Shown piece by piece: positions 1 to 64,000 of a stretch of 64,000 nt of DNA. The stretch lies in contig JAITVV010000018.1 in NCBI GenBank assembly GCA_031285625.1, positions 25,488 through 89,487 on the forward strand, written 5' to 3'. The notes under the pieces are model-generated. The model searched no databases. It was given only the letters and a program-made list of their open reading frames with translations, and was not told where the DNA came from. The DNA is from Prevotella sp. (lineage in GTDB: Bacteria; Bacteroidota; Bacteroidia; Bacteroidales; Dysgonomonadaceae). How positions within the stretch are numbered: the stretch's first letter is position 1; every line of letters starts with the position of its first letter. The position numbers and the translations under genes were made by a program.

Positions 1-264
1 GCTGATTGTCATTACTTCCGTCATAGTAGTGTCAGGTTTCAGCATATGTAGTATTTCCACTCCTGTGATCAATGTATCCTGATATACAGGGAAAAGGATA
101 TTTCTATCCTTCGGACTGATGACTTCTACATTAATGATAGCCTGCTCACCAATCAGTATGTCTGATGGCTGGATGGTTGCTCTTACAGTCGGTTTCTGTG
201 CATATACCGAGAAGCTCAAGCAACAAAGCAAACAAAACAATATTATATTTTTTATTTTCACCAT
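1..264 (-). CDS. secreted protein, N-terminal part only (moxR/DUF58 locus)
   Basis: The reading frame starts at the ATG at 264 and runs off the left edge, giving 88 residues. It opens with a signal peptide (hydrophobic run, cleavage likely after YAQ) followed by a beta-rich stretch (KPTVRATIQPSDILIGEQ). It lies 6 bases downstream of the DUF58 gene on the same strand. Bacteroidetes moxR-DUF58 loci usually continue with secreted Bat-type proteins, so a BatD-like or accessory role is an inference from position. The stop codon and the bulk of the protein are outside the window. Confidence 0.7.
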   Translation of the reverse strand, partial: MVKIKNIILFCLLCCLSFSVYAQKPTVRATIQPSDILIGEQAIINVEVISPKDRNILFPVYQDTLITGVEILHMLKPDTTMTEVMTIS

Positions 265-270
265 ATACTT

Positions 271-1140
271 CTAACTTCTCTTTTTAAATAAAGCGAGCAA
301 TGCTTTCACATAATCTTCATCTGTGCGTACAGACACATTATCCACCTTACTCCGATTGAAAGATGTCTGCATATTTTGCTGTTGTTGTTGCCACCAATCT
401 TTATATGTTTGCCGCACTTTACGGGATGATGTGTCGATCCATCGTTCTGCCCCGGTTTCCGCATCGAGTATTTTCATTAGTCCTACGCTTGGTAACTGGG
501 TTTCCAGATTATCATATACCTGTAAGGCTACAATATCATGCTTACGGTTTGCTATTGTCAATGCATTGTTATAGTCTTTTATATCGATAAAGTCGGAGAT
601 CATAAATGTTGTACAACGTTTTTTGATCACATTGGTCAGGTATTTTAAGGCCATTCCCATATCTGTTTTGGGGCTTTCCGCTTCAAAGTTTATCAGTTCC
701 CTTATGATATATAGAATATGCTTTTTACCTTTTTTGGGTGGGATGAATTTCTCAATCTTATCCGAAAAGAAGATCACCCCGATTTTATCATTATTCTGTA
801 TCGCCGAAAATGCCAGTGTTGCAGCTATTTCTGTAACCACATCGCGTTTGGGTGACTGACGGGTTCCGAAATCCTGACTGGCCGATACATCCACTAGGAG
901 CATAACAGTAAGTTCCCGCTCTTCTTCAAAAACCTTAATAAAGGGTTTGTTATAGCGGGCAGTTACATTCCAGTCTATGTCGCGGATGTCATCACCATAT
1001 TGATATTCACGTACTTCAGAGAAAGCCATACCCCTGCCTTTAAACGCAGAATGGTATTGCCCTGCAAAAATGTTACGGGACAAACCACGAGTCTTTATCT
1101 CAATCTGACGTACTTTTTTTAATAATTCGCTTGTTTCCAT
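271..1140 (-). CDS. DUF58 domain protein (VWA-like, Bat locus)
   Basis: 289 residues, full length for the family. The DUF58 signature is clear near residues 36-70 (GRGMAFSEVREY, then GDDIRDIDWN), followed by an integrin-like fold with a DVSAS MIDAS-type motif near residue 84. Proteins of this family are encoded next to MoxR ATPases and are thought to act as adaptors in ATPase-driven maturation or stress processes at the envelope; the substrate is unknown. It follows moxR by about 70 bases on the same strand and is probably in its operon. The family call is secure, the role is general knowledge only. Confidence 0.9.
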   Translation of the reverse strand: METSELLKKVRQIEIKTRGLSRNIFAGQYHSAFKGRGMAFSEVREYQYGDDIRDIDWNVTARYNKPFIKVFEEERELTVMLLVDVSASQDFGTRQSPKRDVVTEIAATLAFSAIQNNDKIGVIFFSDKIEKFIPPKKGKKHILYIIRELINFEAESPKTDMGMALKYLTNVIKKRCTTFMISDFIDIKDYNNALTIANRKHDIVALQVYDNLETQLPSVGLMKILDAETGAERWIDTSSRKVRQTYKDWWQQQQQNMQTSFNRSKVDNVSVRTDEDYVKALLALFKKRS

Positions 1141-1147
1141 TAATTTC

Positions 1148-1210
1148 TAAGCTGTTAGCTATTAGCGGATAGCCAATAGCAGATTTATTCTCCAGAAAGC
1201 TAATAGCTTA
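1148..1210. repeat. imperfect inverted repeat filling the moxR-DUF58 spacer
   Basis: TAAGCTGTTAGCT at 1148-1160 pairs with AGCTAATAGCTTA at 1198-1210 (one G-T wobble). Between them further GCTATTAGC/GCCAATAGC units occur. In the transcript this would fold into one hairpin occupying almost the whole intergenic gap, so it may set relative expression of the two genes or stabilise an mRNA end. No T-tract follows, so it is not a standard terminator. Confidence 0.45.
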
Positions 1211-1211
1211 A

Positions 1212-2204
1212 TTACGGAACTTCTACTTTATTCAGTATTTCGCTGATGATTTCGTCTGAAGTAGTATTGTTTGCTTCGGCCTCGTAAGTAAGGCCAATAC
1301 GGTGACGTAGTACATCGTGACATACAGCACGTATATCTTCCGGTATAACATAACCTCTACGTTTGATAAAAGCATATGCACGGGATGCAAGTGCCAAGCT
1401 GATGGATGCACGTGGAGAAGCCCCGAATCCTATCATACCTTTTAGCGAGGTTAGTCCGTTTTCTTCAGGGAAACGTGTTGCAAATACAATATCTACGATA
1501 TATTTTTCAATTTTCTCATCCAGATAAACATCTCTTACCACTTCGCGGGCACTGATTATTTCATCGGCTTTCATTACCGGTTCAACTCTGCCGTAATCTC
1601 CGGTTAAGTTATTCCTTAAGATTAATTTCTCCTCTTCTTTTTTAGGATAATTTATCACAACTTTCAGCATGAAACGGTCAACCTGAGCTTCAGGCAGCGG
1701 ATATGTACCTTCTTGTTCAATCGGGTTTTGAGTGGCCATTACCAAGAATGGGGAAGGTAACTTATAGGTTTTCTCACCAATGGTAACCTGACGTTCCTGC
1801 ATGGCTTCGAGCAGAGCACTCTGTACTTTTGCCGGAGCACGGTTGATTTCATCGGCCAATACAAAATTGGAAAATACAGGCCCGTGTTTTACAAAGAACT
1901 CTTCTGTCTTTTGGCTGTAAATCATTGTACCTATAACGTCCGCCGGAAGTAAATCGGGAGTAAATTGTATGCGGCTGTACTTAGCCTCGATAAGTGATGC
2001 CAAAGATTTGATAGCTAGTGTTTTTGCTAGTCCGGGAACCCCTTCTAGTAATATGTGGCCATCAGCAAGTAATCCTATCAAAAGGGATTCCACAAGATGC
2101 TTTTGTCCCACAATCACTCTATCCATTCCCATAGTGAGCGATTCTACGAATGAACTTTTACTTTGAATTCTTTCGGTAAGTTCCCGAATATCAACTTGTG
2201 CCAT
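1212..2204 (-). CDS. MoxR family AAA+ ATPase
   Basis: 330 residues, the usual MoxR length. Walker A is GVPGLAKT near residue 56 and Walker B is FVLADEINRAP near residue 115; the sensor region ATQNPIEQEGTYPLPEAQ is textbook MoxR, and a C-terminal lid domain follows. MoxR ATPases act as chaperone-like remodellers with VWA/DUF58 partners, and the DUF58 gene is immediately downstream. A TAnnTTTG promoter element lies about 55 bases upstream. Family assignment is firm; the client protein is unknown. Confidence 0.95.
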   Translation of the reverse strand: MAQVDIRELTERIQSKSSFVESLTMGMDRVIVGQKHLVESLLIGLLADGHILLEGVPGLAKTLAIKSLASLIEAKYSRIQFTPDLLPADVIGTMIYSQKTEEFFVKHGPVFSNFVLADEINRAPAKVQSALLEAMQERQVTIGEKTYKLPSPFLVMATQNPIEQEGTYPLPEAQVDRFMLKVVINYPKKEEEKLILRNNLTGDYGRVEPVMKADEIISAREVVRDVYLDEKIEKYIVDIVFATRFPEENGLTSLKGMIGFGASPRASISLALASRAYAFIKRRGYVIPEDIRAVCHDVLRHRIGLTYEAEANNTTSDEIISEILNKVEVP

Positions 2205-2256
2205 ACTTTTATTCTATTTTGTATTTATATTTGATTTTCCTATTTACTAAGCAGGA

Positions 2257-2264
2257 CAAAAATA
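2257..2264 (-). promoter_or_regulatory. Bacteroidetes -7 element of the moxR operon
   Basis: TATTTTTG on the minus strand matches TAnnTTTG and lies about 53 bases before the moxR ATG. No convincing -33 element is seen. Confidence 0.4.
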
Positions 2265-2411
2265 GAAATGTTAAATCTGAAAACCGATAATTCGGAGTTA
2301 AAAAAAATTAAGTGGAACGAAGTATTTAAGCCAAAAAATTAAATAGTATAGATGATATGCGGCTTATTAGTTAAATTTTGTAATTTTATCGTTCACTATG
2401 TAGACCATACT

Positions 2412-3080
2412 ATGAAAGAATTGCGACCAAATGCCAAAAGAGGGAGAATAGCTGTAGGTGTGATATGGGTAATAATATTACTCGGCATTGTATCATTAAT
2501 TATTGAGGGTATACAATTACTGATTGCTTCTGAAATTATCTCAGTCGAAGATATAGGTGGCAATCTACTTTTTATATTGGATTCGGTCCTATCTTACACT
2601 ACCTCTTTAATTTTTGTGGCTACCATCGCTTCCATCGTCACATTTATACTGTGGTTTAGACGTGCATACTATAATATCGGTCTAAAAACAGGAAAAATGA
2701 GATATGGCGACGGATGGGCTGCCGGTGCGTGGTTTATTCCTATTCTTAATCTGTTTGTCCCTTATCGGATAATGAAAGAACTATATGAAAAAACAGATCA
2801 GTATCTTGTGGTTAATAGCAGGGAACCATATACTGAAAGGCTGAAAACAGATTATGTCAATGGCTGGTGGACATTATGGATTATCAGGTTTTTCACAAGC
2901 TACATCTCGTTCAAAATAGAATGGGGTCCGCTTTCTACTAGTGATGGAAATCCTTTCTTCTCTGTTCTTGATTCCATTATAGGAATTACTCTCGGAATTG
3001 TGACTATTATCGTGATTGAGGATTACTCCAAAGCTGAGAGACTACTTGTCGAAACAGAAGATAATGCGATTGACCAATAA
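2412..3080 (+). CDS. DUF4328 domain membrane protein
   Basis: About 222 residues when started at the ATG at 2412 (MKELRPNAKRGR). An upstream in-frame ATG at 2352 would add 20 residues, but family members typically begin with a (M)xxLxPNxxR motif, so 2412 is preferred. Several membrane segments surround the conserved core WFRRAYYNI ... YGDGWAAGAWFIPILN, which is the DUF4328 signature. Function is unknown; it is an integral membrane protein. It stands alone between divergent moxR and downstream pgk. Confidence 0.8.
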   Translation: MKELRPNAKRGRIAVGVIWVIILLGIVSLIIEGIQLLIASEIISVEDIGGNLLFILDSVLSYTTSLIFVATIASIVTFILWFRRAYYNIGLKTGKMRYGDGWAAGAWFIPILNLFVPYRIMKELYEKTDQYLVVNSREPYTERLKTDYVNGWWTLWIIRFFTSYISFKIEWGPLSTSDGNPFFSVLDSIIGITLGIVTIIVIEDYSKAERLLVETEDNAIDQ

Positions 3081-3209
3081 AGAAAATATGTATCAATGAA
3101 TTGTAGCCTTTTTGTAAACTCTAATTAACAAATGATCGGATAAAATCTATATTCTGACAAATTTCACCATATTTTCGTTTTTTAGTAAAAAATCTATCAC
3201 AGAATTTAG

Positions 3210-3217
3210 TATATTTG
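3210..3217 (+). promoter_or_regulatory. Bacteroidetes -7 element of pgk
   Basis: TATATTTG matches TAnnTTTG exactly and lies about 80 bases before the pgk start in an otherwise gene-free spacer. Confidence 0.55.
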
Positions 3218-3296
3218 TATCGCTTTTAAAATCAGGTGGTAGCTGATCAATATGCTGATAATCAATAATATTAATTATATTTAATTAGAAAGAATC

Positions 3297-4559
3297 ATGA
3301 TTACAATTGACAAATTCAACTTTTCAGGCAAAAAAGCCTTTGTTAGAGTTGATTTTAATGTGCCTTTGGATGCACAATTCAACATCACAGATGACACTCG
3401 TATTCGTGCTGCAATGCCTACGCTTAAAAAAATTATAGCTGATGGTGGTAGCCCTATTATCGCTTCACACTTAGGTCGTCCAAAAGGCGTAGAAGAAAAG
3501 TACTCATTGAAACATATTCTTACTCATGTATCTAAACTTTTAGGAGTTGATGTACAGTTTGCAAACGACTGTGTTGGGGAAGAAGCCGGAGTAAAAGCTG
3601 CTGCTCTTCAACCGGGAGAAGCTCTATTGCTTGAAAATCTTCGTTTCTATGCTGAAGAGGAAGGAAAGCCTCGCGGATTAGCAGATGACGCTAGCGATGA
3701 CGAAAAAGCCGCTGCAAAAAAAGCGATAAAAGAAAGCCAGAAAGAATTTACTAAAACTTTGGCTTCATATGCGGATGTATATGTAAATGATGCATTTGGT
3801 ACAGCTCACCGTGCACATGCTTCTACGGCACTTATTGCTGACTACTTCGATGCGGAACATAAAATGTTCGGTTACCTGATGCAAAAAGAAATTGATGCAG
3901 TGGAAAAAGTAATGAAAGATACTGCACGTCCGTTTACAGCAATCATTGGTGGTGCTAAAGTTTCTTCAAAAATTGATATTATTGAGAACCTGTTGGATAA
4001 GGTAAACAATCTTGTTATCGGTGGAGGTATGGCATTTACTTTCATCAAGGCTGCAGGGGGTAAAATTGGTAACTCATTGGTAGAAGATGACAAACTGGAG
4101 CTTGCTAATGAAATAGTTGCTAAAGCTAAAACAAACGGTGTACAACTAGTAATTGCCAGCGATGCTAAGATTGCAGACGCTTTCAGCAACGATGCAAATA
4201 CTAAGATTTCGGAAGCTAATGCAATTCCTGATGGATGGATGGGGCTTGACGTAGGTCCTAAAGGCGAAAAGGAAATTGCTGATGTATTGATGGCATCTAA
4301 AACTATTCTTTGGAATGGTCCTGTTGGTGTATTCGAATTCGACAACTTTGCTCAGGGTACAAAAGTAACTGCTGAGGCCGTTGCCTCTGCTACTAAAGCC
4401 GGAGCATTTTCTCTTGTAGGTGGTGGTGACTCTGTGGCTGCTGTTAACAAGTTCGGTCTGGCTGATCAGGTATCTTATGTATCTACAGGTGGTGGTGCTT
4501 TGCTTGAGTTTATCGAAGGAAAAGTACTTCCTGGAATCAAAGCAATCAGAGGATATTAA
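3297..4559 (+). CDS. pgk: phosphoglycerate kinase
   Basis: 420 residues, normal bacterial length. It converts 1,3-bisphosphoglycerate plus ADP to 3-phosphoglycerate plus ATP in cytoplasmic glycolysis. Seen directly: N-terminal [10 protein letters not shown], the HLGRPKG loop near residue 60, the [12 protein letters not shown] segment, [11 protein letters not shown] and the C-terminal nucleotide-binding GGGDSVAAV and STGGGALLE motifs. It is monocistronic: its own promoter lies upstream and a strong hairpin terminator follows 21 bases after the stop. Confidence 0.98.
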
Positions 4560-4580
4560 GACTTCTTTATATTTTACTAT

Positions 4581-4610
4581 AAAGGCCTGGATTGATTAGT
4601 CCAGGCCTTT
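4581..4610 (+). terminator. rho-independent terminator after pgk
   Basis: AAAGGCCTGGA and TCCAGGCCTTT form a perfect 11-bp stem with an 8-base loop, followed by ATTTATTT. The A-rich upstream side also makes it usable for the convergent XRE/DUF2975 transcript. Confidence 0.85.
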
Positions 4611-4636
4611 ATTTATTTAGAACTGCTTATTAAGCC

Positions 4637-4846
4637 TTATTCATCTTCTTTGTATTCTATAATATCTCCTGGCTGACATTCTAAAGCTTTGCAAATAGCT
4701 TCCAATGTTGATAACCGGATTGCCTTTGCTTTCCCATTTTTCAATATTGAAATATTAGCCATCGTTATTCCAACTTTTTCGGTAAGTTCGGTGACGCTCA
4801 TCTTTCGCTTTGCAAGCATCACATCTATGTTGATTATAATTGCCAA
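4637..4846 (-). CDS. small XRE-type HTH regulator
   Basis: 69 residues made almost entirely of a Cro/C1 helix-turn-helix (VTELTEKVGITMANIS ... STLEAICKALECQPGD), ending in an acidic tail. This is the YozG-like form that is regularly encoded beside DUF2975 membrane proteins, as here: the DUF2975 gene ends 11 bases upstream on the same strand. It probably binds DNA near its own operon; the target is not visible from sequence. Confidence 0.9.
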   Translation of the reverse strand: MAIIINIDVMLAKRKMSVTELTEKVGITMANISILKNGKAKAIRLSTLEAICKALECQPGDIIEYKEDE

Positions 4847-4857
4847 TTTTTTATCTT

Positions 4858-5340
4858 TTAAATCGTTAAGTCATTTTCATCTTTCATATCCACCCCATTT
4901 TGCAAGACTCTTTCTCCTACAGCCGCAGCTGTACCGATAATAGTAGATATAAAAATCATAGCAAGTCCCATGGCAACACCTCCGGCAATATCCTCAGTAC
5001 CACGCTGAAATATAAAGAAGTAGGCTTCTGCTCCAGTAATAAAAACAATTAGGACTATCGCACAATATTTTATAGTCTGTAAAGCCCTGACAGAATTTCG
5101 CGAGAATATTCTGTTTTGCCCGATATATCCCAGTAGCTTAAAAACTTGATATAATACCACAAAGAAAGAAATAGATGCAATATACACATATGCAAGAAAT
5201 GGGTCTTTGAAATAAATCTCAAAGGGTGTTGCATGTATATTTCTGCCTTCAAGGTGGGGTTCCCAAAGCATAAGAGCCAGAGTTCCTGTGCCGATGAAGA
5301 CTACGACTATCTGGAGAAATATTATTGAAACTCTTTTCAT
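4858..5340 (-). CDS. DUF2975 domain membrane protein
   Basis: 160 residues with four predicted membrane helices: residues about 5-25, 47-67, 88-108 and 120-143. The layout and the following XRE gene fit the DUF2975 family, whose function is unknown; the pair is often treated as a membrane sensor plus repressor, which is an inference. A TAnnTTTG promoter sits 44 bases upstream. The final residues (MKDENDLTI) are cytoplasmic and charged. Confidence 0.8.
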   Translation of the reverse strand: MKRVSIIFLQIVVVFIGTGTLALMLWEPHLEGRNIHATPFEIYFKDPFLAYVYIASISFFVVLYQVFKLLGYIGQNRIFSRNSVRALQTIKYCAIVLIVFITGAEAYFFIFQRGTEDIAGGVAMGLAMIFISTIIGTAAAVGERVLQNGVDMKDENDLTI

Positions 5341-5383
5341 GATTTTTTAAATTATTGATTGATCATTACATTTATATTGTTTG

Positions 5384-5391
5384 CAAATATA
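5384..5391 (-). promoter_or_regulatory. -7 element of the DUF2975-XRE operon
   Basis: TATATTTG on the minus strand, an exact TAnnTTTG match, 44 bases before the DUF2975 ATG. Confidence 0.5.
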
Positions 5392-5469
5392 TAAAATATA
5401 TCGAAATACGATAAATTATTATTGTTTTTTTGTTTATTCAAAAAATATTTGCAGACCTTTTTGTTGATC

Positions 5470-6167
5470 TTATAATCTAAAAACTATGGGTAATATGAAA
5501 AAGGCATCTACATTTTCTCCTTTATGTTTTGCCGGTATCCAACTTGGCATTAGGTTGATGATACGCAATGCTTCTTTATCTAATAGGGGTGTTAAGCCCT
5601 TATAATTTCCGGTGATTCTATTTTACCTTCCTTAGTTACGATAAAGCGGATAGTTACTCTACCCCGAGGACACAGAGAACAACTGTCTCCAAAGCATTCA
5701 TACTCAATTATCGGATATTTAAGATTTTTTTGTATAAAATTATACAAAGCTTGCTCTCCATCTGGAAAAAAAGGGAGTTGATATATTTTCCTACTATTAA
5801 TAGTAGGAAGCGTAAAGTTGACTGGTAATATGATTTCATCTGAGAGTTTATTCTTATTTACCGGAATCCATCTAGGCATGGTCTTCATCATTTTTATAAC
5901 AGCACTATCACACGCACTTTCCAGACTTTTATTTATTCTTATGTTTACTACATCTCCGTTAGGAGCAATGTTAAATTGTATAATCACTTGTCCTTCTATT
6001 CCTTTTATTTGAGCAAATTCGGGATATACAAGATTATCTTTTATAAACTTCGTTAGTGCCTTTTCCCCTCCAGGATAAGCTGGTATTGGTTCTGCTGAAA
6101 CAAAAATATCTTGTGACATAATAGATAAGCCGTAGAGGAGGAAGATGAAAGTAAATATGTATCTCAT
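5470..6167 (-). pseudogene. double TonB C-terminal domain protein, frameshifted near its end
   Basis: The gene starts at 6167 with a signal peptide (MRYIFTFIFLLYGLS) and carries two TonB C-terminal domains in tandem, about residues 24-115 and 125 to the end. The open frame stops at 5592 after ...ESPEIIRA. Shifting by one base at the GGG run near 5593-5596 restores about 40 further residues (LTPLLDKEALRIINLMPSW, then IPAKHKGENVDAFFILP) that complete the second domain and stop at 5470. A single missing G in a homopolymer explains it. It is either a real frameshift or a sequencing error. Proteins with this layout are secreted and of unclear function. Confidence 0.8.
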
Positions 6168-6264
6168 AGTTTAATTACTTTCTTATATAGAAGTACAGAA
6201 TGATAAAATTCCATAATAAGATTTCTGATTTTTTTTGTGTGACTATAAACCGCTAAACTTTTTG

Positions 6265-6272
6265 TACTTTTG
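6265..6272 (+). promoter_or_regulatory. -7 element of the DUF4286-ruvC-lipB operon
   Basis: TACTTTTG, matching TAnnTTTG, 18 bases before the ATG of the DUF4286 gene. Confidence 0.5.
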
Positions 6273-6289
6273 AATAAAAAATCTTACTA

Positions 6290-6601
6290 ATGATTATTTT
6301 CAATACAACTTTCCATGTAGAAGACGATGTGTGTGATGAATATATCCGTTTTATGAAAGAAAATTATATTGTAAAAGCTGCTAACAGTGGTTTTCTACAT
6401 GAACCACGCTTTGCGCGGATACATGCGCAACACGAAGAAAGTGGGAGCAGTTATTCGCTCCAGTTCAAAGTGAAAAATCTGGATACACTGAACCATTGGT
6501 ATGCTACTGAAGGAGAAGCCTTGCAAAAGGAAATTACAACATACTTTGGTAATAGAGCTTTGGGTTTTGTTACTATCCTTGAAGAAATAGACCTCGGATG
6601 A
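6290..6601 (+). CDS. DUF4286 family protein
   Basis: 103 residues, family length. It starts [14 protein letters not shown] and has the ferredoxin-like alpha/beta pattern of this small Bacteroidetes family. Function is unknown. Its stop overlaps the start of ruvC by four bases (ATGA), so the two are translationally coupled; position beside ruvC is common in Bacteroidetes but does not by itself show a repair role. Confidence 0.88.
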
Positions 6602-7158
6602 TAGAGAAAGAACGGATTATATTGGGGATAGACCCGGGGACTCAGGTGATGGGATATGGTGTATTGCGTGTAGTGAACAATAAACCTGAATTATTAGCTA
6701 TGGGTATTCTCCAACTAAGCAAATATGATGACCATTATCTAAAGCTTCGCCGTATTTTTGAACGCATAATTAGTCTGATCGATGAATTTCTTCCTGATGA
6801 ATTGGCTATTGAGGCTCCCTTTTTTGGAAAGAATGTGCAAAGTATGCTAAAGTTGGGTAGAGCACAGGGGGTAGCTATGGCGGCTGCTTTGTCGCGTGAT
6901 ATTCCCATTTTTGAATATGCTCCGCTGAAAATAAAAATGTCGATAACCGGAAATGGTCGTGCTGCTAAGGAACAGGTTGCCTATATGTTACAACATTTTC
7001 TGAAAATTCCTGACGAAAATATGCTCCCGCAGATGGATGCTACGGATGGATTAGCTGCTGCAGTTTGTCATTATTTCCAAACAAATAATCCTTCTCAGGA
7101 AAAAAAGTTTACAAGTTGGAAAGATTTTATAAATAAAAATCCCGGAAAAGTTAAATAA
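6598..7158 (+). CDS. ruvC: crossover junction endodeoxyribonuclease RuvC
   Basis: 186 residues. RuvC resolves Holliday junctions together with RuvAB. The acidic active site is visible: Asp12 in [13 protein letters not shown], Glu in [11 protein letters not shown] near residue 71, and the C-terminal [13 protein letters not shown] motif. Basic residues in the [11 protein letters not shown] segment fit junction binding. It overlaps the upstream DUF4286 gene by four bases and is followed directly by lipB. Confidence 0.97.
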
Positions 7159-7170
7159 TTGTCTAATCTG

Positions 7171-7833
7171 ATGATTTACAATGATCTGAAAAGTATAGAA
7201 TACGGGCAGGCATGGGAGTATCAGCAGGAGTTATTCGCATATTCTCTAAGCCGCAAGGATAGCCATGTTTCGACAGAAAACTATCTTTTGTTTTGCGAAC
7301 ACCCTCATGTTATCACAATTGGTAAACATGGTAAACATGAAAATCTCCTGTTTCAGGAAAGTTTTCTCAAAGAAAAAGGAGTATCACTTTTCCAGATTGA
7401 CCGTGGAGGAGATATTACATATCATGGTCCCGGGCAACTTGTTGGTTATCCGATCTTTGATCTTGAATCCTATAATATAGGATTGCGACAATATATTTTT
7501 AACCTGGAAGAAATTATTATACGTCTTCTGTCTTCTTATAATATTCAATCGGAAAGACTAAATGGTGCTGCCGGTGTTTGGATTAATACAACTATACCTT
7601 CCCATACGCGAAAAATAGCAGCAATTGGTGTTCGTAGTAGCCGCTTTGTCACAATGCATGGATTTGCCTTGAATATAAATACCGATTTATCTTATTTTTC
7701 ACTGATAAATCCTTGTGGCTTTATTGACAAGGGTGTTACATCTATGGAAAAGGAACTCGGATATAAGGTTGATATGGAGGAGGTGAAAGATAAGATGAGA
7801 AAATTATTTGAGGAGATTTTTGTGGGAAAATAG
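7171..7833 (+). CDS. lipB: octanoyl-(acyl-carrier-protein) transferase LipB
   Basis: Transfers octanoyl from ACP to lipoyl-dependent enzymes, the first step of lipoate synthesis. Seen: RGGDITYHGPGQLVGYPI around residue 75-92, the lysine in KIAAIGVRSSR and the catalytic cysteine in NPCGF near the end. A TTG at 7159 directly after the ruvC stop would add four residues (MSNL), but the ATG at 7171 gives a more natural N-terminus (MIYNDLKSIEYGQAW). Last gene of the DUF4286-ruvC-lipB operon. A lipoyl-enzyme component, lpd, lies 3 kb downstream, but no lipA is in the window. Confidence 0.95.
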   Translation: MIYNDLKSIEYGQAWEYQQELFAYSLSRKDSHVSTENYLLFCEHPHVITIGKHGKHENLLFQESFLKEKGVSLFQIDRGGDITYHGPGQLVGYPIFDLESYNIGLRQYIFNLEEIIIRLLSSYNIQSERLNGAAGVWINTTIPSHTRKIAAIGVRSSRFVTMHGFALNINTDLSYFSLINPCGFIDKGVTSMEKELGYKVDMEEVKDKMRKLFEEIFVGK

Positions 7834-7920
7834 CAGAAGGACAAACTGTGGAAAGGCTTTATCATAGTATTTCACTTGTAGGGCGTATTGCATACATCTG
7901 AAGACAAAATCCAATAAACA

Positions 7921-7946
7921 GGCGTATTCAATATATTGAATACGCC
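7921..7946. repeat. 26-bp perfect palindrome (REP-like)
   Basis: GGCGTATTCAATA is followed immediately by its exact reverse complement. A similar half site (GGGCGTATTGCATAC) lies about 40 bases upstream at 7880. It sits at the edge of a RAYT transposase remnant, which suits a REP/BIME-type element, and could also end the lipB transcript. It overlaps the first bases of the remnant reading frame. Confidence 0.55.
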
Positions 7947-8187
7947 CGCAAATATAAATATAGTACCTAATGATAATCCGGACATGAACACTACATCCCT
8001 ACAATCACCATCGCAAACAGTTGGAGCTATTGTGCGGGGATTCAAATCATCGGTTACTAAATGTATTGGATTTCCTGTATGGCAACGTAATTACCATGAA
8101 CATATCATACGAAATAAAAATTCGTTGCAGACTATTTCCCAGTATATAATTGAAAATCCAGCCCGATGGCAAGATGATTGTTATTAA
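7936..8187 (+). pseudogene. REP-associated tyrosine transposase (RAYT), C-terminal remnant
   Basis: About 83 residues remain. SPSQTVGAIVRGFKSSVTK followed by VWQRNYHEHIIRNKNSLQTI and YIIENPARWQDD is the characteristic C-terminal part of Bacteroidetes Y1/RAYT transposases. The catalytic HuH and tyrosine region is absent, and no frame continues upstream past 7921. It is therefore a decayed single-strand transposase, with the palindrome at 7921-7946 as a candidate former substrate. Confidence 0.8.
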
Positions 8188-8206
8188 TAAATAATGCTAT
8201 TTACCA

Positions 8207-8962
8207 ATGAAAAATTTACAAAATAAAATAGTTTTTATCACAGGAGGAGCTAATGGTATCGGCAAAGCGATAGTAAAAGCTTTCTGTGAAGCCGGGGCAG
8301 ATGTTACATTTTGCGATATGGACGAAATTGCAGGACAGCAATTAAAAGATGAAATGAGATCTTATAAATGTTCATTTGTTCATCTCGATGTTATCGATGC
8401 AGGAGCTTTAACCAATACTGTCAATACTATTCTTTCAGAGAAAGGTAATATCGATATTCTGATCAATAATGTAGGCGTAGGTAATTTTGGTTCTATACTG
8501 GATGTATCTGTTGAGGAATTTGATAAGACGCTGGAAATAAATCTGCGGCCTGTATTCATTACGGCTAAATTATTAGCGAAACATCGTTCATTGTATAAAG
8601 ATTTGAATTCATATGGACGTATTATCAACATGTCATCTACCCGCTACCTAATGAGTGAGCCCGATACAGAGGCTTATGCTGCATCTAAAGGAGCAGTTGT
8701 ATCCCTTACTCATGCATTGGCTGTTTCTTTGAGTAGATATAATATTACGGTGAATTGTATCAGTCCGGGCTGGATAGATACAGGACATTATGGAGAACTA
8801 AGGCCTATAGACCACAATCAGCATCCATCCGGAAGGGTCGGACGTCCGGAAGATATCGCCGGAACATGCCTCTTTTTGTGTGATCCTGCCAATGACTTTA
8901 TCAATGGGCAAAATATTGTGGTCGATGGCGGTATGACTAAAAAAATGATATATGTAGAATAA
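8207..8962 (+). CDS. SDR family NAD(P)-dependent oxidoreductase
   Basis: 251 residues, classical short-chain dehydrogenase length. The cofactor motif is TGGANGIGKA (residues 12-21), then NNVGVGNFG, the catalytic serine in NMSSTRY and the YAASKGAVVS tyrosine-lysine pair near residue 156. The C-terminus has PEDIAGTCLFLCDP and GQNIVVDGGM. The D at the end of beta-2 (FCDMDE) suggests NAD(H) preference. Substrate is not predictable. It has no obvious partner genes; the next gene starts 35 bases downstream. Confidence 0.92.
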   Translation: MKNLQNKIVFITGGANGIGKAIVKAFCEAGADVTFCDMDEIAGQQLKDEMRSYKCSFVHLDVIDAGALTNTVNTILSEKGNIDILINNVGVGNFGSILDVSVEEFDKTLEINLRPVFITAKLLAKHRSLYKDLNSYGRIINMSSTRYLMSEPDTEAYAASKGAVVSLTHALAVSLSRYNITVNCISPGWIDTGHYGELRPIDHNQHPSGRVGRPEDIAGTCLFLCDPANDFINGQNIVVDGGMTKKMIYVE

Positions 8963-8997
8963 TTTGCTATCTTTATGTGACTAAAAACCTGATCACT

Positions 8998-10212
8998 ATG
9001 AAAGGCCTGAATTTTATTCTGCTGATGCTATTTGCAGTTTCAATGCAAATTTCAGCTTGTACTACAGCTATTATCTCAGGAAAATGTACTGCAGATGGGC
9101 GTCCTTTGCTTTATAAGCACAGGGATACCGGGGCTTTGCAAAATAAGCTGATGACATTCACGGATGGCAAATATAATTACATTGGCCTTGTTAATAGTAA
9201 TGATAAAGTTGGAAAGGAAGTTTGGGGAGGTTATAACTCTTCCGGCTTTGCAATTATGAATTCAGCATCTTATAATTTGAATAATACAGAAGCCGGACCT
9301 GAAGAGCGTGAAGGAATTGTTATGAAACAGGCTTTGCAACAATGCGCTACTCTTGCCGATTTTGAAAAAATGCTGGAAACTTTACCTAAACCGCTTTATG
9401 TAAATGCTAATTTTGGAGTGATTGACGCTAATGGAGGCGCAGCTTATTATGAAACAGGCGATTATGAATTCAAAAAGTTTGATGCAAATGACCCTTCTGT
9501 TGCCCCTATGGGATACATTGTTCGTACAAATTTTTCTTTTTCCGGAGAACGTGCCAGAGATAAAGGGTTGAGCCGTTATCAGGCAGCAGAACCTTTATTT
9601 TATAGTGCCTCATTGACGGGTACTCTCTCTTATCGCTTTTTGTTACAGGAGGTATCCAGGCATTTGGTACACGGACTCACTGGTGCAAATCTGTATGATG
9701 CGACCCCTCAAGACAGTCATAAACCTGTTTTTGTAGCATTCAGGGATTATATACCCCGTTATTCTACATCTTCTGTTATTGTTGTGCAGGGCGTGAAGGA
9801 TAAAGAACCTGCCTCTCTAACTTCTATGTGGACGATACTAGGTTCTCCGCTTACAACACCTGCTGTGCCGGTATGGCTGAATAAAGATAATATTTACCCT
9901 TCTGTTCTATTTGCTAATGAAACTGGGAATGCTAAAATTTGTAACTGGTCACTGGACTTGAAGAAACGACTTTTCCCCATAACAAGAGGGGAAGGGAATG
10001 ATTATATAAATATGGCAGCACTTATCTCTGCCGATGGGAATGGTATTCTGCAAAAATTGAGACCTATAGAGGACCGTATACTTCATAACTCAGATATTTT
10101 GTATGACATTATGCGTAAGGGAGGCTATAACCCCTCAAAGCAAAAAGAGTTTTGCGATTGGGTAGATCAATTCGTAACGGAATCCTACAATCAGATATTT
10201 TCAATAAATTGA
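8998..10212 (+). CDS. secreted Ntn-type linear amide C-N hydrolase (C45/choloylglycine-like)
   Basis: The ATG at 8998 opens a signal peptide (MKGLNFILLMLFAVSMQISA); a GTG at 8977 would only lengthen the leader. Cleavage would expose Cys in ACTTAIISGK as the N-terminal nucleophile, followed by GRPLLYKHRDTG and VNSNDK. This fits the Ntn hydrolase superfamily of penicillin V acylases, bile salt hydrolases and related C45 peptidases. About 404 residues. Substrate is unknown; the export signal means it acts in the periplasm or outside. Bile salt hydrolase activity should not be assumed. Confidence 0.8.
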   Translation: MKGLNFILLMLFAVSMQISACTTAIISGKCTADGRPLLYKHRDTGALQNKLMTFTDGKYNYIGLVNSNDKVGKEVWGGYNSSGFAIMNSASYNLNNTEAGPEEREGIVMKQALQQCATLADFEKMLETLPKPLYVNANFGVIDANGGAAYYETGDYEFKKFDANDPSVAPMGYIVRTNFSFSGERARDKGLSRYQAAEPLFYSASLTGTLSYRFLLQEVSRHLVHGLTGANLYDATPQDSHKPVFVAFRDYIPRYSTSSVIVVQGVKDKEPASLTSMWTILGSPLTTPAVPVWLNKDNIYPSVLFANETGNAKICNWSLDLKKRLFPITRGEGNDYINMAALISADGNGILQKLRPIEDRILHNSDILYDIMRKGGYNPSKQKEFCDWVDQFVTESYNQIFSIN

Positions 10213-10293
10213 ATTACATTTATCTATATATAAGTATCTTAGTCAAAAAAAACAATAAAAGAAAGTGACATCACAAAACAATGTAAAAACTAT

Positions 10294-10301
10294 TACTTTT
10301 G
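10294..10301 (+). promoter_or_regulatory. -7 element of the dihydrolipoyl dehydrogenase gene
   Basis: TACTTTTG matches TAnnTTTG, about 110 bases before the ATG at 10411. It is embedded in a TTACTTTTGTaacCTTTGTCAC stretch that resembles sequences near 59.15 and 63.85 kb. Confidence 0.45.
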
Positions 10302-10410
10302 TAACCTTTGTCACCTTTTAACAGTTTATATATTTATTATAAACAAAATATCGATTTTGCAACAGTGTTAACTTTTGCAGATAATATTAACGATTAAATA
10401 TAAATTGAAT

Positions 10411-11766
10411 ATGATTTTATACGATGTTGCCATTATTGGCGGAGGGCCGGCTGGCTATACAGCAGCAGAGAGAGCTTCTGCAAATGGACTAAAAACTATA
10501 CTCTTCGAAAAGAATGCTTTGGGTGGTGTTTGTTTAAATGAAGGTTGTATTCCAACCAAAACACTTTTATATTCAGCTAAAACACTTGATAATATAAAAA
10601 ATTCCACAAAATATGGAATTACCGTAGAAGGTCAGCCCGCATTCGATCTGGGAAAGATAATCGCACGCAAACAAAAAACTGTACGTAAGTTAGTGGCAGG
10701 TATAAAGCAAAAACTGGCAGCTCATGATGTAACCGTTATTAGTGGTGAAGCAGCTATTGAAGGTGAGGACGGAGAACGGAATGTACTGATCTCTTGTAAT
10801 GGAGAAACTATCACAGCCGCCAAGGTATTGTTGTGTACCGGTTCCGAAACGGTTATTCCTCCTATTAAAGGATTAGATGAATCAGGGTATTGGACATCAA
10901 AGGAAGCCTTAGATAACAAGGAAGTGCCCGAGTCTTTAGCTATTATTGGCGGTGGTGTTATTGGTGTAGAGTTTGCTTCTTTCTTCAATAGTTTAGGCTC
11001 TAGGGTAACAGTAATAGAAATGTTGCCGGAAATACTAGGGGTAATGGATAAAGAATTATCTGCCATGCTTCGTGCTGAATATACAAAGAAAGGGATCGAA
11101 TTCCATTTAGATACCAAAGTTGTTGAAATCCGGAACGATCAAATTATAATAGAGAAAGATGGAGAACAATCATGTGTTCAGACTGCTCAGATACTACTCA
11201 GTACCGGACGCCGTCCTATCACGGCAAATCTTAATCTTGACAGGCTCGATATCGAGATGTTCAGAAATGGTGTAAAGGTAGACGAATGGATGAAAACATC
11301 GCATCCTAATGTATATGCATGCGGAGATATAACAGGTCATTCCCTGTTGGCACACACAGCTGTGCGTGAAGGCGAAGTTGCTATCAATCATATCTTAGAT
11401 AGGATTGATCATATGAACTATCAGGCTATCCCCGGAGTTGTATATACTAATCCTGAAATTGCCGGAGTAGGACAAACGGAAGAGGAGCTTACAGCAAAAG
11501 GTGAAAGATTTAGTGTACTTAAATTACCAATGGCGTATTCGGGACGCTTTGTCGCTGAAAACGAGCTCGGAAACGGTGTTTGCAAGCTAATTATCAGCGA
11601 AAATAAGAAAATAATAGGCTGCCATATGCTGGGAAATCCTGCATCTGAATTGATTGTTATTGCGGGTATTGCCATTGAGAAAAGTTTTACTGTTGAAGAG
11701 TTCCAAAAGATAGTCTTTCCGCATCCTACAGTAGGTGAAATCATTCATGAGGCATTGTTCTCCTAA
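10411..11766 (+). CDS. lpd: dihydrolipoyl dehydrogenase
   Basis: Start at the ATG at 10411 (MILYDVAIIGGGPAGYTAAE); the longer frame from a TTG at 10375 adds only an unlikely 12-residue extension. About 451 residues. FAD-binding GGGPAGYTA, redox-active disulfide GGVCLNEGCIPTK (Cys pair), NAD-binding GGGVIGVEFAS and the C-terminal HPTVGEIIHEA base motif are all present. It reoxidises dihydrolipoamide in 2-oxoacid dehydrogenase or glycine cleavage complexes. No E1/E2 genes are adjacent, so its complex cannot be told. Confidence 0.95.
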   Translation: MILYDVAIIGGGPAGYTAAERASANGLKTILFEKNALGGVCLNEGCIPTKTLLYSAKTLDNIKNSTKYGITVEGQPAFDLGKIIARKQKTVRKLVAGIKQKLAAHDVTVISGEAAIEGEDGERNVLISCNGETITAAKVLLCTGSETVIPPIKGLDESGYWTSKEALDNKEVPESLAIIGGGVIGVEFASFFNSLGSRVTVIEMLPEILGVMDKELSAMLRAEYTKKGIEFHLDTKVVEIRNDQIIIEKDGEQSCVQTAQILLSTGRRPITANLNLDRLDIEMFRNGVKVDEWMKTSHPNVYACGDITGHSLLAHTAVREGEVAINHILDRIDHMNYQAIPGVVYTNPEIAGVGQTEEELTAKGERFSVLKLPMAYSGRFVAENELGNGVCKLIISENKKIIGCHMLGNPASELIVIAGIAIEKSFTVEEFQKIVFPHPTVGEIIHEALFS

Positions 11767-11785
11767 ATGCTTATTTAGCATTTAG
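11763..11785. terminator. hairpin between convergent lpd and nadK
   Basis: CTAAATGCT and AGCATTTAG form a 9-bp stem around a short loop exactly in the 22-base gap between the two converging genes. It is AT-rich with no long T-run, so it is a weak candidate bidirectional terminator. Confidence 0.45.
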
Positions 11786-11788
11786 AAA

Positions 11789-12658
11789 CTAGCTTTGTCG
11801 GGGATCGATACCCCACATCAGCTTGTTTCGGAGAGTATTGTAGAATGTATTTTCTTTACGTTTAATCACCTTGAGCGTAAAGTCAGCTTTCTTAATAGTC
11901 AGTCTTGTTCCTGTTTTAAAGATATTTGACCGGCCATCCAGAGATATCAGGAAATTATCATTCCTGCTCTCTACTTCTAGAGTAATAATACTATCATCTG
12001 GTATTACCAATGGCCTGTTGCCAAGACTGTGCGGGGCAATAGCAGATATGACGAAATTAGAAGTTGTAGGGGTCATTATCGGACCTCCTACACTTAATGA
12101 ATAGGCCGTAGAGCCGGTCGGTGTTGCCACAATTAGCCCGTCAGCCTCATACGATGTCAGGTATTCATCATTGATATGTGCATGCAGTGTGATCATTGAT
12201 GCACTATCCTGTTTCATGATGGCTATTTCATTCAGTGCATAATTGAACCCGTGGTAAACTTTTTTCTCGGTGGATAATTGCAGTTGGCTACGGTGTTCTA
12301 TCCGGTAGTTTCCGTTAAAAATATCCGTAAAAGTTTCCTCCAGATCCTTTTCACCGACGTCAGCTAAAAAACCTAATCTTCCGGCATTTATCCCTAAAAT
12401 GGGTATATTCTTTTTACCTATCACCGAAGTAGTACGTAAGAAAGTCCCGTCACCACCTATGCTGACTACCAGATCCACATCAAAGTTTTCATCCTTTATG
12501 ATTCCGGCAATGTTATATTGCAGATGAAATGCATCTTTCAGATAATTATAGAATTTCTCCTGAAGGTATATTTCAATATTGTTATCGCCTAAGATGGAAA
12601 ACAACTTCTCTACTTGTTCTCTTTTCTGATGCTTACTTCCGAAGATGGCAATTTTCAT
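11789..12658 (-). CDS. nadK: NAD kinase
   Basis: 289 residues. It phosphorylates NAD to NADP. The GGDGTFLRT motif lies near residue 66, then GINAGRLGFLAD, NEIAIMK, and the C-terminal diagnostic SYEADGLIVATPTGSTAYSL. All are hallmarks of bacterial polyphosphate/ATP-NAD kinases. Divergently transcribed from pdxJ across a 200-base spacer. Confidence 0.97.
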   Translation of the reverse strand: MKIAIFGSKHQKREQVEKLFSILGDNNIEIYLQEKFYNYLKDAFHLQYNIAGIIKDENFDVDLVVSIGGDGTFLRTTSVIGKKNIPILGINAGRLGFLADVGEKDLEETFTDIFNGNYRIEHRSQLQLSTEKKVYHGFNYALNEIAIMKQDSASMITLHAHINDEYLTSYEADGLIVATPTGSTAYSLSVGGPIMTPTTSNFVISAIAPHSLGNRPLVIPDDSIITLEVESRNDNFLISLDGRSNIFKTGTRLTIKKADFTLKVIKRKENTFYNTLRNKLMWGIDPRQS

Positions 12659-12758
12659 AATTCTTTCTTTTTAGATCGATCTATTTGTACACAAAACAAA
12701 TAATCACTCAAGCTGTTAATAAAATGGAACTGATACCCGCTTTTTCAGCAAATCATAT

Positions 12759-12766
12759 TACATTTG
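12759..12766 (+). promoter_or_regulatory. -7 element of the pdxJ operon
   Basis: TACATTTG, an exact TAnnTTTG match, about 100 bases before the pdxJ ATG. Confidence 0.45.
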
Positions 12767-12864
12767 TAGCTTAATATCGTTTCACAAAGTTGCTAAAAAA
12801 CTTTTAACTGTGAAGTGGTTTTTGCAATTATGTAAGTGATATTTTTTAATTGTTCAATTCAGAT

Positions 12865-13590
12865 ATGACAAAGTTAAGCGTAAATATTAATAAGGTAGCT
12901 ACATTACGTAATGCTCGTGGAGGAAATGTTCCCGATGTAATCAAAGTGGCTCTTGATTGTGAGAGATTCGGGGCTGAAGGAATTACTGTTCATCCTCGTC
13001 CGGATGAGAGACATATTCGTTTCAAAGATGTATATGATCTGAAAGCTAAGATCAGGACAGAACTAAATGTGGAAGGGTATCCTACTCAGAAGTTCATTGA
13101 TTTGATCACGACCATTAGGCCAACACAGGTAACATTAGTTCCTGATAAACCGGATGCAATTACTTCAAATGCCGGTTGGGATACGATTGAGAACCAACAA
13201 TTTTTGTCTGACCTGATTGATACATTTAGAGCTGTAGGTGTTCGTACTTCTATCTTTGTGGGCACTGATCTCAAAATAATAGAATTTGCAGCTAAAACCG
13301 GTACGGATAGAGTTGAATTATATACCGAACCTTATGCCAATATTTATGCTAAAAATAAGGAAGAGGCCGTTGCTCCTTTTATTGAAGCCGCTAAGCTGGT
13401 AAAAAAACTCGGACTTGGCGTTAATGCAGGTCATGATTTGAGTTTAGAGAATCTGAATTATCTATATAAAAATATCCCTTGGCTTGATGAGGTCTCTATT
13501 GGGCATGCTCTGATCAGTGATGCTCTTTATTTGGGTTTGGATAAGACAATAAAAGCATATAAAGACTGTTTGAAAGATAAACAAGATTAA
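12865..13590 (+). CDS. pdxJ: pyridoxine 5'-phosphate synthase
   Basis: Start at the ATG at 12865 ([20 protein letters not shown]); an upstream TTG frame adds five unlikely residues. About 241 residues, TIM-barrel. Condenses 3-amino-2-oxopropyl phosphate with deoxyxylulose 5-phosphate. Seen: [53 protein letters not shown] and the C-terminal [15 protein letters not shown] and [11 protein letters not shown] motifs. It is followed by a tonB-like gene with a 2-base gap, so they share a transcript. Confidence 0.97.
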
Positions 13591-13592
13591 AA

Positions 13593-14456
13593 ATGGAGGC
13601 ACAAAAAGACAGAATGATAAGCATAGGGGCAACTGTAGGGTTCCACTTACTGATTATTTTAGCTCTTATCTTTTATACTTTGGATCTGACACCTATTGTG
13701 AGACAGAGCGAAGATTTGGGAGGTGTGCCCGTTATGTTCGGCAATGTTCCCGATGCCTTTGGTGATGATGAACCTTTTGGACGGGGAAATGGTGATGTTG
13801 GTGCCACAGAAGCTACATCTCCTAATGTGGTGGAAGATCCAATTCCGTTAGTGGATAATACTTCTAAAGAAGTGAAGCCAGTGGTAAAAAATGCAGATGA
13901 GGCTCCCGTTACTCAAAACTTTGAAGAAACAGTAGCCATAAAAGAGGCTGCTAAAAAAATTGAGGCAAAAAAACAACAGGAAGCTGAGGAGAAACGTAAA
14001 AAAGCTGAGGCGGATCGTATTATACAACAAGAGGCTGCTAAGAAAGGGCAGATAAATGATAAAATGGCCGGATTGTTTGGTAATGGAACTGGCAGTGGTA
14101 GTCGGGGTAATACAGAAGGTACCGGTACTCAAGGCGTTCCTACCGGAAATGCCAGCTATGGGAAAACATCCGGAGTTGGAGGATGGGGTTCTTTCGATCT
14201 TGGTGGACGTAGTCTTGGCAGCGGCGGACTGATCAAGCCCAATTATTCTGTGGATGACTATGGTACTGTTGTTGTCGATATCCTTGTCGACGCCAAAGGT
14301 AATGTGGTAGAAGCAACAATTGGGAAAGGAACAAATACCCCTAATACTAATTTGCGGAATGAAGCCGTAAGAGCTGCTAAACGTACTAAGTTTAATGCTG
14401 TATCATCTGTCACAAATCAAAAGGGAACAATCACATATAAGTTTAATCTAAATTAA
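13593..14456 (+). CDS. TonB family energy transducer
   Basis: 287 residues: one N-terminal membrane anchor (about residues 12-30), a proline/acid-rich spacer, a charged coiled-coil (KEAAKKIEAKKQQEAEEKRK region), a glycine-rich linker and a TonB/TolA-like C-terminal domain of about 80 residues (GTVVVDILVDAKGNVVEA). It would transmit proton-motive energy to outer membrane receptors, such as the SusC proteins of this window, or act TolA-like. Bacteroidetes often have exbB/exbD between pdxJ and this gene; here they are absent from the window. Confidence 0.85.
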   Translation: MEAQKDRMISIGATVGFHLLIILALIFYTLDLTPIVRQSEDLGGVPVMFGNVPDAFGDDEPFGRGNGDVGATEATSPNVVEDPIPLVDNTSKEVKPVVKNADEAPVTQNFEETVAIKEAAKKIEAKKQQEAEEKRKKAEADRIIQQEAAKKGQINDKMAGLFGNGTGSGSRGNTEGTGTQGVPTGNASYGKTSGVGGWGSFDLGGRSLGSGGLIKPNYSVDDYGTVVVDILVDAKGNVVEATIGKGTNTPNTNLRNEAVRAAKRTKFNAVSSVTNQKGTITYKFNLN

Positions 14457-14462
14457 ATTGAT

Positions 14463-15005
14463 ATGAAGACTATATTCTTATTTCTTACAACCGGATTTGA
14501 AGAAATCGAAGCGCTGGGTACTCTTGATATTCTGCGTCGTGCGGAACTTGATGTTAAATCAGTATCGTTGACTGATAGCAAACAAGTAACGAGTAGTCGT
14601 AACGTTTTAGTTGTAGCCGATCTGATGTTTGATCAGGTTGACTTTTCTCAGGCTGAGATGTTGGTTCTGCCTGGTGGCACACCTAAATTTAATGATCATG
14701 AGAATATGAAGAAGGAACTTTTAGCCTTTGCCAATAAAGGTAATAAAGTTGCAGCTATATGTGCTTCACCAATGGTACTTGGTGGATTAGGTTTGCTTGA
14801 AGGGAAAAATGCAACTTGCTATCCCGGCTTTGAGCAGTACCTCAAAGGAGCTACTCTTCAAACCGACAAATCTGTGGTTATAGATGGAAATATCACTACA
14901 GGTCGTGGTCCGGGACTAACTATAGATTTTGCCCTCAGTCTGGTAGAGCAACTTGCTGGTAAAGCTAAGAGGGATGAAGTAGCTGCCGGATTATTGGTTC
15001 AATAA
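14463..15005 (+). CDS. DJ-1/PfpI family protein
   Basis: 180 residues. The DJ-1 layout is clear: acidic residue in TTGFEEIEALG near residue 13, the nucleophile elbow AAICASPMVLGG with Cys near 100, and LPGGTPKFNDH. The C-terminal ITGRGPGLTIDFALSLVE motif (here TTGRGPG) is typical of the DJ-1 subgroup. Family members have been described as protein or nucleotide deglycases and redox-responsive chaperones; specificity is not decided by sequence. It is six bases after the TonB gene in the same operon. Confidence 0.9.
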   Translation: MKTIFLFLTTGFEEIEALGTLDILRRAELDVKSVSLTDSKQVTSSRNVLVVADLMFDQVDFSQAEMLVLPGGTPKFNDHENMKKELLAFANKGNKVAAICASPMVLGGLGLLEGKNATCYPGFEQYLKGATLQTDKSVVIDGNITTGRGPGLTIDFALSLVEQLAGKAKRDEVAAGLLVQ

Positions 15006-15086
15006 AATTTATTTAGGAATGATGGGGTGCGAATCTCATCATTTCTAATATTATTCTATATAATATTAAGTAACACAACTCTAAAA

Positions 15087-15773
15087 ATGGAATTTTTACA
15101 TGAAGTTTGGACCTTCTTTCTTAATTTGTTAAGAGATACAGGTGGAACGTTAGACATGCTTGTAACAGAATATGGTGTATGGGTATATGCTATATTATTT
15201 TTGATTATCTTTTGTGAAACCGGATTGGTTGTAACACCCTTTTTACCAGGTGATTCTCTATTATTCTTAGCAGGAGCCATCGCTGTACGTCCCGATAATC
15301 CATTACACATTTATTTCCTCGTTGGTATTCTGATTGTAGCAGCTATTATAGGAGATGCCGCCAATTACACCATCGGGCGATTTTTTGGACAGAAACTATT
15401 TAGTAATCCTAAATCTAAAATATTTAAGCAAGAGTATCTGGAAAAAACGAATAAGTTTTATGAGAAGCATGGAGGTAAGACTATTATCCTAGCACGCTTT
15501 GTCCCTATTGTACGCACATTTGCTCCATTTGTAGCCGGCATGGGTAGAATGAGTTATAAACATTTCTTCTCATATAATGTTATAGGAGGTATAGCCTGGG
15601 TTTGTATATTCTGTGCTTTGGGCGCTATTATAGGTAGTAATGCTTGGGTTGAAAAGAACTTGGATAAGGTTGTAATAATTATTGTAATTGTTTCCATCTT
15701 ACCTGGTGTATATGAAGTTGCCAAAGCAAAATGGGTATCAAGGAAGGAAGCTAAAGCTAAAGCAGAGAACTAA
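15087..15773 (+). CDS. DedA family membrane protein
   Basis: Start at the ATG at 15087 (MEFLHEVWTFFLN); the longer frame from 15027 adds 20 residues of doubtful coding value. About 228 residues with the DedA/VTT hallmarks: FLPGDSLLFLAGAIA, GDAANYTIGRFFG, and RFVPIVRTFAPFVAGMGRMS. Family members are proton-dependent membrane proteins, some of which act as phospholipid or undecaprenyl phosphate flippases. Role here is inferred by family only. Confidence 0.92.
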   Translation: MEFLHEVWTFFLNLLRDTGGTLDMLVTEYGVWVYAILFLIIFCETGLVVTPFLPGDSLLFLAGAIAVRPDNPLHIYFLVGILIVAAIIGDAANYTIGRFFGQKLFSNPKSKIFKQEYLEKTNKFYEKHGGKTIILARFVPIVRTFAPFVAGMGRMSYKHFFSYNVIGGIAWVCIFCALGAIIGSNAWVEKNLDKVVIIIVIVSILPGVYEVAKAKWVSRKEAKAKAEN

Positions 15774-15875
15774 AATATAGATTTATTATCTTAATTCTTT
15801 TACCACTTACACTTATAGGGATAATTGTGCCCTACGGTGAAGGTGGTTTTTTATTTATTAAAAAACGATCTACAT

Positions 15876-17174
15876 ATGAGTCAAATTGCAAATATCCCTG
15901 ATTCAGGAAGTAAGAAAAGGTTAGTAATAATAGGAGGTGGCTTTGCTGGTCTGGAGCTGGCAAAAAAGATCAATAAAAGTCATTATCAGGTGGTATTAAT
16001 TGATAAGAATAATTATTATCAATTTCAACCATTGTTTTATCAGGTTGCCACAGGCGGTTTGGAACCAAGCTCTATATCTTACCCGCACCGGAAGAACTTT
16101 CAGAAGAATAAGAACTTTCATTTTCGCATGTGTGAGGCAGAATGTGTGGAGGCGGAGAATAAATTGGTAAAAACGAATATTGGAGATATTACTTATGATT
16201 ATCTGGTAGTATCTACAGGATGCGATACCAATTATTTTGGAAATGATAGCCTGAAAGAGAGTACCTTTGCTCTGAAAACCGTATCAGAATCCCTTTTACT
16301 CAGAAACCGTATTTTATTAAGTTTTGAAGAAGCTTTAAATGCTAAGGATGACAAAGAATTAAGAGAAATATTATCTTTTGTTATAGTAGGTGGAGGTGCT
16401 ACCGGAGTAGAGCTAGCTGGCGCTTTGGCCGATATGAAAAAATCTATTTTGCCAAAAGACTATCCTGAAATAGATTTTTCCAAGATGGAAATACATTTAG
16501 TAGATGCATCTCCCAGATTGTTATTTGCAATGTCGGAAAAAGCTTCGGAGAATGCCGCTAAAACATTGCGGGGTAGGGGAGTCATAATCCATCAGGATAT
16601 TTCTGTTAAATCTTATAATAAACCTTGTGTCGAAATAAGTGATGGCACCCATCTTTATACCCGTAATGTGTTTTGGGTGGCCGGGGTGAAACCAAATAGT
16701 CTGAAGGGACTCGAAGAAACGGCCTATAACCGGGGACGCCTTGCCGTAAATGAATTTAATCAGGTGCAAGGTTATGATGACATCTTTGCTATTGGAGATA
16801 CAGCATTATTGATATCTGACAATAGTCCCAAGGGGCATCCTCAAGTTGCACAAGTAGCTTTACAGATGGCTAAGCGTTTAGCGAAGAATCTGAATAATAC
16901 GGCTGAAGGCAAGAGCTGGGATAAGTTCTCCTATATAGATAAAGGATCTTTAGCTACAATCGGGCGAAATGCAGCTGTTGCAGACCTTGGTAAATTCCGT
17001 TTTGGTGGTTGGTTTGCATGGTGGTTGTGGTTATGGGTACATATCCTTTCTATAGTAGGTATGCGAAATAAAGTTTCCGTGTTTATTGATTGGGTATGGA
17101 GTTATCTTAACTATGATGTATCTTTGCGTCTCTTTATCCGGCCTAAGTTTAATAAGATGTATAAGGAAGAATGA
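15876..17174 (+). CDS. NADH:quinone dehydrogenase, type II (NDH-2)
   Basis: Start at the ATG at 15876 (MSQIANIPDSGSKKRLVI) rather than the upstream TTG. About 432 residues with two dinucleotide folds: IIGGGFAGLELAKKI (FAD) and VIVGGGATGVELAGAL (NADH), then FAIGDTALL and the quinone-site-like HPQVAQVALQMAKRLAKNL. The C-terminal WWLWLWVHILSI segment with an SRL-like RLFIRPKFNKMY tail anchors it to the inner membrane. It oxidises NADH without pumping protons. It overlaps the GNAT gene by four bases. Confidence 0.93.
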   Translation: MSQIANIPDSGSKKRLVIIGGGFAGLELAKKINKSHYQVVLIDKNNYYQFQPLFYQVATGGLEPSSISYPHRKNFQKNKNFHFRMCEAECVEAENKLVKTNIGDITYDYLVVSTGCDTNYFGNDSLKESTFALKTVSESLLLRNRILLSFEEALNAKDDKELREILSFVIVGGGATGVELAGALADMKKSILPKDYPEIDFSKMEIHLVDASPRLLFAMSEKASENAAKTLRGRGVIIHQDISVKSYNKPCVEISDGTHLYTRNVFWVAGVKPNSLKGLEETAYNRGRLAVNEFNQVQGYDDIFAIGDTALLISDNSPKGHPQVAQVALQMAKRLAKNLNNTAEGKSWDKFSYIDKGSLATIGRNAAVADLGKFRFGGWFAWWLWLWVHILSIVGMRNKVSVFIDWVWSYLNYDVSLRLFIRPKFNKMYKEE

Positions 17175-17698
17175 ACTTTATAAGAGTGAATGAAAATGAT
17201 GGATGGTATAAACAAATTCTCGAAATTTATAAGCCATCTTTTCCTCTATACGAACAAAGAAACGAAGAGCAGCAGAGAAAGGCTTTTGAAGATAATCGTT
17301 ATCATCTTTTGGCAAAACTGGCTGAAAATGATGATTTCAAACTAGCCTCTTTTATTTCATACTGGGATTTTGACAGCTATGTTTATATCGAGCATTTTGC
17401 TGTAAATTCAATCATGAGAGGTCAAAATATTGGGAGTTCTTCATTAAAGCTATTTGCTGACCTTATTAAGAAGCCTGTTTTATTAGAAATAGATCCTTTA
17501 GTCGACGATATTTCGAAGAGCCGTTTTCATTTTTATGAAAAACTGGGCTATCAATTAAATACTTATAAACATTTTCATCCGGCATATAATCCGGAGTTTA
17601 AGCCTCATGAATTATTGGTATTGAGCTATCCGGAAAAGATTGATCAAAAGCAATATGACCAATTTCGACATGATTTGGAATATGTTGTCATGAAATGA
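17171..17698 (+). CDS. GNAT family N-acetyltransferase
   Basis: 175 residues. The central HFAVNSIMRGQNIGSSSLKLF segment is the acetyl-CoA binding motif A (RGQNIGS fits the R/QxxGxG/A loop), and the C-terminal RFHFYEKLGYQ is motif B. Overlaps the NDH-2 stop by four bases, so they are coupled. Substrate unknown. It ends two bases before the convergent focA stop. Confidence 0.88.
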   Translation: MNFIRVNENDGWYKQILEIYKPSFPLYEQRNEEQQRKAFEDNRYHLLAKLAENDDFKLASFISYWDFDSYVYIEHFAVNSIMRGQNIGSSSLKLFADLIKKPVLLEIDPLVDDISKSRFHFYEKLGYQLNTYKHFHPAYNPEFKPHELLVLSYPEKIDQKQYDQFRHDLEYVVMK

Positions 17699-17700
17699 TT

Positions 17701-18492
17701 TTATCTGCTATCTTTAAGGTATAAATACCAATAGACGCACCCAACTAGAAGTACACCTCCAACCAGATTGCCTAAGGTGGCAGGTATTAGGTTCTGAATT
17801 ATAAAGTCACCCCATGCTACACCAGCTCCCGAATAGATTGCTGCAGGAATAAAAAACATATTGGCTATAGAGTGTTCATAACCTAGTGTAACAAATAGCA
17901 TGACTGGAATCCAGATTCCAATACATTTACCTATGATATCCTTAGATGCATATCCCATCCACATACCTAAACATACCAGCCAGTTAGCGCCGATTCCTTT
18001 TATAAAAACAGTGTAGAAATCTTGATTTACTTTGGCTTCTGCAAGATGATGTAAGTACGATTGCCAAGGCTCTTTATCGAAAAATCCAATACTGGAACTA
18101 AACCAATAGGCTATTATCTGAGCCCCTAAGAAGTTGAAAATATAAGATAAAGTCAGGAACTTAATGAACGCTGGAATTCGTATTCTATTCTGTAATAATG
18201 GTATAGAAAAAGCTGTGCAATCACTGGTAAATAAATCAGCCCCTGTGAAAGAAACAATAATTAATCCGACAGGAAATAAAGCTCCGGCAATGAATTTTAC
18301 TAATCCGGGATTCTCTGTGCCTAGTCCGGGTATCCCACCCGCAACCATAACAGACAACAGCCCTCCAAAGGCAATAAATACCCCACCAAGTATAGCGATA
18401 ATACAGAACTTTATAAGTGATAGATTCATTTTGTAAACACCGGAATTTGCAAACTCCTTTGCGATATCTGTGGGGTCATTATAATTTTTCAT
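17701..18492 (-). CDS. focA: formate/nitrite transporter (FocA-like)
   Basis: 263 residues with six membrane helices of the FNT fold; motifs ADLFTSDCTAFSIPLLQNR and LGMWMGYASKDIIGKCIGIW are typical. It lies 15 bases after pflA in the pflB-pflA-focA cluster, so formate made by pyruvate formate-lyase is the natural cargo. The symbol is based on family plus context; nitrite or other small anions cannot be excluded. Confidence 0.88.
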   Translation of the reverse strand: MKNYNDPTDIAKEFANSGVYKMNLSLIKFCIIAILGGVFIAFGGLLSVMVAGGIPGLGTENPGLVKFIAGALFPVGLIIVSFTGADLFTSDCTAFSIPLLQNRIRIPAFIKFLTLSYIFNFLGAQIIAYWFSSSIGFFDKEPWQSYLHHLAEAKVNQDFYTVFIKGIGANWLVCLGMWMGYASKDIIGKCIGIWIPVMLFVTLGYEHSIANMFFIPAAIYSGAGVAWGDFIIQNLIPATLGNLVGGVLLVGCVYWYLYLKDSR

Positions 18493-18507
18493 TATTTACT
18501 TTAGATT

Positions 18508-19233
18508 TCAGTATATTAGCTTTAGTCCATTATTCCGAAAAATGCTTTCAGCGTTTTCTATTTCGGCTTGGGTAGGAGTCGGTACATCCTTAAGTTTGTA
18601 TTGCTGTTCTATTTCTTCCCATTTATGTAATCCCATCTGATGAAAAGGAAGGATATCCACCCTTTCCACATTCTCAAATTTTGACGCATATACAGCCCAA
18701 TTATTCAAGTCTTCCGCATCATCAGTAAAACCCGGAACAAGAACATATCTTAGCCATACAGGTTTCTGGATTTCTGACAAATACTCCATAAACCTGAATG
18801 TTGGTTCGAGAGGTCTTGCTGTCAGATTTTTATATTTTTTGGGATTAATATGCTTTATATCGAGTAGAACAAGGTCAGTATATTCCAAAACTTCTTTTAC
18901 TTTATTATTTAGAACATAACCTGATGTATCAACTGCGGTATGTAGTCCCTCAGTTTTGCATAACTTGAATAGTTCAGTGACGAACTCTGACTGTAAAAGA
19001 GGTTCACCTCCAGATACAGTTACTCCTCCGTTTTTAATAAAGGACTTGATTTTGAGTATATCAGACAGAACTTCTTCAGGTGATAACTCATATTTTTTAT
19101 CAGCAATATTCCATGTATCAGGATTGTGACAATAAAGGCATCTTAGCGGACAGCCTTGCATAAATAATACAAAGCGAATACCTGGTCCGTCTTTAGTGCC
19201 GAATGTTTCAAATGAATGTATCAATCCCTTCAT
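18508..19233 (-). CDS. pflA: pyruvate formate-lyase activating enzyme
   Basis: 241 residues, radical SAM. The [4Fe-4S] cysteines are C28, C32 and C35 in MQGCPLRCLYCHNP; GGVTVSGGEPLLQ is the SAM-binding GGE motif. The N-terminal HSFETFGTKDGPGIR is specific for glycyl-radical activases. It installs the glycyl radical on PflB, encoded 66 bases upstream. An intercistronic hairpin separates the two genes and could lower pflA relative to pflB. Confidence 0.96.
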   Translation of the reverse strand: MKGLIHSFETFGTKDGPGIRFVLFMQGCPLRCLYCHNPDTWNIADKKYELSPEEVLSDILKIKSFIKNGGVTVSGGEPLLQSEFVTELFKLCKTEGLHTAVDTSGYVLNNKVKEVLEYTDLVLLDIKHINPKKYKNLTARPLEPTFRFMEYLSEIQKPVWLRYVLVPGFTDDAEDLNNWAVYASKFENVERVDILPFHQMGLHKWEEIEQQYKLKDVPTPTQAEIENAESIFRNNGLKLIY

Positions 19234-19253
19234 TCCGATAGTTATGAATAGAA

Positions 19254-19286
19254 ATCAGGCAGAAATGGAAGCCCAATCTGCCTGAT
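19254..19286 (-). promoter_or_regulatory. intercistronic hairpin between pflB and pflA
   Basis: ATCAGGCAGA and TCTGCCTGAT form a perfect 10-bp stem with a 13-base loop in the 66-base gap. The following bases are only moderately T-rich, so partial termination or 3'-end protection of pflB mRNA is more likely than full termination. Confidence 0.6.
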
Positions 19287-19299
19287 AATAATTATACAA

Positions 19300-21531
19300 T
19301 TAGATGGACATAGTTATTGTCCTGTTTATAACATCTAACTGTTGTTCTCTTGTAAGTTTAATGAAATTAACAGCATAGCCTGATACCCGGATTGTTAACT
19401 GAGGATATTGCTCCGGATGCTCCATAGCATCAATCAATAGTTGCCTGTCAAAAACATTTACATTCAAATGATGTCCTGTCTGCAAGAAATATCCATCCAG
19501 TAATCCTGATAGATTCTGCGCTTCTTCTTCCTTATTCTTCCCTAATGTATTTGGAGTAATAGCAAATGTATAAGATATACCATCATTTGCGTGTTCGAAA
19601 GGAAGTTTTGCTACCGATGAAAGTGATGCTACTGCACCCTTGGTATCACGTCCGTGCATTGGATTAGCTCCGGGTGCGAACGGAGTGCCATCACGACGGC
19701 CATCAGGTGTATTACCTGTTTTCTTTCCGTAAACGACATTAGATGTAATAGTCAATACAGACTGTGTAGGGATTGCATCCTTGTACATCTTACGTTTACG
19801 AATTTTGTTCATAAATGTTTCTACAATGTCTACCGCAAATTGGTCTGTACTATCATCATTATTTCCAAATGGAACATAGTCTTTCTCATTGATATAATCT
19901 ATTGCATCTCCATCAGCATCTCTTACAATACGTACTTTACCATACTTAATTGCTGCAAATGAGTCTGCAATGATGGATAGGCCCGACACGCCGAATGCCT
20001 GTGTGCGTACAATATCCACATCGTGAAGAGCCATTTCAAGGGCTTCGTATGAATATTTGTCGTGCATATAGTGGATTATGTTCAGGGCTTTTACATAGGT
20101 TTCTGCTACCCAGTCGAGTGTACGGTCAAATTTTTCCCATACTTCGTCAAAATCCAGATAATCGCCTGTCACTTTCTCTACCCAATGTTTAGGTAATACC
20201 TGAGCTTTTGTTTTTTCATCTTTACCTCCATTTATTGTGTAAAGTAACGCTTTAGGTAAATTGGCACGAGCTCCGAAAAACTGCATCTGATGGCCAATAC
20301 GCATAGGTGAAACACAACATGCAATACCATAATCATCTCCTAGCTGAGGACGCATCAGATCGTCATTCTCGTATTGAAGGGAAGATGTGTCAATAGATAC
20401 TTTTGCACAGTATTTCTTCCATGGCTCAGGTAAACGGTCACTCCAAAGAATCGTCAGATTCGGTTCTGGAGCAGGTCCCAGATTATAGAGCGTATGCAGC
20501 ATACGGAAACTGTTTTTTGTTACCATTGAGCGGCCATTGTTGGTCATACCTCCTATTGACTCCGTAACCCAAACCGGATCTCCTGAGAATAGCTCATTGT
20601 ATTCACTGGTACGAAGGAAACGCACAATACGCAGCTTCATAACAAAATGGTCTATCATTTCCTGAGCCTCTTTCTCAGTAATGATACCATTCTTAAGATC
20701 GCGTTCGATATAGATATCCAAAAAGGTAGTAACACGTCCCAAACTCATCGCAGCACCATTTTGATCTTTGATTGCACCCAGATACCCGAAATATGTCCAC
20801 TGGATAGCTTCCTGTGCATTAGTAGCAGGCTTAGATATATCGAACCCATAAGCTGCCGCCATACGCTTAAGCGCTTTTAAGGCCTGTATCTGAGAACTTA
20901 ATTCTTCACGAAGACGGATCAGATCGTCTGTCATAACAATAGGATCACATTCTTTGAATCGTCTTTCACGTTCAACAATCAAACGGTCTACACCATAGAG
21001 GGCGACACGGCGATAATCACCGATAATACGTCCACGCCCGTATGCATCTGGTAGTCCGGTTAGTAAGCCATTGCTTCTGGCACGACGGATACTATCGGTA
21101 TATGCAGAGAATACACCTTCGTTGTGAGTCCTGCGGTATTTGGAAAATATTTCAGTTGTGATTGGATCCAGTTTATAACCGTATTCTTCGAGACTTTGTT
21201 GCACCATACGGAGCCCTCCATTAGGGAAGATAGCCCTCTTAAGAGGTTTGTCTGCCTGTACACCCACTATCTTTTCCAGATCTTTGTCAATATAGCCTGC
21301 CCCATAAGCATCTATCTGGGATGGAATCTTAGTTTCGGCATCATAGACACCTTTTTCTTTCTCTATTTTGAACATTTCACTGAGTTTATCCCACAATTTT
21401 GTGGTAGCTTCAGTTGGTCCTTCAAGAAAATTTTCATCACCAGTGTACTCTGTATAATTTTTCAGGATAAAATCGTTCACATCGATCTTATCTTTCCACT
21501 TTACTCCTGCAAAATCTTTATATGCTTCCAT
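19300..21531 (-). CDS. pflB: pyruvate formate-lyase (formate C-acetyltransferase)
   Basis: 743 residues, full length. It splits pyruvate plus CoA into acetyl-CoA and formate under anoxic conditions. The active-site cysteine pair is in [13 protein letters not shown] near residues 404-405, and the glycyl radical site RVSGYAVNF lies near residue 717. The region [18 protein letters not shown] is also typical. First gene of pflB-pflA-focA. Its 5' leader of about 450 bases carries a cobalamin riboswitch with an apparent promoter directly in front, which is unusual for this gene. Confidence 0.98.
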
Positions 21532-21535
21532 TTAT

Positions 21536-21622
21536 TTAATTATTTATTAAAATATGTTTGTCCTTCTTTATGAAGCTTATCAGGGATAAATGAAGACAAA
21601 AAGTATGCCTAACAATAGACAT
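21536..21622 (-). other. possible 28-codon leader ORF between riboswitch and pflB
   Basis: An ATG at 21622 opens 28 codons (MSIVRHTFCLHLSLISF, then IKKDKHILINN) that stop 4 bases before the pflB ATG. The spacing would allow translational coupling. The sequence is AT-rich and has no recognised homology, so chance is quite possible. Confidence 0.25.
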
Positions 21623-21730
21623 AAAAATTAAAATGCTTAAATAAAAAATAATAAAAGAGAATAAGAACACATTTTATATAAAATATATCAGAAGTTCTCC
21701 AGCTTTATTCCCCGAAAGCTTTAAACTACG

Positions 21731-21986
21731 TATTTTGGCAGGTCTTCTGACTTACTCCATCTTTGAGCGCCTTCCCGCTAATACCAATAGTTCTAAATTA
21801 ATAGTTCAAATACCTCCTACTTTTTTTCATGGATAGTTTTTGTTGACCATTAACTGTAACTATTACAGCAGTGGATTGAGTTAACTCAAAGACTTTGGTG
21901 GAGCTTACAGCAGCGGGTCTGTTCCGGATTTACACCGGATTCCCTTTTCACCACTTTGTACGGATGTATAAAGTGACACCAAAATG
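21731..21986 (-). ncRNA. cobalamin (B12, adenosylcobalamin-type) riboswitch
   Basis: Read on the minus strand, the element has every diagnostic block: the closing stem P1 (ATTTTGG near 21985-21979 pairing CCAAAAT at 21737-21731), GGGAATCCGGTGTAAATCC, CAGACCCGCTGCTGTAAGC, GCGGGAAGGCG-type core and the B12 box AGTCAGAAGACCTGCC at about 21753-21738. It lies in the leader of pflB, about 200 bases before the start codon, with no other gene between. The output mechanism is unclear: a weak AGAAC/GTTCT hairpin with a following T-rich run lies near 21690-21650. Confidence 0.93.
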
Positions 21987-21992
21987 TGGCAT

Positions 21993-22000
21993 CAAAGATA
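21993..22000 (-). promoter_or_regulatory. promoter of the riboswitch-pfl transcript
   Basis: TATCTTTG on the minus strand matches TAnnTTTG exactly, with an ATTG about 20 bases further upstream as the -33 box. Transcription would start at about 21986, right at the first base pair of riboswitch stem P1, which strongly supports both calls. Confidence 0.7.
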
Positions 22001-22090
22001 AGAATTTTTATGTAAATCTTCAATTAAAATAAATCAAAGACGGATCTGTGGATTTTATGGATATAGATCTATTGTTAAATACTCTGAAAC

Positions 22091-22124
22091 AATGTGGGTC
22101 AATAGCTCTCTATCAACCCACATT
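22091..22124 (-). terminator. hairpin after the PUL-A susD gene
   Basis: AATGTGGGT and ACCCACATT form a 9-bp stem around a 16-base loop, 12 bases downstream of the SusD stop on the minus strand, followed by GTTTCAGAG rather than a clean T-run. It likely ends or protects the PUL-A transcript before the riboswitch promoter. Confidence 0.55.
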
Positions 22125-22135
22125 TTACAAATTAA

Positions 22136-23575
22136 TTAATACCCCGGATTCTGTATCAGTTTTGTCGAATTCATGTCGGATATCGGGATAGGTAATATCT
22201 CATGAATTCCTTTTTTGAAACCTCTGAAAGCTAAAACTTCCGCAGCCTTTCCTATTCGAACTAAATCGAACCATCGATGTCCCTCCATAGCTAGTTCTAA
22301 TCTGCGTTCTTCATAAATATTATCTAACGTAGCAGGTTTGGAGCCCAGTCCTACCCTGCTTCTAACCTTATCCAAATAATATTGAGCCTTAGCAAGATCT
22401 CCTCCTCCTCTGACTATAGCCTCTGCCTCCATAAGATATGTGTCGGCTACGCGGATTTCGATAACATTGAAGTCCCAGTTCAAAGCGGCTGGATATTGGG
22501 TATTCACATATTCTAATTTTGGAGAATATTTATTTGTAAAATAGCCTGTATTTTGGTATCCTGCAGAATATGTAGCACCTTCTGTTTCCACCAGTTTATT
22601 TACATCGATAATAGTGTATGGATAACGTGGATCATTTTCCATTGATTTTACAAAATCAAGGATAACTGGATTAAAACCATACCCGTTGTGATAATATGGT
22701 CCTATATAATCCCGGATACCCAGATAATCACCTAATCGATTGCCAAAATTACTGGCTTCCCCTTTATATGTAACTTCAAAAATAGATTCTGAGTGAAATT
22801 TATTTTTAGGATCAAACAACTTACCAAAATCACTTATTAAAGAATAAAGAGGGGATGAGTTTACTTTTTCGAAATAATCGGCAGCCTCAAGCATTCTGCT
22901 TTCATCGTTTTGAGTTAAAATAACTTTGCCTAATAGTGCATTTCCCGCACCTTTTGTTATTCGTCCTTTTTCATCATCGCTTCTTTCTTCCGGTAGGTCT
23001 GGAATGGCTGCTTTTAGGTCTGTTTCTATCTGAGCATAAACATCCTCAGGCTTCGCTTGTTCAACATCATATACTTCCATTGTCTTCAATACCTCAGTTA
23101 TTAATGGTACATTCTTGAAAGAACGCACCAACCAAAAGTTGTAATAAGCTCTTAACCATTTTGCTTCAGCAATGTATTGTTTTTTTAGATTATCCGTCAT
23201 TCCCGGGATATTATCAATCTTTGATAAAAGTACATTACAGCGATAGATTCCCAGGTAAGATCTTTCCCAAATCGATGATTGAGGACCAACACTTTCGTCC
23301 AGAGTGTAATTACCCCATACCTGAAAATGATTCCAGTCTGCTGCGCCACCACCACCAAGATAACATTCATCAGAAGCAGAAGTTGCTCCCATGACTGCAA
23401 TAGACCAAATATCCCTTAATGGCTGATATGCGGCAACTAAAGCTGCAAAGGCCTCCTGAGAATCTTTATAATAATCCGATTCAAGATCTATCCCTTTTGG
23501 TTTCACATCCAAAAAGTCATCGCAACTACAAAATATTAATGTCAACAGACTTATTATTAAAATATATTTTTTCAT
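22136..23575 (-). CDS. SusD/RagB family glycan-binding lipoprotein (PUL-A)
   Basis: 479 residues. A lipoprotein signal with lipobox FCSC leads into DDFLDVKPKG, the normal SusD mature start. The TPR-like helical region includes EAKWLRAYYNFWLVRSF, and the C-terminus has GHRWFDLVRIGKA and ILPIPISDMNSTKLIQNPGY. SusD proteins sit on the outer membrane lid of the SusC channel and capture oligosaccharides. It follows SusC by 23 bases. The substrate cannot be deduced from sequence; the only enzyme in the locus is a GH3. Confidence 0.96.
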   Translation of the reverse strand: MKKYILIISLLTLIFCSCDDFLDVKPKGIDLESDYYKDSQEAFAALVAAYQPLRDIWSIAVMGATSASDECYLGGGGAADWNHFQVWGNYTLDESVGPQSSIWERSYLGIYRCNVLLSKIDNIPGMTDNLKKQYIAEAKWLRAYYNFWLVRSFKNVPLITEVLKTMEVYDVEQAKPEDVYAQIETDLKAAIPDLPEERSDDEKGRITKGAGNALLGKVILTQNDESRMLEAADYFEKVNSSPLYSLISDFGKLFDPKNKFHSESIFEVTYKGEASNFGNRLGDYLGIRDYIGPYYHNGYGFNPVILDFVKSMENDPRYPYTIIDVNKLVETEGATYSAGYQNTGYFTNKYSPKLEYVNTQYPAALNWDFNVIEIRVADTYLMEAEAIVRGGGDLAKAQYYLDKVRSRVGLGSKPATLDNIYEERRLELAMEGHRWFDLVRIGKAAEVLAFRGFKKGIHEILPIPISDMNSTKLIQNPGY

Positions 23576-23598
23576 AATCGTAGATTAATAGTTTTTGA

Positions 23599-26500
23599 TT
23601 AAAAAGAAAGATTTAGACCGAACATGTAGGATCTAGCCTGTGGATATATACCCCTGTCAATACTTTTCGCCATTTCCGGATCGTAACCGGTATATTTTGT
23701 AAAAGTTGCGAGGTTATTTACCGTCATATACACACGTAATCTGTTTATATCTAATTTCTGAGTGATTCTGGATGGGATATTATAGCCTAACTGTATTGTT
23801 TTTATCCTGAAGAATGCTCCACTTTCTAAATAAAAATCAGAAGGTTTTGTGAAATTCCGGTTAGTATCCGAATCGGTAAGGCGAGGATAACTATTAGATG
23901 TTCCCGGGCCTGTCCATCTGTCAAGTGCTGCTGTACTATAGTTCGCAGTCGGAATATCGAGACGGCGTAATCCCTGGAATATTTTATTTCCTCCTGATCC
24001 TTGCCCGAATATGGAAAGATCGAAATCCTTGTATGTAAGATTTACTGTCAAGCCGTAATACCATGTAGGTATTGATGAACCCAGAAAATCTCTGTCGCCT
24101 CCGGATATCTGCCCATCTCCATCTAAATCTGCAAAGCGGAAATCTCCCGGTTTTGCATTTGGCTGTATAACTTTTCCATCTTTGTTTTTGTAATTATCCA
24201 CTTCCTCCTGAGTTTGGAAAATACCCATCGTTTTAAAACCATAGAAAGATGCAATCGGTTGCCCTACAGCTGTTCTTGTAATATTGTAGTCACTAGCTTG
24301 GAAAGTATCCCCTTCAAGATAATCTTTATCATCACCTAGATAGATAACTTCATTTTTGACATGTGAAATATTACCCTTTACATCAAGAAAAACATTACCT
24401 AATTGTTTGTGATACCCTAATTCTATCTCAAAGCCTTTGTTATCCATATCTGCGATATTCCCATATGAAGAACCGCTGATACCTACATATTTAGGATAGC
24501 TTACAGCTAATAACATATCTCTGGTTTGCTTTTTATAGACATCTACAGATAGATCGAAATTCTCAAGAATTCGCATATCAACACCAATGTTTGTTTGTGA
24601 TGTTTTTTCCCATTTCAGATCCGGATTTGCCAGGCCGTTCGGGCTATAACCAATGTGTATATTATTATCTGTGCCGAATATATAGTTTCTCCCGCTGGAT
24701 ATAGTAGATACATAACTGAACGCTCCAAAATTGTCATTTCCTGTTACACCATAAGAAAGACGCAGCTTGAGTGTATTTATAATATCACTTTTCCAAAAAC
24801 TTTCGCGAGATGGTACCCATCCTGCCTGCACGGAAGGAAACGTTCCGTAACGGTTGTTCTCTCCAAATCTGGAAGAACCATCGACACGTATAATTCCGGT
24901 AAACAGATATTTTTCTTTGTAGTTATATGATGCACGTCCAAAGAAAGAACTTATCCGGTATGGTTGATCTTCAAATCCTGTAGCTATTTTATTTTCATTT
25001 GATAATGAATAGTTTAGTGATGCATCATCGAAATTATCTGCCGGAATTCCCCGGAATTTACCGGAAAGACCATCCGCACTTCTGTCTTGTATGCTGTTTC
25101 CTACCATACCCGAAACAAAATGATCTCCAATGGCTTTTGAATATGAAGCTGTATTTTCCAGTGACCATAACAACGTTTTTTTCAGGGAACGATCATATAT
25201 CGTTTTTTCAAGATTTGTTTGAACAGCATTAAGATAATATAGAGGTGTGAAGCTTTCATCTCCCCAGAAAGTCATTTTTGCTGCTATCTGTGATCTGACT
25301 TTTAGGTCTTTGAGAGGTTCTATCTCGAGATAAGCGTTAGATATAATATTATGTGTCCATGCGTAATTTCCATCCTTCGTTTTTATATAAGCAAGAGGAT
25401 TGGTGATTTCATTGGCAACATACTTAGATATTCCATAAGGATATCCGTTTTTGTCTCTCATTACAGGTTGTGAGGCGTAGGGATTCGACTCCATTTCCTG
25501 TGGGTCAGTAATAATTACAGGTGTTATTGGGTCAAGGTTTATTGCAGAATTCAATACGCCCCCTCTTTCTGTATTGGCACTTATATTATTACTGTTCTTT
25601 ACATAAGAATAGGTTGCATTTGCTCCTAATCTAAGCCAAGGTTTAATTTTATGCGTTGTGTTTAGTCTGAATGTAAGACGTTTATATCTGGCTGCATCAG
25701 GAGTTACAATTCCTTCCTGATCAAAGTAACTGAAAGAAGAATAATATGTAGATATCTGATTACCTCCCGAAAGACTGAATTCATGATTTTGAATTTTTGC
25801 ACTATTACTGAATATAACATCCTGCCAATCGGTTCCCTTCCCTAATGATTCTACATTATCGAAAACAAGCCCTTTTCCTGCTGCCTGAGAAGATTCATTC
25901 CTTAAGGTTGCATATTGTGTTGCATTCAACAGATCTAACTTTTTATCCGGTGCCTGTAATCCAAAATATCCATTATAACTTAATCTCATTTTACCTTCTT
26001 TTCCTGATTTTGTAGTTACCAGAATTACACCACTTGCTGCTTTTGTTCCGTAAATTGCAGCGGAAGCCGCATCTTTCAATACCTCAATAGATGCAATATC
26101 GGATTGATTCAGGAAATTTATATCTCCAATAGGGATAACCTGTCCGTCTACTACATACAGTGGATCACTATTGTTAATTGAAGTTACTCCACGCACACGC
26201 ACAGTGGCGTCTGCTCCCGGCATACCGGAACTGCTAATAACACTCACGCCTGATGTCCGTCCTTGCAACGATTGTTCAAGACGCATAACTGGCATATTTT
26301 CGATGTCAGAACTGGTGATTTTAGAAATTGAGCCTGTTACAACACTCTTCTTTTCAATCCCATATCCTACCACTACTACTTCTTCTAATAGTTGAGTGTT
26401 TTCCTGCATGACAATGGAGAAATCTGTTTTGTCTCCGATTTTAATCTGCTGATCAATATATCCCACATAGGTGATTTTGATAGTGGATGCTTCGGATGAT

Positions 26501-27018
26501 ACAGAAAGTGTAAATTTACCCTCGATATCAGTCATCGTACCGTTGGTTGTTCCCACTTCAACAACGCTGGCTCCGATTATTGCTTCATTGTTTTGATCTC
26601 TGACTATACCTTGAATTATTTTGGTTAGTTGAGTAATCTGGAGTTTTTCCTTCTTCATTAGTAGAATGTTATTCCCTTCCATAGCATAAACAATATCTGT
26701 ATTCTCGAATATTTTGGAAAGGATATTGGCTACAGAAGTATTCTCTGTCTTCATTGTAATATGCGAAGACAGATTTACATTATCATTGTTATATACAAAC
26801 AGATAATCCGTTTGGGATTCAATTTGGTCAATAATCACCTTGATTTGTTGGTTAGATGCATTGATATTGACACGTGCAGTCTGTGAATTCATTGTTGTGG
26901 CAAAACAACAGGAAATGCAAAAGACTAAAAAGACTAAGGTTAATTTCATGATTCTAAAGAAATGTTTGTTTTTTGCTAACAATTCGGGTATAGTAGTCCC
27001 TACAAGTTTTTTTTTCAT
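23599..27018 (-). CDS. SusC/RagA TonB-dependent transporter with STN signalling domain (PUL-A)
   Basis: 1139 residues. Order: signal segment (about 1-45), STN/secretin-like domain (about 50-120) that contacts FecR, carboxypeptidase-regulatory-like beta domain (IQGIVRDQNNEAIIGASVV), plug (ALQGRTSGV-type segment, then VLKDAASAAIYGTKAASG) and a 22-stranded barrel ending in RSYMFGLNLSF. Imports glycan fragments with SusD. The STN domain and the upstream FecR/ECF genes indicate transcriptional signalling from the outer membrane. Confidence 0.97.
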   Translation of the reverse strand: MKKKLVGTTIPELLAKNKHFFRIMKLTLVFLVFCISCCFATTMNSQTARVNINASNQQIKVIIDQIESQTDYLFVYNNDNVNLSSHITMKTENTSVANILSKIFENTDIVYAMEGNNILLMKKEKLQITQLTKIIQGIVRDQNNEAIIGASVVEVGTTNGTMTDIEGKFTLSVSSEASTIKITYVGYIDQQIKIGDKTDFSIVMQENTQLLEEVVVVGYGIEKKSVVTGSISKITSSDIENMPVMRLEQSLQGRTSGVSVISSSGMPGADATVRVRGVTSINNSDPLYVVDGQVIPIGDINFLNQSDIASIEVLKDAASAAIYGTKAASGVILVTTKSGKEGKMRLSYNGYFGLQAPDKKLDLLNATQYATLRNESSQAAGKGLVFDNVESLGKGTDWQDVIFSNSAKIQNHEFSLSGGNQISTYYSSFSYFDQEGIVTPDAARYKRLTFRLNTTHKIKPWLRLGANATYSYVKNSNNISANTERGGVLNSAINLDPITPVIITDPQEMESNPYASQPVMRDKNGYPYGISKYVANEITNPLAYIKTKDGNYAWTHNIISNAYLEIEPLKDLKVRSQIAAKMTFWGDESFTPLYYLNAVQTNLEKTIYDRSLKKTLLWSLENTASYSKAIGDHFVSGMVGNSIQDRSADGLSGKFRGIPADNFDDASLNYSLSNENKIATGFEDQPYRISSFFGRASYNYKEKYLFTGIIRVDGSSRFGENNRYGTFPSVQAGWVPSRESFWKSDIINTLKLRLSYGVTGNDNFGAFSYVSTISSGRNYIFGTDNNIHIGYSPNGLANPDLKWEKTSQTNIGVDMRILENFDLSVDVYKKQTRDMLLAVSYPKYVGISGSSYGNIADMDNKGFEIELGYHKQLGNVFLDVKGNISHVKNEVIYLGDDKDYLEGDTFQASDYNITRTAVGQPIASFYGFKTMGIFQTQEEVDNYKNKDGKVIQPNAKPGDFRFADLDGDGQISGGDRDFLGSSIPTWYYGLTVNLTYKDFDLSIFGQGSGGNKIFQGLRRLDIPTANYSTAALDRWTGPGTSNSYPRLTDSDTNRNFTKPSDFYLESGAFFRIKTIQLGYNIPSRITQKLDINRLRVYMTVNNLATFTKYTGYDPEMAKSIDRGIYPQARSYMFGLNLSF

Positions 27019-27061
27019 AACTTTGTATTATTCAATGTTGGTACTAAATCAAATTTTTTTT

Positions 27062-27111
27062 GGCCTTGGTACTGACCGTAAGGCCGGGTTATGTTACAGC
27101 ATAATCCGGTC
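27062..27111 (-). promoter_or_regulatory. overlapping leader hairpins before PUL-A susC
   Basis: On the minus strand CCGGATTATG-(CTGTAA)-CATAACCCGG (27109-27084) is followed directly by GGCCTT...AAGGCC (27085-27062). They share two bases, and CGACCG/CGGTC offers a further alternative pairing, so mutually exclusive folds are possible. The first hairpin resembles those in the leaders of the other two SusC genes here. Confidence 0.55.
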
Positions 27112-27142
27112 GTTTTTTGTTGTCATTTTTTACATAGGCGTG

Positions 27143-28081
27143 TTATTTTATAGTTATTAGATTTAAATTTTTGTCAACAGTATAGGTGAATTTGTGCTCA
27201 ATCTGTAGTACCTTAAGTATTTGTTCTATTCCATCCTTGGTGCGGAATTTTCCTGTGTAGCGGAATTTTAATAAGGTATCTTTCTTTACCTCTATGCGTG
27301 TGTCATAGTATAGTTCAAGTTTTTTTATAATACTTTCTATCGGTTCATTATTGAAACAAAGTAATCCCTCTTTCCACCTGAAATAGTCAAAATCGTTTAT
27401 GACAGAAGAATATAATTTTCCGTCTTTTATCTTTACCAAATCATTGGGCTTCATAACAAGTCCCTGATTAGGCATCTTAGGACTTTTAAGTTCGATAGAA
27501 CCAGTAAGAAGTGATATTTCAGTTAAAGGCATATTGTGATAAGCAATTACATTAAATTCTGTGCCCAAAACGTGTATGTCAACATCCTTCGTTTTTACAA
27601 TAAATGTTTGTTTCGATTTTTTTACTTTAAAGTAGGCTTCTCCATTTAATTCCACCTCCCTATTGTTTTTTCCAAAATCGGTAGGATAAGTAATACTGGT
27701 TTGAGCATTTAGCCATACTATACTACTATCTGGTAATAGAAGTTCAGCCCGTTGACCGGGAGGTACAAATAATGTTTGAGAATTAATCTCCGTTTTCTTA
27801 TTCAGAAAATATCCTCCGGCTAAGAAGATTAAAAATACTGCCGCTATTTTAGAAAGCTCAAACAATAATTTCTTTATTTTGAAGTTTTTCTTTTCTACTT
27901 TTTCTATTGGAGTCTTGGCTGGCTCATTGAGCAGAGATATATTATGTAACTTTCGTAGTGAAATCATTTCTTGCAAATGAGATTCGTGCGAGTCCAGCCA
28001 TTCTACAACTTCTGCAATTTCTTCCTCAGTTGCTTCGCCTGTTATATATTTTTGAAGTATTTTGTTTTCTATCATTTGCAT
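27143..28081 (-). CDS. FecR family anti-sigma factor (PUL-A)
   Basis: 312 residues. A short cytoplasmic N-terminus (ITGEATEEEIAEVVEWLDS) precedes one membrane helix near residues 90-108, then the periplasmic FecR domain (LFVPPGQRAELLLPDSSIVWLNAQTSI, GEAYFKV, HVLGTEFNVIAY) and the C-terminal DUF4974 domain. It holds the ECF sigma factor until the STN domain of SusC signals substrate. Gene order sigma-fecR-susC-susD is the classical one. A TAGGG/TGTC ECF-type promoter lies just upstream. Confidence 0.96.
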   Translation of the reverse strand: MQMIENKILQKYITGEATEEEIAEVVEWLDSHESHLQEMISLRKLHNISLLNEPAKTPIEKVEKKNFKIKKLLFELSKIAAVFLIFLAGGYFLNKKTEINSQTLFVPPGQRAELLLPDSSIVWLNAQTSITYPTDFGKNNREVELNGEAYFKVKKSKQTFIVKTKDVDIHVLGTEFNVIAYHNMPLTEISLLTGSIELKSPKMPNQGLVMKPNDLVKIKDGKLYSSVINDFDYFRWKEGLLCFNNEPIESIIKKLELYYDTRIEVKKDTLLKFRYTGKFRTKDGIEQILKVLQIEHKFTYTVDKNLNLITIK

Positions 28082-28116
28082 ATATAAGTTAATTATATGA
28101 CCGATTATAGTATAGA

Positions 28117-28141
28117 GACAACGCAGAATAAAAAATCCCTA
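28117..28141 (-). promoter_or_regulatory. candidate ECF-sigma promoter, PUL-A fecR
   Basis: Minus-strand TAGGG (28141-28137), 16 bases, then TGTC (28120-28117), followed by TCTA. It matches the TAGGG-N16/17-YGTC pattern found at three other FecR/SusC genes in this window and starts about 36-60 bases before the fecR ATG. Confidence 0.6.
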
Positions 28142-28155
28142 ATTGAAATTTTATT

Positions 28156-28710
28156 TTAATTATAAAAAAGTAAAATATAGAATAAAGGGAGATAATCTTT
28201 CAATGCAAAACGTAGGGCTTTTAGTGATTTCGTTATATGATATTCTACAGCTTTGGAGCTAAGTGATAATTCATCTGCAATTTCTTTCACTGACTTGGAT
28301 TCGTAACGGCTCATTTCAAATATCCGGCGAGTTTGTTCGGGAAGTGATTGTAGAGTTTCTCGGACTATCTCAGCAATCTCTGATGAGAAAATCTCTTCCG
28401 GATCACATGCCTGAAGGGTCACAATTCTGTAGTCGAGATCTCTGATCATAACGGATGAGATAGACTCCATTGCCGTACGTTTTACTTTCAGGTGTTTTAA
28501 ATAATTTAATGATTCATTTCTGAGGATAGAAAGGAGCATAGCTAAAGGATTCTGAACATTCCCTTTTTTTATTGCTCCCCATAAATTTATGAACGAATCG
28601 GAAACAATATCTTCCGCAACTTCTGTATCGTTAACATACGATTTTACGAACAATAAAAATTTCTTATAATATTGTTGATAAATTTCATCGAAACCCAAAT
28701 TTTGATTCAT
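28156..28710 (-). CDS. ECF-type RNA polymerase sigma factor (PUL-A)
   Basis: 184 residues. Region 2 is YKKFLLFVKSYVNDTEVAEDIVSDSFINLW and region 4 is LQSLPEQTRRIFEMSRYESKSVKEIADELSLSSKAVEYHI, the Bacteroidetes SusC-linked ECF family. Directs transcription of the PUL after release by FecR. The gene itself has a housekeeping TAnnTTTG promoter, whereas fecR has an ECF-type one, so the sigma is likely expressed constitutively at low level. Confidence 0.95.
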   Translation of the reverse strand: MNQNLGFDEIYQQYYKKFLLFVKSYVNDTEVAEDIVSDSFINLWGAIKKGNVQNPLAMLLSILRNESLNYLKHLKVKRTAMESISSVMIRDLDYRIVTLQACDPEEIFSSEIAEIVRETLQSLPEQTRRIFEMSRYESKSVKEIADELSLSSKAVEYHITKSLKALRFALKDYLPLFYILLFYN

Positions 28711-28772
28711 AAGCTGTCCCTTTTCTCCGTGTCTGATATAGCTTGATTAATTAAGCTGATGAATGTTCTATG

Positions 28773-28780
28773 CAAATATA
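28773..28780 (-). promoter_or_regulatory. housekeeping -7 element of the PUL-A sigma gene
   Basis: TATATTTG on the minus strand, about 63 bases before the ATG at 28710, downstream of the GH3 gene. Confidence 0.5.
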
Positions 28781-28859
28781 TAAATATAAAAGGCAACAGA
28801 ATATTTCTTCATATTTAAACAGAAAGCCGGGTGTATTAAAATACTATTTTCAATATTCT

Positions 28860-31079
28860 TTATTCAATTAATTCAAATTCGGTCTGTTTAAGATTATCAG
28901 AGCTGTTTCCAACAAAAAGTTTAAAGATACCGGGTTCCGTAATAAGCTCATTTTTTAGATTAAAAGAGCCTAGATCTTTATTTGTTAAAACAAATTCAAT
29001 TTGCTTCTCTTCACCTGGTTTCAATTCAATTTGCTGAAATCCGCAAAGTTCGATTACCGGGCGTGTAACAGAACTTACAACATCTTGCAGATATAATTGT
29101 ACTGTTTCTTTCCCCTTATATTTCCCTGTGTTCTTTACCAAGGTTTTTATTCTGATATTTTCATTGTACCCATATTGCTTTTTTGACATTACCGGGGTGG
29201 TTATTTCAAAGGTAGTGTAGCTAAGCCCATATCCGAATGCATATGCAGGTCTAACATCTTCGTCTATATACCGGCTTGTGTACTGATTATCCGCACTCCA
29301 TGGGCGTCCGGTACTCTTATGGTTATAGTATATAGGGCATTGTCCACTGTGTTTTGGAAATGTTATAGGTAGTTTGGCTGAGGGATTATATTGGCCTGTA
29401 AGAACGTCTGAGATAGAATTTCCGGCTTCTACCCCCAGCCACCAAGTCATCAAAATAGCATCTGCATATGGTTCCATCGCGGAGAAAACTAAAGGCCTTC
29501 CGCCTGTAATAAGTACAATGACAGGTTTGCCTGAATCTTCTTTTAGTTTCTTTACCAGTGATTGTTGGTTTTGATCGATGCTTATGTCTACTTTCGATTT
29601 AGCTTCGCCTGACTCAGTTGCTTTCTCCCCAATAGTTACGATTATGATATCAAATTCTGATAAGTAGGGAAGCTCTTTTGTCGTATTAGTTTTGTGATCA
29701 TAGCCTTCGATATATGTAATATTCGATTTTGGTAAACTGGCCTTTAATCCATCTAAGATTGGTATCACGTATTCGGCTTTGCCCATGCCAACCCAATTGC
29801 CTAGCATATCCCATTTCGATGTATTTAGGGGTCCAATCAAGGCAATATTTTTAACTTTGTCTGAAATCGGCAACACTGAATTATTCTTAAGTAATACTAT
29901 CGATTTGGCTCCGGCTTCACGGGCAAGTGTCCGGTATCTATTGTTGATTTTTTCATTCTTGAGTTCTGCTTCCCTGTTGTTATAGCAGAAAGGATCTTTA
30001 AATAATCCCAGTTCAAATTTCTTTGTCAGAATACGTTTTACGGCATCATCAATTATAGAAATGTCGACATCCCCTGTATTTACAAGGTGTTCCAGATTTG
30101 AAATATAACTACTGGAGCACATATCCATATCACAGCCTGCTAATGATGCAAGTTTAGCTGCATCTTTGGCATTTTGTGCAACTCGATGATTTTGTAATTC
30201 ACCTACTGATTCCCAATCACTAACCACAAAACCATCAAAATCCCATTTGCCTTTTAATAAATCTCTCATCAATGGTCTGTGTGCTGTGGCCGGAATTCCG
30301 TTCAGATCATTAAATCCGCTCATGAAAGTAGCCACTTTAGCTTCTATTGCAGCACGAAAGGGTGGAAGATATACCTGATGCAATGTGTTTTCTGAAATGT
30401 CTGCTTCTGCATAATCTTTGCCTGCGATGGCAGCACCATAAGCAGCAAAATGTTTGGCACATGCCAATATTGTTCTTTTATCAGTATAATCTTTTCCTTG
30501 AAAGCCTTTTACTCTGGCTTTTGCAACTAGACACCCATACCATGTATCTTCCCCTGCACCTTCCATAACCCGTCCCCAGCGTGCATCTCTCGAAATATCT
30601 ACCATTGGGGCAAAGGTCCAGTGAAGACCGTGTGCCGAAGCTTCTGCTGCTGCAACCTCAGCCGTTTTAGTCATCAACTCCAAGTCAAAGCTAGAGGCTT
30701 CTGCAAGAGGGATTGGAAATGTAGTTTTCATACCATGCACAACATCCATTCCAAAAATCAATGGTATTCTTAACCGCGATTTCATAGCTTCCTCCTGGTA
30801 TTGTTTCGCACGCGAAACGGAGGTGACATTTAGCATTGAACCTACTCTGCCTTTTCTGATCTCTTCAAGATGATTGAGGTTATTTATAACCGGACCAGTA
30901 TTCTTTCTGTCGTTAGAATACTGGTTCATCTGACCTATTTTTTCTTCCAGGGTCATTAACCTTATAATGGAATCGACCTGGTAAGAAATATTGTTATGAA
31001 TAGTTTGGGATTGAATTAATAAAGCCTTTGTGAAAAATATAAATACAAGAAAGGTGAGTCTAGGAATAACAGATTGCAT
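28860..31079 (-). CDS. glycoside hydrolase family 3 (beta-glucosidase-like)
   Basis: 739 residues with a signal peptide. Domains in order: GH3 N (MTLEEKIGQMNQYSND to about residue 350) with FGMDVVHGMKTTFPIPL and nucleophile Asp in GFVVSDWESVGEL near 285; GH3 C with NSVLPISDKVKNIALIGP; and a fibronectin-III-like domain at the end (YGLSYTTFEI, GKETVQLYLQDVV). Close to BglX-type periplasmic beta-glucosidases or xylosidases. It is upstream of and co-oriented with the PUL-A sigma gene, and so is a plausible exo-enzyme for that locus. Confidence 0.95.
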   Translation of the reverse strand: MQSVIPRLTFLVFIFFTKALLIQSQTIHNNISYQVDSIIRLMTLEEKIGQMNQYSNDRKNTGPVINNLNHLEEIRKGRVGSMLNVTSVSRAKQYQEEAMKSRLRIPLIFGMDVVHGMKTTFPIPLAEASSFDLELMTKTAEVAAAEASAHGLHWTFAPMVDISRDARWGRVMEGAGEDTWYGCLVAKARVKGFQGKDYTDKRTILACAKHFAAYGAAIAGKDYAEADISENTLHQVYLPPFRAAIEAKVATFMSGFNDLNGIPATAHRPLMRDLLKGKWDFDGFVVSDWESVGELQNHRVAQNAKDAAKLASLAGCDMDMCSSSYISNLEHLVNTGDVDISIIDDAVKRILTKKFELGLFKDPFCYNNREAELKNEKINNRYRTLAREAGAKSIVLLKNNSVLPISDKVKNIALIGPLNTSKWDMLGNWVGMGKAEYVIPILDGLKASLPKSNITYIEGYDHKTNTTKELPYLSEFDIIIVTIGEKATESGEAKSKVDISIDQNQQSLVKKLKEDSGKPVIVLITGGRPLVFSAMEPYADAILMTWWLGVEAGNSISDVLTGQYNPSAKLPITFPKHSGQCPIYYNHKSTGRPWSADNQYTSRYIDEDVRPAYAFGYGLSYTTFEITTPVMSKKQYGYNENIRIKTLVKNTGKYKGKETVQLYLQDVVSSVTRPVIELCGFQQIELKPGEEKQIEFVLTNKDLGSFNLKNELITEPGIFKLFVGNSSDNLKQTEFELIE

Positions 31080-31238
31080 GATATTATTATTTAAGATTTA
31101 TTACATAGACAACTCAATAGTAGAAATCCCTAAGAATAAATCTTAATATTTTCTGGAAATAAATAATAATAATGATTTTAGATATCTGTGTCCTGTTGTT
31201 CGGGGCAGGACTATGAACTCTGGTAGCTCATAGCTTTG

Positions 31239-31380
31239 AATAATGAAATGTAATACCTCAAAACTTGCATACGGTTTTCACAAATAGTACACACTGAAGT
31301 CTTTTGTATAGACCTGAAGACAACTCGCGCTTGTTTTTATTTTGAGTCTCCATATTTCGAGGTATTAATATTTCATTATT
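31239..31380. repeat. 142-bp element bounded by imperfect terminal inverted repeats
   Basis: AATAATGAAAT-gt-AATACCTC (31239-31259) is the inverse of GAGGTATT-aat-ATTTCATTATT (31359-31380). Inside are about 100 bases with no ORF. It may be a MITE-like element or a structured RNA; no target duplication is evident. It lies in the gene-poor stretch 31080-32021 between PUL-A and PUL-B. Confidence 0.45.
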
Positions 31381-31505
31381 TATAAATTACATAGTGGTTA
31401 TTTTAAATCCTTTCGAAAACATAGAACTGGTAGGGATACTAATGAATGAACTAGTAGCTGATATACCGAGTGGAGCTCCGAATGAAGGGCCCGGACGCTT
31501 GATTA

Positions 31506-31740
31506 TCATTCTGATTCGTTAAATGTGAATGAATGATCGGCATTACGGGTTAATAAGTTCCCGTAATTCGATTCATCGGCTGCTGCCCATGAAATTCTGA
31601 ATAGTTTTGCTTTGCACATACAATATTTTATTGATAGGAGCTTCAGGAGCAGCAATTCCTATTGAACCATCGCTAACCATCACGGCAGCACCCGAATATG
31701 CAGGGGCTGTAGCGAGTTTCATGTCTCCGTTTACATGTAG
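31506..31740 (-). pseudogene. remnant of an unrecognised secreted-type protein
   Basis: On the minus strand a protein-like sequence (NGDMKLATAPAYSGAAVMVS, then DGSIGIAAPEAPINKILYV) runs into a stop at about 31575, while a frame shifted by one continues KLFRISWAAADESNYGNLL to a stop at 31508. It also lacks a start: the frame is closed upstream by TAA near 31747. So a gene has decayed by frameshifts. It is on the PUL-B strand beyond the DUF3863-like gene and may be a former PUL-B member. The family is not recognised. Confidence 0.5.
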
Positions 31741-31979
31741 TGACCTTTAAGTATTCCACTACGATCTATTTCAGATTCGACGAAACAGAAGAAACCGACG
31801 TGTGGAGTTTTTTACCAAATCCTATTTATCTGAATAATAAGTCTGCATGCGCCACTCATATAAAATGGCTTTACTCCTTAAGGCGTTATTCAGCTCTAGT
31901 GTCCGGCGCGAATGAGAATCTTCTGTATGATTTTTATAACAAACAATATGAGTATATTGAGAATATTGGTTTAAAATAA
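31713..31979 (+). other. open frame ending at a terminator, possible gene 3' fragment
   Basis: The plus-strand frame open from 31713 gives about 88 residues without a good start codon (a GTG at 31740 is available). Its stop at 31977-31979 directly abuts a strong hairpin terminator, as real gene ends do. The C-terminal half (SLRRYSALVSGANENLLYDF) looks protein-like but is not recognised. Likely the tail of a truncated gene; it overlaps the minus-strand remnant only at its start. Confidence 0.35.
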
Positions 31980-32005
31980 AAGGCTATTCATAAAGAATAG
32001 CCTTT
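31979..32005. terminator. bidirectional rho-independent terminator
   Basis: AAAGGCTATTC and GAATAGCCTTT form a perfect 11-bp stem with a 5-base loop; T-runs follow on both strands (TTTTTGTT on plus, TTTTATTTT on minus). It ends the PUL-B transcript 17 bases after the DUF3863-like stop and any plus-strand transcript from the fragment. Confidence 0.9.
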
Positions 32006-32021
32006 TTGTTAAGTGTATTAT

Positions 32022-33458
32022 TTAATTAAATAATTCAGGATAATATTTCTGTATTAAATCCTTATCATTAGTTGTAAGTTCGTCAATAAGTTTTGGCGCA
32101 TCCTGAGGTCGCAATCCTTTTTGGTTCATCACATTTATCAGACTCCAGTCTTTTACAGGCTTTTCAGGTGAAGGATCCGCCGGTTCTACCGCTTTTAGGT
32201 CATAACGGGTAAAATCTATTACGTATGCGGGATCCCCTTTCTTATGCCAATTACGCAGTAAAGCTAATCTAAATTCTTTATTCATGAACCACTTGATCTC
32301 AAGGTTATTATAAGAATCGCCCAAGCCTGAACCACGTTCTACAAACTTGTAATTCCAGTCGTCATTCGATTTGTTTTCCTGTCTCCATATATTACCGAAT
32401 TCGCCAAATGTCAGAAAATGAGTATCAGGCCAGCGCTTTTTTGTTTCTGTTACCCACATTTCCATTGCATCGCAGATAAGTTCTTTCCCGAACTCATGCA
32501 CCATTTGTGCTTCCCATATATTGGTTACCCATCCGAAACCATTCAATTCGAGTCCTTTCTCAAAATGAATTGATTGGGTATGCATCACTTCACGGTGACC
32601 AAGATCGAGTCCCCAACCTTTATATGTTTCTATAGGGCCTACTCCACGCCGGCTGTTATATCCGTCGATACCATGACCGGTTTGTCCACTCTGGCGTGCA
32701 CAAATGAAATCCATAGTCCATCCATCTAAATTCACACAATCGATAAAGTCCTTTTTCCCTTGTGCCGGTTTGCAAAAATGCTCAGTAGAGGGATAGAAAG
32801 GGTAGGACGGAGATCCGTCGGCTCCTCCGCCATCTATATTGTGCTGGCTCCAGATAACGGCATGTGCTACATGTATATCTTCTTTTTCCGCCAGATATTT
32901 TAAGTTATCAGCAGACAAAAAGCCACCTATTATGGATTGCGGGCGATAGTTGTTCCCTACCATTTTAGAAATAATTTGAATGGCTTCCGACATTTCTCGG
33001 TTTACCCGTTCACGAGGCAGGTACATTGCCGGAAAATATCCAGGAAAGTATGATACCTCATCACCATATTTCTTCTGGCATTCTACAATATATTGCCGTA
33101 TTTGCTTATAGTTTTCTCTCTGATCCTCTAGAGCATTCATTGTGAAACCCCAGGTTAACCGGCCGTCAGGGTTGTTTTTGGCAAATGCTTCGCGCAACGA
33201 ACGTACTCCATCAAGTGTGTGCCAATCTCCTTCGTCGCGCGGATGTATCTTAACATCCCGTGACACTTCCCAAGGAGTGGTCCTTATCATTATGCAAAGG
33301 GTGACAAACCTATTCCCGTTTAAAGTTATAGGAGGCTGGCTAATAGGAATAACAGGTTCTTTAGCTTGTAGATAACCAGTACATAGGATTATTATCAGTA
33401 GTGAGAAAAGAATTCTTTTCGTAAAAATATTCTTCTTTTTATATAAAATATATTTCAT
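32022..33458 (-). CDS. secreted DUF3863/DUF3864-like protein (PUL-B)
   Basis: 478 residues with a signal peptide (ILFSLLIIILCTGYLQA). The mature part has a barrel-like pattern with many aromatic and charged motifs (TWGFTMNALEDQ, YFPGYFPAMYLPRER, AHAVIWSQHNIDGGG, THFLTFGEFGNIW). It appears to match the Bacteroides DUF3863 plus DUF3864 proteins, whose activity is not known to me. It follows the GH2 gene by 27 bases in PUL-B, so a carbohydrate-active role is a reasonable inference. Family call from memory, moderate certainty. Confidence 0.65.
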   Translation of the reverse strand: MKYILYKKKNIFTKRILFSLLIIILCTGYLQAKEPVIPISQPPITLNGNRFVTLCIMIRTTPWEVSRDVKIHPRDEGDWHTLDGVRSLREAFAKNNPDGRLTWGFTMNALEDQRENYKQIRQYIVECQKKYGDEVSYFPGYFPAMYLPRERVNREMSEAIQIISKMVGNNYRPQSIIGGFLSADNLKYLAEKEDIHVAHAVIWSQHNIDGGGADGSPSYPFYPSTEHFCKPAQGKKDFIDCVNLDGWTMDFICARQSGQTGHGIDGYNSRRGVGPIETYKGWGLDLGHREVMHTQSIHFEKGLELNGFGWVTNIWEAQMVHEFGKELICDAMEMWVTETKKRWPDTHFLTFGEFGNIWRQENKSNDDWNYKFVERGSGLGDSYNNLEIKWFMNKEFRLALLRNWHKKGDPAYVIDFTRYDLKAVEPADPSPEKPVKDWSLINVMNQKGLRPQDAPKLIDELTTNDKDLIQKYYPELFN

Positions 33459-33485
33459 TATATCTAATTTTTGTAAGTATAGCCA

Positions 33486-35312
33486 TTATTTTTCTTTTGT
33501 ATTTTTTATAACAGCTTCATTTATTTGTTTTACTTTATTCAAATCCATTTTTTCTACCCAGCGATCATAGGTTACCAAACCATTTATCTCATGCTCTACA
33601 TCTGTAGTCTGGGTGTAAACAGCAGCACTCAGGCCATAATATTTTACGATCTGTTCCAATTCGTTGAGCATTAGAATATATGTGTCTGTCAGATTTTCTT
33701 TATTAAGCATCATTTCATATGCATCGTTACGTACAGGCCATAAATGATCCCGTACAAACAATCCTTTTCCTCCGAATTCGCCAAGTGAAGCTGCTCGCTT
33801 TTCATCAGGTCGTGGCATCGCTTTAAGTTGAATTTTTCCATAGTGGTGAAGATCTACGAAATCACCATTGCCAGGATCACCATATGCGGGACGATAACCA
33901 GGAGCATTATTATACCCCGAATTTCCATTTACTAAACGTGTAGGATCATACTTCTTCACCCAATCTGTAATATCCGCTACTTCAAAAGCACCCCAATTTT
34001 CATTGAACGGAACCCATTGGATGATAGAAGGGGAACTTATATGCTGATCGATCATTGCTTTTAATTCCTGGCGAAACTGCTTGCGAACAGCAACGGAATC
34101 TACGTCGTCAGGTTCCCACAGATTAGGCATGTCCTGCCATACAAGTAGTCCTAAACGATCGCAATGATAGTACCAGCGTTGTGGTTCTATCTTGATATGT
34201 TTACGTATCATATTAAAGCCGGACCGCTTAGCTAATTCTATATCATACAATAGGGCACTGTCGGTAGGAGCTGTAAAAATACCGTCGGGCCAGTATCCCT
34301 GATCCAAAAGGCCTATCTGGAATACAAATTCTCCATTCAGCAATATACGATTAAATTCTCCAACCTTTTCGATAGTTATCGAACGCATTCCGAAATAAGA
34401 ATCAATTTCGTCTATTACTTTTCCCTGACGATCTTTGAGTTGGAGTTTTAAATCATATAAAAAGGGATTATCCGGACTCCATGTCTTAGGGTTTTTGATT
34501 GGAATATAAAATGCCTTGTTGGTTGTTCCTTGTGTTTTGCCCACTTCGGTGAACCCATCTTTGGCTATTGCTGAAACACTAAGGTCTGATTTGTCTGCAT
34601 AGGCTACTACTTCCAGACGACTGTTCTTTAGGTCGGGAATCAACTTAATTTGAGAAATGTATTGTTTTTCTACCGGTTCAAGCCAGACTGTTTGCCATAT
34701 GCCGGATGTAAAGGTATAATCACCACGGGGGCCATTCTTGCCACAAGCTGTTTTGCCGTCATTCGGATCATATGCACCTACGACAAGAATATTGTTTCCT
34801 GCTTTTATAAAATCTGAAATGTCAAGGGTAAAAGCATCATAACCTCCTGTATGCGAACCCACCTTTTTCCCATTTATAAAGACTGTTGCAATATGGTCTA
34901 CGGCTCCAAAATGCAACAAAATATTTTTACCATTCCACTCTTTAGGAATTGTGAAATTGCGACGATACCAAAGATTTGTTTCACCTTTTCGTTTCACTCC
35001 TGATAGCTCTGCTTCTGGTGGGAATGGTACGCGTATTTTCTCCGGCGTGGCTGGAAATACAGGGGAAACTGTCACCGTAAGAGGATTTGTGAAATCTTTA
35101 CCTCCCATATAATCCCACATGCCATTCAAATTCAACCATTTCGATCGGACCATTTGGGGACGAGGATATTCCTGTAGAGGTGTCTCTGCCTGTAAGGCTC
35201 TTTCTGTCCAAGGAGTTGGTAATGTAAAAGAACTAGTATTCTGTGATTTTATTCCAGAAAACCCGGTTAATAATAAGCAGATTAAGAGAAGGCTGCTTTT
35301 CACTTTTATCAT
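33486..35312 (-). CDS. glycoside hydrolase family 2 (PUL-B)
   Basis: 608 residues with signal peptide. Sugar-binding domain ([21 protein letters not shown]), immunoglobulin-like domain, then TIM barrel with [19 protein letters not shown], acid/base Glu in [13 protein letters not shown] near residue 440 and candidate nucleophile Glu in [10 protein letters not shown] near 515. Shorter than LacZ and without the small-chain domain, so closer to the beta-glucuronidase/beta-mannosidase-like GH2 subgroups; specificity is open. Transcribed after SusD behind a strong 16-bp hairpin. Confidence 0.92.
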
Positions 35313-35356
35313 TTCTAATTTAGTTATTGATTATACACTCTCAGTTCTTCAGGCAA

Positions 35357-35395
35357 TACTTCTCCTTTATTCTATTTTGGAATAAAGGAGAAGTA
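35357..35395 (-). promoter_or_regulatory. 16-bp perfect stem-loop between PUL-B susD and GH2
   Basis: TACTTCTCCTTTATTC (35357-35372) pairs exactly with GAATAAAGGAGAAGTA (35380-35395) around a 7-base loop. It fills the susD-GH2 gap. There is no T-run after it on the minus strand, so it is more likely an mRNA stability or processing element than a full terminator. Confidence 0.75.
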
Positions 35396-35439
35396 AACTT
35401 ACCAAAAGAATATTTTAATTACAATTCTTCTATTCAGAT

Positions 35440-37131
35440 TTAATCCCAACCAGGATTATTTGGTGCGAGATTTTTATTAAGCTGGAGTTCATCCAATGGA
35501 AGAGAAAAATAATAATTTTTAGGGGTCACAAAGTTACGATTTGCTACAGGTTCTACTATTAAGAAACCTTCGCTATCTACTAAGCCCGGATTTCCACTAT
35601 TTAAGACTTCCAGATCTTCGTATTCTGTCCCTTTGTATTTTATACCTCTGATGGCTTGCTTCAATTCTGTTTCAGCTGTTTTCCAACGTCTCAGATCGTC
35701 GCGCCTGAAACCCTCAAACGCAAGTTCGACTGTTCGCTCGCGACGTATTTCAGTTAACATATTTAAGCCGTTATCTGTTATGAATTTATTAGTCAGGCCA
35801 GGCATTTCAACTCCTTTGCGAGAACGGATCACATTGATTGTATTTCTTAAAACTTCATCACTGATAGAACCATTTTTCTCGTATGTTGCTTCTGCCAAAA
35901 TGAGTAACACTTCGGGATAGCGGATAATATGATAATCATAAGTCGCTTCGTTTGTGTTTCCTTTAACTTCTCCCATAAATTTCCATAGTTTATACCCTGT
36001 ACGTGTTTCAGGCCGGGTTGTAAATTTAGGTGAACATATCAGGTCTCCTTCCTGAGCACTAATATACGCAGTTCCAGGCATTAATAACGTTTGGCTCATA
36101 CGGGGGTCACGGTTCTTGAATTCATCCTCTATCTTCTCATAGCCAGAAAATCCTGCTCCGGGAACGTCGATTGGTAACCCTGTGCTTTTACACAGATACA
36201 TATCTGCCATTTTTTTAGTTGGAGTACCTCTCCAACCCCAATATGTTGAATGTGCGGTGGAATGCATTGCAACATCTTTGGCATAGCGACGAGAAAAAAT
36301 ACCTTCTGGTGAATCATCCCCTTTTTCTATAAATAACTGACGATAACTCTGATCGCCTTCCTTTTCGAATAGCCGATATTCGTTACTGGCTATTACTTTT
36401 TCGGCTGCAGTTATTGCCTGATCTAGTAATTCCACATAATCGGTACGATGTTTATGGTTCTTAGCCCAAGTACCCGAAAATAGAGCAACTCTTGCTTTTA
36501 GAGCCAATGCAGCACCCCTTGTTACACGTCCTAGTTCGTCTGTTGTAAGTTCGCTCTGTAATGGAAGTTTATTATATATTGCCTCCAATTCTGAAAGAAT
36601 AAAATCTTCTATATCTTTCTGTGGTGTTCTGGCGCTATATAGTTCTGGAGAATCGAACGTCAACGGGATTGTTATCAATGGAACCTCGGTGTATCTTTTC
36701 ATCAAGCGCCAGTAATAATATGCTCTGAAAAAACGTGCTTCCATTACATAACGTTCAATTTCGGTAACATCACCTTTATAAGTTTCACTTTTTTGAACAA
36801 TCAGGTTGCTGCTACGAATTTGTTCATAGCATATATTCCATTCGTCCTCACTATTGGGAGCGATTTGTGTCCCATTACTTATTGTGTTTTCCGATAATTC
36901 GTAAGCAATATCACTATCTACGTCTCTTGCCTTGTTGTCTTTTGCATAAATAACGAGAAAAGTTTCGAGATCGTTATACAATTGATTAGCAGCCTTTACG
37001 TAAGCAGCCGAATTATCCCAATACCATTCGTCAGGTAATTCGGATTTGGGAGATAAATCGATATCTTCACAACTCTGCGTAGTTATAAGGGCAACTACTG
37101 CAGCAGAAATTATTAATATATATTTTTTCAT
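35440..37131 (-). CDS. SusD/RagB family lipoprotein (PUL-B)
   Basis: 563 residues. Lipobox TTQSC, then EDIDLSPKSELPDEWYWDN. The helical core has YVMEARFFRAYYYWRLMKRY and TRGAALALKARVALFSGTW; the C-terminal SusD motif is LAFEGFRRDDLRRWKTAE and the chain ends NKNLAPNNPGWD. Outer-membrane glycan-binding partner of the SusC encoded 21 bases upstream. Longer than the PUL-A SusD, typical of complex glycan loci. Confidence 0.96.
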   Translation of the reverse strand: MKKYILIISAAVVALITTQSCEDIDLSPKSELPDEWYWDNSAAYVKAANQLYNDLETFLVIYAKDNKARDVDSDIAYELSENTISNGTQIAPNSEDEWNICYEQIRSSNLIVQKSETYKGDVTEIERYVMEARFFRAYYYWRLMKRYTEVPLITIPLTFDSPELYSARTPQKDIEDFILSELEAIYNKLPLQSELTTDELGRVTRGAALALKARVALFSGTWAKNHKHRTDYVELLDQAITAAEKVIASNEYRLFEKEGDQSYRQLFIEKGDDSPEGIFSRRYAKDVAMHSTAHSTYWGWRGTPTKKMADMYLCKSTGLPIDVPGAGFSGYEKIEDEFKNRDPRMSQTLLMPGTAYISAQEGDLICSPKFTTRPETRTGYKLWKFMGEVKGNTNEATYDYHIIRYPEVLLILAEATYEKNGSISDEVLRNTINVIRSRKGVEMPGLTNKFITDNGLNMLTEIRRERTVELAFEGFRRDDLRRWKTAETELKQAIRGIKYKGTEYEDLEVLNSGNPGLVDSEGFLIVEPVANRNFVTPKNYYFSLPLDELQLNKNLAPNNPGWD

Positions 37132-37152
37132 AATTTTGTACTTTAAATAGAA

Positions 37153-40100
37153 TTAGAAAACAATACTTGCACCAAAAGAAAAATTACGGGCAAACGGATA
37201 AGATATGATAGATGGTTGTTCAATTCCGTCTCCTCTTATTCCTATATCTTCAGGGTCCCAGCCTTTAGGTGCATTATGTATCTCAAATAGGTCTTCAGCA
37301 CTGAAATATACTCTTATCTTCTCCAATTTAATTTTCTCAGTATATCTTTTTGGTATTGTATAACCAACCTGTAGATTTTTCATGCGTATATAAGCTACAT
37401 TATGTTTTGTGTTGGTTGAGTATTGATAGTTGTAATTTCGCTTATCCTTACTTGTTATGGCTGGATACTTGGCATCCGTTCTTTCTGCTGTCCATGTTTT
37501 ACCATACCAGTATTCGGAAGACTGATACCATGGCTGAGGGAAAGGCATTCTGGCTTCACCTTCCAGGAACATAGTACGGCGGCCTACTCCCTGAAAGAAA
37601 GCTCCCAGGTCGATTCCTTTATATTCGATATTCAGATTCAAACCGAATGTATAGCGTGGATTCAAGTCTCCTAAATATTTAACGTCTCCACTACCAGCTT
37701 CACCGTTACCTAGTGTTGTCAACTTTCCGTCTCCATCAAGGTCCTTATATTTAGCATCTCCTACAGCTAAGTCTCCCGGAATACCTCCGTTTTTGAAATG
37801 TGCTTTGTATTCTTGCAGTTCCTGTTCTGTTTGGATGATTCCATCAAACTCATACCCAAAATATGAATTTAGAGGATAACCTTTGGGTGAGTCATTTAAA
37901 CCTAATTGAATCAATTGATCCCCTGCTCTTTCTACCATTTCGTTTTTAGCATCACTTAAGCTACCTCTTACCGAGTAACTGACATTTCCAATGCGGTCTC
38001 TCCAACCTATTGCTACTTCCCAACCATTGATTTTTAAATGGCCGTCATTGGTTGTAGGAGGATCGATCCCAAGCATTTTAGGATAAGATTTCAGGATGAG
38101 CATATTCTTATTTTCTTTCCAGAAATAATCGAAAGATCCATATAGTCTGTTATTCAATATGCTGAAATCCAATCCGATATCTGTTGTGTGGATAGTTTCC
38201 CATGTGCGTTCGGTAGAAACCAGATTCTTTGCTTTGTACATTTGACCTTTCAGTCCGTTTCCGAATGGGTAATAAACGTCTTTTCCTCCCGATCTGTTGA
38301 TCGCCATAAATGCTATGTAGTCGTAATAAGCATTTCCAAGCTGGTTACCCATTTCTCCATATGAAGCCCTTAATTTTAGATCATCAAAAATGTTCAGATT
38401 CTTCATAAGTTGTTCTTCGCCTAAGCGCCAGGCAACACTTACTCCCGGGAACCAGCCCCAGCGATGTCCTTTAGCATATCGAGAGCTACCATCGGCACGT
38501 AGCGTACCTTCGATAAGGTATTTGTTGGCAAATGCATAATTCACTCTGGAAAAGAAAGAATTGATTGTCCATGCATAACCCGTTCCGTTAGCTTCCTGAT
38601 TGTCGGTACTTCCCAGATTGATAGACATCAAATCCTGTTGATCAAAATTTATTCGCTTAGCCGAAAAGAAGTCATAATTGGCCGATTCGTGAGCACCACC
38701 GGCCATCAAACCGATTTCGTGTTTGTCTGCAAACGTCTTCTTGTATTCTCCATATAGGGTGAAGTTTTTAGAAGTTGTTTTAGCATAATTACGTTCAACA
38801 CTATTAGGTGTTCTTTTTATTCTGTGATTTACATCTTCCCAGTTATAAATCGGAGTATATTTATTGATAATATTTTTATCAGCATCACTCTTACGAACTA
38901 TGGCACGTCCTATGATGTTTAATCCATCTATTACTTGCCAGATTAGTGAGTTATTGAATGTAAAACTTCCGGTTGTATGAGTAGATTCACCACCTTCTTC
39001 CATTACCTGTGCCGGATTGTCAAATCCTTCGAATGCATAAAATCTTCCGGCAGGATTATACATAGGTGTCCAGCTGCGTGTCTTGTATATTATTTCCCAT
39101 ATATTTTGTCCTTCGCTGATGGCTGAAGAGTATTTTCTGTCACTAGCTTCATATGACAGGTTAATATCATAACTTAAATTGCTAAGTATTTGTATATTGG
39201 ATTTTGCACGTACAAAATATCGTTTGTCATTATCAACGCCATATTTTAGCAAGCCATCTTCTGATTGATAACCAAGAGATATCAGGTATGAGTACTTTTC
39301 ACCTCCTCCAGAAAAACTGACATTATAGTTCTGTATAGCTCCGTTCCCAATCATCATATCACTCCAGTCTTGATTTTTGTAGAATTTAGGATATCCTGAC
39401 CAACGCCCCCAATCAGAGGAAGGAATTACCTTGTCGCTGCCTTGGGCGATAAGAGGTAATTCGTCTCTGGTATATTCTACAGGGAAAGAACCATCAGTGA
39501 TTTCCAATGCCATTTCTGCATGTTGGTACAGACTGGCAGGTTTTTTGATTAATGCAGGTTTTTTGATAGAGTAGTATGCATCAAGTGTAACCCTAAGTTT
39601 TTGATTTTTACGGCCACTCTTTGTTGTAACCAGAATTACGCCATCGGCAGCACGTGCTCCATAGATAGCTGCTGTACCATCCTTTAAGACAGAGATGCTT
39701 TCTATATCAGCAGAATTAATCATGTTTATATCTCCTTCTGCTCCGTCAATTAATACTAATGGTATCCCTCCGTTCAGGGAAGAAACATCGCGTACCCTGA
39801 TCGTGGCACTGCTACCTGGTGCACCTCCATTACGGATAATAGTAAGGCCTGGAACTTCACCCTGTAATGCATTGGCTGTATTAAGAACAGGACGTGATTG
39901 GAATACTTTGGAGTCAGCAGTAGATACAGCTCCGGCAAGATTAGCCCTTTTTACTGTACTATAACCAATAACAACAACTTCGTCCATTTCGCGTATTTCT
40001 TCTTTCAAGACTATATTTATTGTTTTTAGGGAGCCAACTACAGCTTCTTCTTTCGAAAATCCAATGAAAGAGAAAACGAGTACAGTCTCTTTATTCGGAA

Positions 40101-40644
40101 CATTTATTGAATATGCTCCATCCATGTCTGTCATAGTCCCGATAGTTGTCCCTTTTATAATGACACTAACCCCTGACAAGGTTTCACCCGTCTCATCCTT
40201 TACCACACCAGATACTATGTTTTGTTGTTGGCTTATACTCAGGTTGTTGGTTGTTTCAGGTTTTTCTTTTTGAGTAAGGATAATATCTTTATCGAGTACT
40301 TTATATTCGACTCCGTGCCCGGTAAATATTTCATCTAATATAGAAAAAACTGTTCTTTTGGTAACTTTCACCGAAACAGTCCTGTCTACATCTACAAGTT
40401 TACTGTTATAGTAGAAGCGAAATTCCGATTGTTTTTCAATCTCATCCAGTACTTCAACCACTTTTTTGTTGTTGAAGGCAAGTGATAGTGTAGTTTCCTG
40501 TGCATAAGAATGGGCTGCAAAGCCAATATTGATGGACAGGATTAACATGAGTGATAGTAATTTCATAGTAAGAGGTATTTTATCCAGCTTAAGGAAATGG
40601 TAATAATAGCTCCAAGTGTGTTGGAGATGATGGATTTTTCTCAT
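37153..40644 (-). CDS. SusC/RagA TonB-dependent transporter with STN domain (PUL-B)
   Basis: 1163 residues. An unusually long N-terminus before the signal segment (TMKLLSLMLILSINIGFAAH) is followed by the STN domain (LSLAFNNKKVVEVLDEIEKQ), the beta sandwich (NIVSGVVKDETGETLSGVS), the plug (ANALQGEVPGLTIIRNGGAP, VLKDGTAAIYGARAADG) and the barrel ending in FARNFSFGASIVF. The signal sequence start could instead be the inner ATG (MKLLSLMLILS). Its STN domain pairs it with the FecR encoded upstream on the same strand. Confidence 0.97.
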   Translation of the reverse strand: MRKIHHLQHTWSYYYHFLKLDKIPLTMKLLSLMLILSINIGFAAHSYAQETTLSLAFNNKKVVEVLDEIEKQSEFRFYYNSKLVDVDRTVSVKVTKRTVFSILDEIFTGHGVEYKVLDKDIILTQKEKPETTNNLSISQQQNIVSGVVKDETGETLSGVSVIIKGTTIGTMTDMDGAYSINVPNKETVLVFSFIGFSKEEAVVGSLKTINIVLKEEIREMDEVVVIGYSTVKRANLAGAVSTADSKVFQSRPVLNTANALQGEVPGLTIIRNGGAPGSSATIRVRDVSSLNGGIPLVLIDGAEGDINMINSADIESISVLKDGTAAIYGARAADGVILVTTKSGRKNQKLRVTLDAYYSIKKPALIKKPASLYQHAEMALEITDGSFPVEYTRDELPLIAQGSDKVIPSSDWGRWSGYPKFYKNQDWSDMMIGNGAIQNYNVSFSGGGEKYSYLISLGYQSEDGLLKYGVDNDKRYFVRAKSNIQILSNLSYDINLSYEASDRKYSSAISEGQNIWEIIYKTRSWTPMYNPAGRFYAFEGFDNPAQVMEEGGESTHTTGSFTFNNSLIWQVIDGLNIIGRAIVRKSDADKNIINKYTPIYNWEDVNHRIKRTPNSVERNYAKTTSKNFTLYGEYKKTFADKHEIGLMAGGAHESANYDFFSAKRINFDQQDLMSINLGSTDNQEANGTGYAWTINSFFSRVNYAFANKYLIEGTLRADGSSRYAKGHRWGWFPGVSVAWRLGEEQLMKNLNIFDDLKLRASYGEMGNQLGNAYYDYIAFMAINRSGGKDVYYPFGNGLKGQMYKAKNLVSTERTWETIHTTDIGLDFSILNNRLYGSFDYFWKENKNMLILKSYPKMLGIDPPTTNDGHLKINGWEVAIGWRDRIGNVSYSVRGSLSDAKNEMVERAGDQLIQLGLNDSPKGYPLNSYFGYEFDGIIQTEQELQEYKAHFKNGGIPGDLAVGDAKYKDLDGDGKLTTLGNGEAGSGDVKYLGDLNPRYTFGLNLNIEYKGIDLGAFFQGVGRRTMFLEGEARMPFPQPWYQSSEYWYGKTWTAERTDAKYPAITSKDKRNYNYQYSTNTKHNVAYIRMKNLQVGYTIPKRYTEKIKLEKIRVYFSAEDLFEIHNAPKGWDPEDIGIRGDGIEQPSIISYPFARNFSFGASIVF

Positions 40645-40696
40645 ATTTTTGTTATGTATTAAATTAAAAAAATAAGTTGTTTTTCAATTTGTTTTG

Positions 40697-40727
40697 CACG
40701 GAAGTATGCTGGTAACATATTTCCGTG
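40697..40727 (-). promoter_or_regulatory. leader hairpin before PUL-B susC
   Basis: CACGGAA-g-TATG (40697-40708) pairs with CATA-t-TTCCGTG (40716-40727), loop of 7 bases. Located about 50-80 bases before the susC ATG. Stem and loop resemble the leader hairpins at 27084-27109 and 44522-44554. Confidence 0.6.
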
Positions 40728-40831
40728 TTTTTTATTAGACCTTCAATGGTTATTCTTCATAGGCTACTCATATTTTTTAAGGTTAGTAAATGTGGTTCGG
40801 TAAAAAAAGCATTAGATTTCCATTTGTATAA

Positions 40832-41842
40832 TCATCGCCTTAATTCGACGACAGATTTTGTTCCGTTTTCCTCTTTTTTATAAGTTATTCTATAGTCAAT
40901 CTTTGAAGATATCTTCATGTAATCAAGAACCTGATACAGAGGTTTATCCTCAAATGTTCCTGTAAAAGTATATCCATAAATAATATTGTTCTTTACGTCA
41001 AATTCTACATTGTAGAAACGTGATAAATGAGCTAATACTTCCCTCATCGGTGTTTGTTTGAAAACTAGCCTATCATACATCCAGTCTGTCTCACGATCCG
41101 TATTAGCAGCTGTTATTTGTAGTTGATCTGTATTTAGAGAATAAACCGCTTTTTCGGATGGTTTTAAAATTGTTTTTGCATCTTTTCCTGCAATATCTAT
41201 CTCAACGCTGCCTTTTATAAGTGTTGTTCCAATTATTTTATCTTCTTTATAAGCCTGTAGATTGAATTCGGTGCCTAATACTTTTATTTTGTATTTATCA
41301 TTAGAAACATTGACTATAAAAGGGCGATCAGCATTAGGTGCCACTTTAAAGTATGCTTCTCCTTCTAGCAAGGATACTTTTCTTTCTTTATCCTGATAGT
41401 AGGAAGGATATGTGAGAATACTTCTCGAGTTCAGGTGAACTTCTGTTCCGTCGGGAAGTGTAAACTGCGAACGGGAATTGTCATTAGAATATACGGTTAT
41501 TAATGTCGGAGCATACTTTTCTGTTAAATTCAGATATTGAATAAGAAGAGAGCCTATTCCAAGTAGACCTATAAACAATGAGGCAGCAACAGCTATTCGT
41601 TGTAAGAATAATTTCCTTCTTTTTCTCTTTATTTTGTATTGTATTCTACTATATGCTGTATCGGTATTTCGTTGTTTTATTCGCGCTTGTGTTTTTTGTG
41701 CGTGGTATATTAATGCCAATTGGGTGAGGATTTTTTCATTATCAGAATTTTCTTTCATCCAACTGTCTATCTGGAATCTTTCGTTTTCGGTTGTTTCTCC
41801 GGTTATATATTTTAAAAGTAATGACTCATCAGGAGTATTCAT
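40832..41842 (-). CDS. FecR family anti-sigma factor (PUL-B)
   Basis: 336 residues: cytoplasmic N-terminal helix region (YITGETTENERFQIDSWMKE), one membrane helix near residues 85-105 (IAVAASLFIGLLGIGSLLI), FecR domain (FTLPDGTEVHLNSRSILTYP, GEAYFKVAP, KVLGTEFNLQAY) and C-terminal DUF4974 (LAHLSRFYNVEFDV). Co-directional with susC, but its sigma factor gene is divergent, at 42017, not upstream on the same strand. An ECF-type promoter motif precedes it. Confidence 0.96.
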   Translation of the reverse strand: MNTPDESLLLKYITGETTENERFQIDSWMKENSDNEKILTQLALIYHAQKTQARIKQRNTDTAYSRIQYKIKRKRRKLFLQRIAVAASLFIGLLGIGSLLIQYLNLTEKYAPTLITVYSNDNSRSQFTLPDGTEVHLNSRSILTYPSYYQDKERKVSLLEGEAYFKVAPNADRPFIVNVSNDKYKIKVLGTEFNLQAYKEDKIIGTTLIKGSVEIDIAGKDAKTILKPSEKAVYSLNTDQLQITAANTDRETDWMYDRLVFKQTPMREVLAHLSRFYNVEFDVKNNIIYGYTFTGTFEDKPLYQVLDYMKISSKIDYRITYKKEENGTKSVVELRR

Positions 41843-41869
41843 ATTCTTCTCTTCCTTTGTTTCTAATAC

Positions 41870-41895
41870 GACACATGACTAATAGAGTTACCCTA
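41870..41895 (-). promoter_or_regulatory. candidate ECF-sigma promoter, PUL-B fecR
   Basis: Minus-strand TAGGG (41895-41891), 17 bases, then TGTC (41873-41870) within ATGTGTCGTA. Same bipartite layout as three other sites in the window; starts about 28-53 bases before the fecR ATG. Confidence 0.6.
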
Positions 41896-41993
41896 AACAC
41901 TAGATAGATTATTTTTACCTTACAGCTATTTTTTAACAATATTGTTCTCAAAGAGAGTCTATCCATGTAGATATTATTAATATAAAAAAAACA

Positions 41994-42001
41994 TATCTTT
42001 G
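41994..42001 (+). promoter_or_regulatory. housekeeping -7 element of the PUL-B sigma gene
   Basis: TATCTTTG, an exact TAnnTTTG match, ends 15 bases before the ATG at 42017. It overlaps an upstream in-frame TTG at 41999, ruling that out as the real start and implying a very short leader. Confidence 0.6.
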
Positions 42002-42016
42002 TTTCGAACTAATATT

Positions 42017-42568
42017 ATGGACGACTTTTTACTACTACAAGGGATACAAGCGGGCGATTCTGAAGCTTACAAGGAGATGTTTTATAAATTTTATTCTCCT
42101 CTATGTGAGTTTGCTTCGCAATATCTATCTGATTCTGATGCAGAAGAATTGGTTCAGGATTTGATGTTGTATATATGGGAGTCGAGGACAGAACTAATGA
42201 TTGAGAGTTCTCTTAAATCTTATTTATTTGTTGCTGTAAAAAACAGATCTTTTAATGCCATACGAAATCAGCAATATAAGAAGAAAGTGCATTCTGTTTT
42301 GTATGAGAAACTCAAAGAGCAATTTGAAGATCCGGATTATTACATGATAGATGAATTAGCTACACGGATACAAAATGCTATCAGGGAATTGCCAGATAGC
42401 TATAGGGAAACTTTTGAGTTAAGCCGTTTTGGAGATATGACTAATGCACAGATTGCAGTGACCTTATCTGTATCCATAAAGACTGTGGAATATCGGATAA
42501 GCCAATCTCTAAAAATTCTTCGTTTCAAATTGAAAGATTACATAGCTTTGCTACCACTTTTGGCTTAG
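42017..42568 (+). CDS. ECF-type RNA polymerase sigma factor (probably PUL-B)
   Basis: 183 residues from ATG 42017 (MDDFLLLQGIQAGDSEAYKE). Region 2: FYSPLCEFASQYLSDSDAEE and LVQDLMLYIWESR; region 4: IRELPDSYRETFELSRFGDM then TNAQIAVTLSVSIKTVEYRI. Divergent from the PUL-B fecR across a 174-base spacer holding one promoter for each. The most likely partner is that FecR, because the next sigma gene downstream has its own fecR. Confidence 0.94.
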   Translation: MDDFLLLQGIQAGDSEAYKEMFYKFYSPLCEFASQYLSDSDAEELVQDLMLYIWESRTELMIESSLKSYLFVAVKNRSFNAIRNQQYKKKVHSVLYEKLKEQFEDPDYYMIDELATRIQNAIRELPDSYRETFELSRFGDMTNAQIAVTLSVSIKTVEYRISQSLKILRFKLKDYIALLPLLA

Positions 42569-42692
42569 AGCTGATTCGTATTCTTACCTAGCTAAGGTAA
42601 GAAATAATACAAGTTATTAGCAAATTATAATCCAACAATTATGAACTACAAACATATAATAAAATAATTTGCTCATTTTCTCTTATTACATA

Positions 42693-42710
42693 TATTTTTG
42701 AATATTTTTG
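42693..42710 (+). promoter_or_regulatory. tandem -7 elements before the PUL-C sigma gene
   Basis: Two TATTTTTG copies (42693-42700 and 42703-42710) fit TAnnTTTG; a TTTG at 42668-42671 gives a -33 box with 21-base spacing to the first. The sigma ATG follows at 42741. Confidence 0.5.
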
Positions 42711-42740
42711 TTTCAAATAAGTCTTACCTAATTTTAGGTT

Positions 42741-43316
42741 ATGGGATTGAATAACTCTGCGGTAATTGATCAATTATTTTGGAGAATAGCTCTAAAAGAT
42801 GATGAAGAAGCTTTTCGTTCTTTATTCTTCGAGTTCTTCTCTTCTTTATGTGTTTTTGCACATAGGTATGTTGAGGATTGGGATACTTGTGAAGACCTTG
42901 TGCAAGATACATTCTTTAAAATATGGAAGAACAGGAAGTCCATAGAAATAAATACCTCAAGCCGAAATTTTCTGATTACCAGTGTGCGAAATTCATGCAT
43001 TGATTATTTACGAAAGCAAGATTCTGCCCGAGCTTGGCAAGAAAAAGAGATAAAAGACAAAACAGAATACACATCTGATGATTTATACTCCCATATAGAG
43101 TTGGAGCAAATGTTAACCGCTGCACTATCCAAACTACCGGAGAATATAAGGGCGGTTTTTGAGATGAACAGGTTTGAAGGAAAAACATATAAAGAGATTG
43201 CAGAAGAAAAAAACATATCTGTGAAAACCGTGGAAGCTCATATGACAAAGGCACTTAAAGTGCTTAGAGTCGAACTAAAAGACTACCTGCCTTTAATAAT
43301 CCTTCTTCTCTGGTAA
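42741..43316 (+). CDS. ECF-type RNA polymerase sigma factor (PUL-C)
   Basis: 191 residues. Region 2: FFSSLCVFAHRYVEDWDTCE then DLVQDTFFKIWKNRKS; region 4: ALSKLPENIRAVFEMNRFEG then KTYKEIAEEKNISVKTVEAH. Followed 69 bases later by its fecR and then by the SusC-SusD fusion, the classical order. It should recognise the two closely similar TAGGGTAT...ATGCGTCTA sites at 43336 and 44420. Confidence 0.95.
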   Translation: MGLNNSAVIDQLFWRIALKDDEEAFRSLFFEFFSSLCVFAHRYVEDWDTCEDLVQDTFFKIWKNRKSIEINTSSRNFLITSVRNSCIDYLRKQDSARAWQEKEIKDKTEYTSDDLYSHIELEQMLTAALSKLPENIRAVFEMNRFEGKTYKEIAEEKNISVKTVEAHMTKALKVLRVELKDYLPLIILLLW

Positions 43317-43335
43317 AAAAATAAGTATTATCCTG

Positions 43336-43360
43336 TAGGGTATATTATATCTGATGCGTC
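43336..43360 (+). promoter_or_regulatory. candidate ECF-sigma promoter, PUL-C fecR
   Basis: TAGGG (43336-43340), 16 bases, CGTC (43357-43360). Extended identity with the site at 44420: both read TAGGGTAT and ATGCGTCTA. It lies 26-50 bases before the fecR GTG start. Confidence 0.65.
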
Positions 43361-43385
43361 TAGTAATTAAAATTAAGAAGAAACT

Positions 43386-44408
43386 GTGGATATTAATACC
43401 GAACATATAATAGCTTATCTGGAGAAAAGGTTACCTGAAAATGACCTGAAAGAATTTGAATATCAACTAGAAAATTCAGATGACTTTAGAAAAGAAGTCG
43501 AAGACATTGCCTTTGTATGGAGAACATCAGAGGAGTTGAAGCTACATGGCAAAATAGATACAGATGCTAACTGGAATCAGATTTCAAGAAGAATAAAGAA
43601 AGATAAATATAAAACAAAGCTTTTACGTTATAGCCGTTCAGCTGCTGCAATTCTGATACTACCGGTATTATTTCTTACTACTTTCTTATATATCGAACTA
43701 GATAATAAGAATAATCAACCGAAACAACAATTGCACGTTACATCTGCATACGGAACAGTTACAAAAACGGTACTTTCTGATGGTACTGAAGTCTGGTTGA
43801 ATTCAGGTTCAACGCTGAGCTATCCTCAAACTTTCACTAAAGGAGAACGTAACGTCATGCTTACAGGAGAAGCATACTTCAAAGTAAGCTCTGATAAATC
43901 GAACCGATTCAATGTTATTATATCTGATGAACTTATTGTAAGTGCATATGGTACGGAATTTAATATAAATTCTTACAAAGAAGATAATACTATAGATGTT
44001 ACTCTGATCGAAGGAAATATTCAGGTATCGAAAACAGACAAAACAGGTTCTAAGGATATAATACCAGGACAGCATATAACTTACAATAAGAATAGCAAGC
44101 TAATGGCTATGGCCGATGTCAATCTATCAGTAAAGACTGGATGGAAAGATGGAAAGATGATATTCCGCAGAGCCAATATGACAGAAGTCGTCCAACGCCT
44201 TTCTCGTCATTTTAATGTAGACATCCGACTAGAAGGGAAAGAACTATATGATTATGAATATTCTGCAACATTTACAACAGAGACCTTGAATGAGATATTA
44301 TTGTTACTTGAAAAAACGGCACCAATAAAATATTCTATAATTGAACCGGAACAGTCTGGTGATTATAGCTTCACAAAAAGAATAGTTAAGATAAGCCTTA
44401 AAAAATAA
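43386..44408 (+). CDS. FecR family anti-sigma factor (PUL-C)
   Basis: 340 residues, starting at GTG 43386 (MDINTEHIIAYLEKRLPEND); no in-frame ATG gives the full N-terminal domain. One membrane helix near residues 85-105 (SAAAILILPVLFLTTFLYIE), then FecR domain (KTVLSDGTEVWLNSGSTLSY, GEAYFKVSS, SAYGTEFNINSY) and C-terminal DUF4974 (VVQRLSRHFNVDIRLEG). Its receptor partner should be the downstream SusC, now reduced to the STN domain. Confidence 0.95.
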   Translation: MDINTEHIIAYLEKRLPENDLKEFEYQLENSDDFRKEVEDIAFVWRTSEELKLHGKIDTDANWNQISRRIKKDKYKTKLLRYSRSAAAILILPVLFLTTFLYIELDNKNNQPKQQLHVTSAYGTVTKTVLSDGTEVWLNSGSTLSYPQTFTKGERNVMLTGEAYFKVSSDKSNRFNVIISDELIVSAYGTEFNINSYKEDNTIDVTLIEGNIQVSKTDKTGSKDIIPGQHITYNKNSKLMAMADVNLSVKTGWKDGKMIFRRANMTEVVQRLSRHFNVDIRLEGKELYDYEYSATFTTETLNEILLLLEKTAPIKYSIIEPEQSGDYSFTKRIVKISLKK

Positions 44409-44419
44409 ATAAAAACTTA

Positions 44420-44445
44420 TAGGGTATTTCCCAACTGGATGCGTC
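44420..44445 (+). promoter_or_regulatory. candidate ECF-sigma promoter, PUL-C susC fusion gene
   Basis: TAGGG (44420-44424), 17 bases, CGTC (44442-44445), directly after the fecR stop and about 205 bases before the fusion gene ATG. The long leader it defines contains two hairpins. Confidence 0.65.
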
Positions 44446-44521
44446 TATCCTATAAATGCAGTTTATACTATGAATTACTAACATTAAAATCACTACTATG
44501 GAAGAAAGTATTTAAAAAGAA

Positions 44522-44606
44522 TACGGGAAAAATGCAAGTTACATTTCTCCCGTAAATTATCAAATCAATATTACCAATCCGAAAATCTCACCTGACGAAT
44601 GGTAAT
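44522..44606 (+). promoter_or_regulatory. two leader hairpins before the PUL-C SusC-SusD fusion gene
   Basis: Hairpin 1: TACGGGA-aa-AATG (44522-44534) with CATT-tc-TCCCGTA (44542-44554). Hairpin 2: ATTACCA (44570-44576) with TGGTAAT (44600-44606). Hairpin 1 resembles those in the other two SusC leaders; position is 46-130 bases before the start codon. Confidence 0.55.
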
Positions 44607-44651
44607 AAGATTAAGTCGTTAACAACCTAATTAATTTGACGAAGTAAAATT

Positions 44652-45380
44652 ATGAAGAATTTACTTAACAAAAAAGGTAATAGGCTATATTTTAGTCTGC
44701 TATCAAAAATCCCCATCTCTATGAGAATCGCAGTAATTTTATTATTTGGAATAATATTCCATGCAGGGGCTTCTAATATTTATTCACAAACAGCCTCAGT
44801 TTCCTTAAATCTAAAAAATACGACGGTAGAAAAGGTCTTGAATACGATAGAGGAAAACTCAGAGTTTTATTTCCTGTACAACAGTAAGCTAGTTGATGTA
44901 GACAGAAAAGTAAATATTGATGTGAAGAATCAATCTATAGAATCTGTATTGAAATCTTTGTTCGGATCAACAGATGTTTATTACAAAGTTGAAGGGAAAC
45001 AAATTATTCTGTCAAATAAGACGATCTCTTCACTGGATACTCAAAAGACTCTTCAACAAAATATTAAAAAAATTACAGGTGTAGTAAGAGAAGTTAATAA
45101 GGAACCCGTGGTTGGTGAAGGCTTCCGCTGGAACGATATTGTTAGATGGAAAGCCGGAAAATTGATAGAGAACATGAAAACTGTATATGGTTTGCGTGTT
45201 ACAGATGAACTGAAGAATAAATACGAATCATTTACACGTGAACTGACAGATGATAAATTATTGATTGCATATCCAAATGTTGCACCTCGTAAATGGAATG
45301 ACAAATTATACCTGCGTCCATTGCCTATCGAAGAACTTGCAATTAATACAAATCTGACTCAAAATCCGGGATGGGAATAA
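44652..45380 (+). CDS. in-frame SusC N-terminus / SusD C-terminus deletion fusion (PUL-C)
   Basis: 242 residues in one open frame. Residues 1-155 are a SusC N-terminus: signal segment (about 25-50), complete STN domain (VSLNLKNTTVEKVLNTIEEN ... VEGKQIILSNK) and the first strand of the regulatory-like domain (ITGVVREVNKEPVVG). From residue 156 the sequence is a SusD C-terminus: EGFRWNDIVRWKAGKLIENM and LYLRPLPIEELAINTNLTQN with final PGWE. The SusC plug and barrel and most of SusD are missing, roughly 4 kb by comparison with the other loci here. Junction near 45116-45121. The result cannot form a transporter. It is either a real deletion or an assembly join. Confidence 0.9.
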   Translation: MKNLLNKKGNRLYFSLLSKIPISMRIAVILLFGIIFHAGASNIYSQTASVSLNLKNTTVEKVLNTIEENSEFYFLYNSKLVDVDRKVNIDVKNQSIESVLKSLFGSTDVYYKVEGKQIILSNKTISSLDTQKTLQQNIKKITGVVREVNKEPVVGEGFRWNDIVRWKAGKLIENMKTVYGLRVTDELKNKYESFTRELTDDKLLIAYPNVAPRKWNDKLYLRPLPIEELAINTNLTQNPGWE

Positions 45381-45398
45381 CTTTAAAATGAAGAAATA

Positions 45399-46352
45399 AT
45401 GAAAAAAAATCTAATATATTTAATTACGGTTTTATTAGGAATCTGCATCTTGTATGGATGTAGCGATGACGACGGAGGTTCTGATATATATATTACCCAA
45501 GCAGGGAATCCGGTAAATGTAAAGTTTGTAATGAAAAATGATCCTTATATACAAACATTCACTGTATCAATGGTAAGTCCTTATCCGATACCGTCCTCAA
45601 GCGGAATTAACCATGATGTAAAAGTGTCTTTAGAGACAGATCCATCTAAAGTAGAGGTCTATAATTCAAAGGAAGGTACATCTTATAAGATAATGCCGGA
45701 AGGTAGTTACTCTTTTCCTTCAGAAGTCATTATTAATGCCGGCTCATATGTTTCGGAGAATATATCTTTATCTATAAATGCTAAAGGGAAAATTGAAGCA
45801 TTGGAAACATATATACTTCCTATCAGTATAAAAGCTGTAGAAGGAGCCAATACTGATAATTCACACCAAACTATTTATTTTTTGCTGACAGGCTCTATAG
45901 ATGCCAGTGATATGGTATTTCTTAGCCGGACCGGCTGGCAAGTAATCGATGTGTCATCTGAAGAACTGAATGGTGAAGGTGCAAATAATGGTGCGGCGAA
46001 ATATGCTTTTGACGGAGATGGCCAAACATTCTGGCATACACAATGGCAGGGAGGAGAACCTATGCCTCCTCACCATATTACGGTAGATATGGGTAAGGAA
46101 GTAGAACTGCAAGGTTTTTCTTACTTAACTCGTGATTTCGGTGGAGCATGGCCTAAAGAATGTACTATTGAAGTAAGCAAGGATAATGCAGGATGGGAAG
46201 TTGCTGCTAATTTTACAGGCCTGCCTGCTTCCGGAGCCACCGAGTTTCGTTCGTTCTTCCCTGATGCTGTAGAAGCGAGATATTTCAAAATGACAATTAC
46301 TGCGGGGTATGGTGGTGCCTCCACACATGTAGCCGAAATCAATGTGTTCTAA
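45399..46352 (+). CDS. SusE/F-position lipoprotein with DUF1735-like and discoidin domains (PUL-C)
   Basis: 317 residues. Lipobox ILYGC, then an acidic linker (SDDDGGSD) typical of surface-exported Bacteroidetes lipoproteins. The N-terminal half (about 30-165) resembles DUF1735 beta domains; the C-terminal half (about 180-317) is an F5/8 type C discoidin domain (AKYAFDGDGQTFWHTQWQGG, HHITVDMGKEVELQGFSYL, ARYFKMTITAGYGG). A surface glycan-binding protein by position after SusD and domain content. Confidence 0.85.
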   Translation: MKKNLIYLITVLLGICILYGCSDDDGGSDIYITQAGNPVNVKFVMKNDPYIQTFTVSMVSPYPIPSSSGINHDVKVSLETDPSKVEVYNSKEGTSYKIMPEGSYSFPSEVIINAGSYVSENISLSINAKGKIEALETYILPISIKAVEGANTDNSHQTIYFLLTGSIDASDMVFLSRTGWQVIDVSSEELNGEGANNGAAKYAFDGDGQTFWHTQWQGGEPMPPHHITVDMGKEVELQGFSYLTRDFGGAWPKECTIEVSKDNAGWEVAANFTGLPASGATEFRSFFPDAVEARYFKMTITAGYGGASTHVAEINVF

Positions 46353-46366
46353 TTAAATAATTTAAT

Positions 46367-46394
46367 TGAGGATTGACTAGAATATCAATCCTCA
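46367..46394 (+). promoter_or_regulatory. intercistronic hairpin, SusE-like gene to GH29
   Basis: TGAGGATTGA and TCAATCCTCA form a perfect 10-bp stem with an 8-base loop in the 66-base gap; GTTTAG follows. Likely processing or attenuation element. Confidence 0.7.
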
Positions 46395-46424
46395 GTTTAG
46401 AAAATCATATTAATAATTTTGAAA

Positions 46425-47876
46425 ATGAAAAATAAAAAAATCATATTTACTCTATTCTCTCTATTCATTTCATTAAATACTTTTTCTCAAGCACCCAAAC
46501 CAATCGGTCCGACCCCAAACGAAAGGCAGATAGATTGGTATAACCAAGAAATAATAGCCTTTTTCCATTTTGGGCTGAATACCTATGAAGAATTTGTAAA
46601 CGAAGGTGATGGCAGGACTACCACTTCTCTTTTCAATCCCACAGCACTTGATTGTAAACAATGGGCACGAACATTAAAAGCCGCTGGAATCTCTAATGGC
46701 ATACTGACAGCCAAACATGCCGATGGTTTTTGTCTTTGGCCAAGTGCTTATACAGATTATTGTGTAAAGAACAGTCCGTGGAAAGGAGGTAAAGGTGATG
46801 TGGTCAAAGAGTTTGCTGATGCATTCAATAGCTTGGGAGTAAGAGCCAGTGTTTACCTAGGCCCTCACGACCGGCACGAACATCTGTCGCCGTTATATAA
46901 TACAACTGACTATAGGGATTACTATGCTCATCAGCTGACTGAACTCTTATCTAACTATGGCCCGATGTGGGAAACATGGTGGGATGGAGCAGGAGCCGAC
47001 GAGCTTACGACTCCTATTTACACTAAATGGGCGGAGATTGTTCGCAGGCTTCAACCTCAATGCGTCATTTTCGGGACAAAGAATTCATATCGTTTTGCAG
47101 ATGTTCGCTGGAATGGTAATGAAACCGGAATTGCCGGAGATCCATGTTGGTCTACAATTGACTCTTTATCTATCAGGGACGAAGGTGCCCATATCAAAGA
47201 TCTGAACGAAGGACAACTTAACGGGAATGCCTATATCCCTGCAGAATCTGACGTATCTATCCGTCCAAGCTGGTTTTATCATTCAGAGGAAGATGTTATG
47301 GTAAAATCGGTAGAAGAACTATGGGATATCTATTGTAAATCGGTAGGACGCAACAGTGTGTTGCTATTAAATCTTCCTCCGGATAGAAGAGGACTTATCC
47401 ATCCTATAGATTCGGCAAATATAGTAGGACTGCGTAAAGCAATTGATGAAACATTCCGTGCGAATCTGTTGGAAGATGCAAAAGTAACAGCAAAGAATCC
47501 TCGTGGAGGTGAATATGCCGTAACTAATATGATTGATAAATCGCCGGATACATATTATGCAGCCAATGATAATGCCACGACTGATGAAATAGTGTTTGAA
47601 ATGAACTCATCCAAGACATTTGACTGTCTGATGATTCAGGAGGTGATTGCCTTAGGGCACCGTACAACCGGATGGTCTGTAGATTATTCAAATGATGGTA
47701 AAAAATGGACTACTATCCCCCAAGCTAAAGATAAACAAAGCATAGGACATAAGTGGATACTAAGATTCTCTCCGGTTACTGCAAAATATGTAAGACTGCG
47801 TATTACAAAAGGTAAGGCATGCCCAGCCATTCATACTTTTGGTGTATACAAACAGTCTGTATTAGTAAGTAAATAA
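46425..47876 (+). CDS. GH29 alpha-L-fucosidase with C-terminal discoidin domain (PUL-C)
   Basis: About 483 residues from ATG 46425 (an upstream TTG adds two). Signal peptide, then the GH29 barrel: IDWYNQEIIAFFHFGLNTYE, AKHADGFCLWPSAYTDYCV, the nucleophile Asp in MWETWWDGAGADE near residue 190, and NSVLLLNLPPDRRGLI. The C-terminal 130 residues are a discoidin-like carbohydrate-binding domain. Removes alpha-linked fucose; subfamily (linkage) not decidable here. Second enzyme-side gene in PUL-C. Confidence 0.95.
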   Translation: MKNKKIIFTLFSLFISLNTFSQAPKPIGPTPNERQIDWYNQEIIAFFHFGLNTYEEFVNEGDGRTTTSLFNPTALDCKQWARTLKAAGISNGILTAKHADGFCLWPSAYTDYCVKNSPWKGGKGDVVKEFADAFNSLGVRASVYLGPHDRHEHLSPLYNTTDYRDYYAHQLTELLSNYGPMWETWWDGAGADELTTPIYTKWAEIVRRLQPQCVIFGTKNSYRFADVRWNGNETGIAGDPCWSTIDSLSIRDEGAHIKDLNEGQLNGNAYIPAESDVSIRPSWFYHSEEDVMVKSVEELWDIYCKSVGRNSVLLLNLPPDRRGLIHPIDSANIVGLRKAIDETFRANLLEDAKVTAKNPRGGEYAVTNMIDKSPDTYYAANDNATTDEIVFEMNSSKTFDCLMIQEVIALGHRTTGWSVDYSNDGKKWTTIPQAKDKQSIGHKWILRFSPVTAKYVRLRITKGKACPAIHTFGVYKQSVLVSK

Positions 47877-47893
47877 TTTCTAAAATTAAATAA

Positions 47894-51547
<3,654 letters not shown>

Positions 51548-51561
51548 ATAAAAACCTAACC

Positions 51562-51593
51562 ACAGGGAAATGGAAATTATTCCATCTCCCTGT
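51562..51593 (+). promoter_or_regulatory. intercistronic hairpin, GH2 to GH92
   Basis: ACAGGGA-a-ATGGAA pairs with TTCCAT-c-TCCCTGT around a 4-base loop (one mismatch), followed by ATTTAATATTAATT. Third consecutive PUL-C junction with a hairpin. Confidence 0.7.
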
Positions 51594-51609
51594 ATTTAAT
51601 ATTAATTCA

Positions 51610-53901
51610 ATGAAAAATATATATTTAGCGTTTCTTTTATTGCTGATGGTATCATGTCAGCCAAAAGAGGGAAATATACTAAATGAAGAAAAGAGTCCTG
51701 TGGATTATGTGAATATACTGATGGGTACACAATCCAAATTTACCTTATCCAATGGCAATACCTATCCTGCTATTGCCATGCCATGGGGTATGAATTTCTG
51801 GACACCGCAAACAGGGAAGATGGGTGACGGTTGGGCATATACTTATGATGCCGATAAGATAAGAGGATTCAAGCAAACGCATCAACCCAGTCCGTGGATG
51901 AACGATTACGGTCAGTTCGCTATTATGCCCATGACAGGGAAAGCCATTTTTGATCAGGATGAAAGAGCCAGCTGGTTTTCACATAAGGCGGAAACAGCAA
52001 AACCCTATTATTACAAGGTATATCTGGCCGATTATGATGTGATAACAGAGATTACGCCAACCGAACGGGCAGCCATGTTCCGCTTTACCTTTCCCGAAAA
52101 TGAAAAATCATATGTGGTAATTGATGCTTTTGACGAAGGATCATATGTAAAAATACTTCCGGATGAAAATAAGATTATCGGCTACACCACAAAAAACACA
52201 AAAGGAGTTCCAGATAATTTCAAAAACTATTTTGTAATAACTTTTGATAAGCCATTCGCTTATACGGCTTCTGTTGCAGGTGGCGTTATATCAGACGGGA
52301 AACCGGAAAGTGCAGACAAACATGCGGGAGCGGTTATCGGTTTTCCGACCCACAAAGGAGAAGTGGTGCATGCTAAAGTAGCTTCGTCGTTTATCAGCCA
52401 CGAACAGGCTGAAACCAATCTAAAAGAGATAGGTGAAAATACTTTTGAACAGATAAAAGAACAGGGCAGGAATAAATGGAATGAGGTATTAGGTAAGATT
52501 GTAGTTGAAGATGATAACATCGACAATGTAAGAACATTCTATTCCTGCCTTTATCGCTCTGTATTATTTCCCCGCAGCTTTTATGAAATTAATGACAAAG
52601 GAGAAACAGTACATTACAGTCCCTATAACGGAGAAGTCCTGCCCGGCTATATGTTTACCGATACAGGATTCTGGGATACATTCCGCTGTTTATTCCCATT
52701 GTTGAACCTGATGTATCCTGATATGAATGCGAAGATGCAGGAAGGATTGGTTAATACATATAAAGAAAGTAGTTTCCTTCCCGAATGGGCCAGCCCGGGG
52801 CATCGCTATTGCATGGTAGGAAATAACTCGGCATCGGTGGTTGCTGATGCTTATTTGAAAGGATTGAGAGGGTACGATATAGAAATGCTTTGGCAGGCTA
52901 TAATTCATGGGACAACTGCTGTCCACCCCGAAATGAAATCAACAGGTAGGTTGGGTTACGAGTATTATAACAAACTGGGGTATGTTCCCTATGATGTAAA
53001 TATTAATGAGAATGCAGCACGTACACTTGAGTATGCCTATGATGACTGGTGTATTTACCAGCTGGGAAAAGCTCTTGGAAAACCTGAAAAAGAAATAGAG
53101 ATTTATAAACAGAGGGCAATGAATTACAAAAACCTCTTCGACCCAGAGCATAAATTAATGAGAGGAAAGAATCAGGATGGGACATTCCAGTCTCCTTTCA
53201 ATCCACTGAGATGGGGAGATGCCTTTACCGAGGGCAACAGTTGGCATTACACTTGGTCGGTGTTTCATGATCCGCAGGGGTTAATTGACCTGATGGGAGG
53301 AAAAGACGGTTTTAACCAGATGATGGACTCAGTGTTTAATGTTCCGCCATTGTTCGACGAAAGTTATTACGGAGGAGTAATTCATGAAATACGGGAGATG
53401 CAGATAATGAATATGGGACAGTATGCACATGGCAATCAACCTGTACAACATATGATTTACCTATATAATTATTCAGGCGAACCATGGAAAGCCCAGTATT
53501 GGGTACGTGAGGTAATGGATAGGCTATATACTCCTAATCCGGATGGTTATTGTGGTGATGAGGATAATGGCCAGACTTCGGCCTGGTATGTGTTCTCTGC
53601 ACTTGGCTTCTATCCTGTTTGTCCGGGAACGGATCAGTATATTTTAGGTTCTCCTTTGTTTAAGAAAGTTACTTTAAAACTGGAGAATGGAAAAGAGATA
53701 GCTATCAGTGCAGATAATGTGAGTGTAGACAACAGGTATATCGAGGCGATGACCATCAATGGTAAATCCTCTTCCCGTAATTATATAACACATCCGGAGT
53801 TAATGAATAGTGGTGAAATCAATTTTAAAATGGCCTCATCGCCAAATGAAAAACGTGGGACAGACAAAGTGGATTTACCCTATTCGTTCTCACAAAAGTA
53901 A
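51610..53901 (+). CDS. GH92 exo-alpha-mannosidase lipoprotein (PUL-C)
   Basis: 763 residues. Lipobox MVSC at residue 16. The GH92 fold shows as PVDYVNILMGTQ, NGNTYPAIAMPWGMNFWTPQ, FKQTHQPSPWMNDYGQFAIM, FYSCLYRSVLFPRSF, DTGFWDTFRCLFPLLNLMYP and CGDEDNGQTSAWYVFSALGF with FYPVCPGTDQY. GH92 enzymes are calcium-dependent mannosidases acting mostly on alpha-1,2/1,3/1,4/1,6-linked mannose of N-glycans or yeast mannan. With GH29 and GH2 it suggests host-type glycoprotein glycans. Last gene of PUL-C. Confidence 0.96.
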   Translation: MKNIYLAFLLLLMVSCQPKEGNILNEEKSPVDYVNILMGTQSKFTLSNGNTYPAIAMPWGMNFWTPQTGKMGDGWAYTYDADKIRGFKQTHQPSPWMNDYGQFAIMPMTGKAIFDQDERASWFSHKAETAKPYYYKVYLADYDVITEITPTERAAMFRFTFPENEKSYVVIDAFDEGSYVKILPDENKIIGYTTKNTKGVPDNFKNYFVITFDKPFAYTASVAGGVISDGKPESADKHAGAVIGFPTHKGEVVHAKVASSFISHEQAETNLKEIGENTFEQIKEQGRNKWNEVLGKIVVEDDNIDNVRTFYSCLYRSVLFPRSFYEINDKGETVHYSPYNGEVLPGYMFTDTGFWDTFRCLFPLLNLMYPDMNAKMQEGLVNTYKESSFLPEWASPGHRYCMVGNNSASVVADAYLKGLRGYDIEMLWQAIIHGTTAVHPEMKSTGRLGYEYYNKLGYVPYDVNINENAARTLEYAYDDWCIYQLGKALGKPEKEIEIYKQRAMNYKNLFDPEHKLMRGKNQDGTFQSPFNPLRWGDAFTEGNSWHYTWSVFHDPQGLIDLMGGKDGFNQMMDSVFNVPPLFDESYYGGVIHEIREMQIMNMGQYAHGNQPVQHMIYLYNYSGEPWKAQYWVREVMDRLYTPNPDGYCGDEDNGQTSAWYVFSALGFYPVCPGTDQYILGSPLFKKVTLKLENGKEIAISADNVSVDNRYIEAMTINGKSSSRNYITHPELMNSGEINFKMASSPNEKRGTDKVDLPYSFSQK

Positions 53902-53988
53902 ATTACTACTTCATGCCTTTATCCTATTTACTAGTTAGATAATGATGTGTTTTAGTAATGATCTAGTAATGATTTGTAGATAATTTAA

Positions 53989-54273
53989 CCTGTTTTAGAG
54001 AGAATAGTAGTTTATAGTGATTTAAATGAATATTTTATTGAACCTGGAAGTGTATATGTTGTGCAAACTGAATCTAATAGATATGTTAAGCGTTTATATT
54101 ACAATGATGATAGATCAGCACTTCTTTGCATATCTGACAATCATATAAAACATACTGATGGTCCTTTAGAAGGAACATATTTCTATCCACCATTTGAAAT
54201 ACCTTTTAGTGCTGTAAAATGCATCTATAAAGTAACTGGAGTAATAAAGAGAAATAGCACAACAGCATATTAA
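53989..54273 (+). pseudogene. remnant of an S24/LexA-like XRE phage-type regulator
   Basis: An open frame without start begins after the TAA at 53986-53988. The part VVYSDLNEYFIEPGSVYVVQ, TESNRYVKRLYYNDDRSALL and IPFSAVKCIYKVTGVIKRN matches in layout the C-terminal beta domain of Bacteroidetes HTH/S24-type repressors (xIxPGSVYVV, RxVKRL, I-K-Y-V-G-V). No helix-turn-helix precedes it. Probably the tail of a decayed mobile-element regulator beside a tRNA gene. No other coding signal is seen in 53902-54351. Confidence 0.5.
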
Positions 54274-54306
54274 TTATTAAGTATTTTCCTAAGTACATAA
54301 AAATAA

Positions 54307-54335
54307 AAGCGCGAAAACCATTTGTTTACGCGCTT
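54307..54335 (-). terminator. terminator of tRNA-Lys
   Basis: AAGCGCG and CGCGCTT form a 7-bp GC-rich stem; on the minus strand it is followed by TTATTTTTATG-type T-rich sequence, 17 bases after the tRNA 3' end. Confidence 0.7.
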
Positions 54336-54351
54336 ACTTATTTTCAAAAAG

Positions 54352-54424
54352 TGACCCCGGAGGGGCTCGAACCCTCGACCCATTGATTAAGAGTCAATTG
54401 CTCTACCAACTGAGCTACGGAGTC
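54352..54424 (-). tRNA. tRNA-Lys (CTT)
   Basis: 73 bases, minus strand. Acceptor GACTCCG/CGGGGTC with one G-T pair, D arm GCTCAGTTGGTAGAGC, anticodon stem ATTGA/TCAAT around CTCTTAA giving anticodon CTT, T arm TCGAGGGTTCGAGCCCC(T). CCA is not encoded. A remnant of a phage-type regulator lies just to its left. Confidence 0.95.
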
Positions 54425-54497
54425 TTTTGATGAGTGCAAAAGTATAACAATTATTCTTTTTTAGAAAATATTTTCGGGAAGAAACTTTTAAATTCAT

Positions 54498-54505
54498 TAC
54501 TTTTG
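54498..54505 (+). promoter_or_regulatory. -7 element of the queC operon
   Basis: TACTTTTG, matching TAnnTTTG, 62 bases before the queC ATG and downstream of the divergent tRNA 5' end. Confidence 0.5.
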
Positions 54506-54567
54506 TAGCTGAAGAGAAATCCTTTTCCGTGTATCTTAGGATCAACCACGTAAAAAACAAAGAACTT

Positions 54568-55224
54568 ATGTATAACAAAGAATCAGCTCTAGTCTTGTTC
54601 TCCGGAGGACAAGATTCTACAACATGCCTTTATTGGGCACTTAAAAACTTTTCATCTGTTCGTACATTATGCTTTACTTACGGTCAGCGCCATTCTAAAG
54701 AGGTAGAAGTGGCTCAGGCAATAGCTGAAAATGCAAATGTCCCGTTTCAATTGCTGGATGCATCTATCATTAGTCAGTTGTCAGTAAACTCACTAACAAG
54801 TGACATCGTAATGGATCAGGAGAAACCCACAGATTCATATCCGAATACTTTTGTTCCTGGCCGGAATTTGCTATTCCTTACTTTTGCTGCGGTTATTGCC
54901 CGCTCTCATGGTATTCGTCATATTGTAACTGGGGTTTCCGAAGCTGATTATAGTGGCTATCCCGATTGCAGAGATACCTTTATACTCTCTGCTAATGCTT
55001 CTATAAATCTTGCAATGGATGAGCATTTTGAGATTCATACGCCGCTGATGTGGAGAGATAAAACAGCTGTATGGCAATTATCAGACGAATTGGGAGTGTT
55101 TGATATCGTTCGTACACAAACGTTAACCTGCTATAATGGAATAATAGCTGACGGATGCGGACATTGTCCGGCTTGTAAATTACGTAAACAAGGTTTAGAT
55201 AGTTATTTAAAGATAAGAAAATAA
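54568..55224 (+). CDS. queC: 7-cyano-7-deazaguanine synthase QueC
   Basis: Start at ATG 54568 ([19 protein letters not shown]); a TTG 39 bases earlier extends into the leader and is less likely. About 218 residues. ATP pyrophosphatase loop [23 protein letters not shown], and the zinc cysteines CYNG... [10 protein letters not shown]. Makes preQ0 from carboxy-deazaguanine for queuosine in tRNA. queF begins one base after its stop; queD/queE are not in the window. Confidence 0.96.
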
Positions 55225-55225
55225 T

Positions 55226-55693
55226 ATGAGTGTAGAAGGACTTAGCCATTTAGGTGGAAAAACAGAGTATAAAGATGATTATGCACCTGAAGTACTCGAA
55301 GCATTTGAAAACAAACATCAGGGAAACGATTATTGGGTAACATTCAATTGCCCTGAGTTTACCAGTTTATGCCCGATAACCGGACAACCGGATTTTGCTA
55401 CTATTCACATCAACTATATTCCTGATGTGAAGATGGTAGAAAGTAAAAGCCTAAAGTTGTATATGTTTAGTTTCCGTAATCATGGAGCCTTTCATGAAGA
55501 CTGTGTAAATATCATTATGAAAGATTTGGTTAATTTGATGGATCCAAAATATATCGAAGTGGTGGGTTTATTTACCCCACGGGGTGGAATCAGTATCTAT
55601 CCATTTTGTAATTATGGACGTCCGGGAACTAAATACGAAATGGCGGCGAAAGAGCGTCTCCTGAAACACAATCCACAGCAACTCTATAAGTGA
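55226..55693 (+). CDS. queF: NADPH-dependent 7-cyano-7-deazaguanine reductase QueF
   Basis: 155 residues, the short YkvM/unimodular type. Reduces preQ0 to preQ1. Catalytic Cys in [17 protein letters not shown], the [20 protein letters not shown] signature and the conserved His/Glu of the T-fold are visible. Directly adjacent to queC, so both steps are coupled. Confidence 0.96.
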
Positions 55694-55730
55694 TAGAGAT
55701 AATTTGATATTGTTTTGCAGCACAAACCTT

Positions 55731-56252
55731 ATGAGTATAAAAACTAAATACATTTCTGATTATGATCATTATGAGTTGGTCTTGAGGAATGTATTAGCTG
55801 TCAAAAAACAATTATGGATTGGTACTGCCGATATCAAAGATTTGTATTTTAAACAAGGGACAAATAGTGTTCCGTTCCTTAAAATTCTATCTAATCTTAT
55901 CCAGCGGGGTGTTGAAATCCGCCTGATTCATGCAAAAGAACCCGGACCGAACTTTAAAGCTGATTTTGATAAATACCCATTGTTGAATCATGGGCTTGAA
56001 CGGGCGCTTTGTCCACGTGTCCACTTCAAAATGATGATATTTGACCTGCAAACAGTCTATATTGGTTCTGCAAACTTAACAGGGGCGGGGATTGGAATGA
56101 AGAGTGTCGATACCCGTAACTTCGAAACAGGTATTCTCACTTCTGATCCGGTATTATTAGATGGTGCAATATCACAATTCGATTCTGTTTGGATTGGTCG
56201 TTTCTGTAATAAATGTAAACGGAAAAAATACTGTGGAGACCGTATAAAATGA
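55731..56252 (+). CDS. single-HKD phospholipase D-like protein
   Basis: About 173 residues from ATG 55731 (MSIKTKYISDYDHYELV). One HKD motif: HFKMMIFDLQTVYIGSANLT (HxKx4D then GSANLTGAG). The C-terminus has a cysteine cluster (FCNKCKRKKYC), a likely metal site. A single HKD implies a homodimer, as in bacterial Nuc-type nucleases; lipid or nucleic acid substrate is not decided. Follows queF by about 35 bases. Confidence 0.85.
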   Translation: MSIKTKYISDYDHYELVLRNVLAVKKQLWIGTADIKDLYFKQGTNSVPFLKILSNLIQRGVEIRLIHAKEPGPNFKADFDKYPLLNHGLERALCPRVHFKMMIFDLQTVYIGSANLTGAGIGMKSVDTRNFETGILTSDPVLLDGAISQFDSVWIGRFCNKCKRKKYCGDRIK

Positions 56253-56262
56253 TTTAATTCTC

Positions 56263-57636
56263 TTACCCGATTTTCGGACGTTTCTTTTCTATTCTTCGAT
56301 ATACGATAGCAAACCATGTAGGTAAGATTATACCTTTACATATTGTTGATATAGCTATAGCCCACCATACACCTGTTATACCCATTTGTGAAGCCAGATA
56401 ATAAGCCAAAGGTATACGTAAAGCATTAAATGTAATGCTGATTACGGCCGGCTCTATAGTGCGTCCGATACCATTGAACATGCCTTGTGTAGTAAGTTCA
56501 AACATCATAAAAATCTGCACCAGTCCCATAACAAATAAATATTCAGCTCCGGCTCTCATTGCATTTTCTTCTGGTATAATAATTCCGAATATCTGTGCAC
56601 CAAAGAGAATGAAGGAGATGCTTACAATAACTCCCAATATAAGCATAACCCGAATGGTGTAGATATAGGCTTTTTTGCCTCTCTCAATCTTGTTTGCTGC
56701 ATAGTTCTGCGCCACAAAAGCACTAAGAGCTGTAGAAAAACCTTGTGATGTATTCCAGGTAACAGCCTCTATTTGTCCGCCTGTTGTTTGTGCCATCATT
56801 CCCAGATGACCTCCATGAATTGAGGCAACCCGCGCCAGGTTCATGTTTATGATTGCATATAGAGAGTTCATTACGGAAACCGGAGTTCCCAGAAAGAAAA
56901 TGCGTTTTAAATAAATTCCTTTAGGCTTAATGAAGAACTTGAAATTTCCAAGTATGCGGCTTCCGAATTTGATCTGATAGAAGAATAATGAAAAAACAAA
57001 TAGTTGAGCAGCAACTGTTCCAATAGCAGCACCATGAAGCCCCAATCCCATGACAAACATTAATATAGGGTCTAGTATCATATTGAGGACTAATCCTGCA
57101 GCATTATTACGAAAAGGAACAATACTGCGTCCCGCACCATTATATATCCCAGTGAAGTTATAAGACAGGAACTGGAAAGGAAGGCTTATAGTCAATATGC
57201 GTAAATATAGTGCTGCATCGGCTGTAATATCCGCTTCCAGTTTGAAAAAAGTTAGTATCGGAGTAGCAAAGATAAATAAGGTAGAAACCCATATTATGCT
57301 TAATACAATAGAAGTTGTGGTAGAATGGGAAGCATAAATCGCAGCACGCTTCATTTTTTTGGCCCCTATTGATTGTCCTACAGCTACCTCGGCTCCTATC
57401 ATAGCCAGATAGGCTACAGATGAGGTAAGCCACAAAAGCATTCCTATAGCGCCGATTGCCGCTTCTGACTTTGTTGCTATTTCGGGATGGGAGACTGTCC
57501 CGAGACGACCTACCCACGACATAGCCATTAAGGTATATGCCATCTGCAGAAAGCTTGTTCCCATCAATGGTAGTGCAAGGCGAATAAGGGTGGAAAATAT
57601 TTTACCCTCCGTAAGATTGTGGATGCCCGATTTCAC
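56263..57636 (-). CDS. MATE family efflux transporter
   Basis: 457 residues, 12 membrane helices in two MatE halves. It begins at a GTG (57636) giving MKSGIHNLTEGKIFSTLIRL, the usual MATE start; motifs LALPLMGTSFLQMAYTLMAM and EVAVGQSIGAKKMKRA in half one and SAFVAQNYAANKIERGKKAY in half two. Cation/drug antiporter by family; substrate unknown. It starts 9 bases after the YihY gene stop, so they share an operon. Confidence 0.93.
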   Translation of the reverse strand: MKSGIHNLTEGKIFSTLIRLALPLMGTSFLQMAYTLMAMSWVGRLGTVSHPEIATKSEAAIGAIGMLLWLTSSVAYLAMIGAEVAVGQSIGAKKMKRAAIYASHSTTTSIVLSIIWVSTLFIFATPILTFFKLEADITADAALYLRILTISLPFQFLSYNFTGIYNGAGRSIVPFRNNAAGLVLNMILDPILMFVMGLGLHGAAIGTVAAQLFVFSLFFYQIKFGSRILGNFKFFIKPKGIYLKRIFFLGTPVSVMNSLYAIINMNLARVASIHGGHLGMMAQTTGGQIEAVTWNTSQGFSTALSAFVAQNYAANKIERGKKAYIYTIRVMLILGVIVSISFILFGAQIFGIIIPEENAMRAGAEYLFVMGLVQIFMMFELTTQGMFNGIGRTIEPAVISITFNALRIPLAYYLASQMGITGVWWAIAISTICKGIILPTWFAIVYRRIEKKRPKIG

Positions 57637-57645
57637 TTGTGTAAT

Positions 57646-58965
57646 CTATAAGTTTTTGAGAAGCTCATCTCCGTTTTGACTATCTGTAAGATCCTTTATT
57701 TCGAGGATTGTATCCCATTCTTTCCTAAATTCAATATCTGTATCGATCATAAAATCTTCGGAACCATGCTTTTCTATCTTCTCAAACAAATAACTTACTG
57801 TAATATGGTTTATATCTATCGCCGGAATATATGCAGGGACCAGAGCGTCTTCCGACGGAGTTTCGACGATCATTCCTACCTCCTGTAAATAGAAAAGTGT
57901 ATCACTTGTCAATTTTGTAGGGATTTTATAGTGTTCTGATAATTCATCGGCTGTATATGGTGTGTGACCTTTCTGAAATCGTTTGACGATAAGAGTCATG
58001 ATCAAAAGAGTAATAAAATCTTTATAACGTCTGCTTATACTTGATGTTTCGTGTTCGAAGCTGAATTTATTTACATTTTGGAATGCAAATGATAATTGCA
58101 CACCAAAGAGGACGAAGAACCATGTCAATTGCAACCACAATAATAATAACGGCAAAGCGGCGAAACTACCATATATGGCATTATACTTGGATATCCAGAT
58201 CTGTCCGCTGATATACAACATCTGGAAAACCTGAAAAGCGATACCGGTGAATATACCTCCGAACAAGGCGCTCCTGAATTTAACCTTCGTGTTAGGAATG
58301 TATATATACAATATGGTAAAAAGCAATATGGTTATAAGGAAAGGGACTACTTTCATAAATGGTCCTAATACCAGCCCTAAAATATATTGCTCTTCAGCTG
58401 TCGTACTTAATAGTATATTAACTCCTGCATTACAAATAAGGAAGATAGGTGCGATAATGATCAGGGCAAGATAATCTGTGAACATACGAAAATATGTACG
58501 CCCATTTTTTATCTGCCACATCCTGTTGAAATTATCCTCTATATTAGAAAGCAGATTGATAACCGTATACATGAGTAATATAACACCAATACCGAGAAAT
58601 ATTCCACCTTGTGCGTATTCTATAGATTTATCGATAAAAGCCGTAGCCTTATCCAATAGCTCTTCTTGTCCGGCAAAATAGCTAAATAGCTGAGTCTTTA
58701 CAATATTCTGAAATCCAAATCCACGGGCTATTGCAAATAATACAGCTAACAGGGGAACTATAGATAATAAGGTACTATATGTTAAGGCCGACGCACGGGT
58801 AAATAGTTGTGCGCCGTCGATGTTACGTATAGCCAGAATAAAAGACTTAATTATATTATATAATCCAATCTTGCGAGACGATCTGTCCCGTTTGTTTATA
58901 CGCCAGATATCGTAAGACAAAAAACGGATTATTCTTTTTACAAATTCTTTTATTTTCTCAATCAT
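57646..58965 (-). CDS. YihY/BrkB-like membrane protein
   Basis: 439 residues: six or so helices in the N-terminal 300 residues (LTYSTLLSIVPLLAVLFAIA, GSFAALPLLLLWLQLTWFFV motifs typical of YihY), then a C-terminal cytoplasmic winged-helix-like region of about 130 residues (YTADELSEHYKIPTKLTSDT). The extended C-terminus is normal in Bacteroidetes. Function unknown; not an RNase BN despite old naming. Operon with the MATE gene. Confidence 0.9.
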   Translation of the reverse strand: MIEKIKEFVKRIIRFLSYDIWRINKRDRSSRKIGLYNIIKSFILAIRNIDGAQLFTRASALTYSTLLSIVPLLAVLFAIARGFGFQNIVKTQLFSYFAGQEELLDKATAFIDKSIEYAQGGIFLGIGVILLMYTVINLLSNIEDNFNRMWQIKNGRTYFRMFTDYLALIIIAPIFLICNAGVNILLSTTAEEQYILGLVLGPFMKVVPFLITILLFTILYIYIPNTKVKFRSALFGGIFTGIAFQVFQMLYISGQIWISKYNAIYGSFAALPLLLLWLQLTWFFVLFGVQLSFAFQNVNKFSFEHETSSISRRYKDFITLLIMTLIVKRFQKGHTPYTADELSEHYKIPTKLTSDTLFYLQEVGMIVETPSEDALVPAYIPAIDINHITVSYLFEKIEKHGSEDFMIDTDIEFRKEWDTILEIKDLTDSQNGDELLKNL

Positions 58966-59049
58966 ATAGCCTATTGATAATTAAATATCTGTGCTGTATT
59001 TGTAAAATAATAGATAGGTCATGAGACCTTATTTTATCCTAAATATTAG

Positions 59050-59057
59050 CAAAGATA
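59050..59057 (-). promoter_or_regulatory. -7 element of the YihY-MATE operon
   Basis: TATCTTTG on the minus strand, exact TAnnTTTG, about 85 bases before the ATG at 58965. It sits in the gene-free stretch 58966-59463. Confidence 0.5.
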
Positions 59058-59262
59058 GTTTGTTCTTTGTTATGGAAACGCATTTATTCTATGGAATGTT
59101 TAAAAATGACTTTGATTTAGAATTACAAAATTCAAAAAAGTAACAAAAGTAACACCTTTCAACTGATTATTATTGTTACTTTTTACTCACTACTGCTTTT
59201 ATCTAAAAAGTATCTATGTTTACTCATGAAGTCATCCAGTAATATTCTGAAACAAATACTCT

Positions 59263-59332
59263 CTTTGTCATTTTGAACGAAGTGAAAAATCTCTTGAAAA
59301 GCGAGATGCTTCCTGCCATCAGCATAACAAAG
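59263..59332. repeat. interspersed long-hairpin repeat, copy 1
   Basis: Arms CTTTGTCATTTTGA-CGAAG...ATCTC and GAGATGCTTC...TCAGCATaACAAAG are imperfect inverted repeats about 30 bases each around TTGAAAAG. A second copy lies at 63892-63979. No ORF. The rest of 58966-59463 holds only the YihY promoter, a GTAACA inverted motif near 59140-59185 and a small TGTATCTT/AAGATACA hairpin at 59431-59457 before the next gene. Confidence 0.65.
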
Positions 59333-59463
59333 GTATGGATGAGATCTTCATGTTACTTTTATACTATATGATAATTTGAACGATAATTCTTAAATTTGAT
59401 TAAACAACAAATAGTTATTCTTTCCCAATATGTATCTTGCAGCCTTTTAAAGATACACTATAA

Positions 59464-60618
59464 ATGATAGACCGGATATTTATATACTTACTGCCACTAA
59501 TAATAATTGCAGACACTTATATTTACAACTTGTTTATAAAGAAACTTACACAGAGTCTTACACTACGCATTCTCTGGTTTGTTCCTATCATACTGTTGAT
59601 GTTGGGTGTGTATCTGTTTATCTTTTCTGAAATAGGACGTGAGCACAGATCGGTATTTATGATTGTTTATATGACCATCGCAGTACCTAAAATTATATTC
59701 TTTGTTATATCACTGTTGGATCTGCCTCTGAGGTATTTCTTCAAATGGAAGATATATCCGTTTACAATATTGGGTATATTGTCCGGAATAGGAGTGATTT
59801 ATATTATCATCTACGGAACTACATTAGGACCTACACGCTTTGAAGTGAAAAATATAGATTTCTATTCTTCTAATTTACCGGACTCATTTGATGGATATAA
59901 AATTGTTCATATATCCGATTTGCATGTAGGTAAATGGGAGGGAGATAAAGTACCTTTAACCAAAATGGTTAGGCTAGTCAACGAACAGCATGCTGATGCT
60001 GTTATGATTACCGGGGACTTGGTACATACGTATGCTAAAGAACTCGATGGATTCGAACCTCTCCTTTCTGGTATAAAAGCTCCGGACGGGGTTTATTCAA
60101 TATTTGGTAATCATGATTATGGATTTATCAGATGGAAGAGTAAAGAAAGCAGGGCAGATAATTTAGAGAATCTGAAACAAAGACAGGCCAATATGGGCTG
60201 GACGCTTCTGCTAAATGGTCATACCTTCTTGCGAAAGGGAAATGATAGTATTGCTCTGATTGGTGTGGAAAATGAAGGTATGCCTCCTTTTCCACAGTAT
60301 GCTGATTTACCTAAAGCAATGAGAGGAACCGAAATCTCACCGTTCAAGATACTTTTGAGTCATGATCCTACTCATTGGCGTCGTGAGGTCTTAGGTACCG
60401 ATATCGATCTGATGCTGGCTGGACATACACATGGCACACAGTTTAAACTGGGACCTGTCTCTTTTGCTCCATTGTTATATGACGAATGGGCAGGGATGTA
60501 TAAAGAAGGTAAACAAGGCCTATATGTGAATGTTGGTGTTGGCTCTGTTGTTATTCCTTTCAGGTTCGGGACATGGCCTGAAATAACTGTTATTACATTG
60601 AAAAAAGAAAGACTTTGA
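59464..60618 (+). CDS. membrane-anchored metallophosphoesterase
   Basis: 384 residues. Four N-terminal membrane helices (to about residue 125), then a calcineurin-like phosphoesterase domain with all metal motifs: VHISDLHVGKWEGD, DAVMITGDLVHTY, SIFGNHDYG, LLSHDPTHW, LAGHTHGTQ. Similar to YaeI/YkuE-type phosphodiesterases that act on lipids at the membrane. Substrate inferred only at family level. Converges with the unknown secreted protein gene two bases downstream. Confidence 0.92.
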   Translation: MIDRIFIYLLPLIIIADTYIYNLFIKKLTQSLTLRILWFVPIILLMLGVYLFIFSEIGREHRSVFMIVYMTIAVPKIIFFVISLLDLPLRYFFKWKIYPFTILGILSGIGVIYIIIYGTTLGPTRFEVKNIDFYSSNLPDSFDGYKIVHISDLHVGKWEGDKVPLTKMVRLVNEQHADAVMITGDLVHTYAKELDGFEPLLSGIKAPDGVYSIFGNHDYGFIRWKSKESRADNLENLKQRQANMGWTLLLNGHTFLRKGNDSIALIGVENEGMPPFPQYADLPKAMRGTEISPFKILLSHDPTHWRREVLGTDIDLMLAGHTHGTQFKLGPVSFAPLLYDEWAGMYKEGKQGLYVNVGVGSVVIPFRFGTWPEITVITLKKERL

Positions 60619-60620
60619 AC

Positions 60621-61346
60621 TTATCTTATCCGCATTAACGGCCTTGTCAAATCCGGTTTCTTCTCACTATTGAATTGAAATATGCTGTCCGCTTTTATCA
60701 TAAATTTCAACTTGTCTCCGGGTTCAAACAGTTGATTCTTTGATGTCTGTATTGTACAGTTTATTGTATCTCCATTGGTATCGAATTTGCCGGTTAACCG
60801 CTCATTTAATATAGAGCCTTCGATCTCATACAAGAAGTTATTGTTGTTATCGAAAGAAACAATTCCCATAGCAGCCCCCAGATAACCCTTATATTGTTTA
60901 GTTGCATCAAAGGATATTCTCGCTTCAGTTTGCTGTTGTTTCTGAGGAGTATTTTGGTTATCCAGCTCTTTCATTAAAGCATCAGAATATAGAAAAACTT
61001 CATTGTTCTTCAATACAGTAAACTCTCCAATACATATTTCAGACGCTAAGAATTTACCTGAGTATATTTTAATCTTTACGCGGGTGTCGGGTATCGGGTA
61101 TGTGCCGGGAATGGTAGATGGTAAGTTGTTAAGTATAAGCATTAAGTCCCTTATGCGACTTGTATTTGTTATGGACGTTGTATTTATAATGTCTTTTCGA
61201 AATGAAGAATCGAAATTCGAACAGCTAACAGGAGAAGGTGTCTCTGTACTCATAGGAACAGATAAAATCTCTATCTTGGTTATTTCCTGCGATAGGCAAT
61301 TTAACGAAAATGCTATAAATAGACTAAATAAAATGCTTAATTTCAT
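60621..61346 (-). CDS. secreted protein of unknown function
   Basis: 241 residues with a signal peptide (MKLSILFSLFIAFSLNCLSQ). The mature part is rich in beta-forming and polar residues (VKIKIYSGKFLASEICIGEF; SILNERLTGKFDTNGDTI) and has a Q-rich linker (NTPQKQQQTEARIS). No family is recognised. Monocistronic between the metallophosphoesterase gene (convergent) and the ABC operon. Confidence 0.7.
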   Translation of the reverse strand: MKLSILFSLFIAFSLNCLSQEITKIEILSVPMSTETPSPVSCSNFDSSFRKDIINTTSITNTSRIRDLMLILNNLPSTIPGTYPIPDTRVKIKIYSGKFLASEICIGEFTVLKNNEVFLYSDALMKELDNQNTPQKQQQTEARISFDATKQYKGYLGAAMGIVSFDNNNNFLYEIEGSILNERLTGKFDTNGDTINCTIQTSKNQLFEPGDKLKFMIKADSIFQFNSEKKPDLTRPLMRIR

Positions 61347-61444
61347 TTTTGATTCCTTGTAATTAATAATGTGCAGTCAAAGTTTGTTGTCTAAAGAAAA
61401 AATCGCTTCTTACGGCATCAAATTTAATAATAAATATACAAACA

Positions 61445-61478
61445 AACAATCCTGCCAATAAAAAACGACAGGATTGTT
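61445..61478 (-). terminator. terminator of the ABC exporter operon
   Basis: AACAATCCTG and CAGGATTGTT form a perfect 10-bp stem with a 14-base loop; T-rich TTGTTTGTATATTTATT follows on the minus strand, about 30 bases after the permease stop. Confidence 0.75.
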
Positions 61479-61507
61479 AATTTTATATTGTACTGTAACT
61501 TCAGACT

Positions 61508-62830
61508 TTATTTATATTTCAGCCACTTAAACATTTCGGCGAATGTGACTTTCTTTCCATACATTAATATACCCACCCTGTAAATCTTTGCAGCCAGTTT
61601 TACCATCAGTATGGCTGTTGTGAATAAAACGACTACCGATACGATCAGTTCCCATATAGGAATTTCGAACGGAGCACGGACCATCATTACTACCGGAGAT
61701 GTGAATGGTATAAGAGAACACCAGAATGCCAGAGAACCTTCAGGATTTCGTGCTGCGGCAAAACCTGTATAGAAAGCCAGTAGAAGTATTATTGTTAGAG
61801 GCATCATAAGTTGTTGTGCTTCCTGTGAATCATTCGCTGCCGAGCCAAACATAGCATAAAGCGATGAAAATAGAAGATATCCGCCTACAAAGTAAAGGAT
61901 GAGACAAATGCCTACCTGTAACCAGTTTATACTAAAGAATCCATTAAGAGAAGTTGCTAATTCCGGATTATTCTGCATCATGCTCATAGCCTGTTGGGTT
62001 TCAACAGAGTTGAGATCGATACTGCCCCCAAAGAATATCTGCAAGGCAACAATAGCACCTCCTCCTATAATAAGCCAGATAATGAGCTGTAAAAGCCCTA
62101 CCAGGCCTACTCCGACTATTTTCCCCATCATCAGATCGAAAGGGCGTACAGATGAAATAATGACTTCTATAATACGGTTAGTCTTTTCTTCCACCACACT
62201 TTGTACAACCATCTGCCCGTACATCATAATGAAGAAGAACATACAGAATGTGAGCGCCATGCCTGCAATGGAAGCAATATCCCCAAGGGTTTCCGTTTCC
62301 TTACCTGTTTCGTCCCAACGGATAGAACTGACATTGATCCTTTCTTTCGACTTTAACAAGTCTTGCAGTCCTGTCACTACCTGCGGATCGATATTGCTGA
62401 TTTTTGTGAAATCGTCTATCTTCTTTGCTTTTACAGCTTCTGTTAATACATCGTTTATGTAAGCAGTCAACTCACGTGGAGGCTGTTGTTTTTCAGAGTA
62501 AAATGTTACCATATTAGGGTTCAGGCTCAGATCGCCTCTTATTTCCAGCAAAGCTGTGCCCGTACTTTTTCCGCTTTGTTTTTCAGTATTCTCTGCCAAC
62601 TTGATGAACTCATAATTCTTTGATGATTCAAACAGGTTGAAATACATTCCAGAATCGTCTTTTACATATACCGTTTTTATATCATCATTGTCACTTACCA
62701 TCATAAGAACTGTAGGCAAAGCCGTTACAGCCAGAAATAGAAATGGGGTAAGTAATGTTGTCAGAATAAAAGCCTTTGTTTTTACTCTGGAAGAGAATTC
62801 TCTTTGTATAATTAATCCTAATGCTCTCAT
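61508..62830 (-). CDS. ABC-2 type transporter permease (NatB-like)
   Basis: 440 residues. One N-terminal helix (LTTLLTPFLFLAVTALPTVL), a large extracytoplasmic domain of about 150 residues, then five or six helices with MMYGQMVVQSVVEEKTNRII and EVIISSVRPFDLMMGKIVGV, the ABC2_membrane_3/NatB signature. Overlaps the ATPase gene by four bases. Exports an unknown substrate; NatB homologues are linked to sodium or drug efflux. Confidence 0.93.
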   Translation of the reverse strand: MRALGLIIQREFSSRVKTKAFILTTLLTPFLFLAVTALPTVLMMVSDNDDIKTVYVKDDSGMYFNLFESSKNYEFIKLAENTEKQSGKSTGTALLEIRGDLSLNPNMVTFYSEKQQPPRELTAYINDVLTEAVKAKKIDDFTKISNIDPQVVTGLQDLLKSKERINVSSIRWDETGKETETLGDIASIAGMALTFCMFFFIMMYGQMVVQSVVEEKTNRIIEVIISSVRPFDLMMGKIVGVGLVGLLQLIIWLIIGGGAIVALQIFFGGSIDLNSVETQQAMSMMQNNPELATSLNGFFSINWLQVGICLILYFVGGYLLFSSLYAMFGSAANDSQEAQQLMMPLTIILLLAFYTGFAAARNPEGSLAFWCSLIPFTSPVVMMVRAPFEIPIWELIVSVVVLFTTAILMVKLAAKIYRVGILMYGKKVTFAEMFKWLKYK

Positions 62831-63738
62831 TGTTCTTTCTGGGATACGATTTGTATAAAAATATCATTCATCGAAGGAAGTTCTTCTTCAAAAGTGAGGA
62901 CTTCATATTGCCGGGCTATCTCCTGTATCAATTCAGAATTTGATGCATCATCTGCCCGCTGTATACGAAGCTCTACTACATTGTTTGCTGTATTCTGAGA
63001 CAGAATGGAAAAATGTGGAGATTCCAGATCGAAACTATCCGCTGCAACCTGTAACTTAAAGATATATTTTCTATATCGGGCACGTATTTCTTTTACATTT
63101 CCGAATAATACAACTCTTGATTTATTGATAAGGGTAATTTCATCGCAAAGTTCTTCTACAGATTCCATATTATGTGTAGAAAGAATGATCGTCTTCCCCT
63201 TTGCCTTTAATTCTAACAGTTCGTTTTTCAATAGCTCAGCATTTACAGGGTCGAAGCCGCTAAAAGGTTCATCAAGGATATACAAATCCGGTTCGTGAAT
63301 CACTGTAGCTATAAACTGTATTTTTTGCTGCATCCCTTTTGAGAGTTCTTCCACCTTTTTATTCTCCCACGATAGTATATCAAATTTCTTTAGCCAATAT
63401 TGTGTTTTCTGATGGGCTTCTTCATTGGATAAGCCTCTTAGTTTTGCTAAAAAGATGATATGTTCCCCTATCTTCATCTTTTTATATAACCCTCTTTCCT
63501 CCGGTAGATAGCCTATGTTGAAAACGTCTTCGGCTGTAGATTCTTTACCGTTTAGAAAAACTTTACCTTCGTCGGGAGCTGTTATTCGATTGATAATGCG
63601 GATAAGGGATGATTTTCCGGCGCCATTCGGTCCGAGTAATCCGTAAATACATCCTTTAGGCACTTGCACACTCACTCCGTTAAGAGCGGTATGATTGCCA
63701 TATTGTTTTACAATATCCTGTGCTTCGAGATAATACAT
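62827..63738 (-). CDS. ABC transporter ATP-binding protein (NatA-like)
   Basis: 303 residues. Walker A LLGPNGAGKSSL near residue 38, Q-loop YLPEERGLYKKM, signature ELSKGMQQKIQFIATV, Walker B LYILDEPFSGFDP and H-loop STHNM. The C-terminal DUF4162-like extension (about 220-303) matches exporters of the NatA class. First gene of a two-gene operon with the permease. Confidence 0.95.
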   Translation of the reverse strand: MYYLEAQDIVKQYGNHTALNGVSVQVPKGCIYGLLGPNGAGKSSLIRIINRITAPDEGKVFLNGKESTAEDVFNIGYLPEERGLYKKMKIGEHIIFLAKLRGLSNEEAHQKTQYWLKKFDILSWENKKVEELSKGMQQKIQFIATVIHEPDLYILDEPFSGFDPVNAELLKNELLELKAKGKTIILSTHNMESVEELCDEITLINKSRVVLFGNVKEIRARYRKYIFKLQVAADSFDLESPHFSILSQNTANNVVELRIQRADDASNSELIQEIARQYEVLTFEEELPSMNDIFIQIVSQKEQ

Positions 63739-63891
63739 GCTTTATATTAATTTTATTTTTTACTTATTAGTCGTGATAAAAAGATAAAAATCACATTCAT
63801 TATTGAATAAAGAAAAACTCTACAGTATAAAAAGTGACAGAGGCGACAAAAGTAACATGTTTATGTATGTTTTTTATTGTTACTTTTTTCT

Positions 63892-63979
63892 CTTTGTTGT
63901 CATCCTGAGGAACGAAGGATCTCTTTCCTTTTTTCCTTGACAAATGGGTCGGGATGCTTCCTTCGTCAGCATGACAAAG
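63892..63979. repeat. interspersed long-hairpin repeat, copy 2
   Basis: CTTTGTTGTCATCCTGAGGA and the end CTTCGTCAGCATGACAAAG form the arms, with GGATC/GGATGCTTC-type inner parts; related to the element at 59263-59332. As there, it is preceded by a GTAACA...TGTTACTTTT inverted motif (63852-63886). It occupies the gene-free right edge of the window, upstream of the ABC operon. Confidence 0.6.
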
Positions 63980-64000
63980 CCATCTGTAAGTAAACATGAA

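What the first reader, a model, noticed from the sequence alone, without database searches (positions are those of the whole stretch)
44652..45380. SusC and SusD collapsed into one in-frame 242-residue protein
The ORF keeps a SusC signal segment and complete STN signalling domain (residues 1-155) and then switches at about 45116-45121 to the last ~87 residues of a SusD. The plug, barrel and most of SusD are gone (about 4 kb by comparison with PUL-A and PUL-B), yet the frame is intact, and the sigma, FecR, ECF promoters, SusE-like lipoprotein and three glycoside hydrolases around it look intact. If real, PUL-C encodes enzymes without its importer, but keeps the domain that talks to FecR. The product could be a truncated signalling protein or just a deletion scar. 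An assembly join between repeats is the main alternative.
Basis: partly seen in the sequence, partly recalled or inferred. Interest (0 to 1): 0.75.

Follow-up and report, generated by a model that had tools for sequence, protein, structure and literature searches.

The report
Importer gene pair deleted into stub
In this Dysgonomonas-type bacterium a deletion seems to have welded the start of a sugar-importer gene to the end of its partner gene, removing the importer but leaving a readable small protein that keeps only the importer's signalling piece, which may hold the neighbouring sugar-digesting genes switched off.

Summary
ORF 44652-45380 (242 aa) carries a complete STN domain (res. 74-122) and then the last ~88 residues of a SusD (Pfam res. 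154-241). A same-genus relative, Dysgonomonas sp. 521, has the same locus, colinear over 42555-53913, with an intact 1162-aa SusC and 557-aa SusD. The difference is one in-frame loss of 4446 bp. The join lies at 45107-45117, where SusC and SusD could share at most about 9 bp (inferred). The missing DNA was not found elsewhere in the 96-contig assembly. A repeat-driven assembly join is unlikely; a chimera cannot be excluded without reads. Sigma factor, FecR, promoter-like sites, lipoprotein and three hydrolases remain. Both halves look about as conserved as their neighbours, so the event is probably recent and selection on the fusion is unshown.

Most likely: a recent deletion that removed the PUL's importer. 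If stable, the stub resembles the exported signalling domains that protect the anti-sigma factor and block induction in Pseudomonas, so a locked-off PUL is predicted. No other SusC-SusD fusion appears in the listed rows for 60 relatives or for 392 other genomes of the order (lists cut).

The parts
42741..43316 (+). ECF sigma factor (TIGR02985, Sig70_bacteroi1), 191 aa
   Evidence: 92% aa identity to Dysgonomonas sp. 521
43338..43360 (+). promoter-like element GGGTAT-N12-GCGTC upstream of fecR
   Evidence: 2 in window, mean 0.05 expected; pattern fitted to the sites; also in the relative; function inferred
43386..44408 (+). FecR-type anti-sigma factor, 340 aa, FecR (PF04773) and FecR_C (PF16344)
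   Evidence: 88% aa identity to relative
44422..44445 (+). promoter-like element GGGTAT-N13-GCGTC upstream of the fused gene
   Evidence: function inferred
44652..45380 (+). susC-susD deletion fusion ORF, 242 aa
44652..45106 (+). part from susC: export segment, STN domain (res. 74-122) and linker to the lost NTE domain
   Evidence: 93% aa identity to SusC of Dysgonomonas sp. 521; export inferred
45107..45117 (+). deletion junction; up to 9 bp (45109-45117) could be shared by both ends; 4446 bp lost, in frame
45114..45380 (+). part from susD: last ~88 residues
   Evidence: 94% aa identity to SusD of the relative
45399..46352 (+). lipoprotein with BT_3987-like_N and F5/8 type C domains
   Evidence: lipoprotein by reading the N-terminus
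46419..47876 (+). alpha-L-fucosidase family enzyme (GH29-type) with F5/8 type C domain
47939..51547 (+). GH2 beta-galactosidase-like enzyme with ricin-type lectin domain
51610..53901 (+). GH92 family enzyme

Best explanation
A recent in-frame deletion of 4446 bp, probably by slippage or illegitimate recombination across a repeat of at most about 9 bp, removed the NTE, TonB box, plug and barrel of SusC and all but the last ~88 residues of SusD. Shown by sequence: fusion, intact orthologue in a relative, in-frame loss, lost DNA not found elsewhere in the assembly, neighbours present. Inferred: the product is exported by the SusC signal peptide and the STN domain folds alone in the periplasm, while the SusD tail is a passenger, probably unfolded or trimmed. 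With no barrel to pass on a substrate signal, the free STN can only sit on its FecR and protect it from proteolysis, as overproduced signalling domains do in Pseudomonas. The sigma factor then stays bound, and the operon with the lipoprotein and three hydrolases stays at basal level. The locus is a disabled PUL, not a new importer; the stub may have no selected role.
For: Domains. Colinear orthologue with whole SusC and SusD in Dysgonomonas sp. 521. Junction register and 4446 = 3 x 1482. Lost DNA not found elsewhere in G000. Of 40 SusC genes taken by homology, 39 distinct at this site, 39 of 39 have V (27) or A (12) after the G; of 7 SusD sequences that reach the site, 7 have E-L before it; this caps exact sharing at about 9 bp. 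In the relative the longest shared word within 100 bp of the two breakpoints is 8 bp and off register. NG86 dN/dS of the STN part 0.052 and SusD part 0.058 against 0.037-0.090 for five neighbours. Free signalling domain blocks induction: passages on Fec (PMC9249621) and on Pseudomonas Fox and Iut (PMC11637429).
Against: One draft assembly only; no reads. No second genome with this junction was found, so it may not be fixed in the species. By YN00 the STN part has the highest dN/dS of the seven stretches compared (0.112, five neighbours 0.038-0.094), which could hint at slight relaxation or be noise. The structure tool was off, so folding of the stub is untested. The signalling experiments are from proteobacterial iron systems with the domain overproduced; the passage seen for SusC says only that STN domains take part in anti-sigma signalling.
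Confidence: 0.62

Rival explanations
1. The deletion is real but biologically inert: the fused protein is degraded or never made, and the PUL is simply decaying.
For: Only one genome shows it; ~88 residues of a SusD cannot form the SusD fold (established knowledge of the family, not tested). Other damaged STN-bearing SusC genes occur in genomes of the order (L089, L092, L097), though some may be sequencing error. An in-frame join needs about 1 chance in 3; of 31 shared 9-mers between susC and susD of the relative, 15 are in frame.
Against: Start, export segment, STN domain and frame are all kept, and the seven stretches compared show no clear decay; a recent inert event would look the same.
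Confidence: 0.25
2. Assembly or library artefact: the genome really has an intact susC-susD pair and the 4.4 kb was skipped by a chimeric molecule or a collapsed graph path.
For: Draft genome, 96 contigs, 94.25% complete, 3.85% contamination, so the lost DNA could be unassembled; the locus was seen in no second assembly of the species; a 30-base junction pattern was not found in viral contigs, a collection where it was hardly to be expected.
Against: No shared word long enough for a k-mer join; no orphan contig with the lost DNA; the join is clean and in frame.
Confidence: 0.13

Closest known systems
SusC/SusD pair of an ECF sigma/FecR-linked PUL (Dysgonomonas sp. 521, NZ_QVMO01000053.1)
   Same: Same gene order with sigma, FecR, promoter-like sites, lipoprotein and hydrolases; aligned blocks 80-90% identical in DNA
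   Different: There SusC is 1162 aa and SusD 557 aa; here 4446 bp are gone and the remnants form one 242-aa frame
Overproduced free signalling domain of FoxA/FecA-type transducers (laboratory constructs; passages of PMC11637429 and PMC9249621)
   Same: Export signal plus signalling domain, no plug or barrel; anti-sigma partner present
   Different: Made naturally by deletion, with an extra SusD tail; the full-length receptor is absent; effect not tested
Bt1763-type SusC without STN (passages of PMC7782687)
   Same: SusC family; the relative's intact SusC has the same NTE, plug and barrel plan
   Different: The stub lacks NTE, TonB box, plug and barrel but keeps an STN

Membership tests
SusC/RagA TonB-linked outer membrane protein (TIGR04056) | NTE, plug and beta-barrel matching TIGR04056 | tested here: not met
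   Fusion: 0 NCBIfam families at E 0.001; intact relative 954 bits. Fusion has no Plug, barrel or CarbopepD hit at E 0.001
STN signalling domain (PF07660) | Near full-length STN match above the gathering score | tested here: met
   58.4 bits against a cut-off of 28.4, profile 3-51 of 52
SusD/RagB (PF07980) | Whole family domain with its own start | tested here: not met
   Only profile 222-297 of 297 is present; the N-terminus is that of SusC
Cell-surface signalling system (TonB transducer + FecR + ECF sigma) | FecR-type anti-sigma and ECF sigma beside the receptor gene | tested here: met
Cell-surface signalling system (TonB transducer + FecR + ECF sigma) | Full-length transducing receptor at the locus | tested here: not met
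   none orphaned elsewhere
Cell-surface signalling system (TonB transducer + FecR + ECF sigma) | Physical contact of the STN stub with FecR | not testable with these tools

The most novel reading that the evidence does not exclude
The stub is a functional, naturally evolved free STN that acts as an inducer-blind brake on its FecR, and perhaps on paralogous FecR proteins, so that the cell has converted a sensing importer into a dedicated periplasmic regulator of the remaining hydrolase operon.
Probability: 0.12. Interest if true: 0.65.

Novelty: new variant of a known kind. Interest (0 to 1): 0.38.

Why it matters
If real, the strain is a ready-made experiment: a PUL with sigma, FecR, promoter-like sites and enzymes kept but a receptor reduced to its signalling domain. 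It separates importing from signalling in Bacteroidota and asks whether the newer proteobacterial model (the signalling domain protects the anti-sigma factor when no signal is present; PMC11637429) also holds for glycan systems. If only a scar, it is an example of how a PUL can lose its importer in one step.

Tried and rejected
Second copy or orphan contig holding the lost DNA: the own genome was searched with L052:5700-10300 (4601 bp; 40 of 81 first-look candidates scored). Of 23 listed places the best two are the two sides of the junction itself (71 bp at 92%, 80 bp at 80%); the other 21 are 38-264 bp at 66-87%. Rejected, within the limits of an assembly that is 94.25% complete.

Recurrent SusC-SusD fusion: the fusion protein was searched in 61 genomes (own plus 60 relatives) and in 393 of the order (own included). 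No listed row other than the own one covers both halves in one frame. Limits: both lists were cut, and one search scored at most 7 candidates per genome. The 14 other listed hits with an open frame under 700 aa were fetched. Ten of 14 run off a contig end, judged from hit place, frame length and contig length, so their far ends are unknown. The other four were read: L089 and L097 are split over frames, L091 meets an N gap, L092 has a stop by its row. No fusion is seen in any. The 19 loci show none by their listed matched residues.

Junction residues: my first count (24 of 24 SusC, 8 of 8 SusD) used patterns that already limited the allowed residues, so it is not an independent test and I do not rest on it. 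It was redone on SusC genes chosen by homology; one search failed because minus-strand loci were not turned, one search is the valid one.

Selection on the fusion: dN/dS cannot separate selection from a recent event; NG86 and YN00 disagree on the STN part (0.052, 0.112). GH92 was not included.

Solved structures: no PDB chain matched the fusion at E 0.01. The first promoter pattern had the wrong spacing and gave nothing; it was corrected after reading the two sites, so only its recurrence in the relative is independent. SusC-SusD fusions in print: one search gave one paper, on Tannerella beta-glucanases (listing only); this does not show absence. No paper of the library holds the term Dysgonomonas sp. 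521.

Full report
What was checked. The ORF at 44652-45380 exists and is 242 aa. Pfam finds STN (res. 74-122, 58.4 bits) and the last part of SusD_RagB (res. 154-241, profile 222-297 of 297); FecR_C also matches the STN region at 23.9 bits, just under its cut-off of 24.4. The window lies in a 4.84 Mb assembly of 96 contigs, 94.25% complete and 3.85% contaminated, and the ORF DNA gives one match in it.

Orthologue. Of the 25 genus genomes (own included), 8 had any match; G018 matched closely (87-90%), and G009 and G011 matched at 68% over fecR and the STN part. G009 and G011 have SusC-like frames of 1125 and 1123 aa followed by SusD-like frames of 538 and 531 aa and other downstream genes (read from the ORF lists). 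In G018, SusC is 1162 aa (L052:5327-8815) with STN, NTE, plug and barrel, and SusD is 557 aa (8828-10501). The window aligns to it in order over 42555-45106, 45109-46379 and 46385-53913.

Junction. In register, window bases up to 45106 follow SusC (NKEP) and from 45109 follow SusD (VGEGFRW). The loss is 4446 bp, a multiple of three. Of 40 SusC genes chosen by homology, 39 distinct at this site, 39 of 39 have V or A after the G where the window has E, so SusC can match the window only to 45117. In 7 of 7 SusD sequences that reach the site (six rows of the alignment and Dysgonomonas sp. 521), E-L stands where the window has P-V, so SusD can match only from 45109. The exact shared stretch is then at most 9 bp; its true length is unknown because the species' own intact allele was not available. 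In the relative, random susC/susD breakpoints share 9 bp or more in about 3.5 of 100,000 draws, so if all 9 bp were shared, the repeat probably helped.

Artefact test. k-mer joins need a shared word well above 9 bp (assembler practice, recalled). The longest exact word shared within 100 bp of the two breakpoints in the relative is 8 bp and off register; in the relative's susC-susD stretch no word of 14 repeats, and one of 12 does. The missing DNA was not found in other contigs. A chimeric molecule, a minority strain chosen by the assembler, or lost DNA in the unassembled 6% remain possible; no reads were available.

Age and selection. dN/dS against the relative, NG86 / YN00: sigma 0.068 / 0.094, FecR 0.090 / 0.090, STN part 0.052 / 0.112, SusD part 0.058 / 0.066, lipoprotein 0.068 / 0.052, GH29 0.037 / 0.038, GH2 0.063 / 0.085. 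Both halves look broadly like their neighbours, so most of the divergence was probably gathered while the genes were whole. This suggests a recent deletion and says nothing firm about a role now.

Regulation. Two copies of GGGTAT-N12/13-GCGTC stand upstream of fecR (43338) and of the fused gene (44422), with a mean of 0.05 expected in shuffles, and both are in the relative. The first spacing tried gave none. That they are ECF promoters is inferred.

Mechanism. The stub keeps the export segment and STN but no NTE, TonB box, plug or barrel, so it should neither import nor sense through TonB. In passages that I read, overproduced signalling domains of several Pseudomonas transducers, carrying their own signal sequences, inhibited signalling, and those of FoxA and IutA inhibited the proteolysis of FoxR and IutY (PMC11637429); the review states that a surplus of separately made FecA signalling domain in the periplasm inhibits fecA induction (PMC9249621). 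SusC proteins of ECF-controlled PULs carry STN domains said to act in anti-sigma signalling (PMC7782687). In Bacteroides thetaiotaomicron, loss of the PUL24 anti-sigma factor raised the transporter transcript 50-fold on glucose (PMC11501099 passages), so keeping FecR stable should keep a PUL low. The prediction is a locked-off PUL. This is inference: in those experiments the domain was overproduced, the full receptor was also present, and if the 44422 site is controlled by this sigma factor the stub would keep its own level low too.

A point against print: PMC7782687 (passage) says that the NTE precedes the STN in all cases; in the relative's SusC and in the window's 37153-40644 SusC, Pfam puts STN first (74-122, 79-125) and the carboxypeptidase-like NTE second (141-221, 144-225).

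Verdict. A real-looking, probably recent, in-frame deletion that removed an importer pair and left a natural free-STN gene; likely a scar with a possible off-lock effect. A repeat-join artefact is unlikely; a chimera is not excluded.

Noticed in passing
window 42555-53913; L052 3229-18985 and L103 1-321: PUL-C is a block shared with Dysgonomonas sp. 521 whose upstream neighbours differ: ABC-transporter-like genes there (by reading), PUL-B's sigma and FecR here. Similarity stops just before the sigma gene and just after the GH92 gene, which suggests that the PUL moves as a module.
   Followed up: partly
window 37153-40644 (STN 79-125, NTE 144-225); L052 5327-8815: STN precedes the carboxypeptidase-like NTE in these SusC proteins, opposite to the order stated in a passage of PMC7782687.
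   Followed up: partly
L092 3408-5605; L089 2311-5590; L097 2-2958: Other broken STN-bearing SusC genes in genomes of the order: one with a stop (L092), two split over frames (L089, L097); sequencing error not excluded.
   Followed up: partly
window 46379-46385; L052 11500-11691: About 190 bp extra in the relative between the lipoprotein and the fucosidase genes.
   Followed up: no
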